64,000 bases of DNA from Herminiimonas sp. GTDB lineage: Bacteria; Pseudomonadota; Gammaproteobacteria; Burkholderiales; Burkholderiaceae. Positions 1 to 64,000 of this stretch are shown here, one piece after another; positions within the stretch are counted from its first letter, which is position 1, and each line of letters begins with the position of its first letter. A program made the translations under genes and the position numbers. The DNA lies in NCBI RefSeq assembly GCF_030655415.1, contig NZ_JAURVN010000004.1, positions 496,001-560,000 of the forward strand, read 5' to 3'. The notes below the pieces were generated by a model. It saw only the letters and a program-made list of their open reading frames with translations, did not search any database and had not been told where the DNA came from.

Positions 1-110
1 TAACCAACGTATTTTGATATCGCATCAGATGAAATCTCTTTACCATTCCACCTGATCTTCGCTTGCATCTTGTACCGGTGATCGATTCTTCAAAACCAAA
101 CCCGTCGACC

Positions 111-671
111 ATGCCTCTGATTCTGTTCAACAAACCCTTCCAGGTAATGTGCCAATTCTCGCCGCACCCTACCCGCCAATCTCTGGCTGATTATCTGGAT
201 ATTCCAAACGTCTATCCTGCGGGAAGACTGGACGCCGATAGCGAAGGCTTATTGTTGCTGACGGATGATGGCAAATTGCAGCATACGATCAGTCATCCTG
301 ATCACAAGCAAAAGAAAACTTATCTGGCCCAAGTTGAAGGAATACCAGATGCTGATGTATTAGCGCGTTTGCGGGTGCCACTTGATCTTGGGGATTTCAT
401 TACGCAAGGTTGCGAAGTTAAACGCGTACAAGAACCGGAATGGCTTTGGCCGCGTAATCCACCCATCCGCGAACGCGCTCTAGTGCCAACTAGCTGGCTT
501 GCCATTACGCTGGCAGAAGGAAAAAACCGACAGGTGCGTCGCATGACCGGCGCTGTCGGCCTACCTACACTGCGCCTGATCCGTATTGCGATTGGCGCAA
601 TTTCTTTGCAGTCACATCCGCTTTTGCCGGGTGAATCGCGCGAAATTTCTGCCGCTGAGTTAGGTCTTTAA
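111..671 (+). CDS. rluE: 23S rRNA pseudouridine synthase, RluE-type
   Basis: Member of the RsuA/RluB/RluE family, which isomerises a uridine of 23S rRNA to pseudouridine (U2457 in E. coli for RluE). The catalytic motif GRLDADSEGLLLLT is present, its Asp being the expected nucleophile. The protein opens with ILFNKPF, the usual start of the catalytic fold, and there is no S4 domain, which fits RluE. I chose the ATG at 111 (186 aa): the frame extends upstream to a TTG at 63, but the extra 16 residues are not family-like. The reading frame is complete and stands alone on this strand. The RluE assignment against other short family members rests on length and motif only. Confidence 0.85.
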   Translation: MPLILFNKPFQVMCQFSPHPTRQSLADYLDIPNVYPAGRLDADSEGLLLLTDDGKLQHTISHPDHKQKKTYLAQVEGIPDADVLARLRVPLDLGDFITQGCEVKRVQEPEWLWPRNPPIRERALVPTSWLAITLAEGKNRQVRRMTGAVGLPTLRLIRIAIGAISLQSHPLLPGESREISAAELGL

Positions 672-792
672 ACAACATTCAAGTCGTTCAAAGATTTTCA
701 GAGCCTCACTTTTTGATCCTAGCAAACGCGTCTTCTATATTTTCAATTACACTCGTGCAGATTCAATCCAACTTTTGCTCAAACATCGCCTC

Positions 793-1248
793 ATGAATAA
801 ATTGTTTACTACTTGCGCAGCAGCTTTAGTCGTTACGTCGACACTCACAGCGGGCGCGGCATTGGCTCAGCAAAACAAGAAGTTTCCGGTCATTCCACTG
901 ACTACAGGTATGCATGTCATACAGGCAGAAGTGGTTGCGACCGAAGCCGAGCGCCAGAAGGGATTGATGTTCCGCGAACATATGGCGCAAAACGAAGGCA
1001 TGGTTTTTCTGTTCGGCGCGCCGGCCAGTGTTTGCATGTGGATGAAAAACACTTTGATTCCGCTTTCCGTCGCATTTATTGATGATGACGGCAAGATCGT
1101 GAATATCGAAAATATGAAACCGCAAAGCCTGGAATCACACTGCTCGAAAAAACAGGTACGTTATGCGCTGGAAATGAACGAAGGCTGGTTCAAGCAAAAG
1201 AACATCAAACCGGGCAGCACCATTGATGGCTTGCCAAAAAGCAGATAG
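793..1248 (+). CDS. DUF192 family exported protein
   Basis: A 151-residue protein with an N-terminal signal peptide (hydrophobic core about residues 5-20, AxA-like cleavage ALA-QQ near residue 25). It is followed by a DUF192 domain: the stretch RQKGLMFREHMAQNEGMVF, then the paired motif MWMKNTLIPLSVAFID and the C-terminal ALEMNEGWF are typical of this family. The family has no firmly assigned function; members are small beta-rich proteins of the cell envelope. The ATG at 793 is preferred over an upstream TTG at 775 because it directly starts the signal peptide. It converges on rpsT, and a shared hairpin lies between them. Confidence 0.85.
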   Translation: MNKLFTTCAAALVVTSTLTAGAALAQQNKKFPVIPLTTGMHVIQAEVVATEAERQKGLMFREHMAQNEGMVFLFGAPASVCMWMKNTLIPLSVAFIDDDGKIVNIENMKPQSLESHCSKKQVRYALEMNEGWFKQKNIKPGSTIDGLPKSR

Positions 1249-1306
1249 GAAGCTGGAAGATAATTTGCAGAAAAACGCTGAACACTTGCAAAAGCTCAGC
1301 ACTAAT

Positions 1307-1346
1307 AAAAAACCCCCGCATGATGAAAATCATGCGGGGGTTTTTT
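1307..1346. terminator. bidirectional intrinsic terminator
   Basis: Perfect stem CCCCCGCATGA / TCATGCGGGGG with a short loop, flanked by an A-run on the left and a T-run on the right. It can therefore end transcription of the DUF192 gene (+) and of rpsT (-), which converge here. Confidence 0.9.
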
Positions 1347-1386
1347 ATTACTTGGTCGCCGCATTTCTGCAGCGACAAGGAATTTA

Positions 1387-1650
1387 TTAAGCCAGCGCTT
1401 TCAAAGCTGCTGCGAGGCGGCTTTTATGACGTGCTGCTTTGTTTTTGTGAATGATCTTTTTGTCGGCGATACGATCGATCGTCGAAACAGATTTCAAGAA
1501 AACTTCAGCTGCTGCTGTTTTGTCGCCAGCTTCGATTGCTTTGCGAACTGCTTTAACTGCTGTACGCAATGTCGAACGTTGGCTCGAATTATGAGCGTTT
1601 TGTTTGACTGCTTGACGAGCGCGTTTGCGTGCTTGTGCTGTATTTGCCAT
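1387..1650 (-). CDS. rpsT: 30S ribosomal protein S20
   Basis: Small 87-residue basic protein with the S20 signature: [13 protein letters not shown] at the start, then a Lys/Arg/Ala-rich pair of helices ending in [13 protein letters not shown]20 binds 16S rRNA and is a primary assembly protein of the small subunit. Length is normal for the family. The start codon follows a clear Shine-Dalgarno sequence (AGGAAAT). A promoter candidate lies about 80 bases upstream on the same strand, and the gene ends in a shared terminator. The ORF track frames on the opposite strand are shadows. Confidence 0.97.
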
Positions 1651-1727
1651 GAATATTATTTCCTAAAACAGGGTCGAAGCGCATTCGCAAACACGCATTA
1701 GTGAGACAGAATTCTGTGAAGCCTCGG

Positions 1728-1756
1728 ATTATAGCGGCATTTTGCCAATCACGCAA
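1728..1756 (-). promoter_or_regulatory. candidate sigma70 promoter of rpsT
   Basis: On the minus strand a perfect TATAAT (1733 down to 1728) is preceded by a 17-base spacer and a weak -35, TTGCGT (1756 to 1751). Transcription would start about 70 bases before the rpsT start codon. Only the -10 is strong. The rest of 1651-1988 holds no gene I can support. Confidence 0.5.
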
Positions 1757-1974
1757 ATAGATGCTATTCAGGCGACAAGCTTGTTGCAAAACGCGCCCTT
1801 GCTCGAGTGCCGACATCTAATAGTAATGAACCTTCATTGCCAAATAAATAATAATTTACTAACTAAGACCAGCGTATCGTTTTGTAAGGTTGCGTTGCCG
1901 CAAGTTCATTAAAGCTCGCAATAATCCCGCCACCCAAAACCTGCGAATCGTCGCCAAGCTGATCTGCCACCAGC

Positions 1975-1980
1975 TATAAT
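1975..1980 (+). promoter_or_regulatory. candidate -10 box of murJ
   Basis: Perfect TATAAT only 8 bases before the murJ ATG. If used, the transcript would begin at or next to the start codon (leaderless). There is no Shine-Dalgarno sequence before that ATG and no convincing -35 element. Confidence 0.4.
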
Positions 1981-1988
1981 CCCGCTCC

Positions 1989-3539
1989 ATGAACTTGCAC
2001 AAAACGCTCGCGGCAGTATCCGGCATGACGATGGTTTCTCGTGTGACAGGATTGATCCGCGAGATCCTGTTTGCCCGTGCATTTGGCGCATCCGCCTATA
2101 CCGATGCGTTCAATATTGCCTTCCGCATCCCCAATCTATTACGCCGCTTGTTTGCAGAAGGCGCGTTTTCGCAGGCATTCGTGCCGATTTTGGCCGAGTA
2201 CAAAAGCCAAAAAGGCGAAGAAGCCACCAAAACGCTAGTTGATCACGTCGCCACTGTATTGATGTGGACAATGCTGCTCACTTGCCTGATTGGCATCGTC
2301 GCCACGCCCTTCATCGTCTACCTGATTGCCACCGGCCTCAAATCGAACGACACCGTGTTTGACGCATCGGTCTGGATGACGCGCGTGATGTTTCCGTATA
2401 TCGGCTTCATGTCCTTCGTCGCGCTCAGTGGCGGCATTCTGAATACTTGGCGTGAATTCAAGATTCCGGCCTTCACGCCGGCTCTGTTGAATTTATCCTT
2501 CATCGTCGCCACACTGTTTCTCGCGCCCTATCTCGACACGCCGATCTATGCGATGGCGATCGCCGTTGTAGTCGGCGGTATTTTGCAAATGGCAATCCAG
2601 ATCCCGGCTTTGCTGAAAATCGGCATGTTGCCGCGCATTTCAAAGAATCCGTTTGCCAGCCTCGGCGATGCGGGCGTACGCAAGATCCTGAGCAAAATGG
2701 GGCCCGCCGTATTCGCCGTCTCGGCTGCGCAAATCAGTTTGATGATCAATACAAACATTGCATCGCGGCTGCAAAGCGGCAGCGTCTCATGGCTGTCTTA
2801 CGCTGATCGCTTGATGGAATTCCCAACCGCACTGCTCGGCGTCGCGCTAGGGACGATTCTGTTGCCAAGTTTGTCCAAAGCTAATTTCGAAGGCAACAAA
2901 GCCGAATACTCGTCGCTGCTGGATTGGGGCTTGCGTCTGACCTTCTTGCTCGCCCTGCCCTGCGCAGTCGGCTTGGCAACGATCTCCGAACCTTTGACCG
3001 CCACGCTATTCCATTACGGAAAATTCGACGCGCAATCAGTTGCGATGACATCAAAAGCCTTGGTCGCATACGGCGTCGGCTTGATCGGCCTGATATTGGT
3101 GAAAATTCTTGCTCCAGGATTTTATGCGCAACAAAACATCAAAACCCCGGTCAAAATTGCGATCGGTGTATTGATTGCAACACAATTGATGAACCTGATT
3201 TTTGTACCGTGGATTGCACATGCAGGCTTGGCATTGTCGATCGGTTTGGGCGCATGCCTGAATGCAGGCTTCCTGTATTGGGGATTGAAAAGCCGCGGCA
3301 TTTATATCGCTTTACCGGGCTGGCGCATGTTCTTTATCCGCCTGGCCGGCGCGCTCTTTTTGATGGGTGGCGTTGCCTTATGGACGGCAGGACATTTCGA
3401 CTGGGTTGAAATGCGCGCCTTCCCGCTACGCCGCGTCAGCGCCTTGCTGATTGTGATGGCAGCTTGCGGCATAAGTTATTTTGGGGCATTGTTGGCCATG
3501 GGATTTCGCTTCCGCGATTTCAAACGGATAACACACTGA
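1989..3539 (+). CDS. murJ: lipid II flippase MurJ (MviN)
   Basis: A 516-residue polytopic inner-membrane protein that moves the peptidoglycan precursor lipid II to the periplasmic face. The N-terminus MNLHKTLAAVSGMTMVSRVTG and the motif FRIPNLLRRLFAEGAFSQAFVPIL are hallmark MurJ sequences, and there are about 14 hydrophobic segments. Length is normal. The start is fixed by similarity of the very first residues to the family pattern, although no ribosome binding site precedes it. It is followed 59 bases later by a SirB1-like gene on the same strand. Confidence 0.96.
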   Translation: MNLHKTLAAVSGMTMVSRVTGLIREILFARAFGASAYTDAFNIAFRIPNLLRRLFAEGAFSQAFVPILAEYKSQKGEEATKTLVDHVATVLMWTMLLTCLIGIVATPFIVYLIATGLKSNDTVFDASVWMTRVMFPYIGFMSFVALSGGILNTWREFKIPAFTPALLNLSFIVATLFLAPYLDTPIYAMAIAVVVGGILQMAIQIPALLKIGMLPRISKNPFASLGDAGVRKILSKMGPAVFAVSAAQISLMINTNIASRLQSGSVSWLSYADRLMEFPTALLGVALGTILLPSLSKANFEGNKAEYSSLLDWGLRLTFLLALPCAVGLATISEPLTATLFHYGKFDAQSVAMTSKALVAYGVGLIGLILVKILAPGFYAQQNIKTPVKIAIGVLIATQLMNLIFVPWIAHAGLALSIGLGACLNAGFLYWGLKSRGIYIALPGWRMFFIRLAGALFLMGGVALWTAGHFDWVEMRAFPLRRVSALLIVMAACGISYFGALLAMGFRFRDFKRITH

Positions 3540-3598
3540 TCGAACACCTTGACCGTGCGCGCTGCACGTTTGCCGCATCCTCGTTATGATGGAGGCAT

Positions 3599-4438
3599 AT
3601 GACGATCAATACTCTCGAATACTTTTCCACGTTGGTGCAGCAGGACGACAGCATTCCCTTGTTTGAAGCTGCGTTGGCAATTGCGCAGGATGCCGAACCT
3701 GATCTCGATCTAGCCGCGCTGGAAGAAGAAGTCGATACGCTTGCCGCCAAGCTCAAGCAGCGTTTGCCGGACGATGCGTCGCATCTGCAAAAACTGCGCA
3801 TGCTGAATCATTATTTTTACAATGAACTCGGCTTCAGCGGCAATGTCAACGATTACTACAACCCCGATAACAGCTACTTGCATCGTGTGCTCAGCACCCG
3901 ACGCGGGATTCCGATTTCGCTTGCGATTTTGTATATGGAACTGGCGCAGCAGATCGATCTGGAAGTTCAGGGCATTTCATTTCCTGGTCATTTCCTGATG
4001 AAACTTTCAGTCCAATCGGGGCAGGTTGTACTTGATCCATTCAATGGTTCAAGCCTGTCGCGTGAAGAGCTGGAAGAACGCGTTGAGCCTTATATCCTTG
4101 AGCAGGATTTCCCGGATGATTTTCAGTTCAACGCCTATCTCGACGCGGCCAGCCCGCGCGACATATTGGTACGCATGCTGCGCAATCTGAAATTATTATT
4201 CACGCAACAGGAACGCTGGCAGCGTTTGCTGGAAGTTCAGGAAAGATTATTGATCTTGCTGCCGCGTGAAATTAGCGAGCGGCGCGATCGTGGTCTGGCG
4301 TATGCCAATCTGGAATGTCCGCAAGCTGCGGTGCAGGATATTGAAGCGTATCTGGAGCAAAGACCGTACGCGATGGATGCAGCGGAACTACGCGCCAGAT
4401 TGCCTGACTTGCGGAATGCAATCGGTCGCTTGAATTAA
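3599..4438 (+). CDS. SirB1-like transglutaminase-fold/TPR protein
   Basis: A 279-residue protein of the SirB1/YchA type: a degenerate transglutaminase-like core (LHRVLSTRRGIPISLAILYMELA, then GISFPGHFLMKL) followed by tetratricopeptide-like helices from about residue 180 (LLEVQERLLILLP, AYANLECPQAAVQDIEAYLEQ). No enzymatic activity is established for this family. The Cys of the transglutaminase triad is absent at the expected place, as usual in this group. The start ATG is preceded by a strong GGAGG. It lies downstream of murJ and converges on uup. Confidence 0.8.
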   Translation: MTINTLEYFSTLVQQDDSIPLFEAALAIAQDAEPDLDLAALEEEVDTLAAKLKQRLPDDASHLQKLRMLNHYFYNELGFSGNVNDYYNPDNSYLHRVLSTRRGIPISLAILYMELAQQIDLEVQGISFPGHFLMKLSVQSGQVVLDPFNGSSLSREELEERVEPYILEQDFPDDFQFNAYLDAASPRDILVRMLRNLKLLFTQQERWQRLLEVQERLLILLPREISERRDRGLAYANLECPQAAVQDIEAYLEQRPYAMDAAELRARLPDLRNAIGRLN

Positions 4439-4442
4439 AAAT

Positions 4443-4470
4443 GCCGCTCCTGCGTTAGCGGGAGCGGCAA
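4443..4470 (-). terminator. intrinsic terminator of uup
   Basis: Stem GCCGCTCC / GGAGCGGC with an intervening loop. Read on the minus strand it is followed by a T-run, as expected of a terminator for uup. In the plus direction it may also end the SirB1-like transcript, with a poorer T-run. Confidence 0.75.
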
Positions 4471-4491
4471 TATGATTTTCTTCTTCCTGTA

Positions 4492-6405
4492 TTACGCCTT
4501 CGCGCGCGCTTCGATGGTTTCCCATTTCTCCAGCGCGTCCAGCAACAAGCCATCGATTTCTGCAAAACGCTGGTTCAAGCGTTTTGCCTCATCTGCCTGC
4601 TTGGTATAGATGCTGGCATCAGCCAATTTTTCCGTAATCGCTTTTTGTTCCGCTTCCAACTGAGCAATCAAAGTAGGCAACGCATCGATCTCGCGCTGCT
4701 CTTTATAGCTCAGCTTTTTCTGCTTTGCAGCCGGTGCGGCTTGCGACGATACGGCTTCAGTTTTAGCATCAACTTTGCCATTACCTTTAGGCGAACCAGC
4801 TGGAATTGCAGCAGGACGCACACGCTCCCAATCGGTATAGCCGCCGATATATTCGCGCCACAAGCCATTGCCTTCAGCAACGATCACTTGTGTGACGACG
4901 TTGTCGAGGAAGGTACGATCATGGCTGACCAGGAACACGGTGCCTTCGTAATCTTCCAGCAATTCTTCCAGCAACTCCAGCGTGTCGATATCCAGATCAT
5001 TGGTCGGCTCATCGAGCACCAAGACGTTGGCTGGTTTGGCAAACAAACGCGCCAGCAGCAAACGATTACGTTCTCCACCTGACAATGACTTAACCGGTGA
5101 ACGTGCACGCTCCGGAGCAAACAAGAAGTCGTTCAAATACGTCATCACGTGCTTGCGTTGACCGTTGATTTCGACCCAGTCACTACCCGGCGCAATGGTA
5201 TCGGCCAGACTGGCGTTTTCATCGAGCTGCGCGCGCATCTGATCGAAGTACGCGATCTGCAATTTGGTACCTTGCTTGACGGTGCCCGAATCCGGCTCTT
5301 CCTGGCCCAGGATCATTTTCAGCAGCGTGGTTTTACCCGCGCCGTTCAAACCGATCAGACCAACTTTATCGCCACGCAAAATCGTTGCGGTGAAATCCTT
5401 GACGATCACTTTATCGCCGTAATCTTTGTTGATATTTTCCAGCTCGGCCACGATCTTGCCGGAGCGATCGCCAGACGACACATTCAGGTTGACCTGACCT
5501 TGTTGATCACGACGTGCACTGCGCGACAACCGCAATGCTTCCAAACGGCGCACACGACCTTCGTCACGCGTACGACGCGCTTGCACGCCTTTGCGTATCC
5601 AGACCTCTTCCTGCGCGAGAAATTTATCAAACTTGGCGTTCTCGACTTCTTCGATTTCCAGTTGCTCAGCCTTGCGTACTTGATACGCGCTGAAGTTACC
5701 CGGGAATGACAGTAAGCGACCGCGATCGAGTTCGATGATGCGCGTTGCGACGTTATCCAGGAAGCTACGGTCATGGGTAATGAACAGCACGCTACCTTTG
5801 TAATCGCGCAGCAAGCCTTCGAGCCAGAGAATCGAAGTGAAATCCAAATGATTGGTCGGTTCATCGAGCAGCAACACATCAGGCGCACTCACCAGCGCGC
5901 GTGCCAGCGCAACGCGCTTCTGCATACCGCCGGACAAAGTGCCCATCAACGAATCCTTGACCAGATTCAAACGATCCAGCGTCGCCTCAACCTTGTGATT
6001 CAAATTCCACGCATCGGCCGCATCCAGCTTGACCTGAATGTCGTGCATACGCTCCATCAAGGCTTCGTCGTCATCGCCACCAAATTGACCGGTCAGCGCA
6101 TCGTATTCAGTCAACAGCGCTTGCATATCGCCCATGCCTGAGGCAACGGCATCATAGACGGACATCTCCTGCGAAAAATGCGGCTCCTGCTCCACGTACG
6201 CGATCTTGATGCCTTGCTGCATGACAAACAGGCCATCATCCAGCTTCGACGTGCCTGCGATAATTTTCAGCAAAGACGATTTGCCGGTACCGTTACGGCC
6301 GATCAAACCCACGCGCTCGGTGGTTTCCAGAGAGAATTCCGCTTTATCGAGCAACGGGACGTGGCCGAACGCGAGCTGCGCGTTCGAGAGGGAGATGACT
6401 GCCAT
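4492..6405 (-). CDS. uup: ABC-F family ATPase Uup
   Basis: A soluble ABC-F protein of 637 aa with two ABC cassettes and no membrane domain. Cassette 1: Walker A GRNGTGKS, signature LSGGMQKR, Walker B LLLDEPTNHLD. Cassette 2: GLNGAGKT, LSGGERNR, LVLDEPTNDLD. After a low-complexity linker rich in Ala and Lys there is a C-terminal coiled coil (about residues 560-637), which together with the length marks Uup rather than EttA. Uup acts on ribosomes and in DNA branch-migration tolerance in E. coli. The ATG at 6405 is chosen over an upstream in-frame start at 6450 because MAVISLSNAQLAFG begins the first cassette. Confidence 0.92.
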   Translation of the reverse strand: MAVISLSNAQLAFGHVPLLDKAEFSLETTERVGLIGRNGTGKSSLLKIIAGTSKLDDGLFVMQQGIKIAYVEQEPHFSQEMSVYDAVASGMGDMQALLTEYDALTGQFGGDDDEALMERMHDIQVKLDAADAWNLNHKVEATLDRLNLVKDSLMGTLSGGMQKRVALARALVSAPDVLLLDEPTNHLDFTSILWLEGLLRDYKGSVLFITHDRSFLDNVATRIIELDRGRLLSFPGNFSAYQVRKAEQLEIEEVENAKFDKFLAQEEVWIRKGVQARRTRDEGRVRRLEALRLSRSARRDQQGQVNLNVSSGDRSGKIVAELENINKDYGDKVIVKDFTATILRGDKVGLIGLNGAGKTTLLKMILGQEEPDSGTVKQGTKLQIAYFDQMRAQLDENASLADTIAPGSDWVEINGQRKHVMTYLNDFLFAPERARSPVKSLSGGERNRLLLARLFAKPANVLVLDEPTNDLDIDTLELLEELLEDYEGTVFLVSHDRTFLDNVVTQVIVAEGNGLWREYIGGYTDWERVRPAAIPAGSPKGNGKVDAKTEAVSSQAAPAAKQKKLSYKEQREIDALPTLIAQLEAEQKAITEKLADASIYTKQADEAKRLNQRFAEIDGLLLDALEKWETIEARAKA

Positions 6406-6531
6406 AAATGCCTGAGGATGTGAGGTCTGCGTGCGATTGCAGGCGACCAATTAAAAAGAGTAAATCGAGAATGAAGTCAGCATTGTACCGATAGCGGCGC
6501 CTATCTCGCTATTCTTTGCACTTTCGTCAGC

Positions 6532-6572
6532 TATAATCGCGGGCGGAAGTGAGCAACATGCATCACTTCCGC
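6532..6572 (+). promoter_or_regulatory. orphaned tRNA-Arg promoter and leader hairpin
   Basis: Perfect TATAAT at 6532-6537 is followed by a 10-bp perfect inverted repeat, GCGGAAGTGA (6543-6552) and TCACTTCCGC (6563-6572). Four bases later come the first 15 bases of a tRNA-Arg gene whose complete copy is 2.6 kb further right. I infer this is the original promoter and leader of that tRNA, now pointing into the inserted island. No good -35 is visible. Confidence 0.45.
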
Positions 6573-6576
6573 GCGT

Positions 6577-6591
6577 CTCGCCGTAGTTCAA
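6577..6591 (+). repeat. left direct repeat (att-like), partial tRNA-Arg 5' end
   Basis: CTCGCCGTAGTTCAA, identical to tRNA-Arg bases 1-15 (acceptor strand and start of the D arm). After the repeat the sequence departs from the tRNA (GGGGACA instead of TGGATAG). Confidence 0.7.
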
Positions 6592-6631
6592 GGGGACATG
6601 TCTAATACAGATAAGGCTCTCAAGCCGACTC

Positions 6632-6648
6632 GTATCACTTGCGTATCA
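6632..6648 (+). repeat. GTATCAC repeats, left end of island
   Basis: GTATCAC at 6632-6638 and GTATCAA at 6642-6648, spaced 10 bases apart. The same motif recurs three times near the right end. This is compatible with recombinase arm-type binding sites, by position only. Confidence 0.4.
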
Positions 6649-6901
6649 AATTTTGATGCTAGCTATCAACAATTTCCACATCTCCCATTTCTATCTCGAC
6701 GCCCTCGAAACACCCCGAATAACCTTAATTCAGGTTGGAGAAAAATGAATTAACCGCTCATATGGTTCTCTCAGCCATTCGCCAACCATCTAAAAGAAGG
6801 CAATGAAGGGAATTACAACGCCAGTTGCAGAAAAACAGCAGTTAAACTCAAAAAATAAGATTACACTCGATGATTATTAGTTTTAAACGCGGAAAAACTG
6901 C

Positions 6902-8131
6902 ATGTTAATCGAAATATCCGTAAGCAATTTTCGTTCTTTTAAGGACAAGCAGACGTTTTCCATGGTTGCCGCACCGCGCCTGCAAAAAAAAGAAAATCAT
7001 TTCCCAGCTGGTGCGCTTGGCGAAAAATTGCCAAACCTGTTGAAAGTAGTAGCTATATACGGACCAAATGCTTCCGGCAAATCAAATCTTTTATTAGCAT
7101 TAGACGCTTTTCGCGTGTTCGCGCACCAGAGGCCGTCTTCTACGCCAACTATTTTGCCAGTGCAACCTTTCCGATTTGACACGGCATTACAGGATAAGCC
7201 GAGTCGATTTGAGATTCATTTCATACAAGATCACATAAGATATCAATTTGAGTTTGCAGCAACTCAATCCAGAATCCATGAAGAAAGACTGATTTGCTAT
7301 CCTCGAGGCAAGGAAACTTTGCTATATAGCCGAACTTGGAATGGCAAACACGACATTTATGATTTTGGATTGCTCGAAGGTACGAAAGAACTCCATGCAA
7401 CTTGGGCAAACCTAACTAGCTCACAAGTTTTGTTTATTACACAAGCTGTGGCAAACAGCAGCGATGATCTTCTTCAACTTCGTTCTCCACTGAAGTGGCT
7501 GCAGGCCGGATTTACTGTGGTTTCAAGTGAAATGAGGCCTTGGGCCAACGCTTCGCAGCAAGTTGCAAAGAGAGCGCCTGAACTTATGAATCGACTGGCG
7601 ACTTTCCTCCAGAAGGTGGATGTTCCCGTACTCGGCATTCGTTTTGACAAAAAATCACCTGATGGCGGGATGTTAGATTCGAACGATGATGCGCCAACGA
7701 CGACAACGTTAACGCACAATTCCTCGTTGGGAGCAGCTGATTTTGATTTTGACGAAGAATCGAGCGGCACGAAAAATCTCATCGGTTTTTGGCTTCCGTG
7801 GATGCTTGTCCAGGACAACCATGCAAAAGAATATCGAGTATTGGCAGTTGACGAATTGGATAGCAGCTTACATCCCAAGATTGTTGCAAGTTTAGTTTCG
7901 CAGCACATCAAGTCAGGGAATAGCACGCAATTAATTTTTACAACGCATGATACGCATTTGATGGACACCAAACTGATGCGAAGAGATCAGTTTTGGCTAA
8001 CTGAACGCAACTCTGAAGGTGCTACACAGCTGCGTTCAATACATGATTTTGTCGGCAGAGATAATGAGGACATTGAAAAGCGATACTATGAAGGTAGGTA
8101 CCGCTCCCTTCCGCTTTTAGGAGAGTCTTGA
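6902..8131 (+). CDS. AAA family ATPase, RloA/AbiLi-like (predicted defence)
   Basis: A 409-residue ATPase of the AAA_15/AAA_21 (OLD/SMC-like) type. It opens with LIEISVSNFRSFKD, the typical beta-strand start. Walker A GPNASGKS is at residues 54-61, Walker B with a D-loop (VLAVDELDSSLHP) around 311-323, a TTHD switch near 347, and a C-terminal YYEGRYRSLPLL motif seen in RloA-type proteins. Such ATPases pair with RloB or related Toprim-like nucleases in abortive-infection systems (AbiL, PARIS). The stop overlaps the start of the RloB gene by one base, implying translational coupling. Codon and base use are more AT-rich than neighbours. The defence role is inferred from the pairing and island location. 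Confidence 0.85.
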   Translation: MLIEISVSNFRSFKDKQTFSMVAAPRLQKKENHFPAGALGEKLPNLLKVVAIYGPNASGKSNLLLALDAFRVFAHQRPSSTPTILPVQPFRFDTALQDKPSRFEIHFIQDHIRYQFEFAATQSRIHEERLICYPRGKETLLYSRTWNGKHDIYDFGLLEGTKELHATWANLTSSQVLFITQAVANSSDDLLQLRSPLKWLQAGFTVVSSEMRPWANASQQVAKRAPELMNRLATFLQKVDVPVLGIRFDKKSPDGGMLDSNDDAPTTTTLTHNSSLGAADFDFDEESSGTKNLIGFWLPWMLVQDNHAKEYRVLAVDELDSSLHPKIVASLVSQHIKSGNSTQLIFTTHDTHLMDTKLMRRDQFWLTERNSEGATQLRSIHDFVGRDNEDIEKRYYEGRYRSLPLLGES

Positions 8132-8769
8132 TGGCGCGCAATGCAGACTCCTTTAAAAGGATAGGACAAAAATTTAAGCCGCAGCCTAAAGTCCTCCTGA
8201 TCTGTGAAGATTTGAAATCAGGTAAACAATACTTTGAAGAAGCACGTGCTCATTTTAGAGTTGATGTGGAGGTTGAAGTTCTGCACTGTGGCCGAACTGA
8301 TCCAAAAGGGATTGTAGAAGCCGCTTTAAAACGGTCCAAGGCTTATGAACAGATTTTCTGCATTATTGATCGTGACAGCCACCAAAATTTCGATGAAGCG
8401 TTGGTATTATCTGAGTCTAAAGAGAACGTCAATGTAATCGCCTCATATCCTTGCTTCGAATATTGGCTATTGATCCACTTCGGACACATTTGCAAACCAT
8501 ATTCCTCTGTAGGTAATCATAGCGCGGCGGATCGTTTGATTGCCGATCTTCGAAAGCATCCCGGAATGGCGGAGTACGCCAAGGGCAATATAAGAAATTT
8601 GTTTTCATCATTTCTCGGCGAGCCGTTTAATCAAGCGCGTAAAACTTCTCCAATAATTCTGAAGGCAGCTATCGAAAATGGCGAAATGAATCCGAGTACG
8701 GGCATTCATGAAGTGTTCGATGCATTTGAAGCCTTAGCCCAACCTATTCAGGTTCAAGATAAGAAGTGA
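8131..8769 (+). CDS. RloB-like protein (AbiLii-like, Toprim-related)
   Basis: A 212-residue RloB domain protein. Visible family motifs: VLLICED (Glu 26) followed by KQYF, an acidic DxD-type motif IIDRDSH (Asp 80, Asp 82), and SYPCFEYWLLIHF (107-117), the hallmark of RloB/AbiLii. The arrangement Glu...DxD resembles the metal site of Toprim nucleases, so a nuclease effector is likely but unproven. The start is the ATG at 8131, overlapping the ATPase stop as TGATG, with AGGAG just upstream. The pair matches the AbiLi/AbiLii arrangement, where the ATPase senses infection and the partner is toxic. Confidence 0.85.
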   Translation: MARNADSFKRIGQKFKPQPKVLLICEDLKSGKQYFEEARAHFRVDVEVEVLHCGRTDPKGIVEAALKRSKAYEQIFCIIDRDSHQNFDEALVLSESKENVNVIASYPCFEYWLLIHFGHICKPYSSVGNHSAADRLIADLRKHPGMAEYAKGNIRNLFSSFLGEPFNQARKTSPIILKAAIENGEMNPSTGIHEVFDAFEALAQPIQVQDKK

Positions 8770-9085
8770 ACTTCACTTGAACTGAACTGAAAATTCGTAT
8801 CCAGCATTCTTATCGCCATTTCACACCATGCAGGATTACTCACTGCAACAACCGTAATATTGCAGCAGCACTCCTAAATAATTAAGCACTTGGTGCGGCG
8901 GAGCGGCTTCATTTGCTCTTGGGCGATACCGAGCAATATCTCTCCCTTCTTGCTATTCGATTCACGATACTCTTCGACTAGTGCTCCCCTTAAGGTTACG
9001 GGGTAGAACCGATTGCGATAACGCTATGGAATAACAAAGATTAGCTCTGTTACAATCTTGCTGTCCCAAATCTGGACTCTTTTCT

Positions 9086-9114
9086 GTATCACTCGCCGTA
9101 TCACTTCGTATCAC
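9086..9114 (+). repeat. GTATCAC repeats, right end of island
   Basis: Three exact GTATCAC copies at 9086-9092, 9098-9104 and 9108-9114. The string CTCGCCGTA, the first nine bases of the tRNA repeat, also occurs here at 9092-9100. Confidence 0.45.
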
Positions 9115-9140
9115 TGAAGGGGAAAAGTTGGGTGAAATCA

Positions 9141-9169
9141 GATGAGTCAGAGATGAGTCAGAATGAGTC
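9141..9169 (+). repeat. 11-bp tandem repeat
   Basis: GATGAGTCAGA at 9141-9151 and again at 9152-9162, followed by a partial third copy (ATGAGTC). Function unknown. Confidence 0.6.
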
Positions 9170-9214
9170 CCACAGAGTAGAGAATGCGGTAGAAAAAATT
9201 ATTCTACCCATTGC

Positions 9215-9289
9215 CTCGCCGTAGTTCAATGGATAGAACGAGTGCCTCCTAAGCGCTAGATACAGGTCCGATTCCTGTCGGCGGGACCA
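9215..9289 (+). tRNA. tRNA-Arg(CCU)
   Basis: Full cloverleaf can be drawn. Acceptor stem CTCGCCG / CGGCGGG (one T-G pair), D stem GTTC / GAAC, anticodon stem AGTGC / GCGCT with loop CTCCTAA (anticodon CCT), T stem ACAGG / CCTGT with loop TCCGATT, discriminator A and encoded CCA. The 5' 15 bases are duplicated at 6577, marking an insertion site. Confidence 0.93.
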
Positions 9290-9530
9290 ATTTTTCCTAT
9301 CCTGATCAAACTGGTAATGGAGTTTGCACATTGCCATCACATAAATGCCTCCCATAATAAAAAAGCCCACGTCAGTTAAGACGCAGGCTTTGCGAAGATT
9401 TACCCAAACCTATAGTGGAGAGTGGCAAATCTGGGGTCATCATAAAAAGGTTTTATTACCTCTTTGTGACAGCCATCCAAAAGTTCTTAACAAAAAACAT
9501 TCGCGATGGCCGTTTGTTGAAGACGTATTT

Positions 9531-11600
9531 CTATTTTGATGAAAGCCGACGCTGCCCTGCAAGTTGCGTTACCACTTGCACCAAACGATCAATTTCCTCG
9601 AAGGTGTTGTAGAACGCGAGTGAAGGACGCACGGTTGTCTCTACGCCAAAGCGGCGCAAAATCGGTTGTGCGCAGTGATGGCCGGTACGTACTGCGATAC
9701 CTTCTTCATTGAGCGCCTTGCCCACTTCTTCCGTCGTATATCCCTGCAAGACAAAAGACATGACGCTGGCTTTGTCTGCGGCTGTACCGATCAAACGCAC
9801 ACCAGTAATCGCAGCTAGCTTTTGCATTCCGTAGACCAGCAGCTCATGCTCGTAGCGGGCGATGTTTTCGATACCGACTTTGGTGACGTAATCGATTGCT
9901 GCGCCCAAACCAACTGCATCGGCGATGTTACCGGTGCCGGCTTCGAACTTGTTCGGAATCGGCTGGAACACTGTCTTCTCAAAAGTGACGTCGGCGATCA
10001 TGTTGCCGCCGCCTTGCCATGGTGGCATGTCTTCCAGCACTTCGCGTTTGCCCCAGACCACGCCGATACCGGTTGGGCCGAATACTTTGTGACCTGAGAA
10101 AACGAAGAAGTCGGCACCGATGTCTTGCACGTCGATCCGCATGTGCGAAATCGATTGCGCACCATCGACCAAAGCCTTGGCCCCAGCACGCTGTGCCAGT
10201 GCAACGATTTCTTTCACCGGGACGACCGTACCCAATGCGTTCGACACTTGCGTGACGGCGACGATTTTAGTGCGGTCGTTGAGCAGTTTCTTGTATTCAT
10301 CGAGCAAAACCTGTCCCGAATCGTCCACTGGAATCACGCGCAGCTTGGCACCTTTGGCTGCGGCGAGTTGCTGCCACGGCACGATGTTGGCGTGGTGTTC
10401 AAGATTGGAAACGATAATCTCGTCGCCCTCACCCACATGCTGTCCGCCCCAACTTTTGGCAACCAGATTGATCGCCTCAGTGGTGCCGCGTACGAAGATA
10501 ACTTCGTTCACGTCAGGTGCGTTGATGAAGTTCTTCACACGTAGCCGTGCACCTTCATACGCATCGGTGGCGCGTGCTGCAAGTTCATGTGCGGCGCGAT
10601 GGATATTGGAATTTTCGTGTGCGTAAAAATACGCAATGCGGTCGATCACCGATTGCGGTTTGTGCGTGGTGGCGGCATTGTCGAACCAAACCAGTTGCTT
10701 GCCATTGACGCGCTCTTGCAATACCGGAAAATCGCGACGCACTGCATGCACATCGAATGCAGGATGACGACTTTGATCTGCATTTGAAATCGGCGTGCTT
10801 TGCACATGACCAGCATGACCATGCGGGTGCGGTTTGGCTGGTGTGACATAACCGCTAGGCAGCACCACTGAATCGACAAAGTAATACTGCGGTGCTGTCG
10901 ATGGTTTAGCCGGACCTTGCGCACTCGCCTTGCTCGCATTCGACGAACTTGGCGAGAGCAAATTCTGCACATCATTACCAGCCGGATTTGCAAAAGGCTG
11001 ATCCGCCAATTGATCAAGAATATTGCCTACCGCTGGCGTATTCCCCGCGCGTCCGGGTAGCGATGGCTGCCCGTGTTGCAGAAAATAATACGGCGAGCTT
11101 GCACCAGCATTCGATGGCAAGTCGACAGGCGCAGAGGAAGCTGGCTGCGCAAACTGACTTGAACCAGCTTGCTGACCACCCGCTGCTTGCGCCTGCGGCA
11201 CACCAAGAACTGCACCACCCAGACGCGGCTCATAAGCCGGCAAGGTACTGATCAAGGTATCGGGTACGCCGTTAGGCGCAGTCGCGTGCGGCAATAATGC
11301 GGGCGCACGGTTTGCCAATGAGGGCAATTGCGTAGGCGAAGCCGGCAACAGATTCGTGCCGGGTATCTGTCCTTGCGGGATAGGCGTGCCGGGTATCGAT
11401 GGGCCAAATCCAGCAGGACTGGCCAAGGGCGAACCCGGCGGCGCGATATTCACCGGCGCTTGTACACCTGGCAATACGCCACTGCTTTGATTCGGCAGCG
11501 CCGAAAAAAATGCAGTCGCCATGCGTGCAAGCAAAGCCGGATCGATAGGCGCCTCGCCCGCTTGAGGAATACTCACGGGATTGGATGGTAAGTTACTCAT
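9531..11600 (-). CDS. Family 2A encapsulin cargo: SufS-type cysteine desulfurase with disordered N-terminus
   Basis: 689 residues, against about 405-410 for ordinary SufS. Residues 1 to about 280 are Pro/Ala/Gly/Ser/Gln-rich and disordered-looking; from about 280 (DVHAVRRDFPVL) the complete type II cysteine desulfurase follows. It has NAATTHKPQ, the PLP lysine in SGHKVFGPTGIG (about Lys 505) and the catalytic cysteine in TGHHCAQP (about Cys 643). The enzyme takes sulfur from cysteine as a persulfide. A long N-terminal extension is the defining trait of the family 2A encapsulin cargo, which uses it to enter the shell. Two similar islands, PYYFLQHG and QYYFVDS (about 171 and 238), stand out in the extension. 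The shell gene lies 8 bases upstream. Confidence 0.92.
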   Translation of the reverse strand: MSNLPSNPVSIPQAGEAPIDPALLARMATAFFSALPNQSSGVLPGVQAPVNIAPPGSPLASPAGFGPSIPGTPIPQGQIPGTNLLPASPTQLPSLANRAPALLPHATAPNGVPDTLISTLPAYEPRLGGAVLGVPQAQAAGGQQAGSSQFAQPASSAPVDLPSNAGASSPYYFLQHGQPSLPGRAGNTPAVGNILDQLADQPFANPAGNDVQNLLSPSSSNASKASAQGPAKPSTAPQYYFVDSVVLPSGYVTPAKPHPHGHAGHVQSTPISNADQSRHPAFDVHAVRRDFPVLQERVNGKQLVWFDNAATTHKPQSVIDRIAYFYAHENSNIHRAAHELAARATDAYEGARLRVKNFINAPDVNEVIFVRGTTEAINLVAKSWGGQHVGEGDEIIVSNLEHHANIVPWQQLAAAKGAKLRVIPVDDSGQVLLDEYKKLLNDRTKIVAVTQVSNALGTVVPVKEIVALAQRAGAKALVDGAQSISHMRIDVQDIGADFFVFSGHKVFGPTGIGVVWGKREVLEDMPPWQGGGNMIADVTFEKTVFQPIPNKFEAGTGNIADAVGLGAAIDYVTKVGIENIARYEHELLVYGMQKLAAITGVRLIGTAADKASVMSFVLQGYTTEEVGKALNEEGIAVRTGHHCAQPILRRFGVETTVRPSLAFYNTFEEIDRLVQVVTQLAGQRRLSSK

Positions 11601-11608
11601 AGTCGCGC

Positions 11609-12538
11609 TTAACGGTAAGTATCTGGGTACTCGTGATATTTGTTGACCTCAACATCGTCCAGCACAGCCAGCGCATCAGGCGTCAATACGGCAAGCGAGC
11701 AGTACAGTGAAATCAGATACGAAGCGATCGCCTGGTTGTTGATGCCCATGAAGCGCACCGACAAACCTGGGCTTTGTTCGCCAGGCAAACCTGGTTGGAA
11801 CAGACCGACCACGCCTTGGCGTTTGTCGCCTACGCGCAGCAAAATGATTTTGCTCTTGCCATCTGCGACGGGAATTTTGTCCGATGGAATCAATGGAATA
11901 CCGCGCCATGTGATGAATTGCGAGCCGAACAAACTGATGGTCGGTGGTGGCGTACCGCGACGCGTCGCTTCACGACCAAAGGCGGCAATCGCCAGCGGAT
12001 GCGCCAGGAAGAATGCTGGTTCTTTCCAGACTTTAGTCAGCAATTCATCCAGATCGTCAGGAGTTGGCGCGCCGGTCAAAGGGAAAATACGTTGCTCTTC
12101 CGCGACTTGTGCCAGCAGGCCGTAGTCAGGATTGTTGATGAGTTCGCTCTCCTGATTTTCTTTGATCGTTTCGATTGTCAGACGCAGTTGTTCTTTGATC
12201 TGATCGTGCGGGCTGCTATACAGATCGGAGATGCGTGTGTGCACATCAAGGATGGTGCTGACAGCATTCAGGAAATGTTCACGCGGATTTTCTTCGTAAT
12301 CAACGAAGGTGCGCGGCAGTTGATTTTCTTCTTCACGCGACGTGCAAGTAACCTTGATCGACTCTGGATTCTTGACTTGATTGACGCGATAGATACCGGC
12401 TTCGACAGGCACCCATTGCAACAGATGTGTCAGCCAGCGCGGCGAGATGATCGATAACTGCGGAACGGTTTTAGTTGCGTTGGCTAACTGACGCGCTGCG
12501 TTGTCGCCAAGGGCTAATTGCGGAGAAGTATCTGCCAT
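11609..12538 (-). CDS. Family 2A encapsulin shell protein (SrpI-like)
   Basis: 309-residue HK97-fold shell protein of the SrpI type. The N-terminus (PQLALGDNAARQLANATKT, then ISPRWLTHLLQWVPVEAGIYRVN) and the C-terminal region with SLYCSLAVLTPDALAVLDDVEVNKYHEYP are recognisable family 2A sequence. Shells of this kind self-assemble into icosahedral nanocompartments that enclose a cysteine desulfurase, as described for a Synechococcus homologue induced by sulfur starvation. The gene sits 8 bases before the cargo gene and downstream of an XRE regulator and a rhodanese, all on one strand. Length is normal. Confidence 0.93.
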   Translation of the reverse strand: MADTSPQLALGDNAARQLANATKTVPQLSIISPRWLTHLLQWVPVEAGIYRVNQVKNPESIKVTCTSREEENQLPRTFVDYEENPREHFLNAVSTILDVHTRISDLYSSPHDQIKEQLRLTIETIKENQESELINNPDYGLLAQVAEEQRIFPLTGAPTPDDLDELLTKVWKEPAFFLAHPLAIAAFGREATRRGTPPPTISLFGSQFITWRGIPLIPSDKIPVADGKSKIILLRVGDKRQGVVGLFQPGLPGEQSPGLSVRFMGINNQAIASYLISLYCSLAVLTPDALAVLDDVEVNKYHEYPDTYR

Positions 12539-12633
12539 GAGAATTCCAGTTGTAAATTAAGAGAGTGATGAAACTTGAATGAATGATGAAACGGCAATGT
12601 CAGCGCGGAGTGTCGACTGGAATTGCATGACGC

Positions 12634-12903
12634 TCAACATGCTATAGACGCCAAGTTGAGTTTATAAACAGCCTGCTGTCCGCGATGACGTTCGCACTGC
12701 GCCAGCAGATCTGAAATTTTTAAACCGAGTGCGCTGGCGAGTTTGTCCAAGGTGATCAGCGATGGGATGACCTTGCCGCGCTCTACCTCGCCCACATAGG
12801 AGCGATTGAGTTGCGCCTTCTCGGCCAATATCTCTTGCGACCAACCTTGCGCTTCGCGCAATTGCCGCACCGTGACACCAAAACTGGCACACAACTTACT
12901 CAT
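12634..12903 (-). CDS. XRE-family helix-turn-helix regulator
   Basis: 89-residue protein consisting almost only of a Cro/CI-type HTH (residues about 8-65: LREAQGWSQEILAEKAQLNRSYVGEVERGKVIPSLITLDKLASALGLKISDLL). There is no sensor domain; a Cys lies near residue 78 and another close to the C-terminus. It lies between the rhodanese (39 bases) and encapsulin shell (95 bases) genes on the same strand, so it probably belongs to the operon and may regulate it. The ligand or signal is not evident. Confidence 0.88.
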   Translation of the reverse strand: MSKLCASFGVTVRQLREAQGWSQEILAEKAQLNRSYVGEVERGKVIPSLITLDKLASALGLKISDLLAQCERHRGQQAVYKLNLASIAC

Positions 12904-12942
12904 CTTTTTACAAACGCATTCGTATCAATTGCTTAGAGAAAA

Positions 12943-13392
12943 TCAGGCTTGTATCCAAGGCAGCTTATGAAAGCGCCAGCCATCGGCAGAGCCGCGATGC
13001 TGCTTATCGTTGAGCTCGCCTTCGAAGCCTTCCAGCACATTGAATACGCTGGTGAAGCCGGCTTTGCTGGCAGCGTCTAACGCCAGCGCAGAACGCTTAC
13101 CGCTACGGCACAACAACAGAATGGTTTTGTCCTTGCCGGTCTTCGCTTCCAGCTCACGGACAAAACGTGGGTTGCGCGTCAGACTGGTGCCGGTGGCCCA
13201 TGGCACGTGCACGCTATCCGGTACATAGCCGACGAATGCGCGTTCTTCTGCAGTGCGCACGTCGACCAGCACGGCTTGTCCACTTGAAAAAAGAGCCCAT
13301 GCAGCTTGTGGCGTTACGCCGTCTGCAGACAACACACTTGATGCATCGCTGCCATCCTGCGTGATTTGAATATTTGGAAGAGATGCACCCAT
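12943..13392 (-). CDS. rhodanese-domain sulfurtransferase, first gene of encapsulin operon
   Basis: 149-residue single-domain rhodanese. Motifs: LVDVRTAEERAFVGYVPDSVHVPW (CH2-type start) and the active-site loop LCRSGKRS with Cys 95, which would carry the persulfide. It has no signal peptide and should be cytoplasmic. It starts after a strong AGGAG and heads the run rhodanese - XRE - shell - cargo. A persulfide carrier next to a compartmentalised cysteine desulfurase suggests it hands on the sulfane sulfur. That partnership is an inference from the operon. Confidence 0.88.
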   Translation of the reverse strand: MGASLPNIQITQDGSDASSVLSADGVTPQAAWALFSSGQAVLVDVRTAEERAFVGYVPDSVHVPWATGTSLTRNPRFVRELEAKTGKDKTILLLCRSGKRSALALDAASKAGFTSVFNVLEGFEGELNDKQHRGSADGWRFHKLPWIQA

Positions 13393-13954
13393 TTCGTTCT
13401 CCTAGGCATGGACGCCGATGGTGTGACATCGGCATCAATAAAATCAGTGCAACCAGAATATAAGAAAGCCTATAGCCAACAAACGAATAAAAACGCGCTT
13501 GAATATCTGAATTTTGTTACTGACTTCGGAAGGATATTTGAGGCATCAAACGCATATAGATATACGTTTGATGAAGACACTTGAATCGTGTCGCGGATGT
13601 CTATGACCATCTTCGTGCAGCGTGTCTCGCGCACAGATTAAAGCTTGATTTGGATTTGCTAATTCAAGGGAAATGGCAAGGCGAACCATCGCGAAGCGCT
13701 GTAATAAAAATAATACGACCGCGCAATCATGCTCAATCGTTACGCAACCTTAATGCGTTTTGTTACAAAGCTCACACTTTCTTAACCAGTTTGCTGCGCA
13801 CTTGTCGCTAAAGATACGGTCTAGAGCCGTACGCCGCTCAGATGCGCAACCATCATCGAAGTTGGGTGCGCTACCGCACCGAGCAGCTATGTATTTCGCG
13901 GCTAAGCTCTGAACGTACCGTCAAAAAAATACCATTAACAATAACGGAGTCATC
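13393..13954. other. intergenic region between encapsulin operon and lipoprotein gene
   Basis: 562 bases upstream of two divergent genes. Short open frames here (13366-13584, 13581-13811) show no ribosome binding site, domain or family-like composition and I do not call them. The only clear structure is the dyad at 13544-13573. Promoters for both flanking genes should lie here, but none is strong enough to name. Confidence 0.5.
13544..13573. promoter_or_regulatory. 30-bp dyad, possible operator
   Basis: Arms CATCAAACG (13544-13552) and CGTTTGATG (13565-13573) are perfect, and the centre ATAT-AG-ATAT continues the symmetry. It lies about 150 bases upstream of the rhodanese start. There is no T-run, so an operator is more likely than a terminator. 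Confidence 0.45.
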
Positions 13955-14440
13955 ATGAAAACCACTCAAACAAAAAAAATATTCACAGCTGCTGCTGTTT
14001 TTTCAGTCGCAGTTCTTGCAGGTTGTGCAGCACCTTACAATCCTGATCCCGCAGGCAATCAATATCCGCAAACACCTGTTTCGAATGCTCCGGCATACAA
14101 CTCTGCTTATGGCGTGGTTGATTCGATTCAAGTTGTGCAGCAAACGACAGGCCATAGTGGCATCGGTGCTGGCGCAGTAGTCGGTGGCGTCGTCGGCGGC
14201 TTGGTAGGTAACCAGATCGGTAAAGGGTCAGGCAACACTGTAGCAACAGTAGCAGGCGTAGCGGGTGGCGCGCTGATTGGCAATCAAATTCAAAACAGCA
14301 ACCAGCAAGTGCGTGATGTATACCAAATCGGTGTACGTCTCGACAATGGCGCATATCAAACCATGACGCTGGATAGCGTAGGCGATCTGCGTGTTGGTAA
14401 TCGCGTACGTATCGAAAACGGTCGCGTGTATCGTTATTAA
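13955..14440 (+). CDS. glycine-zipper lipoprotein (SlyB/17 kDa antigen-like)
   Basis: 161-residue predicted outer-membrane lipoprotein. It has a signal peptide with lipobox LAGC (Cys at about 24), a Pro/Asn/Tyr-rich linker, then a glycine-zipper 2TM domain (GIGAGAVVGGVVGGLVGNQIGKG and a second Gly/Ala segment ending GNQIQ), and a small C-terminal beta domain (VRLDNGAYQTMTLD, VGNRVRIENGRVYRY). Proteins of this type associate with the outer membrane and are often linked to envelope stress. The ATG is preceded by GGAG. It stands alone and ends in a shared terminator. Confidence 0.88.
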   Translation: MKTTQTKKIFTAAAVFSVAVLAGCAAPYNPDPAGNQYPQTPVSNAPAYNSAYGVVDSIQVVQQTTGHSGIGAGAVVGGVVGGLVGNQIGKGSGNTVATVAGVAGGALIGNQIQNSNQQVRDVYQIGVRLDNGAYQTMTLDSVGDLRVGNRVRIENGRVYRY

Positions 14441-14516
14441 TCGTCGTTACTAGTCGCATTACTAATTTCAATTAGTAATCTGTAGCGACATTGTTGGACT
14501 CGATGAGTACAACGTG

Positions 14517-14555
14517 AAAAAGCCCCGCTTCATGTAAATGACGCGGGGCTTTTTC
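14517..14555. terminator. bidirectional intrinsic terminator
   Basis: Stem AAAAAGCCCCGC / GCGGGGCTTTTT around a 15-base loop between the convergent lipoprotein and FAH-family genes. A-run and T-run flank it, so it can work both ways. Confidence 0.88.
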
Positions 14556-14572
14556 TATTCGGTAGAAAAAAG

Positions 14573-15268
14573 TTACACCACTTTTATATTCAATTCGCCC
14601 AAGCCTTCAATTTTGCATTCCATTAGATCGCCCTTCTTCACTGCCGATACACCGGCTGGCGTTCCAGTCATGATCAAGTCGCCGGGTTGCAGCGTGAAAT
14701 ATTGCGACAGATACGCAATCATTTCTTCTATACTCCAGATCAATTTATCGACAGTGCTTTGTTGTTTCACCTGGCCATTGACGCTTAGCTGAATCGCACG
14801 GTTTCCCGGTGCGCCAATCTCTGCTGCCGGATGAAGCGGACCGATGGGCGCAGATTGTTCAAACGCCTTGCCGGTATCCCACGGACGGCGCAGGCTTTTT
14901 GCTTCAGCCTGCACATCGCGGCGCGTCATATCCAAACCGATCGCATAACCCCAGACGTATTGCATAGCATCTGCAGCCGCGATGTTTTTACCGGCCTTGC
15001 CTATGGCCGCAACCAGCTCAAGCTCGTATTGAAAATCTTCCGTCATCTCCGGATAAGGCAGTTCTGCGACTGCACCGTATCCGATTGGGAAAACCGCATC
15101 CGCCGGCTTCATGAAAAAGAACGGTGGCTCCCTGCCCGTGCCGCCCATTTCAATCGCATGATCGACATAGTTACGTCCGACGCAATAAATTCTATGCACA
15201 GGGAAGAATGCATCGCTGCCCACAACAGGCACTGCGGCTGTCGGCACAGCGGGAATAACAAACTGCAT
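14573..15268 (-). CDS. fumarylacetoacetate hydrolase family enzyme (fumarylpyruvate hydrolase-like)
   Basis: 231-residue FAH-fold hydrolase that would cleave a C-C bond in an acylpyruvate. The metal ligands are visible: ExE in FQYELELVA and the Asp in GLDMTRRD. IYCVGRNYVDHAIEMG at the start and the C-terminal PGDLIMTGTPAGV loop complete the family pattern. Its size and N-terminus (VGSDAFFPVHRIYCVGRNY) resemble fumarylpyruvate hydrolases of gentisate catabolism, but no other gentisate genes are nearby, so the substrate is open. The ATG at 15268 follows GAGGAG. A long inverted repeat sits just upstream. Confidence 0.85.
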   Translation of the reverse strand: MQFVIPAVPTAAVPVVGSDAFFPVHRIYCVGRNYVDHAIEMGGTGREPPFFFMKPADAVFPIGYGAVAELPYPEMTEDFQYELELVAAIGKAGKNIAAADAMQYVWGYAIGLDMTRRDVQAEAKSLRRPWDTGKAFEQSAPIGPLHPAAEIGAPGNRAIQLSVNGQVKQQSTVDKLIWSIEEMIAYLSQYFTLQPGDLIMTGTPAGVSAVKKGDLMECKIEGLGELNIKVV

Positions 15269-15285
15269 GACAACTCCTCGTTGTG

Positions 15286-15321
15286 AAAACCATAGATTCG
15301 TTTTTCTCAATCTATGGTTTT
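15286..15321. promoter_or_regulatory. 13-bp perfect inverted repeat upstream of FAH-family gene
   Basis: AAAACCATAGATT (15286-15298) and AATCTATGGTTTT (15309-15321) are separated by 10 bases. It lies 18-53 bases before the FAH-family start, within the leader or promoter. It may be an operator or a leader hairpin. The remainder of 15322-15580 has a -10-like TATAAT at 15508-15513 for the divergent GntR gene and nothing else I can name. Confidence 0.5.
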
Positions 15322-15580
15322 ATAAAAATAATTCATTAATTCAGTGAAAATGCGCTTCGCAGAATTATGCCATCGGCGCTAGCTCCACGTTATGCGTGAA
15401 ATACTCACTTGATCGCAGGCGCTGTTTTTGCTTGTAATGATTTTGTTTATATTTACTTTGTATCAAGCACCCTAAACGGATTATTCCAGGGCAGCGCAGG
15501 CGGATCGTATAATCAACAAATAATTAGCAAACCGCTACTAAATAGTGCGGGGCAAAAAGCGTTATCTCAAAGGTAGAGCG

Positions 15581-16279
15581 ATGATCACAGAAGAACAAGT
15601 AAAAGCATTGCAGTCTGAAATGGAAGGCAATGGCGAGAACCAGGCACAGATGGCTTATCGCATCCTGGAAGAAATGATCGTCACGCTCAAACTTCCGCCA
15701 GGCAGCAAGATTTCTGAAAAAGCCTTGAACCGTTCGCTAGGTTTTGGCCGCACACCTTTGCGTGAAGCGCTGCAGCGTCTAGCTATCGAAGGCAACGTAA
15801 AAATCATGCCGCGCTCTGGTGTGATCGTTTCTGAAATCGATTTAGCTGATCAATTGAACATGATCGAAGTCCGACGCGAACTAGAAAAAATCATCGCCGG
15901 TCGCGCTGCACGTCTGGCGATGGAAGATCAGCGTGCGGTTTTTCTGAAGCTGGCGGAAGGCTTTGACCGCGCTGCGGAAACCAATGACGGTGCGATCTTT
16001 ATCGAAACCGATAGAGACTTCAACAGTCTCTGCATAGAGACTGCGCAAAACAAATACGTGTCCTACGCCATCGGCCCGATCGAAGCGCAAACCCGTCGTT
16101 TCTGGTATTTGCATTTCAAACGCTTCGGCGACTTGGCACGTGTATCAAATTTACATGCACGTATCGCACGCGCGATTGCCGCCAACGATGAAGCTGGTGC
16201 GCGTGAAGCGTCCGATCGCTTGATCGATTACGTTGAAGAATACACGCGCAAAACGCTGCAATTCATGGGCGGGCTGTAA
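15581..16279 (+). CDS. GntR-family (FCD domain) transcriptional regulator
   Basis: 232-residue FadR-subfamily regulator. The N-terminal winged helix includes LNRSLGFGRTPLREALQRLAIEGNVKIMPRSGVIVSEID (about residues 45-85) and is followed by an all-helical FCD ligand domain (EVRRELEKIIAGRAARLA, then DRDFNSLCIETAQNKYV). The FCD family usually binds small carboxylates. The start ATG at 15581 has AGGTAGAG upstream; an in-frame GTG at 15545 is less likely. It is divergent from the FAH-family gene and convergent with a gamma-glutamyltransferase-like gene, and could control either. Confidence 0.88.
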   Translation: MITEEQVKALQSEMEGNGENQAQMAYRILEEMIVTLKLPPGSKISEKALNRSLGFGRTPLREALQRLAIEGNVKIMPRSGVIVSEIDLADQLNMIEVRRELEKIIAGRAARLAMEDQRAVFLKLAEGFDRAAETNDGAIFIETDRDFNSLCIETAQNKYVSYAIGPIEAQTRRFWYLHFKRFGDLARVSNLHARIARAIAANDEAGAREASDRLIDYVEEYTRKTLQFMGGL

Positions 16280-16295
16280 AACAAATAAACGAAAA

Positions 16296-16319
16296 AACGG
16301 CGACATCACTGTCGCCGTA
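16296..16319 (-). terminator. intrinsic terminator
   Basis: Stem ACGGCGACA / TGTCGCCGT with loop TCAC. On the minus strand a T-run follows, so it serves the gamma-glutamyltransferase-like gene; it also lies just after the GntR gene. Confidence 0.8.
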
Positions 16320-16392
16320 AACTTGCTTCCAGAAACAGGATCAAACGGGATCAGTCGTTGGACGTTTATTTTCAAATCGACTTCCCCATCGA

Positions 16393-17988
16393 TCAGAAAC
16401 CCGCAACAATCCCATTGCTGCGCGGATCAAAACCGCCTTCGAAGATACCATCAGGATTGCGCACAATCGCGCCAGCATGGCCGACCATTTCGTCAAACGC
16501 AGCGATCACATCAACCTCATGACCCAGCGCCTGCAAGCCAGCCACGATCTCTGGCGAAAAACGATTTTCAACTTTAAGTGAATCCGAGCTCTGGCCCCAG
16601 GTACGACCAAGTAACCAGCGCGGAGCGGTGATCGCCTGCTGCACCGCCTGACCGAATACAGCGTAACGCGTGAATACCGCAGCTTGCGTTTGCGGCTGAC
16701 CGTCACCACCCATCGTGCCATACACCATCGTGCGACCATCGTTGAAACGAGCGAGCGCAGGATTCAATGTGTGGAACGGTTTTTTACCCGGCAACAATGC
16801 GTTCAAATGATTAGGATCCAGCGAGAAAGAACAGCCACGGTTTTGCCAATTGATGCCGGTTTTTTCTAGCACAACACCGCTACCGAACTCGTGATAAATA
16901 CTTTGAATGAAAGACACTGCGCGTCCTTCACCATCGATCACGCCCATCCAGATTGTGTCGCCGGGACCTTTGCCTTGCCCCCACGGCAAAGCCTGATTGA
17001 CGCGTATCGCCGCAACATAAGGCGCCAGAAATTCGTCGGTCAAACATTCTTGCGGATCAATCGTCATGTACGCAGGATCGGTCACGTACTTGTCGCGAAT
17101 CGCAAACGCCTGCTTGGTCGCTTCGACGACCAGATGCACATATTCCAAACTGTCTGCTTCGTACTGCGCCAGATTCAAGCGATCCAGAATCCCGATGATG
17201 ATCAGCGACACTACGCCTTGCGTTGGCGGCGCCGAGTTATAGACATCGCCCAGACTGTGCTTCAGATGAACCGGCGCAACCGTACGCGCGCGATAAGCAT
17301 TCAGATCCTGCAATGTAATCGGACTACTGACAGCCGCCAGATCCGCGGCAATGTGTTGTGCGAGTTCACCACGATAAAAACTGTCTAGGCCGTCGCGTGC
17401 CAACGTACGCAAAGTTGTCGCCATGCGTGCTTGCTTGAAGCGAGTACCTGCAAGTGGCGCTTTTCCTTTTACCAAAAACGTATTGGCAAATCCCGGCTGC
17501 GCCAGCAACTCTGCATGTTTAGCTGATGTGCTTGCATACTGCGATGGCGTCACTGGTATGCCGTCTTCTGCGTAGTGAATAGCGTCGGCCAGCAAACGTG
17601 GCAACGGCAACGTGCCGCCCCAACTTCCCGCCAGATCCAAAGCTTGTTGCCAGCCGCCTATAGTGCCGGCAGTGGTATTCGCAGCCAACGGCCCGCGCAC
17701 AGGAATCGCATCCAGCTTGCGGCTTGCATAAAAATCCGTAGACACATCAGCACCAGCAACACCGCAAGCCTCGATCGCCAACACTGGCTTACCAGGTTCA
17801 GACATCACCCAAAAACTGTCGCCGCCTATCCCGTTCATATGCGGATAAACAACTGCAATCGTCGATGCCGCGGCAATCATAGCCTCAAGCGCATTGCCGC
17901 CTTCTTGCAATACCGACTGTGCAGCCTGAGCAGCAAGAGAATGCGGCGCAACAGCCATGCCGCGTGTTGCGTAGGTAGTATTTTGCAT
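16393..17988 (-). CDS. gamma-glutamyltransferase family protein (cytoplasmic type)
   Basis: 531-residue member of the Ntn-hydrolase family that self-cleaves into two subunits. The large-subunit start GMAVAPHSLAAQAAQSVLQEGGNALEAMIAA and GIGGDSFW are typical. The cleavage site and nucleophile fall in GDTIWMGVID (Thr 345), and the C-terminal MGGDGQPQTQ corresponds to the conserved small-subunit loop. It has no signal peptide, unlike periplasmic GGT, and belongs to the divergent group also annotated as acylase-like enzymes; the substrate cannot be read from sequence. It is followed, upstream on the same strand, by an OFA-type transporter gene. Confidence 0.85.
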   Translation of the reverse strand: MQNTTYATRGMAVAPHSLAAQAAQSVLQEGGNALEAMIAAASTIAVVYPHMNGIGGDSFWVMSEPGKPVLAIEACGVAGADVSTDFYASRKLDAIPVRGPLAANTTAGTIGGWQQALDLAGSWGGTLPLPRLLADAIHYAEDGIPVTPSQYASTSAKHAELLAQPGFANTFLVKGKAPLAGTRFKQARMATTLRTLARDGLDSFYRGELAQHIAADLAAVSSPITLQDLNAYRARTVAPVHLKHSLGDVYNSAPPTQGVVSLIIIGILDRLNLAQYEADSLEYVHLVVEATKQAFAIRDKYVTDPAYMTIDPQECLTDEFLAPYVAAIRVNQALPWGQGKGPGDTIWMGVIDGEGRAVSFIQSIYHEFGSGVVLEKTGINWQNRGCSFSLDPNHLNALLPGKKPFHTLNPALARFNDGRTMVYGTMGGDGQPQTQAAVFTRYAVFGQAVQQAITAPRWLLGRTWGQSSDSLKVENRFSPEIVAGLQALGHEVDVIAAFDEMVGHAGAIVRNPDGIFEGGFDPRSNGIVAGF

Positions 17989-18179
17989 AAAAACCTTTGT
18001 ATTAAATCCGGGTATTAGTTTTCTTTAATTGATTCGATTTGTTCAGTCTTGATCTCAAACCTCTAATTACAAACTTAACCAAATCTTGCCTTCGATTTAT
18101 TAATGGAATTGCCGCATACAGCGATCGCGACAATTCCTTTTATTTAAATCTCTTGAAGCCGTTACTGTAATGCTTTCAC

Positions 18180-19499
18180 CTACTTGTAAGCAGGTAAAGC
18201 TGAGTTTTCGCTATCCAAAACCTGCTGCTTGGTCTGCGCTAGAAACTTGCGGCGCATAGGTTTCAAAATAACGATAGCCAAAAACGCGGTGAAGAAGTCC
18301 ATGCAGATAACCGTTGCGAACACTGGTGTCCAAGAGCCAGTTGCCTCATGCATCATTGCCGCCAGCGGCCCACCCAATACAGAACCCACGCCTTGCGCCA
18401 TATACAGAAAGCCGTAGTTGGTGGTTGCATGCTTGGTGCCAAAGGTATCGGTCAGGATCGATGGGAACAGCGAAAAAATTTCACCCCAACCAAAGAACAC
18501 CACACCCGACAACAGCACGAACAACACAGGATTGTCAGTAGTCATCAACCACAAAGTCATGGCTACGCCTTCCATACCGAAAGCGATGAACATTGTATTT
18601 TCACGGCCGATGCGATCAGACACCCAGCCGAAGAAGGGACGGGTCAAACCATTCGCAAATCTATCAATCGTCAATGCTAGTGGCAAGGCCGCCATGCCAA
18701 ACACCATTGCGTCATGTACGCCAAAATCCTTGGCGAATGCACCCATTTGTGAAATCACCATCAGACCCGATGTCGACATCATGGTCATCATGATGAACAT
18801 CAACCAGAACACTGGCTTCTTCAGCATTTGCGCCGGCTCGTAACCGTGACCAGTATCGCGATTCGGATTACTCGCTTGATGACGAATGCTCAGCTCGGCA
18901 ATTTCTTCCGGCTTTGGACGACGCATGCCTTGTGCAGCCAGGAAGCCAACAATGCCGATGATCAAACCGAACAGCATCAGCGTATTGGATACGCCCGCCG
19001 ATTTAATATGGGATGAAATAGCAAAGGTTGTCAGGATCGCGCCAAAGCCATAACCGGCCGCAACCATGCCGACAGCGAAGCCGCGCTTATCCGGAAACCA
19101 TTGCACCATCAAGCCGACTACACCAACATAAATAATGCCAGTGCCAACGCCACCCAACAAACCGTAGGTCAAATACAAACCCCATACGCTGGATACCGTA
19201 GAAGCCAAGATCCAACTAAGCGCCGTCAAAATCGCACCTGCAGACAGCAACATGCGCGGGCCAAATTTATCAACCAGATAACCCTGGAATGGCGATAGGA
19301 AAGTCTGCGCGACAATCAAGATTGCAAACGTGATCTGAACCTCTGTCAGTGTTGCGCCCAGCGATGCCGTCAGTTCAGTCGTGAACAGTGCCCACACATA
19401 CTGCGGGCTGGAAATGGCCATCATCGCCACTATGCCGAAAAATAATTGCCACCATCTGGCTCTGCTATCGCTAGCAGTGGAAGTATTTAATTGATTCAT
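18180..19499 (-). CDS. MFS transporter, OFA (oxalate/formate antiporter-like) family
   Basis: 439-residue major facilitator with 12 predicted membrane helices. SSPQYVWALFTTELTASLGATLTEVQITFAI at the start and the loop GYLVDKFGPR between helices 2 and 3 mark the OFA branch. WVSDRIGREN is the matching loop in the second half. OFA members exchange small carboxylates such as oxalate and formate. It has a good GGAGAC ribosome site. The neighbouring FAH-like, GGT-like and GntR genes suggest uptake of an organic acid or acylated compound, but the substrate is unknown. Confidence 0.87.
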   Translation of the reverse strand: MNQLNTSTASDSRARWWQLFFGIVAMMAISSPQYVWALFTTELTASLGATLTEVQITFAILIVAQTFLSPFQGYLVDKFGPRMLLSAGAILTALSWILASTVSSVWGLYLTYGLLGGVGTGIIYVGVVGLMVQWFPDKRGFAVGMVAAGYGFGAILTTFAISSHIKSAGVSNTLMLFGLIIGIVGFLAAQGMRRPKPEEIAELSIRHQASNPNRDTGHGYEPAQMLKKPVFWLMFIMMTMMSTSGLMVISQMGAFAKDFGVHDAMVFGMAALPLALTIDRFANGLTRPFFGWVSDRIGRENTMFIAFGMEGVAMTLWLMTTDNPVLFVLLSGVVFFGWGEIFSLFPSILTDTFGTKHATTNYGFLYMAQGVGSVLGGPLAAMMHEATGSWTPVFATVICMDFFTAFLAIVILKPMRRKFLAQTKQQVLDSENSALPAYK

Positions 19500-19919
19500 T
19501 ATTTGTCTCCAGTGTAATTATCGAAATCAAACTCAATTTACGCATGTCTTTTACTGACATGTCAGTTTTAATCGTAAGTTAAGCTCAGTAATTACAACTG
19601 TCAAGGATTTAGCAAATCAGTGATGTCTTTTTACAAAAATACGAAACATCTTCATCTATTTCAACTTAAGCAAACTTGATGCCAATTAGCCAGTGGAACG
19701 CAGAAGTACCACCGCACACTTAGTAACATGTCAGTGAATGATTTGCCGGGGAAAGAGGTAGAGGCGAAGCGCACGGCGCCCGTTTTTGGTGCGTGAAATG
19801 ATCAATGGAGGCGAGCCAGATGCAAAATTTAGCTGATTCGCCCCAACATTAGATAACAAAATAAGAGAGGAACCGCGCTGTCTGCCCGCATCGGGCAGTA
19901 GAAAAATCGAATACCGCGA
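19500..19919. other. intergenic region, promoter side of the MFS gene
   Basis: 420 bases between livF and the MFS gene with no supported gene. It contains a 14-bp palindrome (19553-19566) and a related site (19725-19735). No clear livF terminator is seen. Confidence 0.5.
19553..19566. promoter_or_regulatory. 14-bp perfect palindrome, candidate operator
   Basis: ACTGACATGTCAGT, 54 bases upstream of the MFS start. A related site, TAACATGTCAGT, lies at 19724-19735. Such symmetric sites are typical of TetR-type or similar dimeric repressors, but no such gene is nearby. Confidence 0.45.
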
Positions 19920-20645
19920 TCAGCCCTCACCCAAATAGGCTTCTTTCACTTTGGGATCATTCAACATCTGTTGTGCATCGCCCTGCATGGTGACCAAGCC
20001 CGATTCCATCACATACGCGCGATTCGCAGCTTGCAATGCCAACTTCGCGTTCTGCTCCACCAGCAAAACCGTGATGCCTTGATCAGACACGGACCGGATA
20101 ACTTCAAAAATCTTTTCAACCATGATCGGAGATAAGCCCATCGACGGTTCATCCAGCAACAACAATTCCGGGTGACTCATCAAGGCACGCGCCATCGCCA
20201 ACATTTGCTGCTCACCGCCAGACAAGGTGCCGGCCATTTGCGCTGCACGTTCTTTCAAGCGAGGGAAAACGCTAAACCATTTTTCGATATCGGCATCAAT
20301 CTCTGCCTGATCATTACGCGTGAAAGCGCCCATCAATAAATTTTCGTGGATGGACATGCGCGTAAAAACGCCGCGCCCTTCCGGCACCATCGCCAGTTTT
20401 TTCCTGACCAGCTCAAACGAATGCAAGCCCTTGATTGGATGACCAGCATATTCGATATGACCTTCGACGCGGCAATCCGGCAAGGTACCTGTTATCGCTT
20501 TCAAAATCGTCGTTTTGCCAGCGCCATTGGCACCGATCAGGGTAATCAGCTCGCCCTTGTTGACTTCGAGATCGACGCCTTTAACTGCTTGAATGCCGCC
20601 ATACGCGACTTTCAAGCCGGTGATTTTAAGTACGTTATCAGCCAT
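19920..20645 (-). CDS. livF: branched-chain amino acid-type ABC transporter ATPase LivF
   Basis: 241-residue ATPase. Walker A GANGAGKTT, signature TLSGGEQQMLAMARALM, Walker B LLLLDEPSMGLSP. The MVPEGRGVFTRMSIHENLLMG stretch is diagnostic of LivF. It overlaps the livG stop by one base (TAATG) and is the last gene of livH-livM-livG-livF. It supplies ATP hydrolysis for uptake of branched-chain or related amino acids or amides across the inner membrane. Confidence 0.92.
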   Translation of the reverse strand: MADNVLKITGLKVAYGGIQAVKGVDLEVNKGELITLIGANGAGKTTILKAITGTLPDCRVEGHIEYAGHPIKGLHSFELVRKKLAMVPEGRGVFTRMSIHENLLMGAFTRNDQAEIDADIEKWFSVFPRLKERAAQMAGTLSGGEQQMLAMARALMSHPELLLLDEPSMGLSPIMVEKIFEVIRSVSDQGITVLLVEQNAKLALQAANRAYVMESGLVTMQGDAQQMLNDPKVKEAYLGEG

Positions 20646-21421
20646 TATTGGCCGCCTCCCAAATAAGCTTCTATCACTGCTGGATTTTTTTGCACGTCAG
20701 CAGGTATACCTTCGGCAATCGGCTTGCCGTAATCCAGCACCGTAATGCGATCGCATAAACCCATGACCAATTTGACGTCATGTTCGATTAACAAAATGGT
20801 TTTGCCTTCTGCCTTGATCTTCACCAGCAATTCCCGCAGACCCAGCTTTTCGGTGGCGTTCATCCCTGCCGCCGGTTCATCCAATGCCAGCAATTGCGGA
20901 TCGGTTGCCAAGGCGCGTGCGATTTCCAGACGGCGTTGATCGCCGTACGACAAATGACGTGCCGTGCGCTCGGCAAATTTTGCGATGCCGACGAAATCGA
21001 GCAACTCCATTGCACGCATACGAATTTCAGCTTCTTCGCGGCGTGCTGCCTTGTGATGGAAGACTGCGCCAAACAAACCCTGATGGGTGCGCACATGACG
21101 GCCAACCATGACGTTTTCCAGCGCGTTCATCTCGCCAAACAAGCGAATGTTTTGAAAGGTACGTGCGATGCCTGCCTTCGCAACTTCATGCGGAGCGGAT
21201 GGCGAATACGGCTTTCCAGCTAATTCAAAACTGCCCGTATCAGCTTGATACAAACCGGTAATCACATTGAAGAACGTTGTTTTACCTGCGCCGTTGGGTC
21301 CGATCAAACCATAGATCTGACCTTGCATGATCTTGACGTTGACGTCGGTTAGCGCTTGCAAGCCGCCGAAGCGCTTGCTGACATTTGCGATGTTGAGAAT
21401 GGTTTGTGGGCTGTTCATCAT
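20645..21421 (-). CDS. livG: branched-chain amino acid-type ABC transporter ATPase LivG
   Basis: 258-residue ATPase from the ATG at 21421 (an adjacent ATG at 21418 is equally possible; GGGAGAA lies upstream). Walker A GPNGAGKTT, ARTFQNIRLFGEMNALENVMVG, signature HLSYGDQRRLEIARAL, Walker B LLALDEPAAGMN and a C-terminal extension ending AYLGGG are those of LivG. An in-frame extension to 21445 is unlikely. Translation is probably coupled to livF. Confidence 0.92.
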   Translation of the reverse strand: MMNSPQTILNIANVSKRFGGLQALTDVNVKIMQGQIYGLIGPNGAGKTTFFNVITGLYQADTGSFELAGKPYSPSAPHEVAKAGIARTFQNIRLFGEMNALENVMVGRHVRTHQGLFGAVFHHKAARREEAEIRMRAMELLDFVGIAKFAERTARHLSYGDQRRLEIARALATDPQLLALDEPAAGMNATEKLGLRELLVKIKAEGKTILLIEHDVKLVMGLCDRITVLDYGKPIAEGIPADVQKNPAVIEAYLGGGQ

Positions 21422-21428
21422 TTCTCCC

Positions 21429-22643
21429 TCACACCGCGACGACATCTGTGGATTTCGCCGCAGTGTCGGTATCCGAGGTTGGACGGTCTTCGCTCTTTGG
21501 CGCTGGCCACAAACCAGCCGGACGTATCAGCATGATCAATACCATCGCAAAGCCGTATAACAATTGACGCAGGATTTCTGCATCGACCAACACTTCGCCG
21601 AACAAGGATTGCTGCAATGGTTCGACCACGTGACGCAGAATCTCTGGCAAGGCGGCCAGCAAAATTCCACCAAGTACCACGCCGGGAATGTGTCCCATGC
21701 CGCCTAGTACAACCATCGCCAATACCGCGATCGATTCGGTCAAAGAGAAAGATTCGGGCGATACAAAACCCTGGAACGACGCGAACATCGCACCGGCCAC
21801 ACCACCGAAAGATGCGCCCATTGCGAAGGCCAGTAATTTGACGTTGCGTGTATTGATGCCCATCGCTTTCGCCGCGATTTCATCTTCACGAATCGCGACA
21901 AAGGCGCGACCCAAACGCGAGTTCTGCAAACGTACCGAGATGAAAATAATCGCGATACATAAAGCCAGGAATAAAAAGTAATAGGCATTCACCGATGGCA
22001 TCGCGTAATTGCCTAGCATGACAGTCGATGCTGATCCTTCTTCCCCGTTCAGCGATACGCCAAAAATACGAATTGGATCAATCAGGTTGATACCTTGCGG
22101 ACCGTTGGTAATATTGACCGGACCATTCAGGTTATTCATGAAGATGCGGATGATTTCGCCAAATCCCAAAGTAACGATGGCAAGATAATCACCTCGTAAT
22201 TTCAGCGTGGGTGCGCCTAGCAGTGCGCCGAAAAATCCAGCCACTAATGCTGCCAATGGCACGATCACCCACAACGATAAATGAATGCCGTTCTGTGCAA
22301 TCTCCGGACCGAAAATCCACATCAACGTCGCGCCTATCGCCGGATATTGATTAACGAAAGATTCCAGCACGACTGCAAATTGCGGCGATGCCAATAAGGC
22401 CGTCAAATACGCGCCGATTGCATAGAATGCGATATAACCTAGATCGAGCAGACCTGCCATTCCTACTACGACATTCAAGCCCAGTGCCAGCATGATGTAG
22501 AGCAGCGCGAAGTCCATGATGCGCACCCATGAGTTGCCGAAATTTTGCGCGATGAATGGGAAGACCAGCGCAATCGCCAGGATGAGGAGCAAGCCGGAAT
22601 AGGCTTTGCGCGGATTGTTTTTAACGTCGAAGTAATTGGACAT
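21429..22643 (-). CDS. livM: branched-chain amino acid-type ABC permease LivM
   Basis: 404-residue permease with about ten hydrophobic segments. DFALLYIMLALGLNVVVGMAGLLDLGYIAFYAIGAY and GRAFVAIREDEIAAKAMGIN are the conserved LivM motifs; the second is the coupling (EAA-like) loop. The C-terminal tail after about residue 385 is hydrophilic and variable. It lies 9 bases after livH and 7 bases before livG, so the four genes form one operon. Confidence 0.92.
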   Translation of the reverse strand: MSNYFDVKNNPRKAYSGLLLILAIALVFPFIAQNFGNSWVRIMDFALLYIMLALGLNVVVGMAGLLDLGYIAFYAIGAYLTALLASPQFAVVLESFVNQYPAIGATLMWIFGPEIAQNGIHLSLWVIVPLAALVAGFFGALLGAPTLKLRGDYLAIVTLGFGEIIRIFMNNLNGPVNITNGPQGINLIDPIRIFGVSLNGEEGSASTVMLGNYAMPSVNAYYFLFLALCIAIIFISVRLQNSRLGRAFVAIREDEIAAKAMGINTRNVKLLAFAMGASFGGVAGAMFASFQGFVSPESFSLTESIAVLAMVVLGGMGHIPGVVLGGILLAALPEILRHVVEPLQQSLFGEVLVDAEILRQLLYGFAMVLIMLIRPAGLWPAPKSEDRPTSDTDTAAKSTDVVAV

Positions 22644-22652
22644 GATTGACCC

Positions 22653-23582
22653 TTACGCCCGATCCGGCACGCGTTCGCCCATGATGCCGGACGGCCTTAG
22701 CGTTAGCACAATGATGAGGACGACGAAGGCAAAGATATCCTGGTAATGACTGCCGAGAAAACCGCCAGTCAAATCGCCGATATAACCTGCGCCCAGACTT
22801 TCAATCAAGCCCAGCAAAATACCACCGAGCATTGCGCCATAGATATTGCCGATACCGCCCAACACTGCAGCTGAAAACGCTTTCAAGCCAGGTACAAATC
22901 CCATCGCAAATTGTGCCGATGAATAATTGGCAGCCCACATCACGCCCGCAATCGCGGCGAGTGTTGCGCCGATCACAAAAGTCATCACGATGACGCGATT
23001 GGAATCCACGCCCATCAACCCGGCGACGCGCGGATTCTCTGCGGTTGCGCGCATTGCGCGACCCATCTTGGTTTTTTCAATCAATAACACTAGCAAGCCC
23101 ATAGCAATCGCAGCGAGTACCAGCAACATCACCTGCACCGGAGAAATCAGTGCGCCCATGATGTGCAGCGATTCACCCGGCATCACTTGTGGAAAAGGAA
23201 TCGGGCTTCGGCCCCAGATCATCATGGCAAACGTTTGCAGCAATATGGACACGCCGATCGCGGTGATCAAAGGGGCGAGACGCGGCGCATTGCGCAAGCG
23301 TCTGTAAGCGACGCGTTCGATCAATACATTGACCGCAACACAGACCGGAATCGCACCGAGAATCGCGATCATCAATTTGACGATGCCGGGCAAATCCGGC
23401 GCGACTGTGTTGACCATCTTGAGTATTGTCAGGCCCGCCATCGCGCCTATCATCAAGACGTCGCCATGCGCAAAGTTGATCAGGTTGAGGACGCCATACA
23501 CCATCGTGTAGCCGAGCGCGACTAGCGCATACATGCTGCCCAGCACCAGGCCGTTGATGATTTGCTGGATAAAAGTATCCAT
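22653..23582 (-). CDS. livH: branched-chain amino acid-type ABC permease LivH
   Basis: 309-residue permease. It starts MDTFIQQIINGLVLGSMYALVALGYTMVYGVLNLINFAHGD, the classic LivH opening, and has the loop GRAMRATAENPRVAGLMGVD. First gene of the operon. The periplasmic binding protein normally encoded with these genes (livJ/livK type) is absent from this cluster, so it must be encoded elsewhere. Confidence 0.92.
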   Translation of the reverse strand: MDTFIQQIINGLVLGSMYALVALGYTMVYGVLNLINFAHGDVLMIGAMAGLTILKMVNTVAPDLPGIVKLMIAILGAIPVCVAVNVLIERVAYRRLRNAPRLAPLITAIGVSILLQTFAMMIWGRSPIPFPQVMPGESLHIMGALISPVQVMLLVLAAIAMGLLVLLIEKTKMGRAMRATAENPRVAGLMGVDSNRVIVMTFVIGATLAAIAGVMWAANYSSAQFAMGFVPGLKAFSAAVLGGIGNIYGAMLGGILLGLIESLGAGYIGDLTGGFLGSHYQDIFAFVVLIIVLTLRPSGIMGERVPDRA

Positions 23583-23742
23583 GGATGCTTGCTCTCCTGA
23601 ATCGTGTATCAGTATTTGCCGACTGATTACGTCGACGATGATTGAAATCTTGCTTCGCGTATTGCTGCCAGCGTTTTACTACGGCATTTCAAACCATGAC
23701 TGCGATACCTGCATCGCAATAATCGTTCCCGCCAAATAAAAA

Positions 23743-23764
23743 CGGCACCCCATCATGGGTGCCG
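23743..23764 (-). terminator. intrinsic terminator of ispH
   Basis: Stem CGGCACCC / GGGTGCCG with loop CATCAT; on the minus strand it is followed by TTTTTATTT. Confidence 0.85.
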
Positions 23765-23784
23765 CAAATCAGACTGTCATGCAA

Positions 23785-24714
23785 TTAGCGCTTCAAACCC
23801 TTAGGCAGCGGGAAAATTACGTGCTCTTCCACGCCTTCCAAGGTGCGCACACTCTTCGCGCCATACTCTTTCAACTTGTCGATGACGGCTTGTACCAATA
23901 CTTCTGGTGCCGACGCGCCAGCCGTCAAGCCAATGCGCAACTTGCCTTGCACCCAATCAGGATCGATCTGCGATGCGTTATCGACCATATAGGCAGGTAC
24001 ATTTTTCTTACGGGCGACTTCACGCAAGCGATTGGAATTGGAACTGTTGGGGCTACCGACCACAATCACCACATCAACTTGCGGCGCCATGAACTTGACC
24101 GCTTCCTGGCGGTTAGTTGTCGCGTAGCAGATGTCAGCTTTTTTCGGCTCGGAGATATTTGGGAATCTGCTTTTCAGCGCAGCAATGACATCGGCTGTGT
24201 CATCAATCGACAAAGTCGTTTGCGTGACGTAAGAGATCAGATCCGGATTCTTGACCTGCAGCTTTTCTACATCGTCGACTGTTTCGACCAGATGCATACC
24301 GTCTTCGGTCTGCCCCATCGTGCCTTCAACTTCAGGATGACCATCGTGGCCGATCATGACAATCTCGCGACCGTCGCGGCGCATTTTTTCTACTTCGATG
24401 TGGACTTTGGTGACCAGCGGACAAGTCGCGTCGAACACGCGCAAACCACGTTGCTCAGCTTCTGCCTGCACTGCTTTCGAAACACCATGCGCAGAAAACA
24501 CCACTGTGTTGCCGGCAGGGACATCTGCCAACTCTTCGATGAAGATAGCGCCCTTGTTACGCAAATCAGAAACGACATAGGCGTTATGTACGATTTCGTG
24601 TCGCACATAAATCGGCGCGCCGAACTCGGTCAGCGCACGTTCGACGATTTCAATCGCACGATCAACACCAGCGCAAAAGCCGCGTGGTTGAGCCAGTAAA
24701 ATTTCCGTTTCCAT
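23785..24714 (-). CDS. ispH: 4-hydroxy-3-methylbut-2-enyl diphosphate reductase
   Basis: 309-residue [4Fe-4S] enzyme of the last step of the MEP isoprenoid pathway, making IPP and [18 protein letters not shown] contains the first cluster cysteine, [12 protein letters not shown] the second, and [12 protein letters not shown] the third; the active-site motif [14 protein letters not shown] is present. The ATG at 24714 begins [14 protein letters not shown] with GGAT upstream; the longer frame to 24786 is not family-like. It follows fkpB on the same strand, a very common pairing. Confidence 0.95.
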
Positions 24715-24812
24715 CTTTATCCTTTGATGCCCTGCAGCTGTGTGCCAGCTTGTATAAATCAGTGATGCCAGCGAGACAAAGCGCATCTCGCCTCTAAGTA
24801 TTTTTTAGTGCC

Positions 24813-25268
24813 TTACATTATGCCGATGATTTTGACTTCAAACTGCAGCGATTGGCCTGCCAGAGGATGATTAAAATCAAACACGGCGTTTTCATGATTG
24901 ATCTCACGTAATACGCCGGCAAACTGACCACCGCCAGGCGCTGCAAATTCCACCAAATCACCAATTGCGTAATCTTCGGTCGGGCCGGAATTCTGTTCCA
25001 ACGTGGCGATAGACACAGGGCGAATCAGTTCTGGATTGCGCGGACCGAATGCGCGCTCAGGCGGTAGCTCAAAGGTCTGATGCACGCCCTCTTCCAAACC
25101 GATCAGACACGCTTCCAGAAAAGGCGCCAACTGTCCCTTGCCCATTTGCAGCGTGGCAGGATTATCCGCAAACGTGCTGACAATATTGGTGCCGGTGACC
25201 GATGCCAGACGATAGTGCAGCGTCAAATAGGCGGTTTCGGTAACAACAGGATGTGGTAAATTTGACAT
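24813..25268 (-). CDS. fkpB: FKBP-type peptidyl-prolyl isomerase (SlpA/FkpB-like)
   Basis: 151-residue SlyD/SlpA-type isomerase without the His-rich tail. LTLHYRLA, MGKGQLAPFLEACLIGLEEG, PPERAFGPRNPELI and VFDFNHPLAGQSLQFEVKII follow the family order, with an insert-in-flap domain in the middle. It catalyses prolyl cis-trans isomerisation and chaperones folding in the cytoplasm. The ATG at 25268 is the likely start. It lies directly upstream of ispH, as in E. coli and many Proteobacteria. Confidence 0.88.
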   Translation of the reverse strand: MSNLPHPVVTETAYLTLHYRLASVTGTNIVSTFADNPATLQMGKGQLAPFLEACLIGLEEGVHQTFELPPERAFGPRNPELIRPVSIATLEQNSGPTEDYAIGDLVEFAAPGGGQFAGVLREINHENAVFDFNHPLAGQSLQFEVKIIGIM

Positions 25269-25429
25269 TAAAATTCCGTATTGCACAGTAGCCGCTATTT
25301 TAAGCTACGTTGCCAGACTGCGTTAAGCATTCGGCCATGCGGGACTGCTGAAGAATAAAACAAATTAAAACAAACGCAGGCGCAGCTAGCGCCATGTATC
25401 CAGCATTCCCCACTCTCTGAGAAAGCAAT

Positions 25430-26104
25430 ATGGCGATTACCGACTGGCCGGAAGAACAGCGCCCACGCGAGCGCTTGATCAAGCATGGTGCTGCGATTTT
25501 GTCTGACTCCGAGTTGCTGGCAGTGTTCCTGCGGGTCGGTGTGGCTGGCAAAAGTGCGGTCGATCTAGCGCGCGATATGGTGCAACACTTTGGCTCATTG
25601 AACGGTTTGTTTGCCGCCTCGCTCAACGACTTCTCCAAATTAAACGGACTGGGCCCGGCAAAATATGCGCAGTTGCAAGCAGTGCTGGAGCTGGCGAAGC
25701 GCTCACTATCTGAAGAATTGCAGGCTGGCGTGACGCTTAGTTCGCCTCAAGCAGTGAAGCAATATCTGCAATTGTTATTGGGCGGCAAAGCGTACGAGTC
25801 GTTCGCAGTTTTGTTTTTAGACGTCAAAAATCGACTGATCGCTTGCGAAGAACTATTCCGCGGAACGCTCACGCACACGTCTGTTTATCCACGAGAAATA
25901 GTCAAAGTGGCGCTCGCGCACAATGCCGCTTCCGTAATCCTGGCTCACAATCATCCTTCGGGTGCGCCTGAGCCCAGCGCGGCAGATCACACCCTGACGC
26001 AAGCACTGAAGCAGGCGCTGGCCTTGATAGATGTGCGCGTACTGGATCATTTTGTCGTGGCGGGCAAACATGTTTACTCGTTTACTGAACACGGGCAGCT
26101 ATAG
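25430..26104 (+). CDS. radC: RadC/YicR family JAB-domain protein
   Basis: 224-residue UPF0758 protein. N-terminal helix-hairpin-helix region ([31 protein letters not shown]), then a JAB1/MPN-like metalloprotease-fold domain with [23 protein letters not shown] and the zinc motif [14 protein letters not shown]. The historical DNA-repair role is not supported; its biochemical activity is uncertain. It is divergent from fkpB and upstream of rpmB. Confidence 0.9.
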
Positions 26105-26363
26105 AAGACGGCTAAGTTTTAATCAATGCCGGTTTTATTCACACAACAACGCGCCACCAAATAACTGTCGTTTCCCCATGCGGAGATAGCGCGGAAAGCC
26201 TTGGCGGCCTTCGCTTTGACAGAGTGTGAATTATGGAATGCTCAAATTGTTAAATTTATTTAATCAATAAGACACAATTAATTTACGCAAGTCGTTGAAT
26301 AATCTCGATTTTTTGGCTATACTCACGTTTTTTCCAATTCCGGAAATCTTTAGGAGCACAAAT

Positions 26364-26600
26364 ATGGCACGTGTATGCCAAGTCACTGGGAAGGGGCCGA
26401 TGGTCGGCAACAATGTTTCCCATGCAAACAACAAAACGAAACGTCGTTTTTTGCCTAACTTGCAAAATCGCCGCATTTTCGTTGAGTCGGAAAATCGCTG
26501 GGTTTCCCTGCGCCTGTCCAACGCCGGTCTGCGCGTCATCGACAAAATCGGCATCGATGCCGTGTTAGTCGACATGCGTGCTCGTGGCGAAAAAGTCTAA
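26364..26600 (+). CDS. rpmB: 50S ribosomal protein L28
   Basis: 78-residue protein, [33 protein letters not shown], the standard L28 sequence. A TAGGAG ribosome site precedes the ATG at 26364; the longer frame from 26295 is not real. It is cotranscribed with rpmG 23 bases downstream, the usual arrangement. The conserved second Cys pair of zinc-type L28 is absent. Confidence 0.97.
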
Positions 26601-26623
26601 CTAGCAGAATATAAGGAACCATC

Positions 26624-26791
26624 ATGGCGAAATCTGGCCGCGACAAAATCAAGTTGGAATCGACCGCAGGTACGGGTCACTTCTACACGACTACCAAAAA
26701 CAAGCGTACTACTCCGGAAAAAATGTCGATCATGAAGTTTGATCCAAAAGTCCGTAAGCACGTTGAATACAAAGAAACAAAGATCAAGTAA
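26624..26791 (+). CDS. rpmG: 50S ribosomal protein L33
   Basis: 55-residue protein too short for many gene callers: [21 protein letters not shown], then [20 protein letters not shown] and a Lys-rich end. Matches L33 in length and sequence and lacks zinc-binding cysteines. AAGGAA precedes the ATG. It is second in the rpmB-rpmG operon and is followed by a strong terminator. Confidence 0.97.
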
Positions 26792-26808
26792 TCGATTTTT
26801 TGTTCTAC

Positions 26809-26840
26809 AAAAAAGCCGCTTCATTGAAGCGGCTTTTTTT
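26809..26840 (+). terminator. intrinsic terminator of rpmB-rpmG
   Basis: Stem AAGCCGCTTCA / TGAAGCGGCTT with a T-run of seven. The A-run on the other side could let it also serve mdcH from the opposite strand. Confidence 0.9.
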
Positions 26841-26902
26841 CGTCCAAATTTTTCGTCGGAATTATTACGAACTCATTGCTTCAGTTTATTGCTGTTGGCT
26901 CA

Positions 26903-27847
26903 TCAATCTGCATACTGCTCCACCCATTTTTTCAAACCTGCCAGCGATCTGAACTCTTCAATTGAACGGCACTGAATATGTGGATGACGCGCCTTCAACA
27001 TTCTGGCCAACGCTGTGCCCGGCCCAAGTTCAATCACCATCGTCACACCAGCTTCATCCAAACCATCCATCAACGCTTGCCAACGAATCGGCTCAGCCAG
27101 TTGGCGCGACAAGTTGGCAGCCGCTGCCGTTTTATCATGCAAGCGCGCACCGGAAATTCCTGCCAGCACGGGGAACAAGGGAGGCTGGATATTACTGGCT
27201 TCGACGGCCTGTTCAAATGGCTGAACGGCAGCCTGCATCCACGGCGTATGCGACGCAATCTCTATCGGCAAACGCGTGACCTTGCCACCCGCATTGCTGA
27301 GTGCTGCCTCCAATGCGTCGGCTTGCTTTAACAAACCACCGGCAATCACCGCATCTTCAGCCACATCAATCCCGACATAAAAACCATGTGACTGCAACAG
27401 TGGCTGTATCTCGGTCATTTGCGTCAGTGTTTGAGACAGTGAAATTGCCAGCATCACTTGCGGCTGATCGGCGGTGATACACGCTTGCAGGAATTTCGCG
27501 CGCATGCTTGCCAGCCTGATTGCTTCTTCCGCATTGAGTGCGCCTGCGACGGCCCAGGATGCCAGCTCGCCGATGCTGTAACCAGCGACGACTACCGGTT
27601 TGGGAATCAGTGTTTTGATCGCCTCCCAATTTGCCAGGATGGCGGCGACCACCAGTGGCTGCGCAATCGGATTGGCAAACAGCAGTTTGTCATCCGCTAA
27701 AATTTGTTCTAAGGGATGTCCGCATAGTTCTTCCAGCGGCCATGACTGCAACAACTGCACTACACGCGCATCTTCACGCGCGAGATTGAACATGCCGGCA
27801 TGTTGACCTGCCTGACCGGAACACAAAATTGCAATGCGACTACTCAT
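26903..27847 (-). CDS. mdcH: malonate decarboxylase subunit epsilon, malonyltransferase
   Basis: 314-residue acyltransferase of the FabD fold. LCSGQAGQHAGMF opens the domain; the active-site serine is in VVAGYSIGELASWAVAG and the catalytic His in IEIASHTPWMQ. It loads malonate onto the decarboxylase acyl carrier protein MdcC. The ATG at 27847 starts at the domain; an upstream in-frame codon at 27877 adds ten unlikely residues. It is the last gene of mdcACDEGBH. Confidence 0.9.
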   Translation of the reverse strand: MSSRIAILCSGQAGQHAGMFNLAREDARVVQLLQSWPLEELCGHPLEQILADDKLLFANPIAQPLVVAAILANWEAIKTLIPKPVVVAGYSIGELASWAVAGALNAEEAIRLASMRAKFLQACITADQPQVMLAISLSQTLTQMTEIQPLLQSHGFYVGIDVAEDAVIAGGLLKQADALEAALSNAGGKVTRLPIEIASHTPWMQAAVQPFEQAVEASNIQPPLFPVLAGISGARLHDKTAAAANLSRQLAEPIRWQALMDGLDEAGVTMVIELGPGTALARMLKARHPHIQCRSIEEFRSLAGLKKWVEQYAD

Positions 27848-27888
27848 ATAAATTCGGCATATAAACCCAGCAGACAAACACTGTAATG

Positions 27889-28797
27889 CTATTCAACAGT
27901 TTGCGTGAGTTGATACACAAACCAGCTGGCAGACAGCATATCTGCTGCGCCGCCCGGCGACAAATTATGATGAACGAATAGATGATGGCATTCCAGCGCC
28001 CTGCTCTGCCAATCCGTTTGCGAAGTACCACCAGACTGCATGAATTTTCCAGCCGCCTGACTAACCATTGCAGCGGCGTCAGCACCGCCTCTATGATAAA
28101 TATTTGTATCGGTCATCTGCGCCATCAGGCTGAACAAGCTATCGACTTGTGCGTCGGACGCCTGCGCGCCTCTTGCTAAAGATTTCAATAACTGCGGAAA
28201 GCCGATTTCAAACACGGCAGGGAAACCCTGCGCGCCTTCGGCACGCGCACCGTTGACCGCATACAGATGCGTTGCACGCAGACCATTGGATACTTTAGCG
28301 ACGGCAGGATTGGCATGCGCGAGTAGAGCTGCGCCCCATTGCTGCAGCAATACACGACGCAGATTGTTGGCCGCCAAAGGCAGCGAGCGAGCATGACAAT
28401 ATCCCGCTGCCGCACTCAGCATGCCAAGCGAAAAAATCGCGCCCCTGTGCGTATTGATTCCATTGGTTGCGATCAGCATGCGTCGCTCTGCCTGCATGCC
28501 ATATTCTTTTAATACATCGAACGATGCATCTTGCGCGCCTGCTTGCGCCATCTGAATAAAGTAATGACGCAAGGAGAACAGGCTGCGCATGAACATAGCG
28601 GCATCCATATCCGCGTGACTGCCATTGTCTACTAGCGAAACCAATCCCGGTTTGGGATGGAGCACAAGTTCGGCATGCAGGCTGCGGATTGCGCACAAGG
28701 CTGTGTGCAAACATGAAGCGCGTAGAGAAGTCCCTATTTGCGCACTTTCACGAGCAACGCTAGAACGAACATTCAATACTCTATCAATTTGTTTCAC
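27889..28797 (-). CDS. mdcB: triphosphoribosyl-dephospho-CoA synthase
   Basis: 302-residue CitG/MdcB family enzyme that makes the precursor of the 2'-(5''-phosphoribosyl)-3'-dephospho-CoA prosthetic group. LHPKPGLVSLVDNGSHADMDAAMFMRS and GINTHRGAIFSLGMLSAAAGY are family signatures. It starts at a GTG that overlaps the mdcG stop (GTGA), so the two are translationally coupled. It acts with MdcG in cofactor assembly. Confidence 0.92.
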   Translation of the reverse strand: MKQIDRVLNVRSSVARESAQIGTSLRASCLHTALCAIRSLHAELVLHPKPGLVSLVDNGSHADMDAAMFMRSLFSLRHYFIQMAQAGAQDASFDVLKEYGMQAERRMLIATNGINTHRGAIFSLGMLSAAAGYCHARSLPLAANNLRRVLLQQWGAALLAHANPAVAKVSNGLRATHLYAVNGARAEGAQGFPAVFEIGFPQLLKSLARGAQASDAQVDSLFSLMAQMTDTNIYHRGGADAAAMVSQAAGKFMQSGGTSQTDWQSRALECHHLFVHHNLSPGGAADMLSASWFVYQLTQTVE

Positions 28798-29459
28798 GAT
28801 TGCTGTTCCAGCCCAAACAGCAAGTCGTCAACATTCATCAGATTCAAAGTTGTCATGCTCTTTGCCATAACCTTGTGCGAACTGTTGGCGGCGTTCGCCC
28901 ACTCTTTCCATGCCACTGCACGGCCGGACGGAAATACAATTTCACCATCCAGCGGCAATTGTTGCGAGTAGGTTTGCAAAATTTGAAGACCTTGTTGCAG
29001 TTGGACATGCGTGTGCGGAGAGAACAGCACATCGATATCCGATTTCGCGGTGAGATAAGGCAAACCAGTGATGGCTTGCAATGCGAGTGAGCCATAAACA
29101 TGCAACTTTAATTGCGCGGCGTCCAACTCATGAATCAAATCAACATAGGCAGCTTGCCATGCCGACGGCACAGCATTCGCGACGGCAGAAAAAGCCAGCG
29201 CTGGCTCATGCTGCGTAATTTCATTCAGAGTAACCGTCAGTGGGATTCTCGTCTTCACACCAGTCTGCGCATCTGGCGGCAATGCCAGACCAAGCCCAAG
29301 GCTATCCGCTGGCAGAACAGATTCACTGCGGCGCACAACCAGCGGCCAGTCATTCGCAGCCCAATGTTGCAGCGCGGATAAATGTGCCGGACTCGCTGCT
29401 GCACATGCACGCTGCCATCCACTGCTGCTCAGCCAAACTCTGTTATGTCGGTATAACAT
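28794..29459 (-). CDS. mdcG: malonate decarboxylase holo-ACP synthase (phosphoribosyl-dephospho-CoA transferase)
   Basis: 221-residue nucleotidyltransferase that attaches the CoA-derived cofactor to the serine of MdcC. YRHNRVWL is the family start, and the acidic pair in SDIDVLFSP is the metal site (GS...DxD). The ATG at 29459, 17 bases inside the end of mdcE with GGGAACGCGGG upstream, is preferred over the far-upstream frame start at 29531. Confidence 0.88.
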   Translation of the reverse strand: MLYRHNRVWLSSSGWQRACAAASPAHLSALQHWAANDWPLVVRRSESVLPADSLGLGLALPPDAQTGVKTRIPLTVTLNEITQHEPALAFSAVANAVPSAWQAAYVDLIHELDAAQLKLHVYGSLALQAITGLPYLTAKSDIDVLFSPHTHVQLQQGLQILQTYSQQLPLDGEIVFPSGRAVAWKEWANAANSSHKVMAKSMTTLNLMNVDDLLFGLEQQS

Positions 29460-30159
29460 CCCGCGTTCCCAATACGAGTTCAGTGACCGGCAATGACATC
29501 TTGCGGCCACCTCGTTCCAAGCCGCGCGCACTACGATGATCGATGCTGTCGGCCTGTTGTAAGGCGCGAGCTAAGCACTGCTCCAGATCACCATCCCAGA
29601 TCGCTTCGAGGCCGCCCATGTTCAAATAATTTTCCGCACCTGGAGCAAACACCGGATTCGATGCGGCCAGTTCTGTCATGCGTTCTAGAGGCACCTTGGT
29701 GATGCGCGACATTGCAGCTAAACCCATCACGCGGATTTCCGCTTCGGGCAATGCATAGCAAGCATCGGCCATCAAGCCGCTGGTGATGAAACCACCTGAC
29801 AGCGCTTGGTCGTAGACCAAACCAATCACGCGATGACCACGACGGCGTGCGACATCTATGCATTTACCGAGATGCGCCATATAGCGGTTGATGCCCAACA
29901 TCTCATCCCGGTAACGCAGACGCTGACCTTGCGTATCGACCAGAATCACGATGGGGCGAGCATGAAAATTGCGCAGCGTATCGAGAATCGCATTGGCCTG
30001 CGCCAGTGCGATTTCAACGCCTATCGGTGTATGACCAGTAGTACCGATGACGGCAACAGTTTGCTCAGCTACTTTGGCAGTGCCGCACAAAAAATAGTTG
30101 TGCTCAACAATGTCATGTCCTTGCGGGAATAACTGTGTCGCGAGTATCTGCCATTTCAT
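29443..30159 (-). CDS. mdcE: malonate decarboxylase subunit gamma
   Basis: 238-residue carboxylase-fold subunit which with MdcD decarboxylates malonyl-S-ACP to acetyl-S-ACP. IVILVDTQGQRLRYRDEMLGINRYMAHLGKCIDVARRRGHRVIGLVYDQALSGGFI is typical of the gamma chain. The ATG at 30159 overlaps the mdcD stop as ATGA and has AGGAGAA upstream. Confidence 0.93.
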   Translation of the reverse strand: MKWQILATQLFPQGHDIVEHNYFLCGTAKVAEQTVAVIGTTGHTPIGVEIALAQANAILDTLRNFHARPIVILVDTQGQRLRYRDEMLGINRYMAHLGKCIDVARRRGHRVIGLVYDQALSGGFITSGLMADACYALPEAEIRVMGLAAMSRITKVPLERMTELAASNPVFAPGAENYLNMGGLEAIWDGDLEQCLARALQQADSIDHRSARGLERGGRKMSLPVTELVLGTRDVIPT

Positions 30160-31067
30160 GATTGTTCTCCTGCGCGGCAACCGGCGACTTGCTGCATGAA
30201 AGCCTGCGCTTCCAACATCGGCAACACTGCGGGCTCGGCAACACCCAGCTTGGACCAGATATCCATAGGCTCGGAAAAATGACCAAACTCTTGCACACGC
30301 TTGCTCAACAAATGATGTTCAGACTCCAGATCAGCCAAGGTCGATTCGGCGGATTTATTTTGGTAAGTCATCAATGTTTCAAACGCTGCTTGGCGGAACG
30401 CGGCGATATCATCCGGCAAGACTGCGCTGCAATCGCCGAGCAAGTAACGGTGCTTGCCGCCTGATGTGCGCCACACCAGCGCGCGATCACGCGAATCGAA
30501 TTCTTCCACGCCGTGTGTGGTTTCAATCACTTCCGGTCCCGACATTGCCAAGCGACCTTCTTCCGACATCAGGATGTCATTCGCGCAGCAAGCGACGATC
30601 CCCATACCGCCGAAACAACCATTTGCACCACCGACCAAAACGATCACAGGAATATTTGCAGCACGTGTATCGAGTACGGCACGCATCACTTCCGATACGG
30701 CGATCAAGCCTGCATTCGCTTCATGCAAACGGACGCCGCCAGTTTCCAATAACAGGATCACGCCATCAACGCGTTCAGCGATAGCACGCTTCAATAAACC
30801 GACTAGCTTCGCGCCATGGACTTCACCGACTGCGCCGCCCATGAAGCCACCTTCCTGCGCTGCCGCAAGCACCTTGCGTCCCTGCAAAAGGCCACTACCA
30901 ATCACGACACCATCATCAAATGAAGCTGGCGTATCCAGTTGCGCCAGATGCGGACTGATGATGCGCAAGCTGGGTGGCAAAAATTCTTCAAACGAGCCGG
31001 GATCGAGCAAAGCATGGATACGCTGGCGCGCGTTTGCTTCCAGATAGCTGCTTATGTGGCTACTCAT
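30156..31067 (-). CDS. mdcD: malonate decarboxylase subunit beta
   Basis: 303-residue carboxyltransferase-fold subunit. ARQRIHALLDPGSFEEFLPP near the N-terminus and VILLLETGGVRLHEANAGLIAVSEVMRA, VGGANGCFGGMGIVA are the crotonase-like core. It starts at the ATG at 31067, which overlaps the mdcC stop (ATGA) and has GGGAGCGG upstream. The frame continues 47 codons further upstream inside mdcC but those residues are not family-like. Confidence 0.93.
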   Translation of the reverse strand: MSSHISSYLEANARQRIHALLDPGSFEEFLPPSLRIISPHLAQLDTPASFDDGVVIGSGLLQGRKVLAAAQEGGFMGGAVGEVHGAKLVGLLKRAIAERVDGVILLLETGGVRLHEANAGLIAVSEVMRAVLDTRAANIPVIVLVGGANGCFGGMGIVACCANDILMSEEGRLAMSGPEVIETTHGVEEFDSRDRALVWRTSGGKHRYLLGDCSAVLPDDIAAFRQAAFETLMTYQNKSAESTLADLESEHHLLSKRVQEFGHFSEPMDIWSKLGVAEPAVLPMLEAQAFMQQVAGCRAGEQS

Positions 31068-31378
31068 GCTACCGCTCCCATTACCGATTCCACCGCTTGA
31101 TCCAGACGCAGACTGACGACGGCGGGTGTCGCTCCTGCATCGTTGATCAGGATGCGCACGTTTGCCAGCGACCAGCGTAGATGGAAGTCGGCAATCACCG
31201 CTTGCCATATCGCGCCAAAGCCGACTGCGGCAGTTTTGACTTCAACTTCACACGCACCATTCAACTCGGCTGATTCGATCAAGACTTCCAGATTACCGGA
31301 GCTGACGACGCCGACCATATTGGCCGGCAACGCCAAGTGCTTACAGCCTTTTTCAAAACGAAAATTCAAAGTTTCCAT
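31064..31378 (-). CDS. mdcC: malonate decarboxylase acyl carrier protein (delta subunit)
   Basis: 104-residue carrier protein. VGVVSSGNLEVLIE carries the serine (about Ser 27) to which the dephospho-CoA cofactor is attached by MdcG. Size and sequence match MdcC, the substrate-carrying subunit between MdcA, MdcDE and MdcH. It lies 8 bases after mdcA. Confidence 0.9.
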   Translation of the reverse strand: METLNFRFEKGCKHLALPANMVGVVSSGNLEVLIESAELNGACEVEVKTAAVGFGAIWQAVIADFHLRWSLANVRILINDAGATPAVVSLRLDQAVESVMGAVA

Positions 31379-31386
31379 ACTTAGCC

Positions 31387-33054
31387 TTACCAGTTTCTGA
31401 AACGCTTGGGCGGAACGTACAAACCGCCGGATGCACGCACCAGGTCTTTCATGTTTTTTGCTGCGAGCAAATCGCGCGTCGCCATGCGCTTGTCTATGCC
31501 CATGTCTTCTGCGCGCAAAATGACGCCACGATCGCGCAAGTTTTCGACCATTTTTCGATCACGTGCCATGCCGACTGCGGTGTAACCAGCGACACCGCGT
31601 ATCGCTTGTTCGCGCTCTTCTTCAGAGCGACACAAAAGCAGATTGGCGATACCTTCTTCGGTCAGGATGTGCGTGACATCGTCGCCGTAAATCATGACTG
31701 GCGGGATCTCCAGCTTGGCTTGTTCGGCGACTTGCCATGCATCGAGTTCTTCTACAAAAGCCGGTTGCATATGTTCGCGGAAAGTCTCGACGATTTGCAC
31801 CACCAGCTTTTGGCCGCGCGGAATTTTCTTGGTGCCGTGCTGTGCTTGCTGCCCGGCCTTCAACCATGCTGGACTGGAATGACGTCGTCCACGTGCATCA
31901 GAGCCCATATTCGGCGCGCCGCCAAAACCGGCGATACGTCCCAAGGTTGCAGTCGATGAATTGCCCTGCAAATCAATCTGCAAGGTTGAGCCAATAAACA
32001 TATCGCAGGCGTAATGTCCGGCGACCTGGCACATCGCGCGGTTGCTGCGCATCGATCCATCACGTCCAACAAAAAATACATCAGGGCGCGATTCGATGTA
32101 ACGCTCCATGCCCAATTCAGAACCGAAGGAATACACCGATTCAACAAAGCCGGCTTCAATCGCAGGGATCAATGCCGGATGCGGATTCAAAGCCCAGTGT
32201 CGGCCTATTTTTCCTTTCAGGCCAAGTGACTCTGCGTAAGTCGGCAATATCAATTCAATCGCGGCGGTATCAAAACCAATCCCGTGATTGATGCGCTCTA
32301 CGCCGTACTCGGCGTAGATGCCCTTGATCGCCATCATCGCCATTAATACCTGTACTTCGGAGATCAATGCAGGATCGCGCGTGAACAAAGGTTCGATGTA
32401 ATGCGGGGTCGGTGCCTGCACCACAAAATCTATCCAGTCTGCGGGCACGTCCACACGCGGCAAGACATCAACGATTTCATTCACTTGCGCAATCACGATA
32501 CCGTTTTTGAAGGCAGTCGCTTCGACGATAGCTGGCGTGTCTTCGGTATTAGGCCCGGTATACAAATTGCCTTGTCGATCGGCAGCTTGCGCCGCGATCA
32601 GCGATACGCGTGGAGTCAGATCGATAAAGTAGCGGCCGAACAATTCAAGATAGGTATGGATCGCGCCTATATTGATTTTTCCAGCGGCGACCAATCTCGC
32701 GAGTTGAGCACCTTGCGGGCCCGAGAAAGAGAAATCCAGTTTGGAAGCGATACCTTTTTCGAACAGATCAAGATGTTCAGGCAAAGCCAGTACCGACAAC
32801 AACATGTGCAGATCATGCACTTGCGCCGGGTCCAATTTGCACAAGGCAGTCGCGAGGAAATCAGCCTGCTTCTGGTTATTGCCCTCGAGACAAACCCTGT
32901 CACCCGATTCGATCACGCTGTGCAGCAGCTCGACTATCCGATCTGTTGACACCAGCTTGCCGCTTAACGCGCTTCCCAGAACACCGGCTGCACGCTGCAA
33001 GCGCGCAGTGCGGTTTTTCTGGTGATGATCCCATTCGCGTTTACTACCTTGCAT
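31387..33054 (-). CDS. mdcA: malonate decarboxylase subunit alpha, acetyl-S-ACP:malonate transferase
   Basis: 555-residue acyl carrier transferase. Family regions are seen throughout, for example LVSTDRIVELLHSVIESGDRVCLEGNNQKQADFLA, GIGFDTAAIELILPTYAE and GGAPNMGSDARGRRHSSPAW. It exchanges acetate for malonate on MdcC at the start of the cycle. It is the first gene of a complete mdcACDEGBH operon, with GGGAG before the ATG. No malonate transporter gene (mdcLM/mdcF type) is in this cluster. Confidence 0.95.
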   Translation of the reverse strand: MQGSKREWDHHQKNRTARLQRAAGVLGSALSGKLVSTDRIVELLHSVIESGDRVCLEGNNQKQADFLATALCKLDPAQVHDLHMLLSVLALPEHLDLFEKGIASKLDFSFSGPQGAQLARLVAAGKINIGAIHTYLELFGRYFIDLTPRVSLIAAQAADRQGNLYTGPNTEDTPAIVEATAFKNGIVIAQVNEIVDVLPRVDVPADWIDFVVQAPTPHYIEPLFTRDPALISEVQVLMAMMAIKGIYAEYGVERINHGIGFDTAAIELILPTYAESLGLKGKIGRHWALNPHPALIPAIEAGFVESVYSFGSELGMERYIESRPDVFFVGRDGSMRSNRAMCQVAGHYACDMFIGSTLQIDLQGNSSTATLGRIAGFGGAPNMGSDARGRRHSSPAWLKAGQQAQHGTKKIPRGQKLVVQIVETFREHMQPAFVEELDAWQVAEQAKLEIPPVMIYGDDVTHILTEEGIANLLLCRSEEEREQAIRGVAGYTAVGMARDRKMVENLRDRGVILRAEDMGIDKRMATRDLLAAKNMKDLVRASGGLYVPPKRFRNW

Positions 33055-33271
33055 TTATTTTGCTCCCATTAACATATCGTCGGTCATAGATGGTCCCACC
33101 AGGGAATTGGGAAATTTTAGTGGCAGTTGTTTTGCATCCATGAAGGCATATTCAAACCTAGAAAAGCGTTCGCTACAGCTGCGCTCAAAATAGTTTTGCG
33201 TTTCTGTGATGTCATGTCTGTCTACTAGTTAGAATAGATAAGTGGCAATTTTTTGATTTTTATAGTCTTTT

Positions 33272-33302
33272 TTGTATACAAGATCTTACAGCGTGCATAC
33301 AT
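33272..33302. promoter_or_regulatory. candidate operator in mdc/GntR divergent region
   Basis: Perfect palindrome TTGTATACAA at 33272-33281, with a 7/10 match GTGCATACAT at 33293-33302, 21 bases (two helical turns) away. It lies in the 308-base gap between mdcA and the GntR gene. GntR/FCD proteins typically bind such short dyads, and my unverified recollection is that the Acinetobacter mdc repressor MdcY recognises a site of this kind. No other feature in 33055-33362 is clear. Confidence 0.55.
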
Positions 33303-33362
33303 TGTCAAGCATAAAAATCAGCACGCCAGCCGATCATTCACGATTTATGGACCAACATTAAA

Positions 33363-34034
33363 ATGACGGACACCATCCAAACACGCTCCGAAACCTTGCG
33401 TGAACAGATAGAAGAAATGATTGCCGTAGGCAAATTAAAGCCAGGGCGACATCTGGATGAAACCGTACTGGCTGAGAAATTTGGCGTTTCGCGCACCCCG
33501 ATCAGGGAAGCATTAATCCAATTGGCATCGATGGGAATTATCGTCATCCGCCCGCGGCGCGGCGCCATCGTGGCCGAGATCGGCCCGCAGCAGTTGATAG
33601 AAATGTTCGAAGTGATGGCCGAATTCGAAGCGATGTGCGCGCTACTGGCGGCACGGCGCATGACGCCAGCAGAACACGCAATACTAATGGCCACGCATCT
33701 AGCCTGTCAGGAAGCACGCGATAGCGCTGATTCAGACGTCTACTTTTACAAGAACGAAGCCTTCCATCAACAGATCTATATAGGTAGCCAAAATACATTC
33801 CTGGCCGAACAGGCGCGCGCGCTACAACGCCGCTTGCGCCCATATCGTCGCCTGCAACTACGCGTGCGTGATCGCGTAAAAAATTCTTTTGATGAGCACG
33901 GTGCAGTAGTCGACGCCATCATCGAAGGCAAAGGCGAACTCGCTGCTGAATTACTGCGTAAGCACGTCAAGATTCAAGGGCAACGCTTTAGCGACTTGAT
34001 TGCATCCCTTTCGCTACTGAATAAAGAGCAATGA
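33363..34034 (+). CDS. GntR-family (FCD) regulator, probable mdc operon regulator
   Basis: 223-residue FadR-type protein. Winged helix: LAEKFGVSRTPIREALIQLASMGIIVIRPRRGAIV; then a helical FCD domain with EVMAEFEAMCALLAARRM and KNEAFHQQIYIGSQN, including His residues that often hold the ligand metal. Divergent from the mdcA operon with a palindromic site between, as for MdcY in Acinetobacter, so it probably represses mdc in the absence of malonate. That role is inferred from position. Confidence 0.85.
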   Translation: MTDTIQTRSETLREQIEEMIAVGKLKPGRHLDETVLAEKFGVSRTPIREALIQLASMGIIVIRPRRGAIVAEIGPQQLIEMFEVMAEFEAMCALLAARRMTPAEHAILMATHLACQEARDSADSDVYFYKNEAFHQQIYIGSQNTFLAEQARALQRRLRPYRRLQLRVRDRVKNSFDEHGAVVDAIIEGKGELAAELLRKHVKIQGQRFSDLIASLSLLNKEQ

Positions 34035-34086
34035 AACAGTAAAGACTCGCGAGCCGTGATATCAATAACGCTAAAGCAAACGCACA

Positions 34087-34117
34087 TAAAAAAAGCCCGG
34101 ATAACCGGGCTTTTTTT
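34087..34117. terminator. bidirectional intrinsic terminator
   Basis: Stem AGCCCGG / CCGGGCT with loop ATAA, flanked by an A-run and a T-run, between the convergent GntR and desaturase genes. Confidence 0.9.
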
Positions 34118-34134
34118 ATTACAACTTGAATGTC

Positions 34135-35328
34135 TTAAGCGTAGCTGCGAAGACGTAAAGAGAAGTCACGCAGCGCGGTGATGCCCGACGCTTCAGCGCG
34201 TACACACCAATCCTGCAACTGATGCAGCAACTGATCGCGGCTGGCGTGTGAACGCTCCCAGATCGCACCGAGTTCTACGCGCATTTCGTGCATCGTTTTC
34301 AATGCTTTGCTGTGTGCGAACAACTGCGTCAACTGTTCTTTGTGCGGTTCTTCCAACTTGGTTGGCTCACGATGCAAAAGCTTTTTAGCTGATTTCAAGA
34401 AACTTGATTCCAGCTTGGCTTTTTCTTTCAGATGCTCAATCTCATCGTGCCATGCCAGCTTCAAGGACTTTGCATACTTGGCTGTCACATCGTAGCGATT
34501 CGAAATCACCGATTGCAGCGTGTTGAAATCCATATGCAATTTGCCATGTTCGAACTTCGGTTCAGGCGCCACTTTTTTAACAGTAGCCAAGCCGAATGTT
34601 TCGAGTATGCGAATATACATCCAGCCGATATCGAACTCATACCATTTCGACGACAGCTTGGCTGACGTACCGAAGGTGTGATGATTGTTATGCAGTTCTT
34701 CGCCACCAATCAAAATACCGATAGGGAAAATGTTGGTCGCTGCATCACTGCATTCGTAATTGCGATAACCCCAGTAATGGCCGATACCGTTGATGATGCC
34801 GGCAGCAGTAATTGGAATCCAGGCCATTTGCAAAGCCCATACCGCAACACCGATCACGCCAAACAACATGACGTTGATGATCATCATCAAGACGATACCG
34901 GTCGCGCTGCGGCCAGTGTAAAGATTACGTTCGAGCCAGTCGTCAGGCGTACCGTAACCGTACTTTTCGATGGTTTCCATGTTTTTTGCTTCGGCACGAT
35001 ACAACTCCGAACCTTCAAAAAACACTTTCTTGATACCACGCGTTACCGGGCTGTGCGGATCTTCTTCGGTTTCACATTTGGCGTGATGCTTGCGATGAAT
35101 CGCTACCCATTCTTTGGTGACCATGCCCGATGTCATCCACAACCAGAAACGGAAAAAGTGAGCGGGAATCGGATGCAGATCCAGACCCCGATGTGTTGCG
35201 CAGCGATGCAGATAGATCGTCACTGCGGCAATAGTGATGTGTGTAACAGCTAGCGCATAGAAAAACACTTCCCAGCCGCTCGCGCGGGTAAGGCCGTTGG
35301 ACAGAAAATCGAGTACTGCATCTAACAT
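34135..35328 (-). CDS. membrane fatty acid desaturase (acyl-CoA delta-9 type)
   Basis: 397-residue membrane desaturase with the three histidine boxes of the diiron family: HRCATHR, HRKHHA and HNNHHT. Membrane pairs lie before the first box and between the second and third. EFDIGWMYIRILETFGLATVKKVAP after the third box is typical of bacterial DesC-like delta-9 desaturases. The C-terminal about 120 residues are charged and helical, longer than the minimal enzyme. It introduces a cis double bond into saturated acyl chains of the membrane. The ATG at 35328 follows GGAG; the longer frame to 35388 is not family-like. Confidence 0.9.
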   Translation of the reverse strand: MLDAVLDFLSNGLTRASGWEVFFYALAVTHITIAAVTIYLHRCATHRGLDLHPIPAHFFRFWLWMTSGMVTKEWVAIHRKHHAKCETEEDPHSPVTRGIKKVFFEGSELYRAEAKNMETIEKYGYGTPDDWLERNLYTGRSATGIVLMMIINVMLFGVIGVAVWALQMAWIPITAAGIINGIGHYWGYRNYECSDAATNIFPIGILIGGEELHNNHHTFGTSAKLSSKWYEFDIGWMYIRILETFGLATVKKVAPEPKFEHGKLHMDFNTLQSVISNRYDVTAKYAKSLKLAWHDEIEHLKEKAKLESSFLKSAKKLLHREPTKLEEPHKEQLTQLFAHSKALKTMHEMRVELGAIWERSHASRDQLLHQLQDWCVRAEASGITALRDFSLRLRSYA

Positions 35329-35451
35329 CGTTGAGGCTCCATTGTGAATGGCAAAGACAGGGATAACATATATGGTGTCCCTTCGCACAAAAAACGAGGG
35401 GCAACTGAAAATTCGAGGAGAATTGTACCCTTTTTAAGGGCGAGAATCAGG

Positions 35452-36792
35452 CTAGTCGGGGCTTTGTGATGAATTTAGACGCTGTTTTACGGAGCTATAT
35501 TGCTCATCGACCAACCTTATTTCCCTACGAGGAAAAGGAACGTTGATTTTATGCTCTTGAAATGAACGCCAGATTGCACGATTGACATCGGAAAGTACAC
35601 CGCCGCGACCTTCCGGATCATTTACCCAGAAACCCAATTGCAGATCGATGCCATCGGCACCAAATGCCGCCAAGGTAGCACCCGGCGTGCGATCAGGTCC
35701 CTTGCGCACACGTTCCACACTGAGCGCTGCTTCTTGCAGCAAACGTAAAGCAAGATCGATATCGGTACGGTAATCGACAGTGATGCGCGTGGAAACTTGC
35801 ACCACGCTATCGGTCAGCGAAAAATTCTGCACCGCGCTGGAAACAAACATCTCGTTCGGCACTACCGTATCGGTACCATCACCGCCGCGCAACACTGTGT
35901 AACGCGTATTGATTTGCGCCACACGTCCGGAAAATTTATCCAGCGTCACCGTGTCGCCTATCGTCAAACTGCGTTCCAGCAAAATCACAAAGCCGGATAC
36001 ATAGCTGCTGGCGATTTTCTGCAAACCCAAACCCAAACCAACACCGAGCGCGCCACCAAAAACCGACAGCACGGTCAAGTCGATACCGACCATGGACAGG
36101 CTCAACAACAAGCCGATCAAAATCAACAAAGCTCTACCCATGCGCGACAACACAACACGCATAGAAGAGTGAATCGATTCGACGCCCATCAAGCGTTCTT
36201 CCAGCATGGCCGATGCCCACAAGGCAATCACCAAGGTGATGCAAACCGACAGCAAGCCCTGCAGCACCATCAAGATGGATGTCTTGTTGCGACCAAGCGG
36301 GATGGTGGTGTTTTCAAGCAGAGCGACAAGATCAGGCAACAGGCCGGTGATATGCATCGCGACCACGATCCAGATCAACAAGGCAAAGCCTTTGCTGGTC
36401 AGTAAAACGAACCCGCCCAAGCGACCACCGTGCGCAAATGCTCTCTGCATGACATACGAAAGCACGCGGATGAGCGCAAATGAACCTACCAGTGGAATCG
36501 CAATACGGATCAGATCAACGCCACCGCCCCAACGTAGCAACATCGGCTTGGCGACGACAAGCAACAACAATGTCAGCAATGGCCACAAGACGCGGGTAAA
36601 ACTTTCCAGCCCCAGTCGACGCATAGGATTGACTTCTTCTTCGCGTGCCGCAATGACGCTACGCGCGAAGCGGGCCAATGCCCAACCCAATACAAAACAA
36701 AGGATCAGGGCGAGTATTTGCCAGCGCAAGGCTGGCACGCCCATTTCCGTCGAGAAGTCAGCCCAAAGATTGGAAAGCAGGTTTTGATTCAT
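35452..36792 (-). CDS. MscS-family mechanosensitive channel
   Basis: 446-residue inner-membrane protein. There are about six hydrophobic segments in the N-terminal 200 residues, then the pore helix region VFGGALGVGLGLGLQKIASSYVSGFVILLERSLTIGDTV, which matches the MscS core, followed by the beta domain (FSGRVAQINTRYTVLRGGDGTDTVVPNE) and the C-terminal alpha/beta domain. The larger size compared with MscS (286 aa) reflects extra N-terminal helices. Such channels open under hypo-osmotic tension. It lies between the desaturase and the rRNA methyltransferase, all on one strand. Confidence 0.9.
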   Translation of the reverse strand: MNQNLLSNLWADFSTEMGVPALRWQILALILCFVLGWALARFARSVIAAREEEVNPMRRLGLESFTRVLWPLLTLLLLVVAKPMLLRWGGGVDLIRIAIPLVGSFALIRVLSYVMQRAFAHGGRLGGFVLLTSKGFALLIWIVVAMHITGLLPDLVALLENTTIPLGRNKTSILMVLQGLLSVCITLVIALWASAMLEERLMGVESIHSSMRVVLSRMGRALLILIGLLLSLSMVGIDLTVLSVFGGALGVGLGLGLQKIASSYVSGFVILLERSLTIGDTVTLDKFSGRVAQINTRYTVLRGGDGTDTVVPNEMFVSSAVQNFSLTDSVVQVSTRITVDYRTDIDLALRLLQEAALSVERVRKGPDRTPGATLAAFGADGIDLQLGFWVNDPEGRGGVLSDVNRAIWRSFQEHKINVPFPRREIRLVDEQYSSVKQRLNSSQSPD

Positions 36793-36807
36793 TGTTCCGT
36801 TCAGATT

Positions 36808-38070
36808 TTACGCTGGCACTTTACGTTCCAGCACTGCGGCAAAGAAGCCATCCGTATGGTGCTGAGAAGGCGACAATTTCAAATAAGCATCCATCGTCAA
36901 ATCAATTTTTTGTTCGGCCAACACATCACTCATAGGTACTAAAGCAAAGTCATCACGCGACGCCAGAAATTGTTCGACGATCGCTTCATTCTCTTCGTTC
37001 AGAATACTGCAAGTCGCATACACCAAACGACCACCGCCTTTTACCAAACGCGCAGCCGCTGCCAAAATCGAAGTCTGCTTCTCGTTCAATTCAATGATCG
37101 ATTGCGGCGTCTGACGCCATTTAACATCCGGATTGCGACGCAAGGTTCCTAATCCACTGCAAGGCGCATCAACCAATACGCGGTCGATCTTGCCAGCCAA
37201 ACGTTTTACCTTGGTATCGTTTTCATGCGCGATCAATACCGGATGCACATTCGACAATCCACTACGTGCGAGGCGCGGCTTCAATTTGGCCAAACGTTTT
37301 TCAGAAATATCGAATGCGTACAAGCGACCGGTGTTGCGCATCGTGGCGCCCAGCGATAAGGTTTTGCCACCAGCGCCCGCGCAAAAATCGACGACCATTT
37401 CGCCACGTTTGGCACCGACGATTTGCGACAACAATTGGCTGCCTTCATCTTGAACTTCAATCGCACCACTTTTAAACAAGGGGAGATTTTGCAAAGTTGG
37501 TTTCTTGATAATGCGAATACCTAGTGGCGCAAATGGTGTGAACTCGCACAGAATCGGCGCTTCGGCCAATTCCTTGACAACGTCGTCACGCGTCGCCTTG
37601 ATTGCATTGACACGCAGATCCAGCGGCGCGGGTTGATTCATCGCGTGCGCGAGTTCCAGCGTAGCGGCTTCGCCATCGCGAGCCACCAATTTATCGAACA
37701 GCCATTCGGGCAAATTCGCACGCAACAATGAAGGCAACAAAGTGCGATCAATTTGCATCACGTGATTCAGCCATTCAGTTTCTTCTTCGGTCAAACCAGC
37801 GAGCGAATCAACGCCGACCGCATCCGCCAAACCGAGCAAGGTCATGCGACGCATGGTCGGACCATTGCCGGATTCGGCAAAACTTGTATAGACAGCTTTA
37901 TTGCGCAGCAAGCCATAAATAGCTTCAGCGACGACGCCGCGTTCACGCGAACCGAGGCGTGGATGATCGCGGAAATAGCGCGACAAGGTACCGTCAGCGG
38001 GGCCAGTAAAACGCAAAATTTCACGCAATACTTCTTCCGTGTTGTTAATGATCGCGGGAGGCAATCTCAT
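36808..38070 (-). CDS. RsmB-like RNA (cytosine-5)-methyltransferase
   Basis: 420-residue member of the NOL1/NOP2/Sun family using S-adenosylmethionine. The SAM loop is VVDFCAGAGGKTLSLGA; the two cysteines of the mechanism are in VDAPCSGLGTLRRNPD and YATCSILNEEN. An N-terminal helical region (about 1-150) resembles but is not an obvious NusB domain, so the exact target (16S C967 in RsmB) is a guess. A second rsmB copy elsewhere in the genome is possible. Confidence 0.88.
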   Translation of the reverse strand: MRLPPAIINNTEEVLREILRFTGPADGTLSRYFRDHPRLGSRERGVVAEAIYGLLRNKAVYTSFAESGNGPTMRRMTLLGLADAVGVDSLAGLTEEETEWLNHVMQIDRTLLPSLLRANLPEWLFDKLVARDGEAATLELAHAMNQPAPLDLRVNAIKATRDDVVKELAEAPILCEFTPFAPLGIRIIKKPTLQNLPLFKSGAIEVQDEGSQLLSQIVGAKRGEMVVDFCAGAGGKTLSLGATMRNTGRLYAFDISEKRLAKLKPRLARSGLSNVHPVLIAHENDTKVKRLAGKIDRVLVDAPCSGLGTLRRNPDVKWRQTPQSIIELNEKQTSILAAAARLVKGGGRLVYATCSILNEENEAIVEQFLASRDDFALVPMSDVLAEQKIDLTMDAYLKLSPSQHHTDGFFAAVLERKVPA

Positions 38071-38155
38071 AAAAATTCCTTCATAAAATATTCTTGCAGA
38101 TGATTCTGCTTAGCTAAGCTGCTTGAGCAAGCTGTTTAATTTAGTGAGCCAGCGG

Positions 38156-38785
38156 TTATTGGACCGGCAGCTCAACTTTGTCTATAGCGATGCAAGCAAT
38201 GCCATCAATGAGCGACAAGCGCCCTTCGATAAAGCTGCGAACTGCTTGCGGATAAATGAGGTGTTCCTGCTCCAACACGCGCGCGGCCAAGGTTTCTTCC
38301 GTATCGTCTGGCAATACCGGCACAGTTGCTTGCGCCACGATAGGACCATGATCGAGATCGGCGGTCACAAAATGCACAGTGGCGCCATGAATTTTCACAC
38401 CTGCGGCCAAGGCTTGCCTGTGTGTCGCCAAACCGATAAAACTAGGCAATAAGGAAGGATGGATATTCAACATCCGCCCCGCGTACTGCGCGACAAAACG
38501 CGCAGTCAGCACACGCATGAAGCCGGCCAGCACAACCAGATCAGGCGCAAACTCGTCGATCCTGCTTTGCAGCGCGGCGTCAAACGCTTCCCGCGTTGTA
38601 TAGTCTTTATGCGGAACGACAATCGCCGGAATACCCTGTGCCGTAGCATGATGCAAACCGCTGGCGTCAGCCCGATTGCTGATAACTGCCGCAATCTTCA
38701 CTGGCCATTTTTCATTTTGCGCAGCCTGGATGATGGCTTGCATGTTGCTACCACGCCCCGAAATCAAAATGACGATTGTTCTCAT
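38156..38785 (-). CDS. purN: phosphoribosylglycinamide formyltransferase
   Basis: 209-residue enzyme of purine biosynthesis that transfers a formyl group from 10-formyl-THF to GAR. IVILISGRGSNMQAI binds substrate phosphate, and the catalytic motifs are NIHPSLLPSF (Asn, His) and GATVHFVTADLDHGPIVAQ (Asp). The ATG at 38785 is preferred over one three codons upstream. It lies 85 bases after the RsmB-like gene in the same direction. Confidence 0.95.
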   Translation of the reverse strand: MRTIVILISGRGSNMQAIIQAAQNEKWPVKIAAVISNRADASGLHHATAQGIPAIVVPHKDYTTREAFDAALQSRIDEFAPDLVVLAGFMRVLTARFVAQYAGRMLNIHPSLLPSFIGLATHRQALAAGVKIHGATVHFVTADLDHGPIVAQATVPVLPDDTEETLAARVLEQEHLIYPQAVRSFIEGRLSLIDGIACIAIDKVELPVQ

Positions 38786-38948
38786 GGCGCGCATTGTACC
38801 GTACCGCGGGCATGCGGGATTTCATCCGCATTGATCAAGCGGAGAAAAACCATCCAAAATATAGGCGGTGAAATCAGTTAAATCGGGCAAAGCCGAGGAA
38901 TGAAGCAGACAGATCAGCCGCGAGCTAGCGCGGCCGAATCAGGGAAAA

Positions 38949-39347
38949 TTACTGAAAAGAGTAAAACACGCGGAAGGCGACTTTTTTATCCGCCCAAAAA
39001 TCTGCGGCATCACGGAACACGTCCAGCAATGTTTCGCGCGCTTCCTTGTCGAACTTTGGTGTATTCGGCAATTGTTCTAGTACCACCAGAAAACCTGGTT
39101 GCGGCCCTGACTTGTGCGCGAGGCTGGTCAGGCAATCTGACAAGGCATCGAAATTTTTGCCGAAATGCCGGGGAAACTGAAACGATTCAGCAATGGCGGC
39201 GAGCACCTGTTGTTTGGTCGTCGCATGCGCGCAGTGCGCGTACAGAAAATGCTGCCCAAGCTGTGCGGCCTCCGCTTGCAGATCGGCCACGCGGAAAGCC
39301 CGGATCGATTGCACTACATTTGACGGCACGGTTTTAAACAAACTCAT
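38949..39347 (-). CDS. barstar-family ribonuclease inhibitor
   Basis: 132-residue barstar-fold protein. FPRHFGKNFDALSDCLTSLA is the core helix motif including the Asp that enters the active site of barnase-type enzymes. No signal peptide, so it is cytoplasmic, as an inhibitor protecting the producer should be. It lies immediately downstream (69 bases) of a secreted guanyl ribonuclease gene on the same strand, forming a toxin-immunity pair. Confidence 0.87.
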   Translation of the reverse strand: MSLFKTVPSNVVQSIRAFRVADLQAEAAQLGQHFLYAHCAHATTKQQVLAAIAESFQFPRHFGKNFDALSDCLTSLAHKSGPQPGFLVVLEQLPNTPKFDKEARETLLDVFRDAADFWADKKVAFRVFYSFQ

Positions 39348-39416
39348 TGTTCCCTCATCTCCAGCAATTTATTATTAACGTCAAACTCAACTTCAATCGC
39401 TCAGCTAATCGCTTAG

Positions 39417-39791
39417 TTAATCGATAACCCGCTTGAAGCTTCTATAGTGATCGGCGGTGTAATAATATTCGTGCGGCCTGCTTTTCTCTCCGCCGGTAAT
39501 CAACCTTCTTGTGCCACGATTGCGTGCATACGGCGTTTTCACAGTGAATTCGCGATAATACCCGCGCTTTTTCTGCGGCAAAATCTTTTCGTAATTTCCA
39601 AACACAGAGCCATCTTTCTCATACGGGAAAGGGCCGCCCTGTTGAATCAATACGATGGTTTGCCGTGCCTCAGCTGGTAAATCCCTGGCTTGTATGGTGC
39701 CAAGCACGCCGGAATCGAAGGCAATAGCATTGTAAGAAAGTAATAATGTAGCGAAAAACAGGAAAAAACGTGTGATTAATTTAACTTTCAC
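39417..39791 (-). CDS. secreted guanyl-specific ribonuclease (barnase/N1-T1 family)
   Basis: 124-residue protein with a signal peptide (cleavage probably after AIA, residue 24) and a small microbial ribonuclease domain. Catalytic residues are present: Glu 81 in YYREFTVKTP, Arg 95/96 in RGTRRLITGG, and His 115 in YYTADHYRSF; the barnase-like start GTIQARDLPAEARQTIVLI is clear. It should cleave extracellular RNA 3' to guanine. The paired barstar gene follows. It may serve phosphate/nucleotide scavenging or competition; the sequence does not decide. Confidence 0.88.
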   Translation of the reverse strand: MKVKLITRFFLFFATLLLSYNAIAFDSGVLGTIQARDLPAEARQTIVLIQQGGPFPYEKDGSVFGNYEKILPQKKRGYYREFTVKTPYARNRGTRRLITGGEKSRPHEYYYTADHYRSFKRVID

Positions 39792-39926
39792 CGATATTCC
39801 TTAGTAAATACGATCAATTCATGGCGATTAGGTGACATATCTGTCTCACCGACAACATGAGAGTAACGTGTTGCGTTTGCGGAATCAACCCGTAAACGTT
39901 GGCGATGCGGCCGGTTAAGCGACTGG

Positions 39927-41153
39927 CTACACCGGATTGCTACTGGTACTTTGCAGCCTTGCTGTTTTGCTCTCGTCCTGAGTCTGAGTTGCAAAGAAGG
40001 CCAGAATTTCAGTTTTGTGCGCCATCGCATCTTTTCGCCCCAAGGCAATCAACTCGCAGGTGTAGCTTTTTTCAAACAAAAGGTAGGACGCCAGCGCTGC
40101 GCCGCGCACCTCAGTCGCACCTATGCCAGCCAGCAACATGCGTACCGGGCGCGGCAAACTGCCGATATGTTGGCTGGCGATCGTATCCAGACGTTGTGAC
40201 GGTGCGATGGTCAGCATCTCGACTGGACGCAAGGGTGTTTTCGCCTTCTGTTCATCCGTCAACAGGGACAAAGTCTGGTTGATGCGATTCAGTCGTTCAA
40301 TATCGCCTGCAATACTATCGAGAAAAATACTCGACATTGCATGACCGGCGATCTGCGCCAGACTTGGGTATTGCGCATTGATAGAGGAATCGATGGCCGG
40401 CTCCATCAGACGTCCGGCACCGACCACCAACACTTTGTCTGCGCCCAGATGAATTGCCGGTGAAATCGGCGCCATCTGCCGCATCGAGCCATCGCCAAAA
40501 TATTCGCGGCGGCCTTCGCAAAAAATCGGCGTCGCTGGAAAAATCAAAGGAATCGCTGACGATGCCAGCAAATGTTCGACACCGATCTGACTACGCACAG
40601 CGACGCGCTGCGTACGCACCCATGGTTCGATATCGGCTTCACTTTGATAAAAGGTGATGTGCTTGCCGGCAGTGTAAGAAGACGCAGTCACCGCCAATGC
40701 GTGCAATTTGCCATCTAGCAGCGCGGCATCCAGACGCGGCAGATTCAGCATCCGATTCAACAGGCTGACGAGTGGTGTGTTGTCGAGCAAAGAGTTGGGT
40801 GGATTTGCGCGCCATTGACGCATCAACCAACCGAAGGACAACAGCGACAACCAACGCGCACCCGAGCGCAACACACCCAGCGAATCGGCTCTATACACTT
40901 GCTCGGCTGTGAAGTTTTCCCACACATTGACGACCTTGGTCAGGCCAGCAGTAAAGTCATCGGCATGACAAGCAAGCGCAGTCGCGTTGATCGCACCAGC
41001 CGACGTCCCGCAAATAATGTCGTAGGGATTACGCTCCGGAGCCCAGCCTGCTTGCAACAGTATCTGGGATACCGCCTGCAGCACACCCACTTGGTAAGCC
41101 GCACGAGCACCGCCGCCTGTCAGTACCAAGCCGATTTTCTTTTGATTTTGCAT
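39927..41153 (-). CDS. patatin-like phospholipase family protein
   Basis: 408-residue patatin-fold lipase of the RssA/YchK type. The oxyanion loop is LVLTGGGARAAYQVGVLQ, the nucleophile elbow is CGTSAGAINA, and the catalytic Asp is in YFGDGSMRQMAP (the Ser-Asp dyad). No signal peptide, so it is probably cytoplasmic or membrane-associated. The ATG at 41153 replaces an upstream TTG. Substrate unknown. It is followed by the ribonuclease gene on the same strand. Confidence 0.88.
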   Translation of the reverse strand: MQNQKKIGLVLTGGGARAAYQVGVLQAVSQILLQAGWAPERNPYDIICGTSAGAINATALACHADDFTAGLTKVVNVWENFTAEQVYRADSLGVLRSGARWLSLLSFGWLMRQWRANPPNSLLDNTPLVSLLNRMLNLPRLDAALLDGKLHALAVTASSYTAGKHITFYQSEADIEPWVRTQRVAVRSQIGVEHLLASSAIPLIFPATPIFCEGRREYFGDGSMRQMAPISPAIHLGADKVLVVGAGRLMEPAIDSSINAQYPSLAQIAGHAMSSIFLDSIAGDIERLNRINQTLSLLTDEQKAKTPLRPVEMLTIAPSQRLDTIASQHIGSLPRPVRMLLAGIGATEVRGAALASYLLFEKSYTCELIALGRKDAMAHKTEILAFFATQTQDESKTARLQSTSSNPV

Positions 41154-41257
41154 AGAAACCAATTATTAGGGCGTTTGATGTTTCGGGCAAGTCTCGCGCT
41201 TGTTGTTATCGCTAGCGATGAACAACCTAGCTGACGAATACACTTTGCGAATCGGCT

Positions 41258-43045
41258 TCAATCACCTTTGGCTATGCCTTCGCGTCGCGGATCTGCGCCG
41301 CCGAACCAGACCTCTTCGCCGTGCACAGATAAACGCATGATGCCGTGCAAACCTGAGGTCTGTTCTACCACTTCTACCTCATGACCTTTGGCTTTGAGTT
41401 GCGTAATCAAGCTATCCGACAAACGCCCCTGCTCCAATTCAGTCGGGCCATTGCGGCTACCGATGTTCGGCAAGTTAATCGCCTGCTGCACGTTCAGTCC
41501 CCAATCCATCATGCCTATCAGTGTCTTGCCTACGTAGTTGATGATGGCCGAACCACCGGGAGAGCCTACCGACAGCACCAGTTTCTTCGACTCTTTTTCA
41601 AACACCAACGTGGGCGACATCGAACTGCGTGGACGTTTTCCTGGCTGCACGCGATTAGCAATCGGGCCATCAGCATCAACTGCTGCTGCAGAAAAATCCG
41701 TCAATTCGTTATTCAACAAGAAGCCATTGACCATCTGACGCGAGCCGAAACCGTTTTCTATCGTGGTTGTCATCGCCAGCGCATTGCCGCTGCTATCGAC
41801 GATGGAAATATGCGAGGTTGATGGCAGCTCAGGCGAGACATCCGTACCCCATGCAAGTTGCTGCGTAAATGGCATGCCGGCATTCGCGCGACCCATCGAT
41901 TTTTCGCTGATCAATGCCGCACGCTGAGCCAGATATTTTTTATCCAGCATTGCACGCACGCCATCCCTCGGCAGCGGAACAAAATCGGGATCGGCGATAT
42001 AGCGATTGCGATCGGCATACGCCAGGCGACCTGCTTCAGTAAACAGATGCACCGCATCCGCATTCAACACACCATCGATAGGTGCAAGTGCGCGCATGTC
42101 TTTCGTTTCCAATATGCCTAGCATCTGCGCAACCGCGATGCCGCCGGATGAAGGTGGTGGCATGCCGCACACGGTCCATGCGCGATAGTCACTGCAAATC
42201 GCGGTACGCATTTTCGCCTGATAGGCGACCAGATCCTGCACGGTCAAACCGCCGGGATTGGTCGGATGCTGCGTCACCTTGCGTGCGATGTCTTGTGCGA
42301 TTTTGCCCGTATAAAAAGCATCGGCACCTTCGATAGCAACTTTTTGCAGTGTTGCGGCCAGCGCAGGATTTTTTAATATATAGCCGACTGGTCGTGGCTT
42401 GCCATTCGCGTCGTAAAAATACGCAGCGGCTACCGGATCGGTTTTCAAATAAGTTTCTGCTTCCAGCAAGATTGCCAAGCGCGGACTGACGGAAAATCCA
42501 TCGCGCGCAAGTTTGATCGCAGGTTCAAACAAAGTAGCCCACGGCAACTTGCCGTATTGCTTGTGCGCAAGCTCCAACATGCGCAACACGCCTGGTACGC
42601 CCACCGAACGACCACCGACTACTGCTTCATGAAAAGGCATCGCCTTGCCGTCGGCATTTAAAAATAATTTTTCATCGGCGCTGGCAGGAGCAGTTTCGCG
42701 TCCATCAAAAGCTTGTATCTTTGCGCCATCGAAATACAACATGAACGCACCACCGCCTATGCCTGAGGATTGTGGCTCAACCAGACCCAACACCATTTGC
42801 GTTGCAATCGCCGCATCCAGTGCGGAACCACCCGCCTTCAACATTTGATATCCGGCATCGACTGCCAGCGGATTCGCAGCCGCCACCATAAAGCGTTGCG
42901 CAACCCAACCATTCTTTTCGGTATATCCACTACTGCCTTCGGGTTCAATAGGAACCGGCTTGGTAATGGATGTAGTAACAGGCGCAGTGCTGCAAGCAGC
43001 AAGCAAAGTGGTGATGAGGAAAATAATGGCAGGCGATTTAATCAT
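41258..43045 (-). CDS. ggt: gamma-glutamyltransferase (lipoprotein)
   Basis: 595-residue GGT with an N-terminal lipobox (LLAAC, Cys about 18), so it is anchored in the envelope and acts in the periplasm on glutathione or other gamma-glutamyl compounds. AANPLAVDAGYQMLKAGGSALDAAIATQMVLGLVEPQSSGIGGGAFM is the large subunit start; self-cleavage occurs before Thr 410 in PSTSHISIVD; the C-terminal GSPGGSAIINYV matches the small subunit. Distinct from the cytoplasmic family member at 16393-17988. Confidence 0.93.
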   Translation of the reverse strand: MIKSPAIIFLITTLLAACSTAPVTTSITKPVPIEPEGSSGYTEKNGWVAQRFMVAAANPLAVDAGYQMLKAGGSALDAAIATQMVLGLVEPQSSGIGGGAFMLYFDGAKIQAFDGRETAPASADEKLFLNADGKAMPFHEAVVGGRSVGVPGVLRMLELAHKQYGKLPWATLFEPAIKLARDGFSVSPRLAILLEAETYLKTDPVAAAYFYDANGKPRPVGYILKNPALAATLQKVAIEGADAFYTGKIAQDIARKVTQHPTNPGGLTVQDLVAYQAKMRTAICSDYRAWTVCGMPPPSSGGIAVAQMLGILETKDMRALAPIDGVLNADAVHLFTEAGRLAYADRNRYIADPDFVPLPRDGVRAMLDKKYLAQRAALISEKSMGRANAGMPFTQQLAWGTDVSPELPSTSHISIVDSSGNALAMTTTIENGFGSRQMVNGFLLNNELTDFSAAAVDADGPIANRVQPGKRPRSSMSPTLVFEKESKKLVLSVGSPGGSAIINYVGKTLIGMMDWGLNVQQAINLPNIGSRNGPTELEQGRLSDSLITQLKAKGHEVEVVEQTSGLHGIMRLSVHGEEVWFGGADPRREGIAKGD

Positions 43046-43156
43046 GCAGAATTCCTTATACGGAAGCGGGACTGACTGGTCCAGTGTAAACCGCTTGCGC
43101 TCTGCTGTCGCGCCGCAATAAGAGCTGCTTAAAATGAATAGAACATTTCAGGCAAT

Positions 43157-43186
43157 AAAAAAGGCAGCCACAGCTGCCTTTTATTT
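43157..43186 (-). terminator. intrinsic terminator of hppA
   Basis: Stem AAGGCAGC / GCTGCCTT with loop CACA; on the minus strand it is followed by a T-run after hppA. Confidence 0.88.
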
Positions 43187-43201
43187 TTACCAATAGTTGC
43201 A

Positions 43202-45349
43202 CTAAGGTTTTTCAGGCAAGGGAACTACTATTCTCTCGACCGGTACAACGATAGTCGTCGCAGGTTGAACAATCGTCACTTCAGTCACGCTCGGCTGAGC
43301 GACTACCTGCAATCCGGTAGCTGGCAACAAAGGCACGATCAGCAAGGCCACGATATTGATGATCTTGATCAAAGGGTTCACCGCAGGGCCAGCAGTGTCC
43401 TTGTAGGGATCACCAACGGTATCACCGGTCACCGCTGCCTTGTGCGCGTCGGAACCTTTGCCGCCATGATGGCCGTCTTCAATATACTTTTTCGCATTGT
43501 CCCAAGCGCCGCCACCGGTCGTCATCGAGATCGCCACGAAGATACCGGTCACGATTGCGCCCATCAACAAACCGCCTAGCGCGGCTGGTCCGAGGATCAT
43601 GCCAACCAGAATCGGTATCACGACTGGCAACAAGGATGGAATAATCATTTCCTTGATTGCCGCTGTCGTCAGCATATCGACGGCTTTGTCATACTCCGGC
43701 TTGCCGGTGCCATCCATGATGCCTTTGATGTCGCGGAACTGGCGGCGCACTTCCATCACCACGGCGCCGGCTGCGCGCCCTACTGCCTCCATCGCCATCG
43801 CACCGAACAGATACGGAATCAAACCACCGATGAAGAGGCCGACGATCACCAAAGGATTCGATAAATCGAAGGCCGTGCTTTTACCGACCGAATCCAGCGC
43901 ATGCGTGTAATCGGCAAACAGCACCAGCGCCGCTAAACCAGCAGAGCCGATTGCATAACCTTTGGTCACGGCTTTGGTGGTGTTGCCTACTGCATCGAGC
44001 GGATCGGTAATCGCGCGCACCGATTCCGGCATGCCGGACATTTCTGCAATGCCGCCAGCATTATCGGTAATCGGACCATACGCATCGAGTGCGACGATGA
44101 TGCCGGCCATAGATAGCATCGAGGTCGCCGCAATCGCAATGCCGTACAAACCACCTAGCCAATACGAAGCGAGGATCGCGCCGCAGACAGAAACCACCGG
44201 CCACGCAGTTGAACGCATAGACACGCCGAGGCCCGCGATGATGTTGGTGCCGTGACCGGTGGTCGATGCCTGCGCGACATGTTGTACTGGTTTGAAATCG
44301 GTGCCGGTGTAATACTCGGTGATGTAGACCATCAAACCAGTCAGCACGATACCAACCACTGCCGAGCCCATCATCGCAACGCGTAATTCAGGCGGCATGA
44401 CGAGCCACGTCACGATCGCAAAACCGATCAGGGACAAAATCGCGGCCCACCATAAACCGGTGTACAAAGCAGACATGATTTTTTTGCCCGGCTTGGCTTT
44501 CACCATCGTGCAACCGATGATGGATGCAAGTATCGATACGCCGCCCAGCAACAAGGGATAGATTGCGGCTTGCAGTTCCATCCCCTTCAACATCAGCGAG
44601 CCGAGCAACATCGTCGCTATCAACGTCACGACATACGTCTCGAACAAATCTGCTGCCATACCTGCGCAATCGCCAACGTTATCGCCTACGTTATCGGCGA
44701 TCACTGCAGGATTACGTGGATCGTCTTCTGGAATTCCTGCTTCAACTTTACCGACCAGATCGGCACCGACGTCTGCACCTTTAGTGAAGATACCGCCACC
44801 CAGTCGCGCGAAAATCGAAATCAGCGACGCACCAAACGCAAGACCTATCATGGGTGTGATTGCATCATGCATGGTCGCCGCGTTGCCTGCGCCGTAGGTG
44901 ATCAGATACACGTAGAAAATTGTAACGCCGAGCAAGCCCAGCCCAACTACCAGCATGCCGGTAATTGCCCCGCCCTTGAATGCGACATCGAGCGCCTCGT
45001 TCATGCCTTTGGTGGCGGCTTGCGCGGTACGTACATTTGCCCGCACCGAAACATTCATGCCGATAAATCCGCAAGCGCCGGATAACACTGCACCGATTAA
45101 AAATCCAATCGCAGTTTTCAAGCCCAGACCAGGCACGATGGCAATGATGACGAATAGCACCGCACCGACAATCGCAATCGTGCGGTACTGACGTGCCAAG
45201 TATGCAGCTGCGCCTTGTTGAATTGCGCTGGCGATTTCCTGCATTCGGGGATTGCCGGCATCCTGTTTCAGGATCCAGCTACGTGAGATCAAACCATAGA
45301 TGACGGCAATGACGCCGCATGCAATGGCGAACCAGATGCTTGATGCCAT
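43202..45349 (-). CDS. hppA: K+-independent proton-translocating pyrophosphatase
   Basis: 715-residue membrane pyrophosphatase with about 16 hydrophobic helices. It couples hydrolysis of pyrophosphate to proton transport out of the cytoplasm. Substrate motifs [45 protein letters not shown] are complete. The sequence [14 protein letters not shown] has Lys at the position that distinguishes K+-independent enzymes (K+-dependent ones have Ala). The C-terminus carries an extra variable tail. A strong GGAGGAG precedes the ATG. It stands alone. Confidence 0.95.
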
Positions 45350-45603
45350 ATCGACTCCTCCAATTTTTTACCGACTTAGTTAATCACTACGACATTTACG
45401 ACAGACATTAAAAAATGCCTTACGAACTGCGTACTGCAAAACTTTCCGTCGCCCTTTTTATTTTTGGATGCCAGGGCTGGCTGAGTCTGATGCTGCCATC
45501 AATATATGTTCATGCTATAGCGATACGAGAGCAAGAACAAGTGGTGCAAAACTGGGATAAAAACGTAATACAAAACTCGTTACAAATGCGAATCGCGAAC
45601 ATG

Positions 45604-45633
45604 AAAAAAGCGGACACATGGTCCGCTTTTTTT
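45604..45633. terminator. bidirectional intrinsic terminator
   Basis: Stem AGCGGAC / GTCCGCT, flanked by A-run and T-run; it ends adk on the minus strand. The 45350-45635 gap has no supported gene. Confidence 0.88.
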
Positions 45634-45635
45634 CT

Positions 45636-46367
<732 letters not shown>

Positions 46368-46461
46368 CTACAGATATAAGCTATTAACTTTGCACGAAAC
46401 TTACCACAAAATTATATCAAATCGATGCTTTGCCGATGCTGCGTCGCAGCACAAATCATCA

Positions 46462-47214
46462 TCATTGACCGAAATAACGACGCACACGCTCCAAATCTTC
46501 CGGCGTATCCACACCCGCGGCAGGCGCATGCGGCGTGACGTGCACCGCAATCGGCACGCCATGCCACAACACGCGTAATTGTTCCAACGCTTCGACTTGC
46601 TCCAAAGGCGAAACCGCCAGTTGCGGATATTCTTGCAGAAAATCGTTACGGTAAGCGTAGATACCGATATGGCGCAGCGGTGCATAAGCAGCCGGCATCA
46701 CATCCTTGCTTTGTGCAAATCCATCGCGATGCCAAGGAATCGTCGCCCGCGAAAAATAAAGGGCGCGTCCGGATTTATCCAGCACTACTTTCACCACATT
46801 CGGATTGAATGCTTCTGCCATGTCGGTTAACGCATGCGCGGCAGTCGACATCGGCACATCATGCGCGATCAAACGCGCGGTCGCAGCAATCAGCGATGGA
46901 TCAATCAAAGGTTCATCGCCCTGCACATTGACCACCACCGTATCAGCCGACAAGCCGAGCGCAGCCGCTACTTCGGCAATACGATCAGTACCGGATGGAT
47001 GATCGGCGCGTGTCATTTGCACCGCAATATTATTTTGCGTACACGCAGAAAAAATATCCGCATGATCGGTAGCAACAATGACCTGAGATGCGCCTGATTG
47101 CATCGCACGCTCAGCCACGCGCACGATCATCGGCTTGCCGCCGAGATCTGCCAGCGGTTTGTTCGGTAAGCGAGTGGATGCGAGACGGGCAGGAATAATG
47201 ACAGTGAAGGACAT
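46462..47214 (-). CDS. kdsB: 3-deoxy-manno-octulosonate cytidylyltransferase
   Basis: 250-residue CMP-Kdo synthetase, activating Kdo for lipopolysaccharide inner core. [25 protein letters not shown] is the nucleotide-binding start; [12 protein letters not shown] and the later HIGIYAYR complete the pattern. It follows the Trm112-like gene (29 bases) and precedes adk. Confidence 0.96.
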
Positions 47215-47243
47215 CAGTGGATTCCGGAAAAGCGCGGCCGGCC

Positions 47244-47426
47244 TTAGCCGACTGAAGGTGGTGCTTGCAGATCGCGTGCTTGGTCAGCCCACATGATAGG
47301 GATGCCATCGCGTATCGGATAAGCGAGTTTGTCGGCGTTACAAATCAGTTCTTGCGCTTTTTTGTCGTGCTCCAGCGGCCCTTTGCAAATCGGGCAAACC
47401 AGAATATCAAGCAGGCGAGTGTCCAC
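47244..47426 (-). CDS. Trm112-family protein (UPF0434)
   Basis: 60-residue protein from the GTG at 47426, preceded by GGAG, overlapping the end of lpxK by 20 bases. [25 protein letters not shown] and [12 protein letters not shown] are the Trm112/YcaR fold with a likely metal site in CPIC. In Bacteria this small protein sits between lpxK and kdsB; it may act as a methyltransferase-activating partner. Its exact role is unknown. Confidence 0.9.
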
Positions 47427-48468
47427 GGAGTTTCTCCACAATTCTTTTGGCAAACGGGTTATCAAGATGCGCCGTTACGGGTACGACCCAGATACGCGGG
47501 TCGTTTCTTATTGCATCATTCTGCCGACATTTTACTGCATCCTTTTCCGTGATCAGAATCACGTCTGCGGCGACATCGGTAAATGGATTATCGAGGTAAT
47601 CGTAATGATCAGGCAAAGGCATCTCTTCGAACTGCAATCCGGCATCGCTTAGTTGCGTGAAAAATCGCTTGGGATTACCGATCCCAGCCGCTGCCAGAAT
47701 GCGCGCAGGAGAAAAACCGGTAGTCGCGGCAGAAAACGATCGCAGCGCGCGCGACAAGGCGTGGCCTTCTTCAGTGCTGGAGGTAGCCAAAGGTTCGGCC
47801 ATCACGCCCGACAAATGCATTTGAAAAACATCAGCAGGCATGCGTGTTTTTTCTGCAGAGCCATTCAGCACGGTGAAATCACGGCGACGCGATGCAGGTT
47901 CGCGCAATGGTCCAGCCGGCAGCAACCAGCCATTCCCAACACCACGCGCATCAAACAAAACGATCTCGATATCGCGCGCCAAACGGTAGTGCTGCAAGCC
48001 GTCATCTGAAACGATCACATTGACTTGCGGATGTGCCGCCAGCAATGCCGTCGCCGCAGCGATGCGATCACGTCCCACCACCACCGGGCACTGCGCTCTG
48101 TATGTAATCAATAAGGGTTCGTCACCCACATCTTGCGCCAGCGATGATGCCGTCACTTCTTGCGGCAACGAATTCTTGCCGCCATAACCGCGCGAAATCA
48201 CACCCGGTGTATAGCCAGCTTGCTGCAAGGTTTGCACCAACCAGATCGTCAATGGGGTTTTACCAGTGCCCCCAACAAAAATATTGCCGACGATCACAAC
48301 CGGAACAGGAACGCGCTGCGCTTTGGAAATACCGACACGATAAGACCAGCGACGCACACCAGCCAATCCGCCAAATAGCCAGGAGATTGGCAACAGCATG
48401 CGCGCAGACCAGCCGCGATGCGTCCATGTTCGTGTCAGAAAATCTTCTAGAGAGGAACGTTCAGCCAA
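47407..48468 (-). CDS. lpxK: tetraacyldisaccharide 4'-kinase
   Basis: 353-residue kinase that phosphorylates the lipid A disaccharide precursor at the inner membrane. [16 protein letters not shown] is the N-terminal membrane helix and [18 protein letters not shown] the P-loop; DDGLQHY and VISRGYGG are conserved LpxK sequence. It starts at a TTG (48468) with GGAAGCTGG upstream, which is the only start that fits the family. Next gene downstream is the Trm112-like gene. Confidence 0.93.
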
Positions 48469-48568
48469 GAGCCAGCTTCCGTGTATGAAGGTGTTGCAGG
48501 AAAGACGCGGCGATCAAACACCGCGCCATTACGCGCTTACTTTGAGATAAAACTTCGCTGCTATAAAA

Positions 48569-49003
48569 CTATTTCTTGCCGCTGGTTTGCGCTGCGAATG
48601 TCACCTTGGAATAACCGGCGATGCGCGCCGCTTCCAACACATTAATCACGGTTTGATGCGTGGCAGTCGCCTCAGCTGCAATGATCACAACAGGGTCAAC
48701 ATTGGCTTTGCCGGATGCCGCTGCAGCCGCAATCAATTCGGCAGCCAAGGCTTCCGGATTTTGTACCGCAACACGCGTGTTATTGATCGCATAACGACCT
48801 TGCGCATCAACGATGACGTTGATTTCAAATGGCCGCTCCATCGCCTTTTCTGCATCCGCAGTCGGCAAGGTAATTTGCAGCGCAGTGAACTTGCTATAGC
48901 TGGTCGAGACCATCAAAAAAATCAGGATCACCAACAAGACGTCGATGAAGGCGATCAGATTGATTTCGGGATCTTCGCGACCCTGCCCTTTGCGAAAATT
49001 CAT
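48569..49003 (-). CDS. exbD: ExbD/TolR-family biopolymer transport protein
   Basis: 144-residue single-pass inner-membrane protein. INLIAFIDVLLVILIFLMVST contains the membrane Asp that carries protons. The periplasmic part follows with LPTADAEKAMERP. It forms the proton channel with the adjacent ExbB-type protein, energising outer-membrane processes. Just upstream of lpxK, an arrangement seen widely in beta- and gammaproteobacteria. Confidence 0.9.
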   Translation of the reverse strand: MNFRKGQGREDPEINLIAFIDVLLVILIFLMVSTSYSKFTALQITLPTADAEKAMERPFEINVIVDAQGRYAINNTRVAVQNPEALAAELIAAAAASGKANVDPVVIIAAEATATHQTVINVLEAARIAGYSKVTFAAQTSGKK

Positions 49004-49034
49004 GAGAGGCTTCTTTCAGTGATTTTTCAGGGAC

Positions 49035-49646
49035 TTACTTGCGTGCGCCGTGCACGATGTCGACGAACTTCACAGCTTGCTGTTCCATGTCGATGATGAA
49101 GCTATCAACCAGCGCGCGGAAGTGACGATAGAAAACCAGCGAAGGCATCGCGATCGCCAGACCGAAACCGGTGTTGTACAAGGCAATCGAAATACCATGC
49201 GCCAGTTGCGTAGGATTCGCGCCTGTGCCAGTCGCGTTTTGCGATCCGAAGATTTCAATCATGCCGACCACGGTGCCGAACAAACCCATCAACGGTGCCA
49301 GCGTAGCGATCGTACCGAGCGTGGTCAGGAAGCGTTCCAGCTCATGCGCCGTGCCGCGACCCGCTTCTTCTATCGATTCTTTCATCACATCACGCGGTGC
49401 ATCGACGTTGCGCAAACCTGCTGCCAGTACACGTCCCAGCGGCGAATTCTGTTCCAGCGTATTGATCACATTCGCATCGATCTTGCCGTTGTGATAAACC
49501 CGCACGACTTCGTCCAGCAGCTTGGGCGGCAAAATACGGGCGCGACGCAAGTAGATAGAACGTTCAATAATCAGGGTCAGAGCAATAACAGATGCGATCA
49601 GCAACAGCCAGATTGGCCAGCCTGCTGCTTGAATAATGGCGAGCAA
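49035..49646 (-). CDS. exbB: ExbB/MotA/TolQ-family proton channel protein
   Basis: 203-residue three-helix inner-membrane protein. One N-terminal helix (WPIWLLLIASVIALTLIIER), then LTTLGTIATLAPLMGLFGTVVGMIEIF and GISIALYNTGFGLAIAMPSLVFYR form the pore. Partner of the ExbD protein 31 bases downstream. First gene of the block running to adk. Confidence 0.92.
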   Translation of the reverse strand: MLAIIQAAGWPIWLLLIASVIALTLIIERSIYLRRARILPPKLLDEVVRVYHNGKIDANVINTLEQNSPLGRVLAAGLRNVDAPRDVMKESIEEAGRGTAHELERFLTTLGTIATLAPLMGLFGTVVGMIEIFGSQNATGTGANPTQLAHGISIALYNTGFGLAIAMPSLVFYRHFRALVDSFIIDMEQQAVKFVDIVHGARK

Positions 49647-49999
49647 AGTAAGCTCCTTCTTTGGTTCAATGATGATGGATGGAGAATGTAACGGTTTGGC
49701 GCAGGGAGAGCAAGTTATGCCTGCATTCGCCTGTCACGCTTTAGCCAGTATTCACAAGATGACTATGCTCAATGTTAACCGGCATCGGCAAGACGCCCGG
49801 AAAATCTTTGGCTTATGTGCGATGTGGGGACCAAAGGTTGTGCACAATTTCTGTGGATAACATTGTGTGCAACTGTGTTTAAGTGATCAAAGCGCTTGAT
49901 TTCAAAGAAGATTTTTTCACTGCATACAAATGAGGCTGTGCACATCTTGCGCTTCCAGACAAACCAGCCTGAAGATATCCATCGAAATTGAATATTCGC
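49647..49999. other. intergenic region with a DnaA-box match
   Basis: 353 bases between exbB and the NifA-like gene, without a supported gene. It contains TGTGGATAA (49852-49860), the complement of a consensus DnaA box TTATCCACA, and the 10-bp palindrome TTGTGCACAA (49838-49847). The flanks GTTGTGCACAAT and ATTGTGTGCAAC form an imperfect dyad around the box. A single box does not make an origin. Confidence 0.4.
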
Positions 50000-51646
50000 T
50001 CAAGTAACAAGATCGATCTTCAGTATCTTGATGCGGTAGTTGAGTTGGCGTAGCGTCAAACCGAGTAACTGCGCAGAACGCGATTTGTTATTACCGCATT
50101 CGGCCAGCGCGGCAACGATTTGTTCACGCTCGTCTGATCGCACCGGCTGCGTGGTTCTTACGGCCCGCGACTCTACATGCAGACTAGACAATGCAGCATC
50201 GACAGCGCGCTCTGACTCCAGCACCGCTACTACATGGTCGGCTTCAATCTCGGGCTGCTCAGCCAACAAGACCAGACGTTCGATGATATTTTGCAGCTGG
50301 CGGATATTGCCCGGCCATTGAAACTTGAGCAGTTTCTCCATCGCGCCAGCGGTCAAACTGGCATGACGTTGAAAGGTCTCATTCGCCAGATGAATAAAAT
50401 GACGCGCCAAGGCTGGAATATCTTCGGGCCGCGCGCGCAGTGCCGGCAATTTGACCGGCACCACATTCAACCGATAAAACAGATCGAGACGGAAACGCCC
50501 TGCCGCAACTAACTGCTGCAGATCGCGATTGGTGGCTGCAACGATGCGCACATTCACCGGCAACTCCTTGCGTCCACCGACGCGCTGGATTTGATGCTCT
50601 TGCAAAGCCCGCAGCAACTTGACCTGCATCAGCATAGGCAAGTCGCCTACCTCATCCAGGAAAAGTGTGCCGCCGTCCGCATCTTCAAAACGTCCCGGCT
50701 TGGTGGCATGGGCACCGGTGAACGAACCTTTTTCATGGCCGAATAATTCAGACTCAAAAAGATTTTCTGGAATCGCGCCGCAATTCACCTTAACGAAAGG
50801 TGCGTCGCGTCTGTCACTCGCCATGTGCAACGCGCGTGCAAAGAGTTCTTTGCCGGTCCCTGATTCGCCCAGTAATAAAACGGTAGCGACGGTCCGTGCA
50901 ACTTGAGTGATCTGACGCAGAGCTGCGCGCGATGCCACCGACTCGCCGATAATGCCGCCGCTCTGTGCGTGTTGACTCAGGGCTTTTTTCAGCTCGCGAT
51001 TTTCCACAGTCAACGCAGCGGTGCGTCGCTCTACCTGTTCATTAACCAGATGTTCAATACGCAATAACTGTGCAATTTGCGCCGCGACCAATCTGACCGT
51101 GACCAGATCATCGCTGAGCGGTCTATGCAATCCGCGGAAACGATTAATAGCTAATACACCACGCACCGTACCGTTGACGATGATGGGCAAAGCGAACATC
51201 GAGATGATGCCTTTCGGCAGCGTATCGCGATCAACGGTACGCGCCAGATAATTCGGCTCCGCATCAATGTCTTGAATGATCGCCATTTCACCTGATTGAA
51301 AAACCTTGCCGGTGACACCCTCGCCTGGACGAAATACACCACGCTTGATTTCTTCCTCACTAAGCCCGTAGGAATATCGAATCACCAGCCGCTGCTTCTG
51401 TGGTTCAAATAGAAAAAGCCGGCCACGATTCAGGCCAAGAAATTCCGACAGCAAATGCAGCATGTTACGAATCGCCACCGCTGGATCAATGCTCTTGCCG
51501 ATCTGCTTGGATATTTCGCGCGTGACAAACAGTTGCGCTTCGGACCAATCGACAATGCCGTGTACGTTCTTCTGCAACTCGGCTTGCGCAGTCGAAGGTC
51601 TTAGTCGCTCGCCGACTATGCCCTGCTCTTTTGATTCTGCTTTCAT
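50000..51646 (-). CDS. NifA-like sigma54-dependent activator (GAF-AAA+-HTH)
   Basis: 548-residue enhancer-binding protein. GAF sensor about 45-195; AAA+ domain with GESGTGKE (about 259), the sigma54-contact loop GSFTGA (about 305), and [13 protein letters not shown]; a Fis-type HTH at the end ([33 protein letters not shown]). It resembles NifA, but the Cys-rich linker of oxygen-sensitive NifA is absent and no nif genes are in the window. It is divergent from an ABC transporter and nitrilase operon that has a sigma54 promoter, so I infer it activates that operon. The ATG at 51646 follows GAGG; a GTG two codons earlier is possible. Confidence 0.9.
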
Positions 51647-51863
51647 AACCACCTCGCATCGCTACACATTTGACAATGTGTAAGCAATGTCCCTGCCAAC
51701 AGAATTCAGCATCATCATTTGTAGAGCAGCAAGCATTTGCGCCATGCTCGTGCAAAACCAGCTTGTTATATGGAAATCATTCGTGCTTTGCGCTAAACCA
51801 AGGCATCAAAAACACAACATTTCCATCAAAGAACAATTTAGGGGCGTGTTGACAAAGCCGACC

Positions 51864-51885
51864 ATTGTTAACAATTTTGTTAACA
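51864..51885. promoter_or_regulatory. tandem TGTTAACA palindromes, candidate upstream activator site
   Basis: ATTGTTAACAAT (51864-51875, perfect palindrome) and TGTTAACA (51878-51885), the 8-mers 12 bases apart, about 230 bases upstream of the sigma54 promoter. This is a normal distance for an enhancer site of the adjacent activator. The rest of the 554-base gap has no supported gene. Confidence 0.45.
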
Positions 51886-52110
51886 CTATGCGCGTTTGAT
51901 TCGCGCACTTAACACCCCAAGTCAGGCTCAAATTCCATCTCAAAATCGCGGGATTTGTTGCGATTTTCATCATTCAAAAATTACTGTTCCTTCGTCTTTT
52001 ATAAATGAATTCTCCTATGAAAAATATGATTTATCCGAACGCGTATCCCTACATGAATTTCATCTGATTTCTGAAAATTCTAATTATCAAAATCTGCTCG
52101 GATTTTTTGC

Positions 52111-52125
52111 TGGCACATCAATTGC
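52111..52125 (+). promoter_or_regulatory. sigma54 (-24/-12) promoter of transporter-nitrilase operon
   Basis: TGGCACATCAATTGC: TGGCAC and TTGC with a 5-base spacer, matching the sigma54 consensus at every defined base. GG and GC are 10 bases apart. Transcription should start near 52137, about 70 bases before the ATPase ATG. Confidence 0.85.
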
Positions 52126-52206
52126 GTTATGAGGGTCGTTAGCAAGTAATTTGCAGTTCGCTTTCGATCCAGCAACTGGACAAAAAGCCATCACAAGGAA
52201 ACCAGA

Positions 52207-53025
52207 ATGAATTCAGTCGTCGATTTTTCTTCGCAGCTACGCGAAGAAGTAAGGGACCAGGCAGCGCCGCAGCGCACGCACATCACCGTGCGTGGCTTGA
52301 CGAAAACATTTGGCGGCGTACCGGTCTATTCAAATTTCAATCTTGATCTGCCGAAAGGAAAAGTGACCTGCGTATTCGGTCCAAATGGTTGCGGCAAATC
52401 GACCTTGATCAACATGATTGCAGGCTTGGTTCCTTATGACGAAGGCGACATTCTGTTCGATGGCAAAACCTTGAAGCAAACAACCATCGGCTATGTCTTT
52501 CAGAATTATCGCGAAGCACTCTTCCCTTGGATGCGCGCCATCGACAACATCAAATATCCATTGGAAATCATGGGCATGAGCAAAGCGGATTGCGATGCAC
52601 GTGTGCAGGAACTGATTGCATCCTTCGATGTGCAATTCGATTTGAATCGCTATCCGTATGAATTCTCTGGTGGTCAGCAACAACTGATTTCCATCATGCG
52701 CGCGTTGGCCCCACATCCGGAAGTGCTATTTCTGGATGAGCCCTTCTCTGCTCTCGATTACGAAATGACATTGTTCATACGCGAGAAATTGCAGGAAATT
52801 TTTCAGGCGACCGGCGTGACCATGATCGTGGTGTCGCACGATTTGGAAGAAGCGGTTTATCTGGCCGACAACATACTTTTATTGACCAAGCGCCCGACGC
52901 GCGTGGCCGACACCGTTGTATTCGACGCGGTACGACCACGCGACATCGCGACCTTATCCAGCGATGCATTTGTACAAACCAAGGCGCGCTGTCTTGATAT
53001 TTTTCAGAAAGAGGTACGTCGATGA
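52207..53025 (+). CDS. NitT/TauT-type ABC transporter ATPase
   Basis: 272-residue ATPase of the nitrate/sulfonate/taurine importer group. Walker A FGPNGCGKST, Q-loop VFQNYREALFPWMRAIDNIKYPL, signature FSGGQQQLISIMRAL, Walker B VLFLDEPFSALD and SHDLEEAV. The ATG follows AAGGAAACCAGA. Its stop overlaps the permease ATG (ATGA). First gene of a sigma54-driven operon; with a nitrilase in the same run the cargo is probably an organic nitrogen compound. Confidence 0.9.
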   Translation: MNSVVDFSSQLREEVRDQAAPQRTHITVRGLTKTFGGVPVYSNFNLDLPKGKVTCVFGPNGCGKSTLINMIAGLVPYDEGDILFDGKTLKQTTIGYVFQNYREALFPWMRAIDNIKYPLEIMGMSKADCDARVQELIASFDVQFDLNRYPYEFSGGQQQLISIMRALAPHPEVLFLDEPFSALDYEMTLFIREKLQEIFQATGVTMIVVSHDLEEAVYLADNILLLTKRPTRVADTVVFDAVRPRDIATLSSDAFVQTKARCLDIFQKEVRR

Positions 53026-53807
53026 GCGCCGCTACTTTTCCTTCGCTTGCACCAACTGCAATGCGCATAGGCCGTTCGTTGATCGGACCGGTTGCCTTGA
53101 TCGGTATCTGGTGGCTGGCCAACGATTCGGAATGGGTCAGCAACAAATTGCTGCCTAGCCCGTTCGCAACTTTCGGTTCGCTGTGGGACAGCATCGTATC
53201 CGGCTCGATGATGAAAGATCTGGGCGCGACTTTGTATCGCACGCTGTATGCCTTTAGCTTGGCCGCAATATTCGGGATACCAGTCGGCATCGCACTCGGC
53301 TCCAACGATCGCATCTATCGCTCGGTGGAATTTCTGGTTGATTTCTTCCGCTCCACACCAGCGACCGCGATGTTCCCGCTGTTCCTTTTGATTTTCGGCA
53401 TAGGTGATTTCGCCAAGATTGCTGTCGCAGGTTTCTCCGCATGGTTAGTGGTCGTGTTCAACGTTGCCTACGGCGTCATGAATTCACGCAAGACACGCAT
53501 TCTGGCGGCAAAGGTAATGGGCGCATCCAGATGGCGTGTATTCCGCGATGTGCTGTTCTTCGAATCGCTGCCGCAAACCTTCGTCGGATTGCGTATGGCG
53601 GTCTCGCTGGCATTGGTGGTCATCATCGTCGCCGAAATGTTTATCGGCTCCATGAATGGCATGGGCCATCGCATCATCGATGCGCAACAAGTATTCGATT
53701 TGCAGCAGATGTATGCGTCGATCCTGATGACCGGCGGTGTCGGTTACGGCTTCAACGTTTTATTCATCGCACTGGAAAAATGGGTAGTGCATTGGGCAGG
53801 CCGCTAA
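53022..53807 (+). CDS. NitT/TauT-type ABC transporter permease
   Basis: 261-residue inner-membrane permease with about six helices. The coupling loop AAKVMGASRWRVFRDVLFFESLPQTFVGLRMAVSLAL is the conserved binding-protein-dependent transport motif. SLAAIFGIPVGIALGSN is typical of SsuC/TauC-like permeases. Overlaps the ATPase stop by 4 bases. Confidence 0.92.
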   Translation: MSAATFPSLAPTAMRIGRSLIGPVALIGIWWLANDSEWVSNKLLPSPFATFGSLWDSIVSGSMMKDLGATLYRTLYAFSLAAIFGIPVGIALGSNDRIYRSVEFLVDFFRSTPATAMFPLFLLIFGIGDFAKIAVAGFSAWLVVVFNVAYGVMNSRKTRILAAKVMGASRWRVFRDVLFFESLPQTFVGLRMAVSLALVVIIVAEMFIGSMNGMGHRIIDAQQVFDLQQMYASILMTGGVGYGFNVLFIALEKWVVHWAGR

Positions 53808-53834
53808 GGCTTAACTTTATCTTTGGAGAATCAC

Positions 53835-54818
53835 ATGAAGAAACTCGTATTGGCATCCCTGGTCGGCGGTCTGTTGCTCAACACAACAGTCGCAATGGCG
53901 CAGGCAAAAATGGAAAAAGTAACCGCATCCTGGCTGCCTATCATGCAGACGATGGCGTACTACGTGGCGCTGGAAGAAAAACTGTTTGAGAAAGCCGGGA
54001 TTGAAATCAACTCGGTTAAATTTCAAAATCCAAATCAAATCATTGACTCACTTGTTTCCGGTCAAGCCGACTTCGGTCCACCGGGCGCTGCTGCAGGTAT
54101 CACGGTGCTGGCTGAATCACGCTATCCAGGCACTTTCAAAGTATTCGGCTTGCAAGGTGGCGGCATCAAGGCTGGCATGATCAACGATGGTTTGATCGTA
54201 TCGAATGCATCGACGATCACATCCTTCAAGGATCTGAAAGGCAAAAGCATAGGCACCTTGCCGGGCATTCAATGGAAGACCATTACGCGCTACATCATTC
54301 GTCAAAATGGTCTCGATCCAGACAAGGATGTACAGATCAATGAGATTGCGGTTCCTATGCACATTCCATCTGTTGTCGCAGGTACTGTCGATGCAACACT
54401 GTCACTGGAACCGGTAGGCTCGATCGCCGTCGCATCGAAAGAAGCCAAGCGTGCGATGACGAATCCGGTGGCGACGTTTATCGCTGATCCGTTTTACTCG
54501 GGCGTATCGGTGCTCTCAACCAAGTTCATGAAAGAGCGCCCAGCCGTCGCCAAAAAAGTGGTTGAAGTATTGGATCAGGCCACCAAGATGGCGAACGAGA
54601 ATTTTGACAAGTACCGTCCTATCATCGCCAAGTACACCGCGATTCAAGCGGATCAGGTGCAATACGTTGCGCAACCTTATCTGCGCGCCAACAAGGATCT
54701 GACCGCGACTGACATCAAATCCTATCAAGCACTGGTCAATGTGTTTGAAAAAGAAGGCGTCTTGAAAGCACCTTTCGATGTGCAAAAGCTTATGTTGAAA
54801 CCGACCGATTTCAAATAA
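53835..54818 (+). CDS. NitT/TauT-type substrate-binding protein
   Basis: 327-residue periplasmic protein with signal peptide MKKLVLASLVGGLLLNTTVAM ending AMA-Q (about residue 22). Domain of the SsuA/THI5-like fold: ASWLPIMQTMAYYVALEEKLFEKAGIEI and SLVSGQADFG. Start is the ATG at 53835 after TTTGGAGAA; the frame to 53823 is a TTG. The ligand cannot be read, but nitrilase association suggests a nitrile, amide or similar. Confidence 0.9.
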   Translation: MKKLVLASLVGGLLLNTTVAMAQAKMEKVTASWLPIMQTMAYYVALEEKLFEKAGIEINSVKFQNPNQIIDSLVSGQADFGPPGAAAGITVLAESRYPGTFKVFGLQGGGIKAGMINDGLIVSNASTITSFKDLKGKSIGTLPGIQWKTITRYIIRQNGLDPDKDVQINEIAVPMHIPSVVAGTVDATLSLEPVGSIAVASKEAKRAMTNPVATFIADPFYSGVSVLSTKFMKERPAVAKKVVEVLDQATKMANENFDKYRPIIAKYTAIQADQVQYVAQPYLRANKDLTATDIKSYQALVNVFEKEGVLKAPFDVQKLMLKPTDFK

Positions 54819-54827
54819 CGACGTAAT

Positions 54828-54855
54828 CGATGCGCGCCTTGAGTGGCGCGCATCG
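54828..54855. other. intercistronic hairpin
   Basis: Perfect 11-bp stem CGATGCGCGCC / GGCGCGCATCG with a 6-base loop between the binding-protein and nitrilase genes. No T-run, so it is more likely an mRNA-stabilising or partial attenuator hairpin than a full terminator. Confidence 0.6.
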
Positions 54856-54964
54856 TAAGCATACCCCCCGGCGTCGGGGACAAGTTCACACAGTGTAGAA
54901 AAACGCGATGGCATAGCCTCCCCGGGCCGCTGCATTGTCCAAATTTAATTGAAGGAGTAATCGC

Positions 54965-56674
54965 ATGACAACCAAACCATTCCGCGCTGCGGTCGTTCAA
55001 ACCCTCGCCACACTCGGCGACCTCGACATCAACATCGGCCTGTTGCGCAGCTATACCGAAGAAGCGGTGCGCCAAGGTGCACGCCTGGTCGTTTTCCCTG
55101 AATGCATGAACACCGGTTATCTATTCGACTCGGCCGAGCATTGCGCCGAATTGGCAGAGCCGGTCAACGGCCGTTTTGTGCAAGCGATGGCCGACCTGTG
55201 TCGCGAATATAATATTTTTATCGCCAGCGGTTTTACCGAAAAAAACGAAGAGAAAAACAAGATCTTCAACACCGGCCTGCTACTTGATCCCAAGGGCGAC
55301 ATCATCGTCCACTATCACAAGCAATTCCTCGCGACCCACGATCAAAACTGGTTTGAACTTGGCGAAAATGGATGTCCCGTCGTCGATACAGAACTGGGAC
55401 GCATAGGTTTGCTGATCTGCTTCGACGGTCGCATCCCGGAAATCACGCGTAGCCTTGCTTTGCAAGGCGCGGAAATCATCGTCGACATGGCGAACTTCTT
55501 TGCGATGGATCAAGCCGACATGTGGGTACCAGCACGCGCCTACGAAAATGGCTTGTGGTTTGTCGCTGCGACGAAAGCCGGCGTCGAGCGCAGCATCTAT
55601 TATCCAGGCGGCAGCATGATCGTTGCGCCAGACGGCAATGTCGTTGCGAAAATCCCCTATGACACGCATGGTGTCGTCACTGCCGAAATCGATGTGACAC
55701 GTGCCCAAAATAAATCATGGCATCACGAAGGCGATCGCGTGCTGGATAGACGCCCTGACCTGTATCAACTTATAGGCAAACCGGTCAGCGAAACACCACT
55801 GGCCGCGATCCTAGATCAGCCATTGATCCCTGAAAAAACTGTCGCCAAAGCAGCTGCCGTGCAAGCCCATGCAACACAAGAGCTCAATAGTCTGGAAGAT
55901 GCCTACGACATGATTGATCACACCGCCAAACTCGGTGTAAAAGTCATAGTGGTGCCGCAGCATTTTGGTTGTTCGACATGGCTGCCTAGTCTGGCCGAAG
56001 CACATGCAGAAGCGCAGCATACCGATGCGCATATCAAACGCATATCGGCTATCGCCAAACAATATGGCTGCGTAATCGTTTTGCCAGTACTGGAAGCAAA
56101 AAGCAGCAAGATAAGCGCCGCGGCAGTGATTATCGGCACCGATGGCGAACTGCTGGGTCGCTATCAGCAAACCCATGTCGAGCCAGAAATGAAAGCCTGG
56201 TGTGTGCCCGGCGACCTGCTGCCGGTATTCGATACGCCCTTCGGTCGCATCGGCGTCTTGCTGGGTTACGACGGCATGTTCCCCGAAACCAGCCGCGTGC
56301 TCGCGCTACAAGGTGCCGACATGATTGCATGGTGCAGTACATGGCGTCGCCCACATGATCGCGCATTGTTGACTGTGCCTAAAGCAGAAGACAATCGCAT
56401 ATTCCTGATCGCGGCCAATCGCAGTGATTGCCCGTATCCAGGTGGCTCTTTCATCGTACCGCCTAACGGCTTCCCGCAATGGAATCTGGATCTTGCCGCA
56501 CCCGCTACCGGTCGTCACGGTGCTGTCATGCCGGGCTTCATGAATCTGGCACTCAGTCGCCAAAAATTCATGATTCCGAAAGTGAATATGCTGCGCAACC
56601 GTATCGTGTCCAGCTACGAACCGATTACATCGACCACAGGAATCAGCACTGACGCAGTAAAAGTAGCCGCGTAA
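54965..56674 (+). CDS. tandem carbon-nitrogen hydrolase (nitrilase superfamily), second domain catalytically degenerate
   Basis: 569-residue protein, twice the usual length, made of two nitrilase-fold domains. Domain 1 (about 1-275) has the full Glu-Lys-Cys triad: Glu 46 in FPECMNTGY, Lys 119 in HYHKQFL and Cys 152 in LICFDGRIPE. Domain 2 (about 295-560) keeps the fold but has Gln 332 in VPQHFG, Gln 402 in RYQQTH and Gly 434 in LLGYDGMFPE at the three matching positions, so it should be inactive. Domain 1 probably hydrolyses an amide, carbamoyl or nitrile bond. AAGGAG precedes the ATG. Last gene of the sigma54-driven run. Confidence 0.88.
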   Translation: MTTKPFRAAVVQTLATLGDLDINIGLLRSYTEEAVRQGARLVVFPECMNTGYLFDSAEHCAELAEPVNGRFVQAMADLCREYNIFIASGFTEKNEEKNKIFNTGLLLDPKGDIIVHYHKQFLATHDQNWFELGENGCPVVDTELGRIGLLICFDGRIPEITRSLALQGAEIIVDMANFFAMDQADMWVPARAYENGLWFVAATKAGVERSIYYPGGSMIVAPDGNVVAKIPYDTHGVVTAEIDVTRAQNKSWHHEGDRVLDRRPDLYQLIGKPVSETPLAAILDQPLIPEKTVAKAAAVQAHATQELNSLEDAYDMIDHTAKLGVKVIVVPQHFGCSTWLPSLAEAHAEAQHTDAHIKRISAIAKQYGCVIVLPVLEAKSSKISAAAVIIGTDGELLGRYQQTHVEPEMKAWCVPGDLLPVFDTPFGRIGVLLGYDGMFPETSRVLALQGADMIAWCSTWRRPHDRALLTVPKAEDNRIFLIAANRSDCPYPGGSFIVPPNGFPQWNLDLAAPATGRHGAVMPGFMNLALSRQKFMIPKVNMLRNRIVSSYEPITSTTGISTDAVKVAA

Positions 56675-56682
56675 ACGAAAAA

Positions 56683-56714
56683 AGCGGTGGCATTGCAACT
56701 GCAATGCCACCGCT
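56683..56714 (-). terminator. intrinsic terminator of AAA+ ATPase gene
   Basis: Long stem AGCGGTGGCATTGCA / TGCAATGCCACCGCT; on the minus strand it is followed by a T-run. It sits between the convergent nitrilase and AAA+ genes. Confidence 0.88.
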
Positions 56715-56733
56715 CAATTGAATGAAGAACGCT

Positions 56734-58359
56734 TTAATTAATCCCGCGGAACATCGCACATTGTCTGAAGGTCTCTTCAGAGTACGGGATCTTTTTGCTC
56801 TTGCAGAATTTGGACGTGAGCTTCAACAATTCCTTGATGTCACGTCCGCTCGATTTTGAATACGTGTTGCTCAGAGAATCGATCAACTCATCTGACAGAT
56901 CGATGTTGAATTGGGTTGCCAAGGATTTCCACAAGCGCACGGCATCTTCTTTGGATGGCGTTTCATACTGTATCGTCGCGATGCAACGCGACAGAATCGC
57001 ATCGTCCACGTCTTGAATACGGTTGGTCGTCATGAACAACAAGCCGTTGAAATATTCCAGCGTACGCAGGAATTCAGCCACGATCGCATTGTGCTGCAAG
57101 TCGTTATCGCGGCAGCGAATGTAAACGTCAGCCTCATCCAGCAACAGAATCGCATCCCAACGCGCAGCGCGCTGCAATATCTGTGACAGATTTTGCTCTA
57201 CCGATTCCGCCGTAATGCCGAGCTGGCCGGAATGCACTCGATATAAAGGTTTTCCGACAACTTCTGAATACACTTCTGCTGTCAGCGTCTTGCCCAAACC
57301 CGGCGCGCCTTTACACAGAATCGTGGTGCCGCCGGATTTACCTTCGACGATATCTTCCATCAAGACCGTCATGTCAGCGGTCAAGATGTCGATCAGATCG
57401 CGATGATGCTCGGGCAAGATCAGCTTATCGCGTAGTTCCGGCTTGTATTGATATTCGCTCAGATTCTGTACATGTACCCAGATGTCTTGATGCAGTTCCA
57501 GATGGAACATGTACATATAGCAGTGCAGCGGAATTTTTTCGAAGCCGACTTCAAAACCACTCTCGCGCCAGAACGTCGCATCGGCGCTCATTTCAAAACG
57601 ACGATCCAGATTTTCTTCATCGTTGACGCATTTCGCAATCACGCCATCCTTGATGCGGATCAGATTGAAGCGCGACTTTTCATCCATGATGAAAGCCGAC
57701 TTGCGCGCAATAAACTGCGCGCCGAACTGAGCTTGATATTTGAGGAAGCGTTTAGACTGTTCTTCGTATTCCTGCTTGAATTCAGCGCACTCTTTAAAGT
57801 AGCCCTGGTCGATCAGCAGTTCGGGAATCGTACGATTCGCAATATCGTTGGCGTTGATCACGATCGCATTGGTCATGCCGGAGCGACGCATGCGGTGATC
57901 TGGCGACGCCTCTTTGCTGGCGGCCTGCATGGTATTTGCCAACAGATCGATGACGACATACGGCGCGCCTTGATCGGGCACGATGTGACGCAATCTATGC
58001 ACCAGCCACGGCAACAACACGCCATCTTTATTGCGCTTGTAGAGCCAGCCGTCGATGACATCACGCGAGAAATAAGCAGCCAAACCAGGCACCAACATAT
58101 CGAGGCTAGGGATTTTGCGCGCTTGCGGCGCACCAAGAATATTGTCTTGCGCTAGCATCTGGAACATCAACGCGCGCTCGTCTTGTGCCTTGCACAAATC
58201 GTACAAAGTGTTCAAAGCCGCGGCATCGAACAGGCGGCTAGGAACCAGCATTTTGCCGTGACAAACGCCATGCTCATTGAGCCGGTTTGCCAGCGGCGAG
58301 TTGGCTTCTATCATGCCGAGCAAAACGGTTACCAGTGATTCAGGTATTTCAAAATCCAT
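56734..58359 (-). CDS. AAA+ ATPase of unknown function
   Basis: 541-residue protein. The N-terminal about 320 residues match nothing I recognise; the C-terminal part is an AAA+ domain with Walker A GAPGLGKT (about 350), Walker B LLLDEADVYI (about 407), sensor-1-like MTTNRIQDVDDAILSRC with the arginine finger region, and a helical lid. The core resembles FtsH/CbbX-like AAA proteins, but no protease domain follows. Convergent with the nitrilase gene; no functional link is evident. The ATG at 58359 is preceded by GGAG. Confidence 0.8.
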   Translation of the reverse strand: MDFEIPESLVTVLLGMIEANSPLANRLNEHGVCHGKMLVPSRLFDAAALNTLYDLCKAQDERALMFQMLAQDNILGAPQARKIPSLDMLVPGLAAYFSRDVIDGWLYKRNKDGVLLPWLVHRLRHIVPDQGAPYVVIDLLANTMQAASKEASPDHRMRRSGMTNAIVINANDIANRTIPELLIDQGYFKECAEFKQEYEEQSKRFLKYQAQFGAQFIARKSAFIMDEKSRFNLIRIKDGVIAKCVNDEENLDRRFEMSADATFWRESGFEVGFEKIPLHCYMYMFHLELHQDIWVHVQNLSEYQYKPELRDKLILPEHHRDLIDILTADMTVLMEDIVEGKSGGTTILCKGAPGLGKTLTAEVYSEVVGKPLYRVHSGQLGITAESVEQNLSQILQRAARWDAILLLDEADVYIRCRDNDLQHNAIVAEFLRTLEYFNGLLFMTTNRIQDVDDAILSRCIATIQYETPSKEDAVRLWKSLATQFNIDLSDELIDSLSNTYSKSSGRDIKELLKLTSKFCKSKKIPYSEETFRQCAMFRGIN

Positions 58360-58362
58360 CAC

Positions 58363-58749
58363 AACTCCATGCTAATTTCGTACCGTCGCAAATGAAAACG
58401 GCCTCCATCTCTGGAAGCCGCATATCTATTGGTGACCACGGCCGGAATCGATACTTGGCGGCCATTCCTACATGCATCTTCGTCAAAAGCAGCTCTCTGC
58501 TTTTTTGGCGAGATCGTCTCCTGGTTCTCCGGCCATCATAAAGCAATAATCTGATCATGTGAAGCCGCGGCCACCCCGCCATACGGACAGGCGACGTGCA
58601 TATCCGGCCATACTAGATGCAAATCCGGACATCGCAGCAAAACCCGCTGTTTTGTTAAGGCTATTGCTGGCAACTTACCGAATAATCTCGTGATGACAAG
58701 GAAGTCCTTATACTAGCCGACCACGCAAATCATTCATGACGGAGTCGTA
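58363..58749. other. intergenic region upstream of RarD-like gene
   Basis: 387 bases with no supported gene. Imperfect direct repeats TGCATATCCGGCCAT (58597-58611) and TGCAAATCCGGACAT (58618-58632) are 21 bases apart (13/15 identical). A TATACT at 58709-58714 may be the -10 box of the RarD-like gene. Confidence 0.4.
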
Positions 58750-59637
58750 GTGTCCAAGGGCGTTTTATTTTCAGTCATCAGCTCCGTGCTGTTTGCGACT
58801 CTCTATTTTTATTCCACGCTGCTGGTGCCGCTGAATGGCGAAGAAATATTCGGCTGGCGCACGCTGCTGACGATTCCCTTCCTCACAGTATTTATCTGGC
58901 GCAGTAATCAGTGGCAGCACGTACACGTGTGGGCGCAAAGAATGCGTCAGCGGCCTTTACTCATTGTTGGCGCACTGGCGACCTCCGCATTTCTCGGCGT
59001 GCAGTTGTGGCTCTTCATGTGGGCGCCTTTGCATGGTCGCGCTTTGCAGGTTTCGCTAGGTTATTTTTTGCTGCCCCTGACCATGTTGCTGACCGGTCGC
59101 ATCGTTTACAAAGAACGTTTATCACGCTGGCAAAATCTGGCTGCGATCTGCGCTGCATTTGGTGTGGCCAATGAGTTGGTTCAGGTCGGCAGCTTCTCGT
59201 GGGAAACCATGTTGGTCGCGTTCGGCTATCCGGGATATTTTGTTTTGCGGCAGAAAATTGGCAGCAACAATCTAGGCGGACTTTGGTTTGATATGGCTTT
59301 GCTGCTGCCTGCGGGCGTATGGTTTGTGTACGCGGGCACAGTCGGCTTTGCAGGCATAGATGATCATGCAGCGCTTTATTTACTGATTCCTTTGCTGGGA
59401 ATTTTAAGTGCGGCAGCTTTGATCTTTTATATGGTCGCGAGCCAAACCCTGAGTTTGAGTCTGTTTGGTTTGCTCGGATATGTGGAGCCAGTATTGCTGG
59501 TGTTCGTTGCTTTACTGCTGGGCGAACAAATCAAGAGCCACGAATGGTTGACCTATATTCCAATCTGGATGGCCGTCTTTTTGCTGATCATAGAAGGATC
59601 GCTGTCTGTTTATTCAAAAGCTGATCGCAGATCTTGA
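58750..59637 (+). CDS. EamA-family transporter, RarD-like
   Basis: 295-residue inner-membrane protein with ten hydrophobic segments and two EamA repeats. SKGVLFSVISSVLFATLYFYSTLLVPLNGEEIFGWR at the start is RarD-like (E. coli: KGVLLALGS), and WLFMWAPLHGRALQVSLGYFLLPL, LLGYVEPVLLVFVALLLGE are conserved. Substrate unknown. GTG start with GGAG upstream. Confidence 0.87.
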   Translation: MSKGVLFSVISSVLFATLYFYSTLLVPLNGEEIFGWRTLLTIPFLTVFIWRSNQWQHVHVWAQRMRQRPLLIVGALATSAFLGVQLWLFMWAPLHGRALQVSLGYFLLPLTMLLTGRIVYKERLSRWQNLAAICAAFGVANELVQVGSFSWETMLVAFGYPGYFVLRQKIGSNNLGGLWFDMALLLPAGVWFVYAGTVGFAGIDDHAALYLLIPLLGILSAAALIFYMVASQTLSLSLFGLLGYVEPVLLVFVALLLGEQIKSHEWLTYIPIWMAVFLLIIEGSLSVYSKADRRS

Positions 59638-59638
59638 A

Positions 59639-59668
59639 GTAGTTCTTCCTCGCATGAGGAAGAACTAC
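59639..59668. terminator. convergent-gene hairpin
   Basis: Perfect 13-bp stem GTAGTTCTTCCTC / GAGGAAGAACTAC with loop GCAT between the convergent RarD-like and chemoreceptor genes. No good T-run on either side, so terminator activity is likely but not certain. Confidence 0.65.
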
Positions 59669-59684
59669 AAGGCATCACAACAAT

Positions 59685-61373
59685 CTAGAACTGTTCCCAC
59701 TCCGCGCCTACACCGGCCAGCGCGACATTTCTTTGGTTCGATGTCATTTGCTTGTTCGCTGGCTGCGCGAGCGCCGGTTTTTTGGTCGCTGGCAATGCCG
59801 TCGATGCACCACGCTGCAAGGTATTCGCATCGTCCAATTTGAACACGCTGACGACCTGCACCAGGTTACGCGCCTGATCTTGCAATGATTCGGCAGCGGC
59901 TGCAGCCTCTTCCACCAGCGCGGCATTTTGTTGTGTGACTTGATCCATTTGCATCACGGCTTGATGAATCTGTTCGATGCCGGCAGTTTGCTCATGTCCA
60001 GCCGCAGTAATTTCGCCCATGATATCCGTCACGCGACGTACGCTGGCAACCACTTCCTTCATCGTTGCGCCTGCATCATCGACCAAACGTGCGCCGTCGT
60101 TGACCTTGCTGACAGAATCGCCAATCAGATGTTTGATTTCCTTCGCGGCCGCAGCTGAACGTTGTGCCAGCGTGCGCACCTCTGCGGCCACAACCGCAAA
60201 GCCGCGACCTTGCTCGCCAGCGCGTGCAGCTTCTACCGCAGCATTCAATGCAAGGATATTGGTTTGGAAAGCGATGCCATCAATCACACCGATGATGTCG
60301 ACTATCTTTTTGGAGGAATCGTTAATCGAGCCCATGGTTTCCACCACTTGCGAAACGACGTTACCGCCTTTCATCGCGACTTCCGATGCGGTCAATGCCA
60401 ACTGATTAGCTTGACGTGCGTTGTCTGCGTTTTGTTTAACCGTGCTGTTCAACTCTTCCATCGACGACGCCGTTTCTTCCAGCGAACTGGCTTGCTCTTC
60501 AGTACGCGAAGATAAATCGAGATTGCCGCTGGCGATCTGGGTTGACGCAGTAGCGATCGCTTCGGTGCTGAAACGCACTTCGCCGACTATGCGGACCAGG
60601 CTGGTATTCATGTCTTTCAAAGCTTGCAACAACTGACCGGTTTCATCTTTCGATTTGATCTCGATGACACTGCTCAAATCGCCGCTGGCAACCGTCTGCG
60701 CAATCTTGACTGCCTCGTTCATAGGCTTGGTGATTGAATGCGTGATCCACCACGCAAAGCCAACGCCAAGAATCACAGCGGCGATACCCAGACCAACCAT
60801 CAAAGCTGTCGCTGAATCGATATGCGCTTTCGCTTGTGCACCGCTTTGTTCAACTATTTTCTTTTGAAGGTCCGCTAAATCGGCAACTGTCTTTTGCACG
60901 CGATCAAGTGCAGGCAGAGTTTCATTCAACATGACCTTGATCGCTTCGTCGCGCTCATTGGCGGAAACCATTTTTCCGACTTTGCCAAACGAGGCGACAT
61001 ATTTGCCGCGCAAATCCTTGAACTCCACCATCAGGGATTTGCCCGCGTCGCTTTTGATCAGTTTATCCAGCACGACCACTTCGTCATCAATGATTTTTTT
61101 ATTATTTTTGATTTCTTCAAATAAAACCGCGACTTTGGCTGGATCGCTTTCAATGAACAATTCCATATTACGACGTGCGTTGGCGCGCATGGTTGCGCCT
61201 ATGGTCGATACCGCTTCGGCCTTGACCCAATCCGTGTCTATCATTTCGCTATTGATTTTTCCTATGCCGTCAAAGCGCGCCAGGGCCAGCGAAATCAAGA
61301 TCGCCATCAATACAAAGACCAGCCCAAAGCCCAGACCCAAACGTGTTCCAATTTTTAAATTTTTGATATTCAT
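59685..61373 (-). CDS. methyl-accepting chemotaxis protein
   Basis: 562-residue chemoreceptor. One membrane helix (about 10-30), a four-helix-bundle periplasmic sensor (about 35-185), a second helix ([19 protein letters not shown]), a HAMP domain ([24 protein letters not shown]), then the signalling hairpin with the conserved tip [44 protein letters not shown]. It ends EWEQF, a CheR/CheB-tether-like pentapeptide (NWETF). Sensed ligand unknown. ATG at 61373. Confidence 0.92.
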
Positions 61374-61665
61374 TTTTCTATTCCTCAACAAAATTCTGAT
61401 GCTTATTTCGACGATATTTTTCCGACGAGATGGTTAACACTCATTCGTGTGAAATTTCTTGCAGATTTCACCAGTCGCCGCATTTCAAAGCGTATTTCCA
61501 TTACCATCTATTCTTTGCTGCTCGAATTGCCGCGCACTACTGATGTGCAAACCAAGCACTTACGTTTACACATCATTGATACGCACCAATTTCTGACGGG
61601 CAAGCACGACACGCGCACCTTTTTTGTACTACCTTGCACCATGCACTGTTTTAAAAAACACAACG

Positions 61666-63027
61666 ATGCCCTCTGATCGCCCACTCGCAAATACATCATC
61701 CGCGCCGACTGTTCTTAGCGTTTCTGCTTTGAACCAAGCGGTATCGCGCATGCTGGAGCGCAGCTTTCCTTTGTCCTGGATATCCGGCGAGATCTCAAAC
61801 TGCACGCGCGCAGCCTCGGGACATTGGTACTTCACACTGAAAGATGATGCAGCTCAGGTACGTGCCGTGATGTTCCGCGGTCGTGCTCAATACGCAGATT
61901 TCATGCCACGCGAAGGTGACAAGGTTGAAGTGCGTGCACTCGTCACGCTGTACGCGCCGCGTGGTGACTATCAGTTAAGTGTGGAAGCAATACGGCGTGC
62001 CGGCGTCGGCAATTTGTATGAAGCGTTTTTGCAGTTGAAGGAAAAGCTGGCGGCAGAAGGTTTGTTCGATCCAGATCGTAAGCGCCAGCTACCAAGCTTC
62101 GTGCGCACCATCGGTATCGTCACTAGTCCGCAAGCAGCAGCCTTGCGTGACATTTTGACTACGCTAAAACGTCGTGCGCCGCATGTGCGTGTCGTGCTGT
62201 ACCCAACGCCAGTACAAGGCGAAGGTTCAGCGATGAAAATAGCGCAGGCAATCGCCACCGCTTCAGCGCGTGCCGAATGCGATGTGCTGTTGGTATGTCG
62301 CGGTGGCGGCAGTATTGAAGATCTGTGGTCATTCAATCATGAGCTGGTAGCGCGCACCATCGTCGGATGCGACATGCCAGTGATTGTTGGCGTTGGTCAT
62401 GAAACCGATTTCACGATTGCTGATTTCGCCGCTGACTTACGTGCGCCGACACCGACTGCTGCGGCAGAACTGGCGACCCTGCCGCGTGCAGATTGGCTCG
62501 CGCAACTGTCTGGACAAGCGGAAGACATGCGCCGCGCGATGAAGCGCCAATTGTCGGATACAACCCAAACACTGGATTGGCTATCGCGCCGTTTGATCAG
62601 CCCTGCGGCTTACATCGGACATGAACGAATGAAGTTGCAAGCGCTGCAAACCCGGCTCGGCCATGCGACGCGTATTCCATTAAGCAAAGCACAATTTGCG
62701 CTCGCCCATTTGCGTAATCGCTGGGTCGCGCAATTGCCGGATACACGCGTACATCAATCCAACTTGGTTAATCACGCGCGCCGTCTGACACATCAAATGA
62801 ATACGCGCATCGCCACACAACGTCAAAACCTGCATGCGCTTTCTGCGCAACTGGAAATGCTCAATCCGCAACGCACGCTGGAACGTGGTTACGCGATTGT
62901 GACGAATGAAAAAGGGGAAATCGTGCGCGCGCCGCAAGAACTTCGTCCACAGAAAAATGTGACAGTGCGCTTGGCAGAAGGCTCCGCGCAAATTGGAATT
63001 GCCACCGTCCAGCAAACTCTGGATTAA
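61666..63027 (+). CDS. xseA: exodeoxyribonuclease VII large subunit
   Basis: 453-residue subunit of the single-strand exonuclease involved in mismatch repair and recombination. N-terminal OB fold ([41 protein letters not shown]), catalytic region [45 protein letters not shown] and [27 protein letters not shown], then a C-terminal coiled coil. The ATG at 61666 fits the family; the frame to 61624 does not. It precedes sodB. Confidence 0.94.
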
Positions 63028-63201
63028 ATATTTGGATGAGACTGCATTTCATGCGTCAAGCCATCCAATATCAGAACTTGTCGCGTAAATTCAAATCATC
63101 TTGATGCTTGCGCATTGCGTTTCAACTTGCAGATGATCTGGCTATCCGAATTTTGCGCTCACCATCAGGCATCCGTTCAGACGCGTCATGCCACCAATAA
63201 T

Positions 63202-63220
63202 AATGAGAACAATTCGCATT
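63202..63220. promoter_or_regulatory. Fur-box-like site upstream of sodB
   Basis: AATGAGAACAATTCGCATT, an imperfect 19-bp dyad (7 of 9 positions symmetric) close to betaproteobacterial Fur boxes. It lies 176 bases before the sodB ATG, in a 369-base AT-rich gap with no supported gene. It is far upstream for direct repression of a promoter near the gene. Confidence 0.5.
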
Positions 63221-63396
63221 AAAAATATATTCATCAAATTCTCAAGATGCTGATGAACATTAGCTCTCCGGCCTATCGTTACTTTATTATTTAGGCTCGC
63301 ATAAATTGACCTACGTCGTGTGCAAGCAATGCTTAACCGCTTTACAATAAGCCCTTCAAAAAGAATATTTTATTTTTAACTTCACAAAGGACGACC

Positions 63397-63975
63397 ATGG
63401 AACATACCCTGCCGGCACTGCCCTATGCGTTGGATGCACTTGCTCCACACATCTCGAAAGAGACTCTTGAATTCCATTACGGTAAGCATCACCAAACCTA
63501 TGTGACGAATTTGAACAACCTGATCAAAGGTACCGAATTCGAAAACGCATCCCTCGAAGAAATCATCAAAAAATCTTCAGGCGGCGTATTCAACAATGCA
63601 GCTCAAGTCTGGAACCACACCTTCTACTGGAACGGTTTGAAGCCAGCAGGCGGCGGCGCACCAACTGGTGCCGTAGCTGACGCGATCAACGCCAAGTGGG
63701 GTTCGTTCGACAAGTTCAAAGAAGAATTCACCAAATCATGCGTAACCAACTTCGGCTCCGGCTGGACATGGTTGGTTAAAAAAGCTGACGGCTCGCTCGA
63801 TCTGGCTAACACTTCAAATGCAGGCTGCCCTTTGACCGGCACTGACAAACCATTGTTGACCTGCGACGTTTGGGAACACGCTTACTACATCGACTACCGC
63901 AATGCGCGTCCGAAGTATGTTGAGTCGTTCTGGGCGTTGGTGAACTGGGATTTCGTTGCGAAAAACTTGGCTTAA
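63397..63975 (+). CDS. sodB: iron superoxide dismutase
   Basis: 192-residue Fe-type dismutase, cytoplasmic, converting superoxide to oxygen and hydrogen peroxide. Metal ligands: His in [13 protein letters not shown], His in VWNHTFYWN, and Asp/His in [12 protein letters not shown]. The Phe-Trp-Ala tail pattern and overall length match SodB rather than Mn-type SodA. AAAGGA precedes the ATG. The Fur-like site upstream suggests iron-linked control. Confidence 0.96.
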
Positions 63976-64000
63976 TTTATTTTGAGTAGCACCAAGTATT

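What the first reader, a model, noticed from the sequence alone, without database searches (positions are those of the whole stretch)
9531..13392. Family 2A encapsulin operon with XRE regulator and rhodanese
Four genes read leftwards with short gaps: rhodanese, XRE HTH, SrpI-like shell, and SufS-type cysteine desulfurase with a 280-residue disordered N-terminus. Seen: the motifs and order. Known: family 2A shells enclose desulfurases and were linked to sulfur starvation in a cyanobacterium. Inferred: the XRE protein controls the operon and the rhodanese takes the persulfide from the compartment. The in-operon XRE regulator is worth attention.
Basis: partly seen in the sequence, partly recalled or inferred. 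Interest (0 to 1): 0.85.

Follow-up and report, generated by a model that had tools for sequence, protein, structure and literature searches.

The report
Sulfur nanocompartment operon with timing switch
This is a known kind of bacterial protein shell that encloses a sulfur-releasing enzyme, but its DNA control signals suggest that a small regulator, of the type that times restriction enzymes, decides when the shell is made.

Summary
In detail: window 9531-13392 (minus strand) encodes rhodanese, an 89-aa XRE protein, a family 2A encapsulin shell and its desulfurase cargo. The operon kind is known.

(1) The usual Burkholderiales operon has a further gene: a serine acetyltransferase follows the rhodanese in 75 of 78 loci. 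The window and four genomes of genus Herminiimonas lack it; a fifth keeps it.

(2) Footprints suggest two promoters. P1, before rhodanese, has a conserved box; its matrix also finds the promoter of the best sulfate-binding-protein gene in 12 of 12 genomes, suggesting a CysB-type sulfur activator. P2, between XRE and shell, has a 21-bp element in 103 of 105 XRE-bearing loci and 0 of 14 without XRE. It abuts a -35 box, with a -10 box 17-18 bp on in 101 of 105. A related palindrome lies at P1 of 76 of 103 XRE-bearing loci. The XRE protein's best solved relatives are restriction-modification controller proteins (C.AhdI, C.BclI).

I propose a controller-type switch that damps P1 and turns on shell and cargo. 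XRE binding and its sign are inferred. The P1 association is not significant after phylogenetic pairing, and the window's own P1 operator is weak.

The parts
13481..13493 (-). P1 activator-type box TTTTTATTCGTTT upstream of rhodanese
   Evidence: At least 11 of 13 letters in 73 of 109 deduplicated loci, 1.3 expected from shuffles, 1 on the opposite strand; window site located
13457..13462 (-). candidate -10 of P1 (TATATT)
   Evidence: conserved block in six Herminiimonas-type loci; a TAnAnT -10 is conserved about 20 bp after the box in relatives
13468..13480 (-). weak operator-like sequence GTTGGCTATAGGC in the P1 spacer
   Evidence: score 12.0 against shuffle maximum 10.9, at a position not shared with the other Herminiimonas loci; doubtful
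12943..13392 (-). rhodanese, 149 aa, with loop CRSGKRS (read by eye)
   Evidence: PF00581 53.5 bits; PDB rhodanese 8w14 184.5 bits
12634..12903 (-). XRE (HTH_3) protein, 89 aa, no second domain found; resembles restriction-modification controller proteins
   Evidence: Control_protein 61.3 bits; C.AhdI 43.3 bits, C.BclI 40.6 bits
12634..12654 (-). operator-like element TTGGCGTCTATAGCATGTTGA at the 3' end of XRE
   Evidence: 103 of 105 XRE-bearing loci score above 8, 0 of 14 without XRE; wholly non-coding in 25 loci; exact form once per genome, in the operon, in 14 of 15 genomes
12632..12637 (-). -35 box of internal promoter P2 (TTGAGC)
   Evidence: coordinates
12609..12614 (-). -10 box of P2 (GACACT), 17 bp from the -35
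   Evidence.A.A.T at spacer 17 in 82 and at 18 in 19 of 105 loci, none counted twice; 0-1 loci at the 14 other spacers tested
11609..12538 (-). family 2A encapsulin shell protein, 309 aa
   Evidence: NF041162 527.5 bits; PF19307 343 bits; PDB 8t6r 557 bits, SrpI 6x8m 500 bits
9531..11600 (-). cargo cysteine desulfurase, 689 aa, SufS type
   Evidence: NF041166 938 bits; PDB 8kg1 634 bits
10761..11600 (-). N-terminal extension of the desulfurase, about 280 residues
   Evidence: SufS profile starts at residue 286; loading motifs of the relative are named in PMC8049743
9362..9391 (-). terminator-like hairpin after the operon, 12 pairs and T tail
   Evidence: the number of such sites in the region is not above shuffles

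Best explanation
A family 2A encapsulin operon: the SrpI-type shell encloses a SufS-type desulfurase that takes sulfur from cysteine, and the rhodanese is a likely sulfur acceptor. Shown by sequence: the genes, the absence of the serine acetyltransferase gene that relatives carry, two conserved promoter-like regions, and an operator-like element whose exact form is confined to this operon in nearly all genomes searched. Inferred: a CysB-like sulfur activator switches on P1 (rhodanese, acetyltransferase where present, XRE). The small XRE protein, working by concentration like a restriction-modification controller protein, binds the palindrome. At P1 of relatives the palindrome lies on or after the start site and would repress. 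At P2 it is centred near -42.5 beside weak -35 and -10 boxes and would activate shell and cargo. The result would be enzymes first, compartment later, with negative feedback on P1. In the window itself the P2 part is intact and the P1 operator is doubtful.
For: Gene identity. P1 box: 73 of 109 loci with at least 11 of 13 letters against 1.3 expected. A matrix made from encapsulin P1 promoters finds the promoter of the best sulfate-binding-protein gene in 12 of 12 genomes, same strand, about 150-230 bp before the family match, scores 7.1-30.0 against at most -5.3 in three shuffles per locus. Outside P1, 20 positions of 2.46 million reach 7. I examined ten of the fifteen strongest of these: five precede sulfur-linked genes (OAH/OAS sulfhydrylase, two 3-mercaptopyruvate sulfurtransferase-like proteins, TauD, a luciferase-like monooxygenase). 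P2 element: 103 of 105 XRE-bearing loci against 0 of 14; non-coding yet conserved in 25; -10 at 17 or 18 bp in 101 of 105. Specificity: the exact 16-mer occurs once, in the operon, in 14 of 15 genomes. Over 195 family genomes 30 of 33 matches of the slightly wider pattern lie in the operon, in 29 of the 53 shell-bearing genomes. A phylum sample (11 of 17 shell-bearing genomes read): all 5 loci with XRE have the element, none of the 6 without (one of the five, L260, is probably the same genome as L072). Likeness to controller proteins. C-boxes are described as GACTtatAGTC with outer TG...CA (PMC3115060, passage); the operator here is TG..GGCTATMGCC..CA.
Against: No binding or expression data. 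With phylogenetic pairing, loss of XRE and loss of the P1 operator agree in 2.2 of 7 pairs, oppose in 0.2 and do not differ in 4.6: not significant. L021 lacks XRE but keeps a strong P1 operator. The P2 element abuts the XRE gene, so its loss with XRE is partly trivial, and in 69 of 105 loci it is also coding. L147 and L150 have an XRE match but no P2 element. 27 of 103 XRE-bearing loci show no P1 operator above threshold, and its position varies. The 12 cysI promoters score only -24.9 to 1.4 with the P1 matrix, and of the 11 second sulfate-binding-protein copies only one has a hit of 7 or more just upstream. Five of the ten off-operon sites examined do not precede a recognised sulfur gene. 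The exact P1 13-mer occurs nowhere else in 5 Herminiimonas genomes and near matches are at control level. G176 carries only a one-mismatch form of the P2 16-mer and has a second one elsewhere. The sigma-70 scanner did not report P2. P2 has one palindrome, not the tandem pair of C-boxes.
Confidence: 0.55

Rival explanations
1. The XRE protein binds the element but only represses: it blocks the -35 of P2 or stalls polymerase coming from P1 at the end of its own gene, as C.Kpn2I does inside its own gene. Shell and cargo are then kept low until XRE is diluted or inactivated.
For: The element overlaps the XRE coding end in 69 of 105 loci and adjoins the -35. C.Kpn2I binds inside its own gene and blocks elongation, and inhibits a promoter by masking the -35 (PMC6237814, abstract). 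At P1 the operator lies on or after the start site in 52 of the 54 loci measured.
Against: The P2 hexamers are weak (GACACT-like, not found by the sigma-70 scanner), and the palindrome is centred about 42.5 bp upstream of the expected start with nearly fixed spacing, the usual place of activators that touch sigma (recalled).
Confidence: 0.22
2. The 21-bp element and the P1 palindrome are bound by some other factor, or the P2 element acts in RNA; the XRE protein merely travels with the operon.
For: Co-occurrence with XRE at P1 is not significant after phylogenetic pairing, and L021 has the P1 operator without XRE.
Against: The exact element is confined to this operon in 14 of 15 genomes, which fits a dedicated local regulator; the DNA-reading part of XRE is highly conserved (N33 96%, R34 100%, S35 96%, G38 and E39 98% of 105); the operator resembles a C-box.
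Confidence: 0.13
3. An ordinary single-promoter operon: the CysB-like activator at P1 drives everything, and P2 and XRE matter little.
For: XRE presence changes 8 times on the shell tree while shell and cargo stayed; operons without it must work.
Against: Conserved -35 and -10 spacing at P2 in 101 of 105 loci.
Confidence: 0.1

Closest known systems
Family 2A cysteine-desulfurase encapsulin (SrpI/CyD, Synechococcus elongatus; PMC8049743, passages seen)
   Same: Shell family, SufS-type cargo with long N-terminal extension, LAR..A..FFS and SPYYFL motifs, sulfur context
   Different: Here rhodanese and XRE precede the shell, and an operator-like element and promoter lie between XRE and shell; the words 'regulator', 'transcription factor' and 'rhodanese' do not occur in that main text
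Family 2A operons surveyed in PMC8346489 (passages seen)
   Same: Rhodanese and serine acetyltransferase are named there as the most enriched accessory genes
   Different: 'XRE' and 'HTH' do not occur in that main text (supplements not read); the window lineage lacks the acetyltransferase
Controller (C) proteins of restriction-modification systems: C.AhdI, C.BclI, C.Kpn2I (PMC3115060 and PMC8053105 passages; PMC6237814 outline and abstract)
   Same: Small XRE protein; palindrome around TAT with outer TG...CA; sites near a -35 and near a start site; a concentration-timed switch in the known cases
   Different: No methyltransferase or endonuclease among the neighbours; a single palindrome rather than the tandem OL/OR; two separate promoters of a metabolic operon

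Membership tests
Family 2A encapsulin | shell scores to the family 2A model above cut-off | tested here: met
   NF041162 527.5 bits, cut-off 380; it also passes the 2B model (418.9, cut-off 400), but Pfam finds no cNMP domain in its 309 aa
Family 2A encapsulin | desulfurase cargo with N-terminal loading domain | tested here: met
   NF041166 938 bits over residues 15-680; motifs present
Family 2A encapsulin | HK97-fold icosahedral shell assembly | not testable with these tools
   close solved relatives 8t6r and 6x8m; no assembly data for this protein; no structure job was run
CysB-type sulfur regulon | promoter signal shared with sulfate uptake genes | tested here: met
   12 of 12 best sulfate-binding-protein promoters hit by the P1 matrix; 1 of 11 second copies
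CysB-type sulfur regulon | signal shared with cysI | tested here: inconclusive
   12 cysI loci score -24.9 to 1.4; 11 of 12 beat their own three shuffles but none reaches 7
CysB-type sulfur regulon | binding by CysB or SsuR | not testable with these tools
   no betaproteobacterial consensus was found in the listings
Restriction-modification controller protein | sequence kinship to C proteins | tested here: met
   C.AhdI 43.3 and C.BclI 40.6 bits are the two best of 20 PDB hits; PADLOC Control_protein 61.3 bits is the best of 15 there; NCBIfam's best is an antitoxin model below cut-off (44.9 of 71.65)
Restriction-modification controller protein | tandem palindromic operators OL and OR | tested here: not met
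   one palindrome found per promoter
Restriction-modification controller protein | encoded with methyltransferase and endonuclease | tested here: not met
   neighbours are rhodanese, acetyltransferase, shell and desulfurase

The most novel reading that the evidence does not exclude
A restriction-modification-type controller switch has been captured by a sulfur nanocompartment operon: sulfur starvation starts P1, the controller builds up, shuts P1 down and fires P2, so that the compartment and its cargo are made in a delayed, self-limiting burst.
Probability: 0.4. Interest if true: 0.75.

Novelty: new variant of a known kind. Interest (0 to 1): 0.6.

Why it matters
How cells decide when to build encapsulins is little studied, as far as I know. 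The sites found here (P1 box, P2 operator, -35 and -10) are short, conserved and directly testable by footprinting and reporters. They tie a desulfurase nanocompartment to sulfate uptake by promoter sequence and suggest that a timing device known from restriction-modification systems also schedules the assembly of a protein organelle.

Tried and rejected
The exact P1 13-mer was tried as a regulon-wide box in 5 Herminiimonas genomes and found only at this operon. With one mismatch, counts in 7 genomes were at control level. A 14-mer variant occurred once in 8 of 9 other genomes and not in the ninth. So plain patterns say nothing about a regulon; the 72-nt matrix did.

An AATTCCAGT...ACTGGAATT inverted repeat in the window's XRE-shell gap (read by eye) was dropped: it is not kept in the other Herminiimonas. 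A GATGCCGATG...CATCGGCGTC inverted repeat upstream of the window's rhodanese is not shared with them either and is left unexplained.

My first reckoning of the P1 operator position was off by one base; one search gives the corrected figures used here. The count '104 of 105' for the P2 element includes one locus, L147, with a poor score; one search gives 103 of 105.

Literature searches for a betaproteobacterial CysB or SsuR consensus gave none in their listings. 'encapsulin' with 'XRE family' and 'operon' gave 0 papers; the listings showed none on regulation of an encapsulin operon. Most subscription papers are not in that library, including a report on elemental-sulfur storage by family 2A encapsulins, which I only recall.

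No structure prediction was run: solved relatives made it unnecessary for the shell, and a monomer model would not show DNA binding.
Full report
What is there. The shell is a family 2A encapsulin (NCBIfam 527.5 bits, cut-off 380; PDB 8t6r 557 bits; SrpI 6x8m 500 bits) and the desulfurase is its cargo by the dedicated model (938 bits, cut-off 800). The enzyme's RTGHHCAQP and SGHK motifs and the rhodanese CRSGKRS loop are intact; these are my readings of the translations. The operon kind is therefore known.

Relatives. No whole genome is held for the window. The shell's closest relatives are in genus Herminiimonas (97% in G176, 95% in H. contaminans). I took 80 loci from named genomes (the best 80 of at least 590) and 40 of the 53 shell-bearing genomes among 195 of the family. 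Of 78 loci (window included) with both rhodanese and shell, 75 carry a serine acetyltransferase gene after the rhodanese (EpsC model 165 and 162 bits in two of them, cut-off 150); it lies between rhodanese and XRE in the 68 that also have XRE. The three without it are the window, L001 and L071. XRE is found in 71 of the 78. L032, L047 and L075 were left out because no rhodanese was found in the stretch held. In genus Herminiimonas 5 of 13 genomes have the shell: four lack the acetyltransferase in the operon (L001, L117, L118, L119) and one, G084 (L120), keeps it. On a shell-DNA tree the acetyltransferase changes twice and XRE eight times, so the window's loss belongs to a small clade within the genus. 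H. contaminans keeps another long acetyltransferase (57% identity, G001 C16:71469, L083); similar second copies occur in two genomes that kept the operon copy (G003, G004), so it does not look like a replacement.

Promoter P1. Upstream of rhodanese all six Herminiimonas-type loci share a block with TTTTTATTCGTTT and TTCTTATATTC. Across 109 deduplicated loci, 73 match at least 11 of 13 letters; 1.3 are expected from shuffles, and 1 does so on the opposite strand. The wider logo (72 loci) has a second TAT.CGTTTTT-like stretch upstream and a TAnAnT -10 about 20 bp after the box, with no TTGACA: an activator-type promoter. A 72-nt matrix from those promoters was run on loci of the sulfate-binding-protein gene, which were not used to make it. 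In 12 of 12 genomes the best copy has a hit on the gene's strand 150-230 bp before the family match, scores 7.1 to 30.0, against -5.3 or less in three shuffles each. Of the 11 second copies only L217 has such a hit just upstream; L209 and L214 have hits elsewhere in the stretch; four matches below the family cut-off were not scanned. cysI loci (12) score -24.9 to 1.4, 11 of them above their own shuffles; 13 other NIR_SIR loci are at control level. Over the operon loci the matrix gives 20 positions of 7 or more outside P1 in 2.46 million, and 103 of the 114 loci with a usable upstream region have one at P1, training loci included. I looked at the genes after ten of the fifteen strongest off-P1 sites (L153, L154, L156, without a located rhodanese, and L029, L034 were left out). 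Five are sulfur-linked: OAH/OAS sulfhydrylase, TauD, two 3-mercaptopyruvate sulfurtransferase-like proteins (below the model's cut-off), and a luciferase-like monooxygenase, whose sulfur link is a guess from kinship. Five are not clearly so: two sigma-54 activators divergent from the operon, OsmC, a serine hydrolase and one ORF without a match. P1 thus looks like part of a sulfur-assimilation regulon; naming CysB or SsuR is inference.

Promoter P2 and the operator. The gap between XRE and shell is 59-346 bp. A palindromic core TGGCTATAGCCA with up to 2 mismatches occurs 137 times in about 1.25 Mb of loci; 98 of these lie in just two places, upstream of rhodanese (40 sites in 38 of 114 loci) or at the XRE end/shell gap (58 of 105), whereas 12 shuffled palindromes gave 0-4 and 0-15 there. 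Refined, the gap element TTGRYGGCTATAGCMTGTTGA scores above 8 in 103 of 105 loci with XRE (all but L147 and L150) and in 0 of 14 without, whose best is -7.5. The P1 version exceeds the 95% shuffle value in 76 of 103 loci with XRE and 1 of 11 without (L021). The gap element lies wholly after the XRE stop codon in 25 loci, is cut by it in 11 and is coding in 69; it is well kept in all three groups, so it is kept as DNA. Its end TTGA is a -35 box.A.A.T follows at 17 bp in 82 loci and 18 bp in 19 others, and in 0-1 loci for the 14 other spacers tested. With a 17-bp spacer the palindrome is centred at about -42.5. At P1, in 54 loci with both box and operator, the centre falls at about +1 to +4 in 25, about +10 to +33 in 27 and upstream in 2, the window being one of these (with the -10 taken at a fixed distance from the box, which does not fit Herminiimonas exactly).

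Is the operator specific? In 15 genomes GGCTATAGCMTGTTGA occurs exactly once in 14, in this operon each time; G176 has one mismatch there, as the window does, and another one-mismatch site elsewhere; sites with 1-2 mismatches are otherwise near control numbers. In 195 family genomes GKCKATAGCMTGTTGA has 33 exact matches in 32 genomes, 30 of them in the operon (29 of 53 shell-bearing genomes, G023 twice) and 3 elsewhere (G040, G095, G115). In a phylum sample 17 of 398 genomes have a shell match; of the 11 that I read, the 5 loci with XRE have the element (19.5-41.1) and the 6 without do not (-4.0 to 4.0); one of the five, L260, is probably the genome of L072.

The regulator. XRE has 89 residues in 67 of 105 loci, one HTH domain and no other domain found. 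Its two best solved relatives are C.AhdI and C.BclI and its best PADLOC model is Control_protein. C-boxes are described as GACTtatAGTC with outer TG...CA (PMC3115060, passage); C proteins activate at low level and repress at high level (PMC8053105, passage); C.Kpn2I binds inside its own gene and acts as a roadblock (PMC6237814, abstract). The parallel in operator shape and size is close, but this protein is not in a restriction-modification system and the operator is single.

Weak points. After phylogenetic pairing the XRE/P1-operator association is not significant (7 pairs: 2.2 same way, 0.2 opposite, 4.6 no difference). The P2 element adjoins XRE, so joint loss is partly trivial. Activation rather than repression at P2 is inferred from geometry. 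Nothing here tests what the compartment does with the sulfur: transfer to the rhodanese (proposed in PMC8346489, passage) and storage as elemental sulfur (recalled, not read) both remain open.

Noticed in passing
window 6902-8769 (+): AAA ATPase plus RloB pair (PADLOC AbiLi 264 bits and AbiLii 68 bits), a likely phage-defence pair, beside tRNA-Arg(CCT) at 9215-9289; no homologue was seen in the 3 kb after the operon in H. contaminans L001.
   Followed up: partly
window 14573-17988: FAA hydrolase, GntR/FCD regulator and gamma-glutamyltranspeptidase upstream of the operon; the last two are shared with H. contaminans L001.
   Followed up: no
L039, L062, L063, L065, L137, L149, L152: A cysteine synthase (CysK-like) gene sits between rhodanese and serine acetyltransferase in these encapsulin operons.
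   Followed up: partly
L155 (G143): The shell match falls in two pieces, so the gene may be broken there; described only.
   Followed up: no
L031 and L036, about 170-220 bp upstream of rhodanese, opposite strand: A P1-like site also faces a divergent sigma-54-dependent activator gene next to the operon.
   Followed up: partly
G023 C150:15516 and 15935 (L137 region): Two copies of the operator element flank the XRE gene.
   Followed up: no
window 13411-13436 (-): Inverted repeat GATGCCGATG-TCACAC-CATCGGCGTC upstream of rhodanese, not shared with the other Herminiimonas loci.
   Followed up: no
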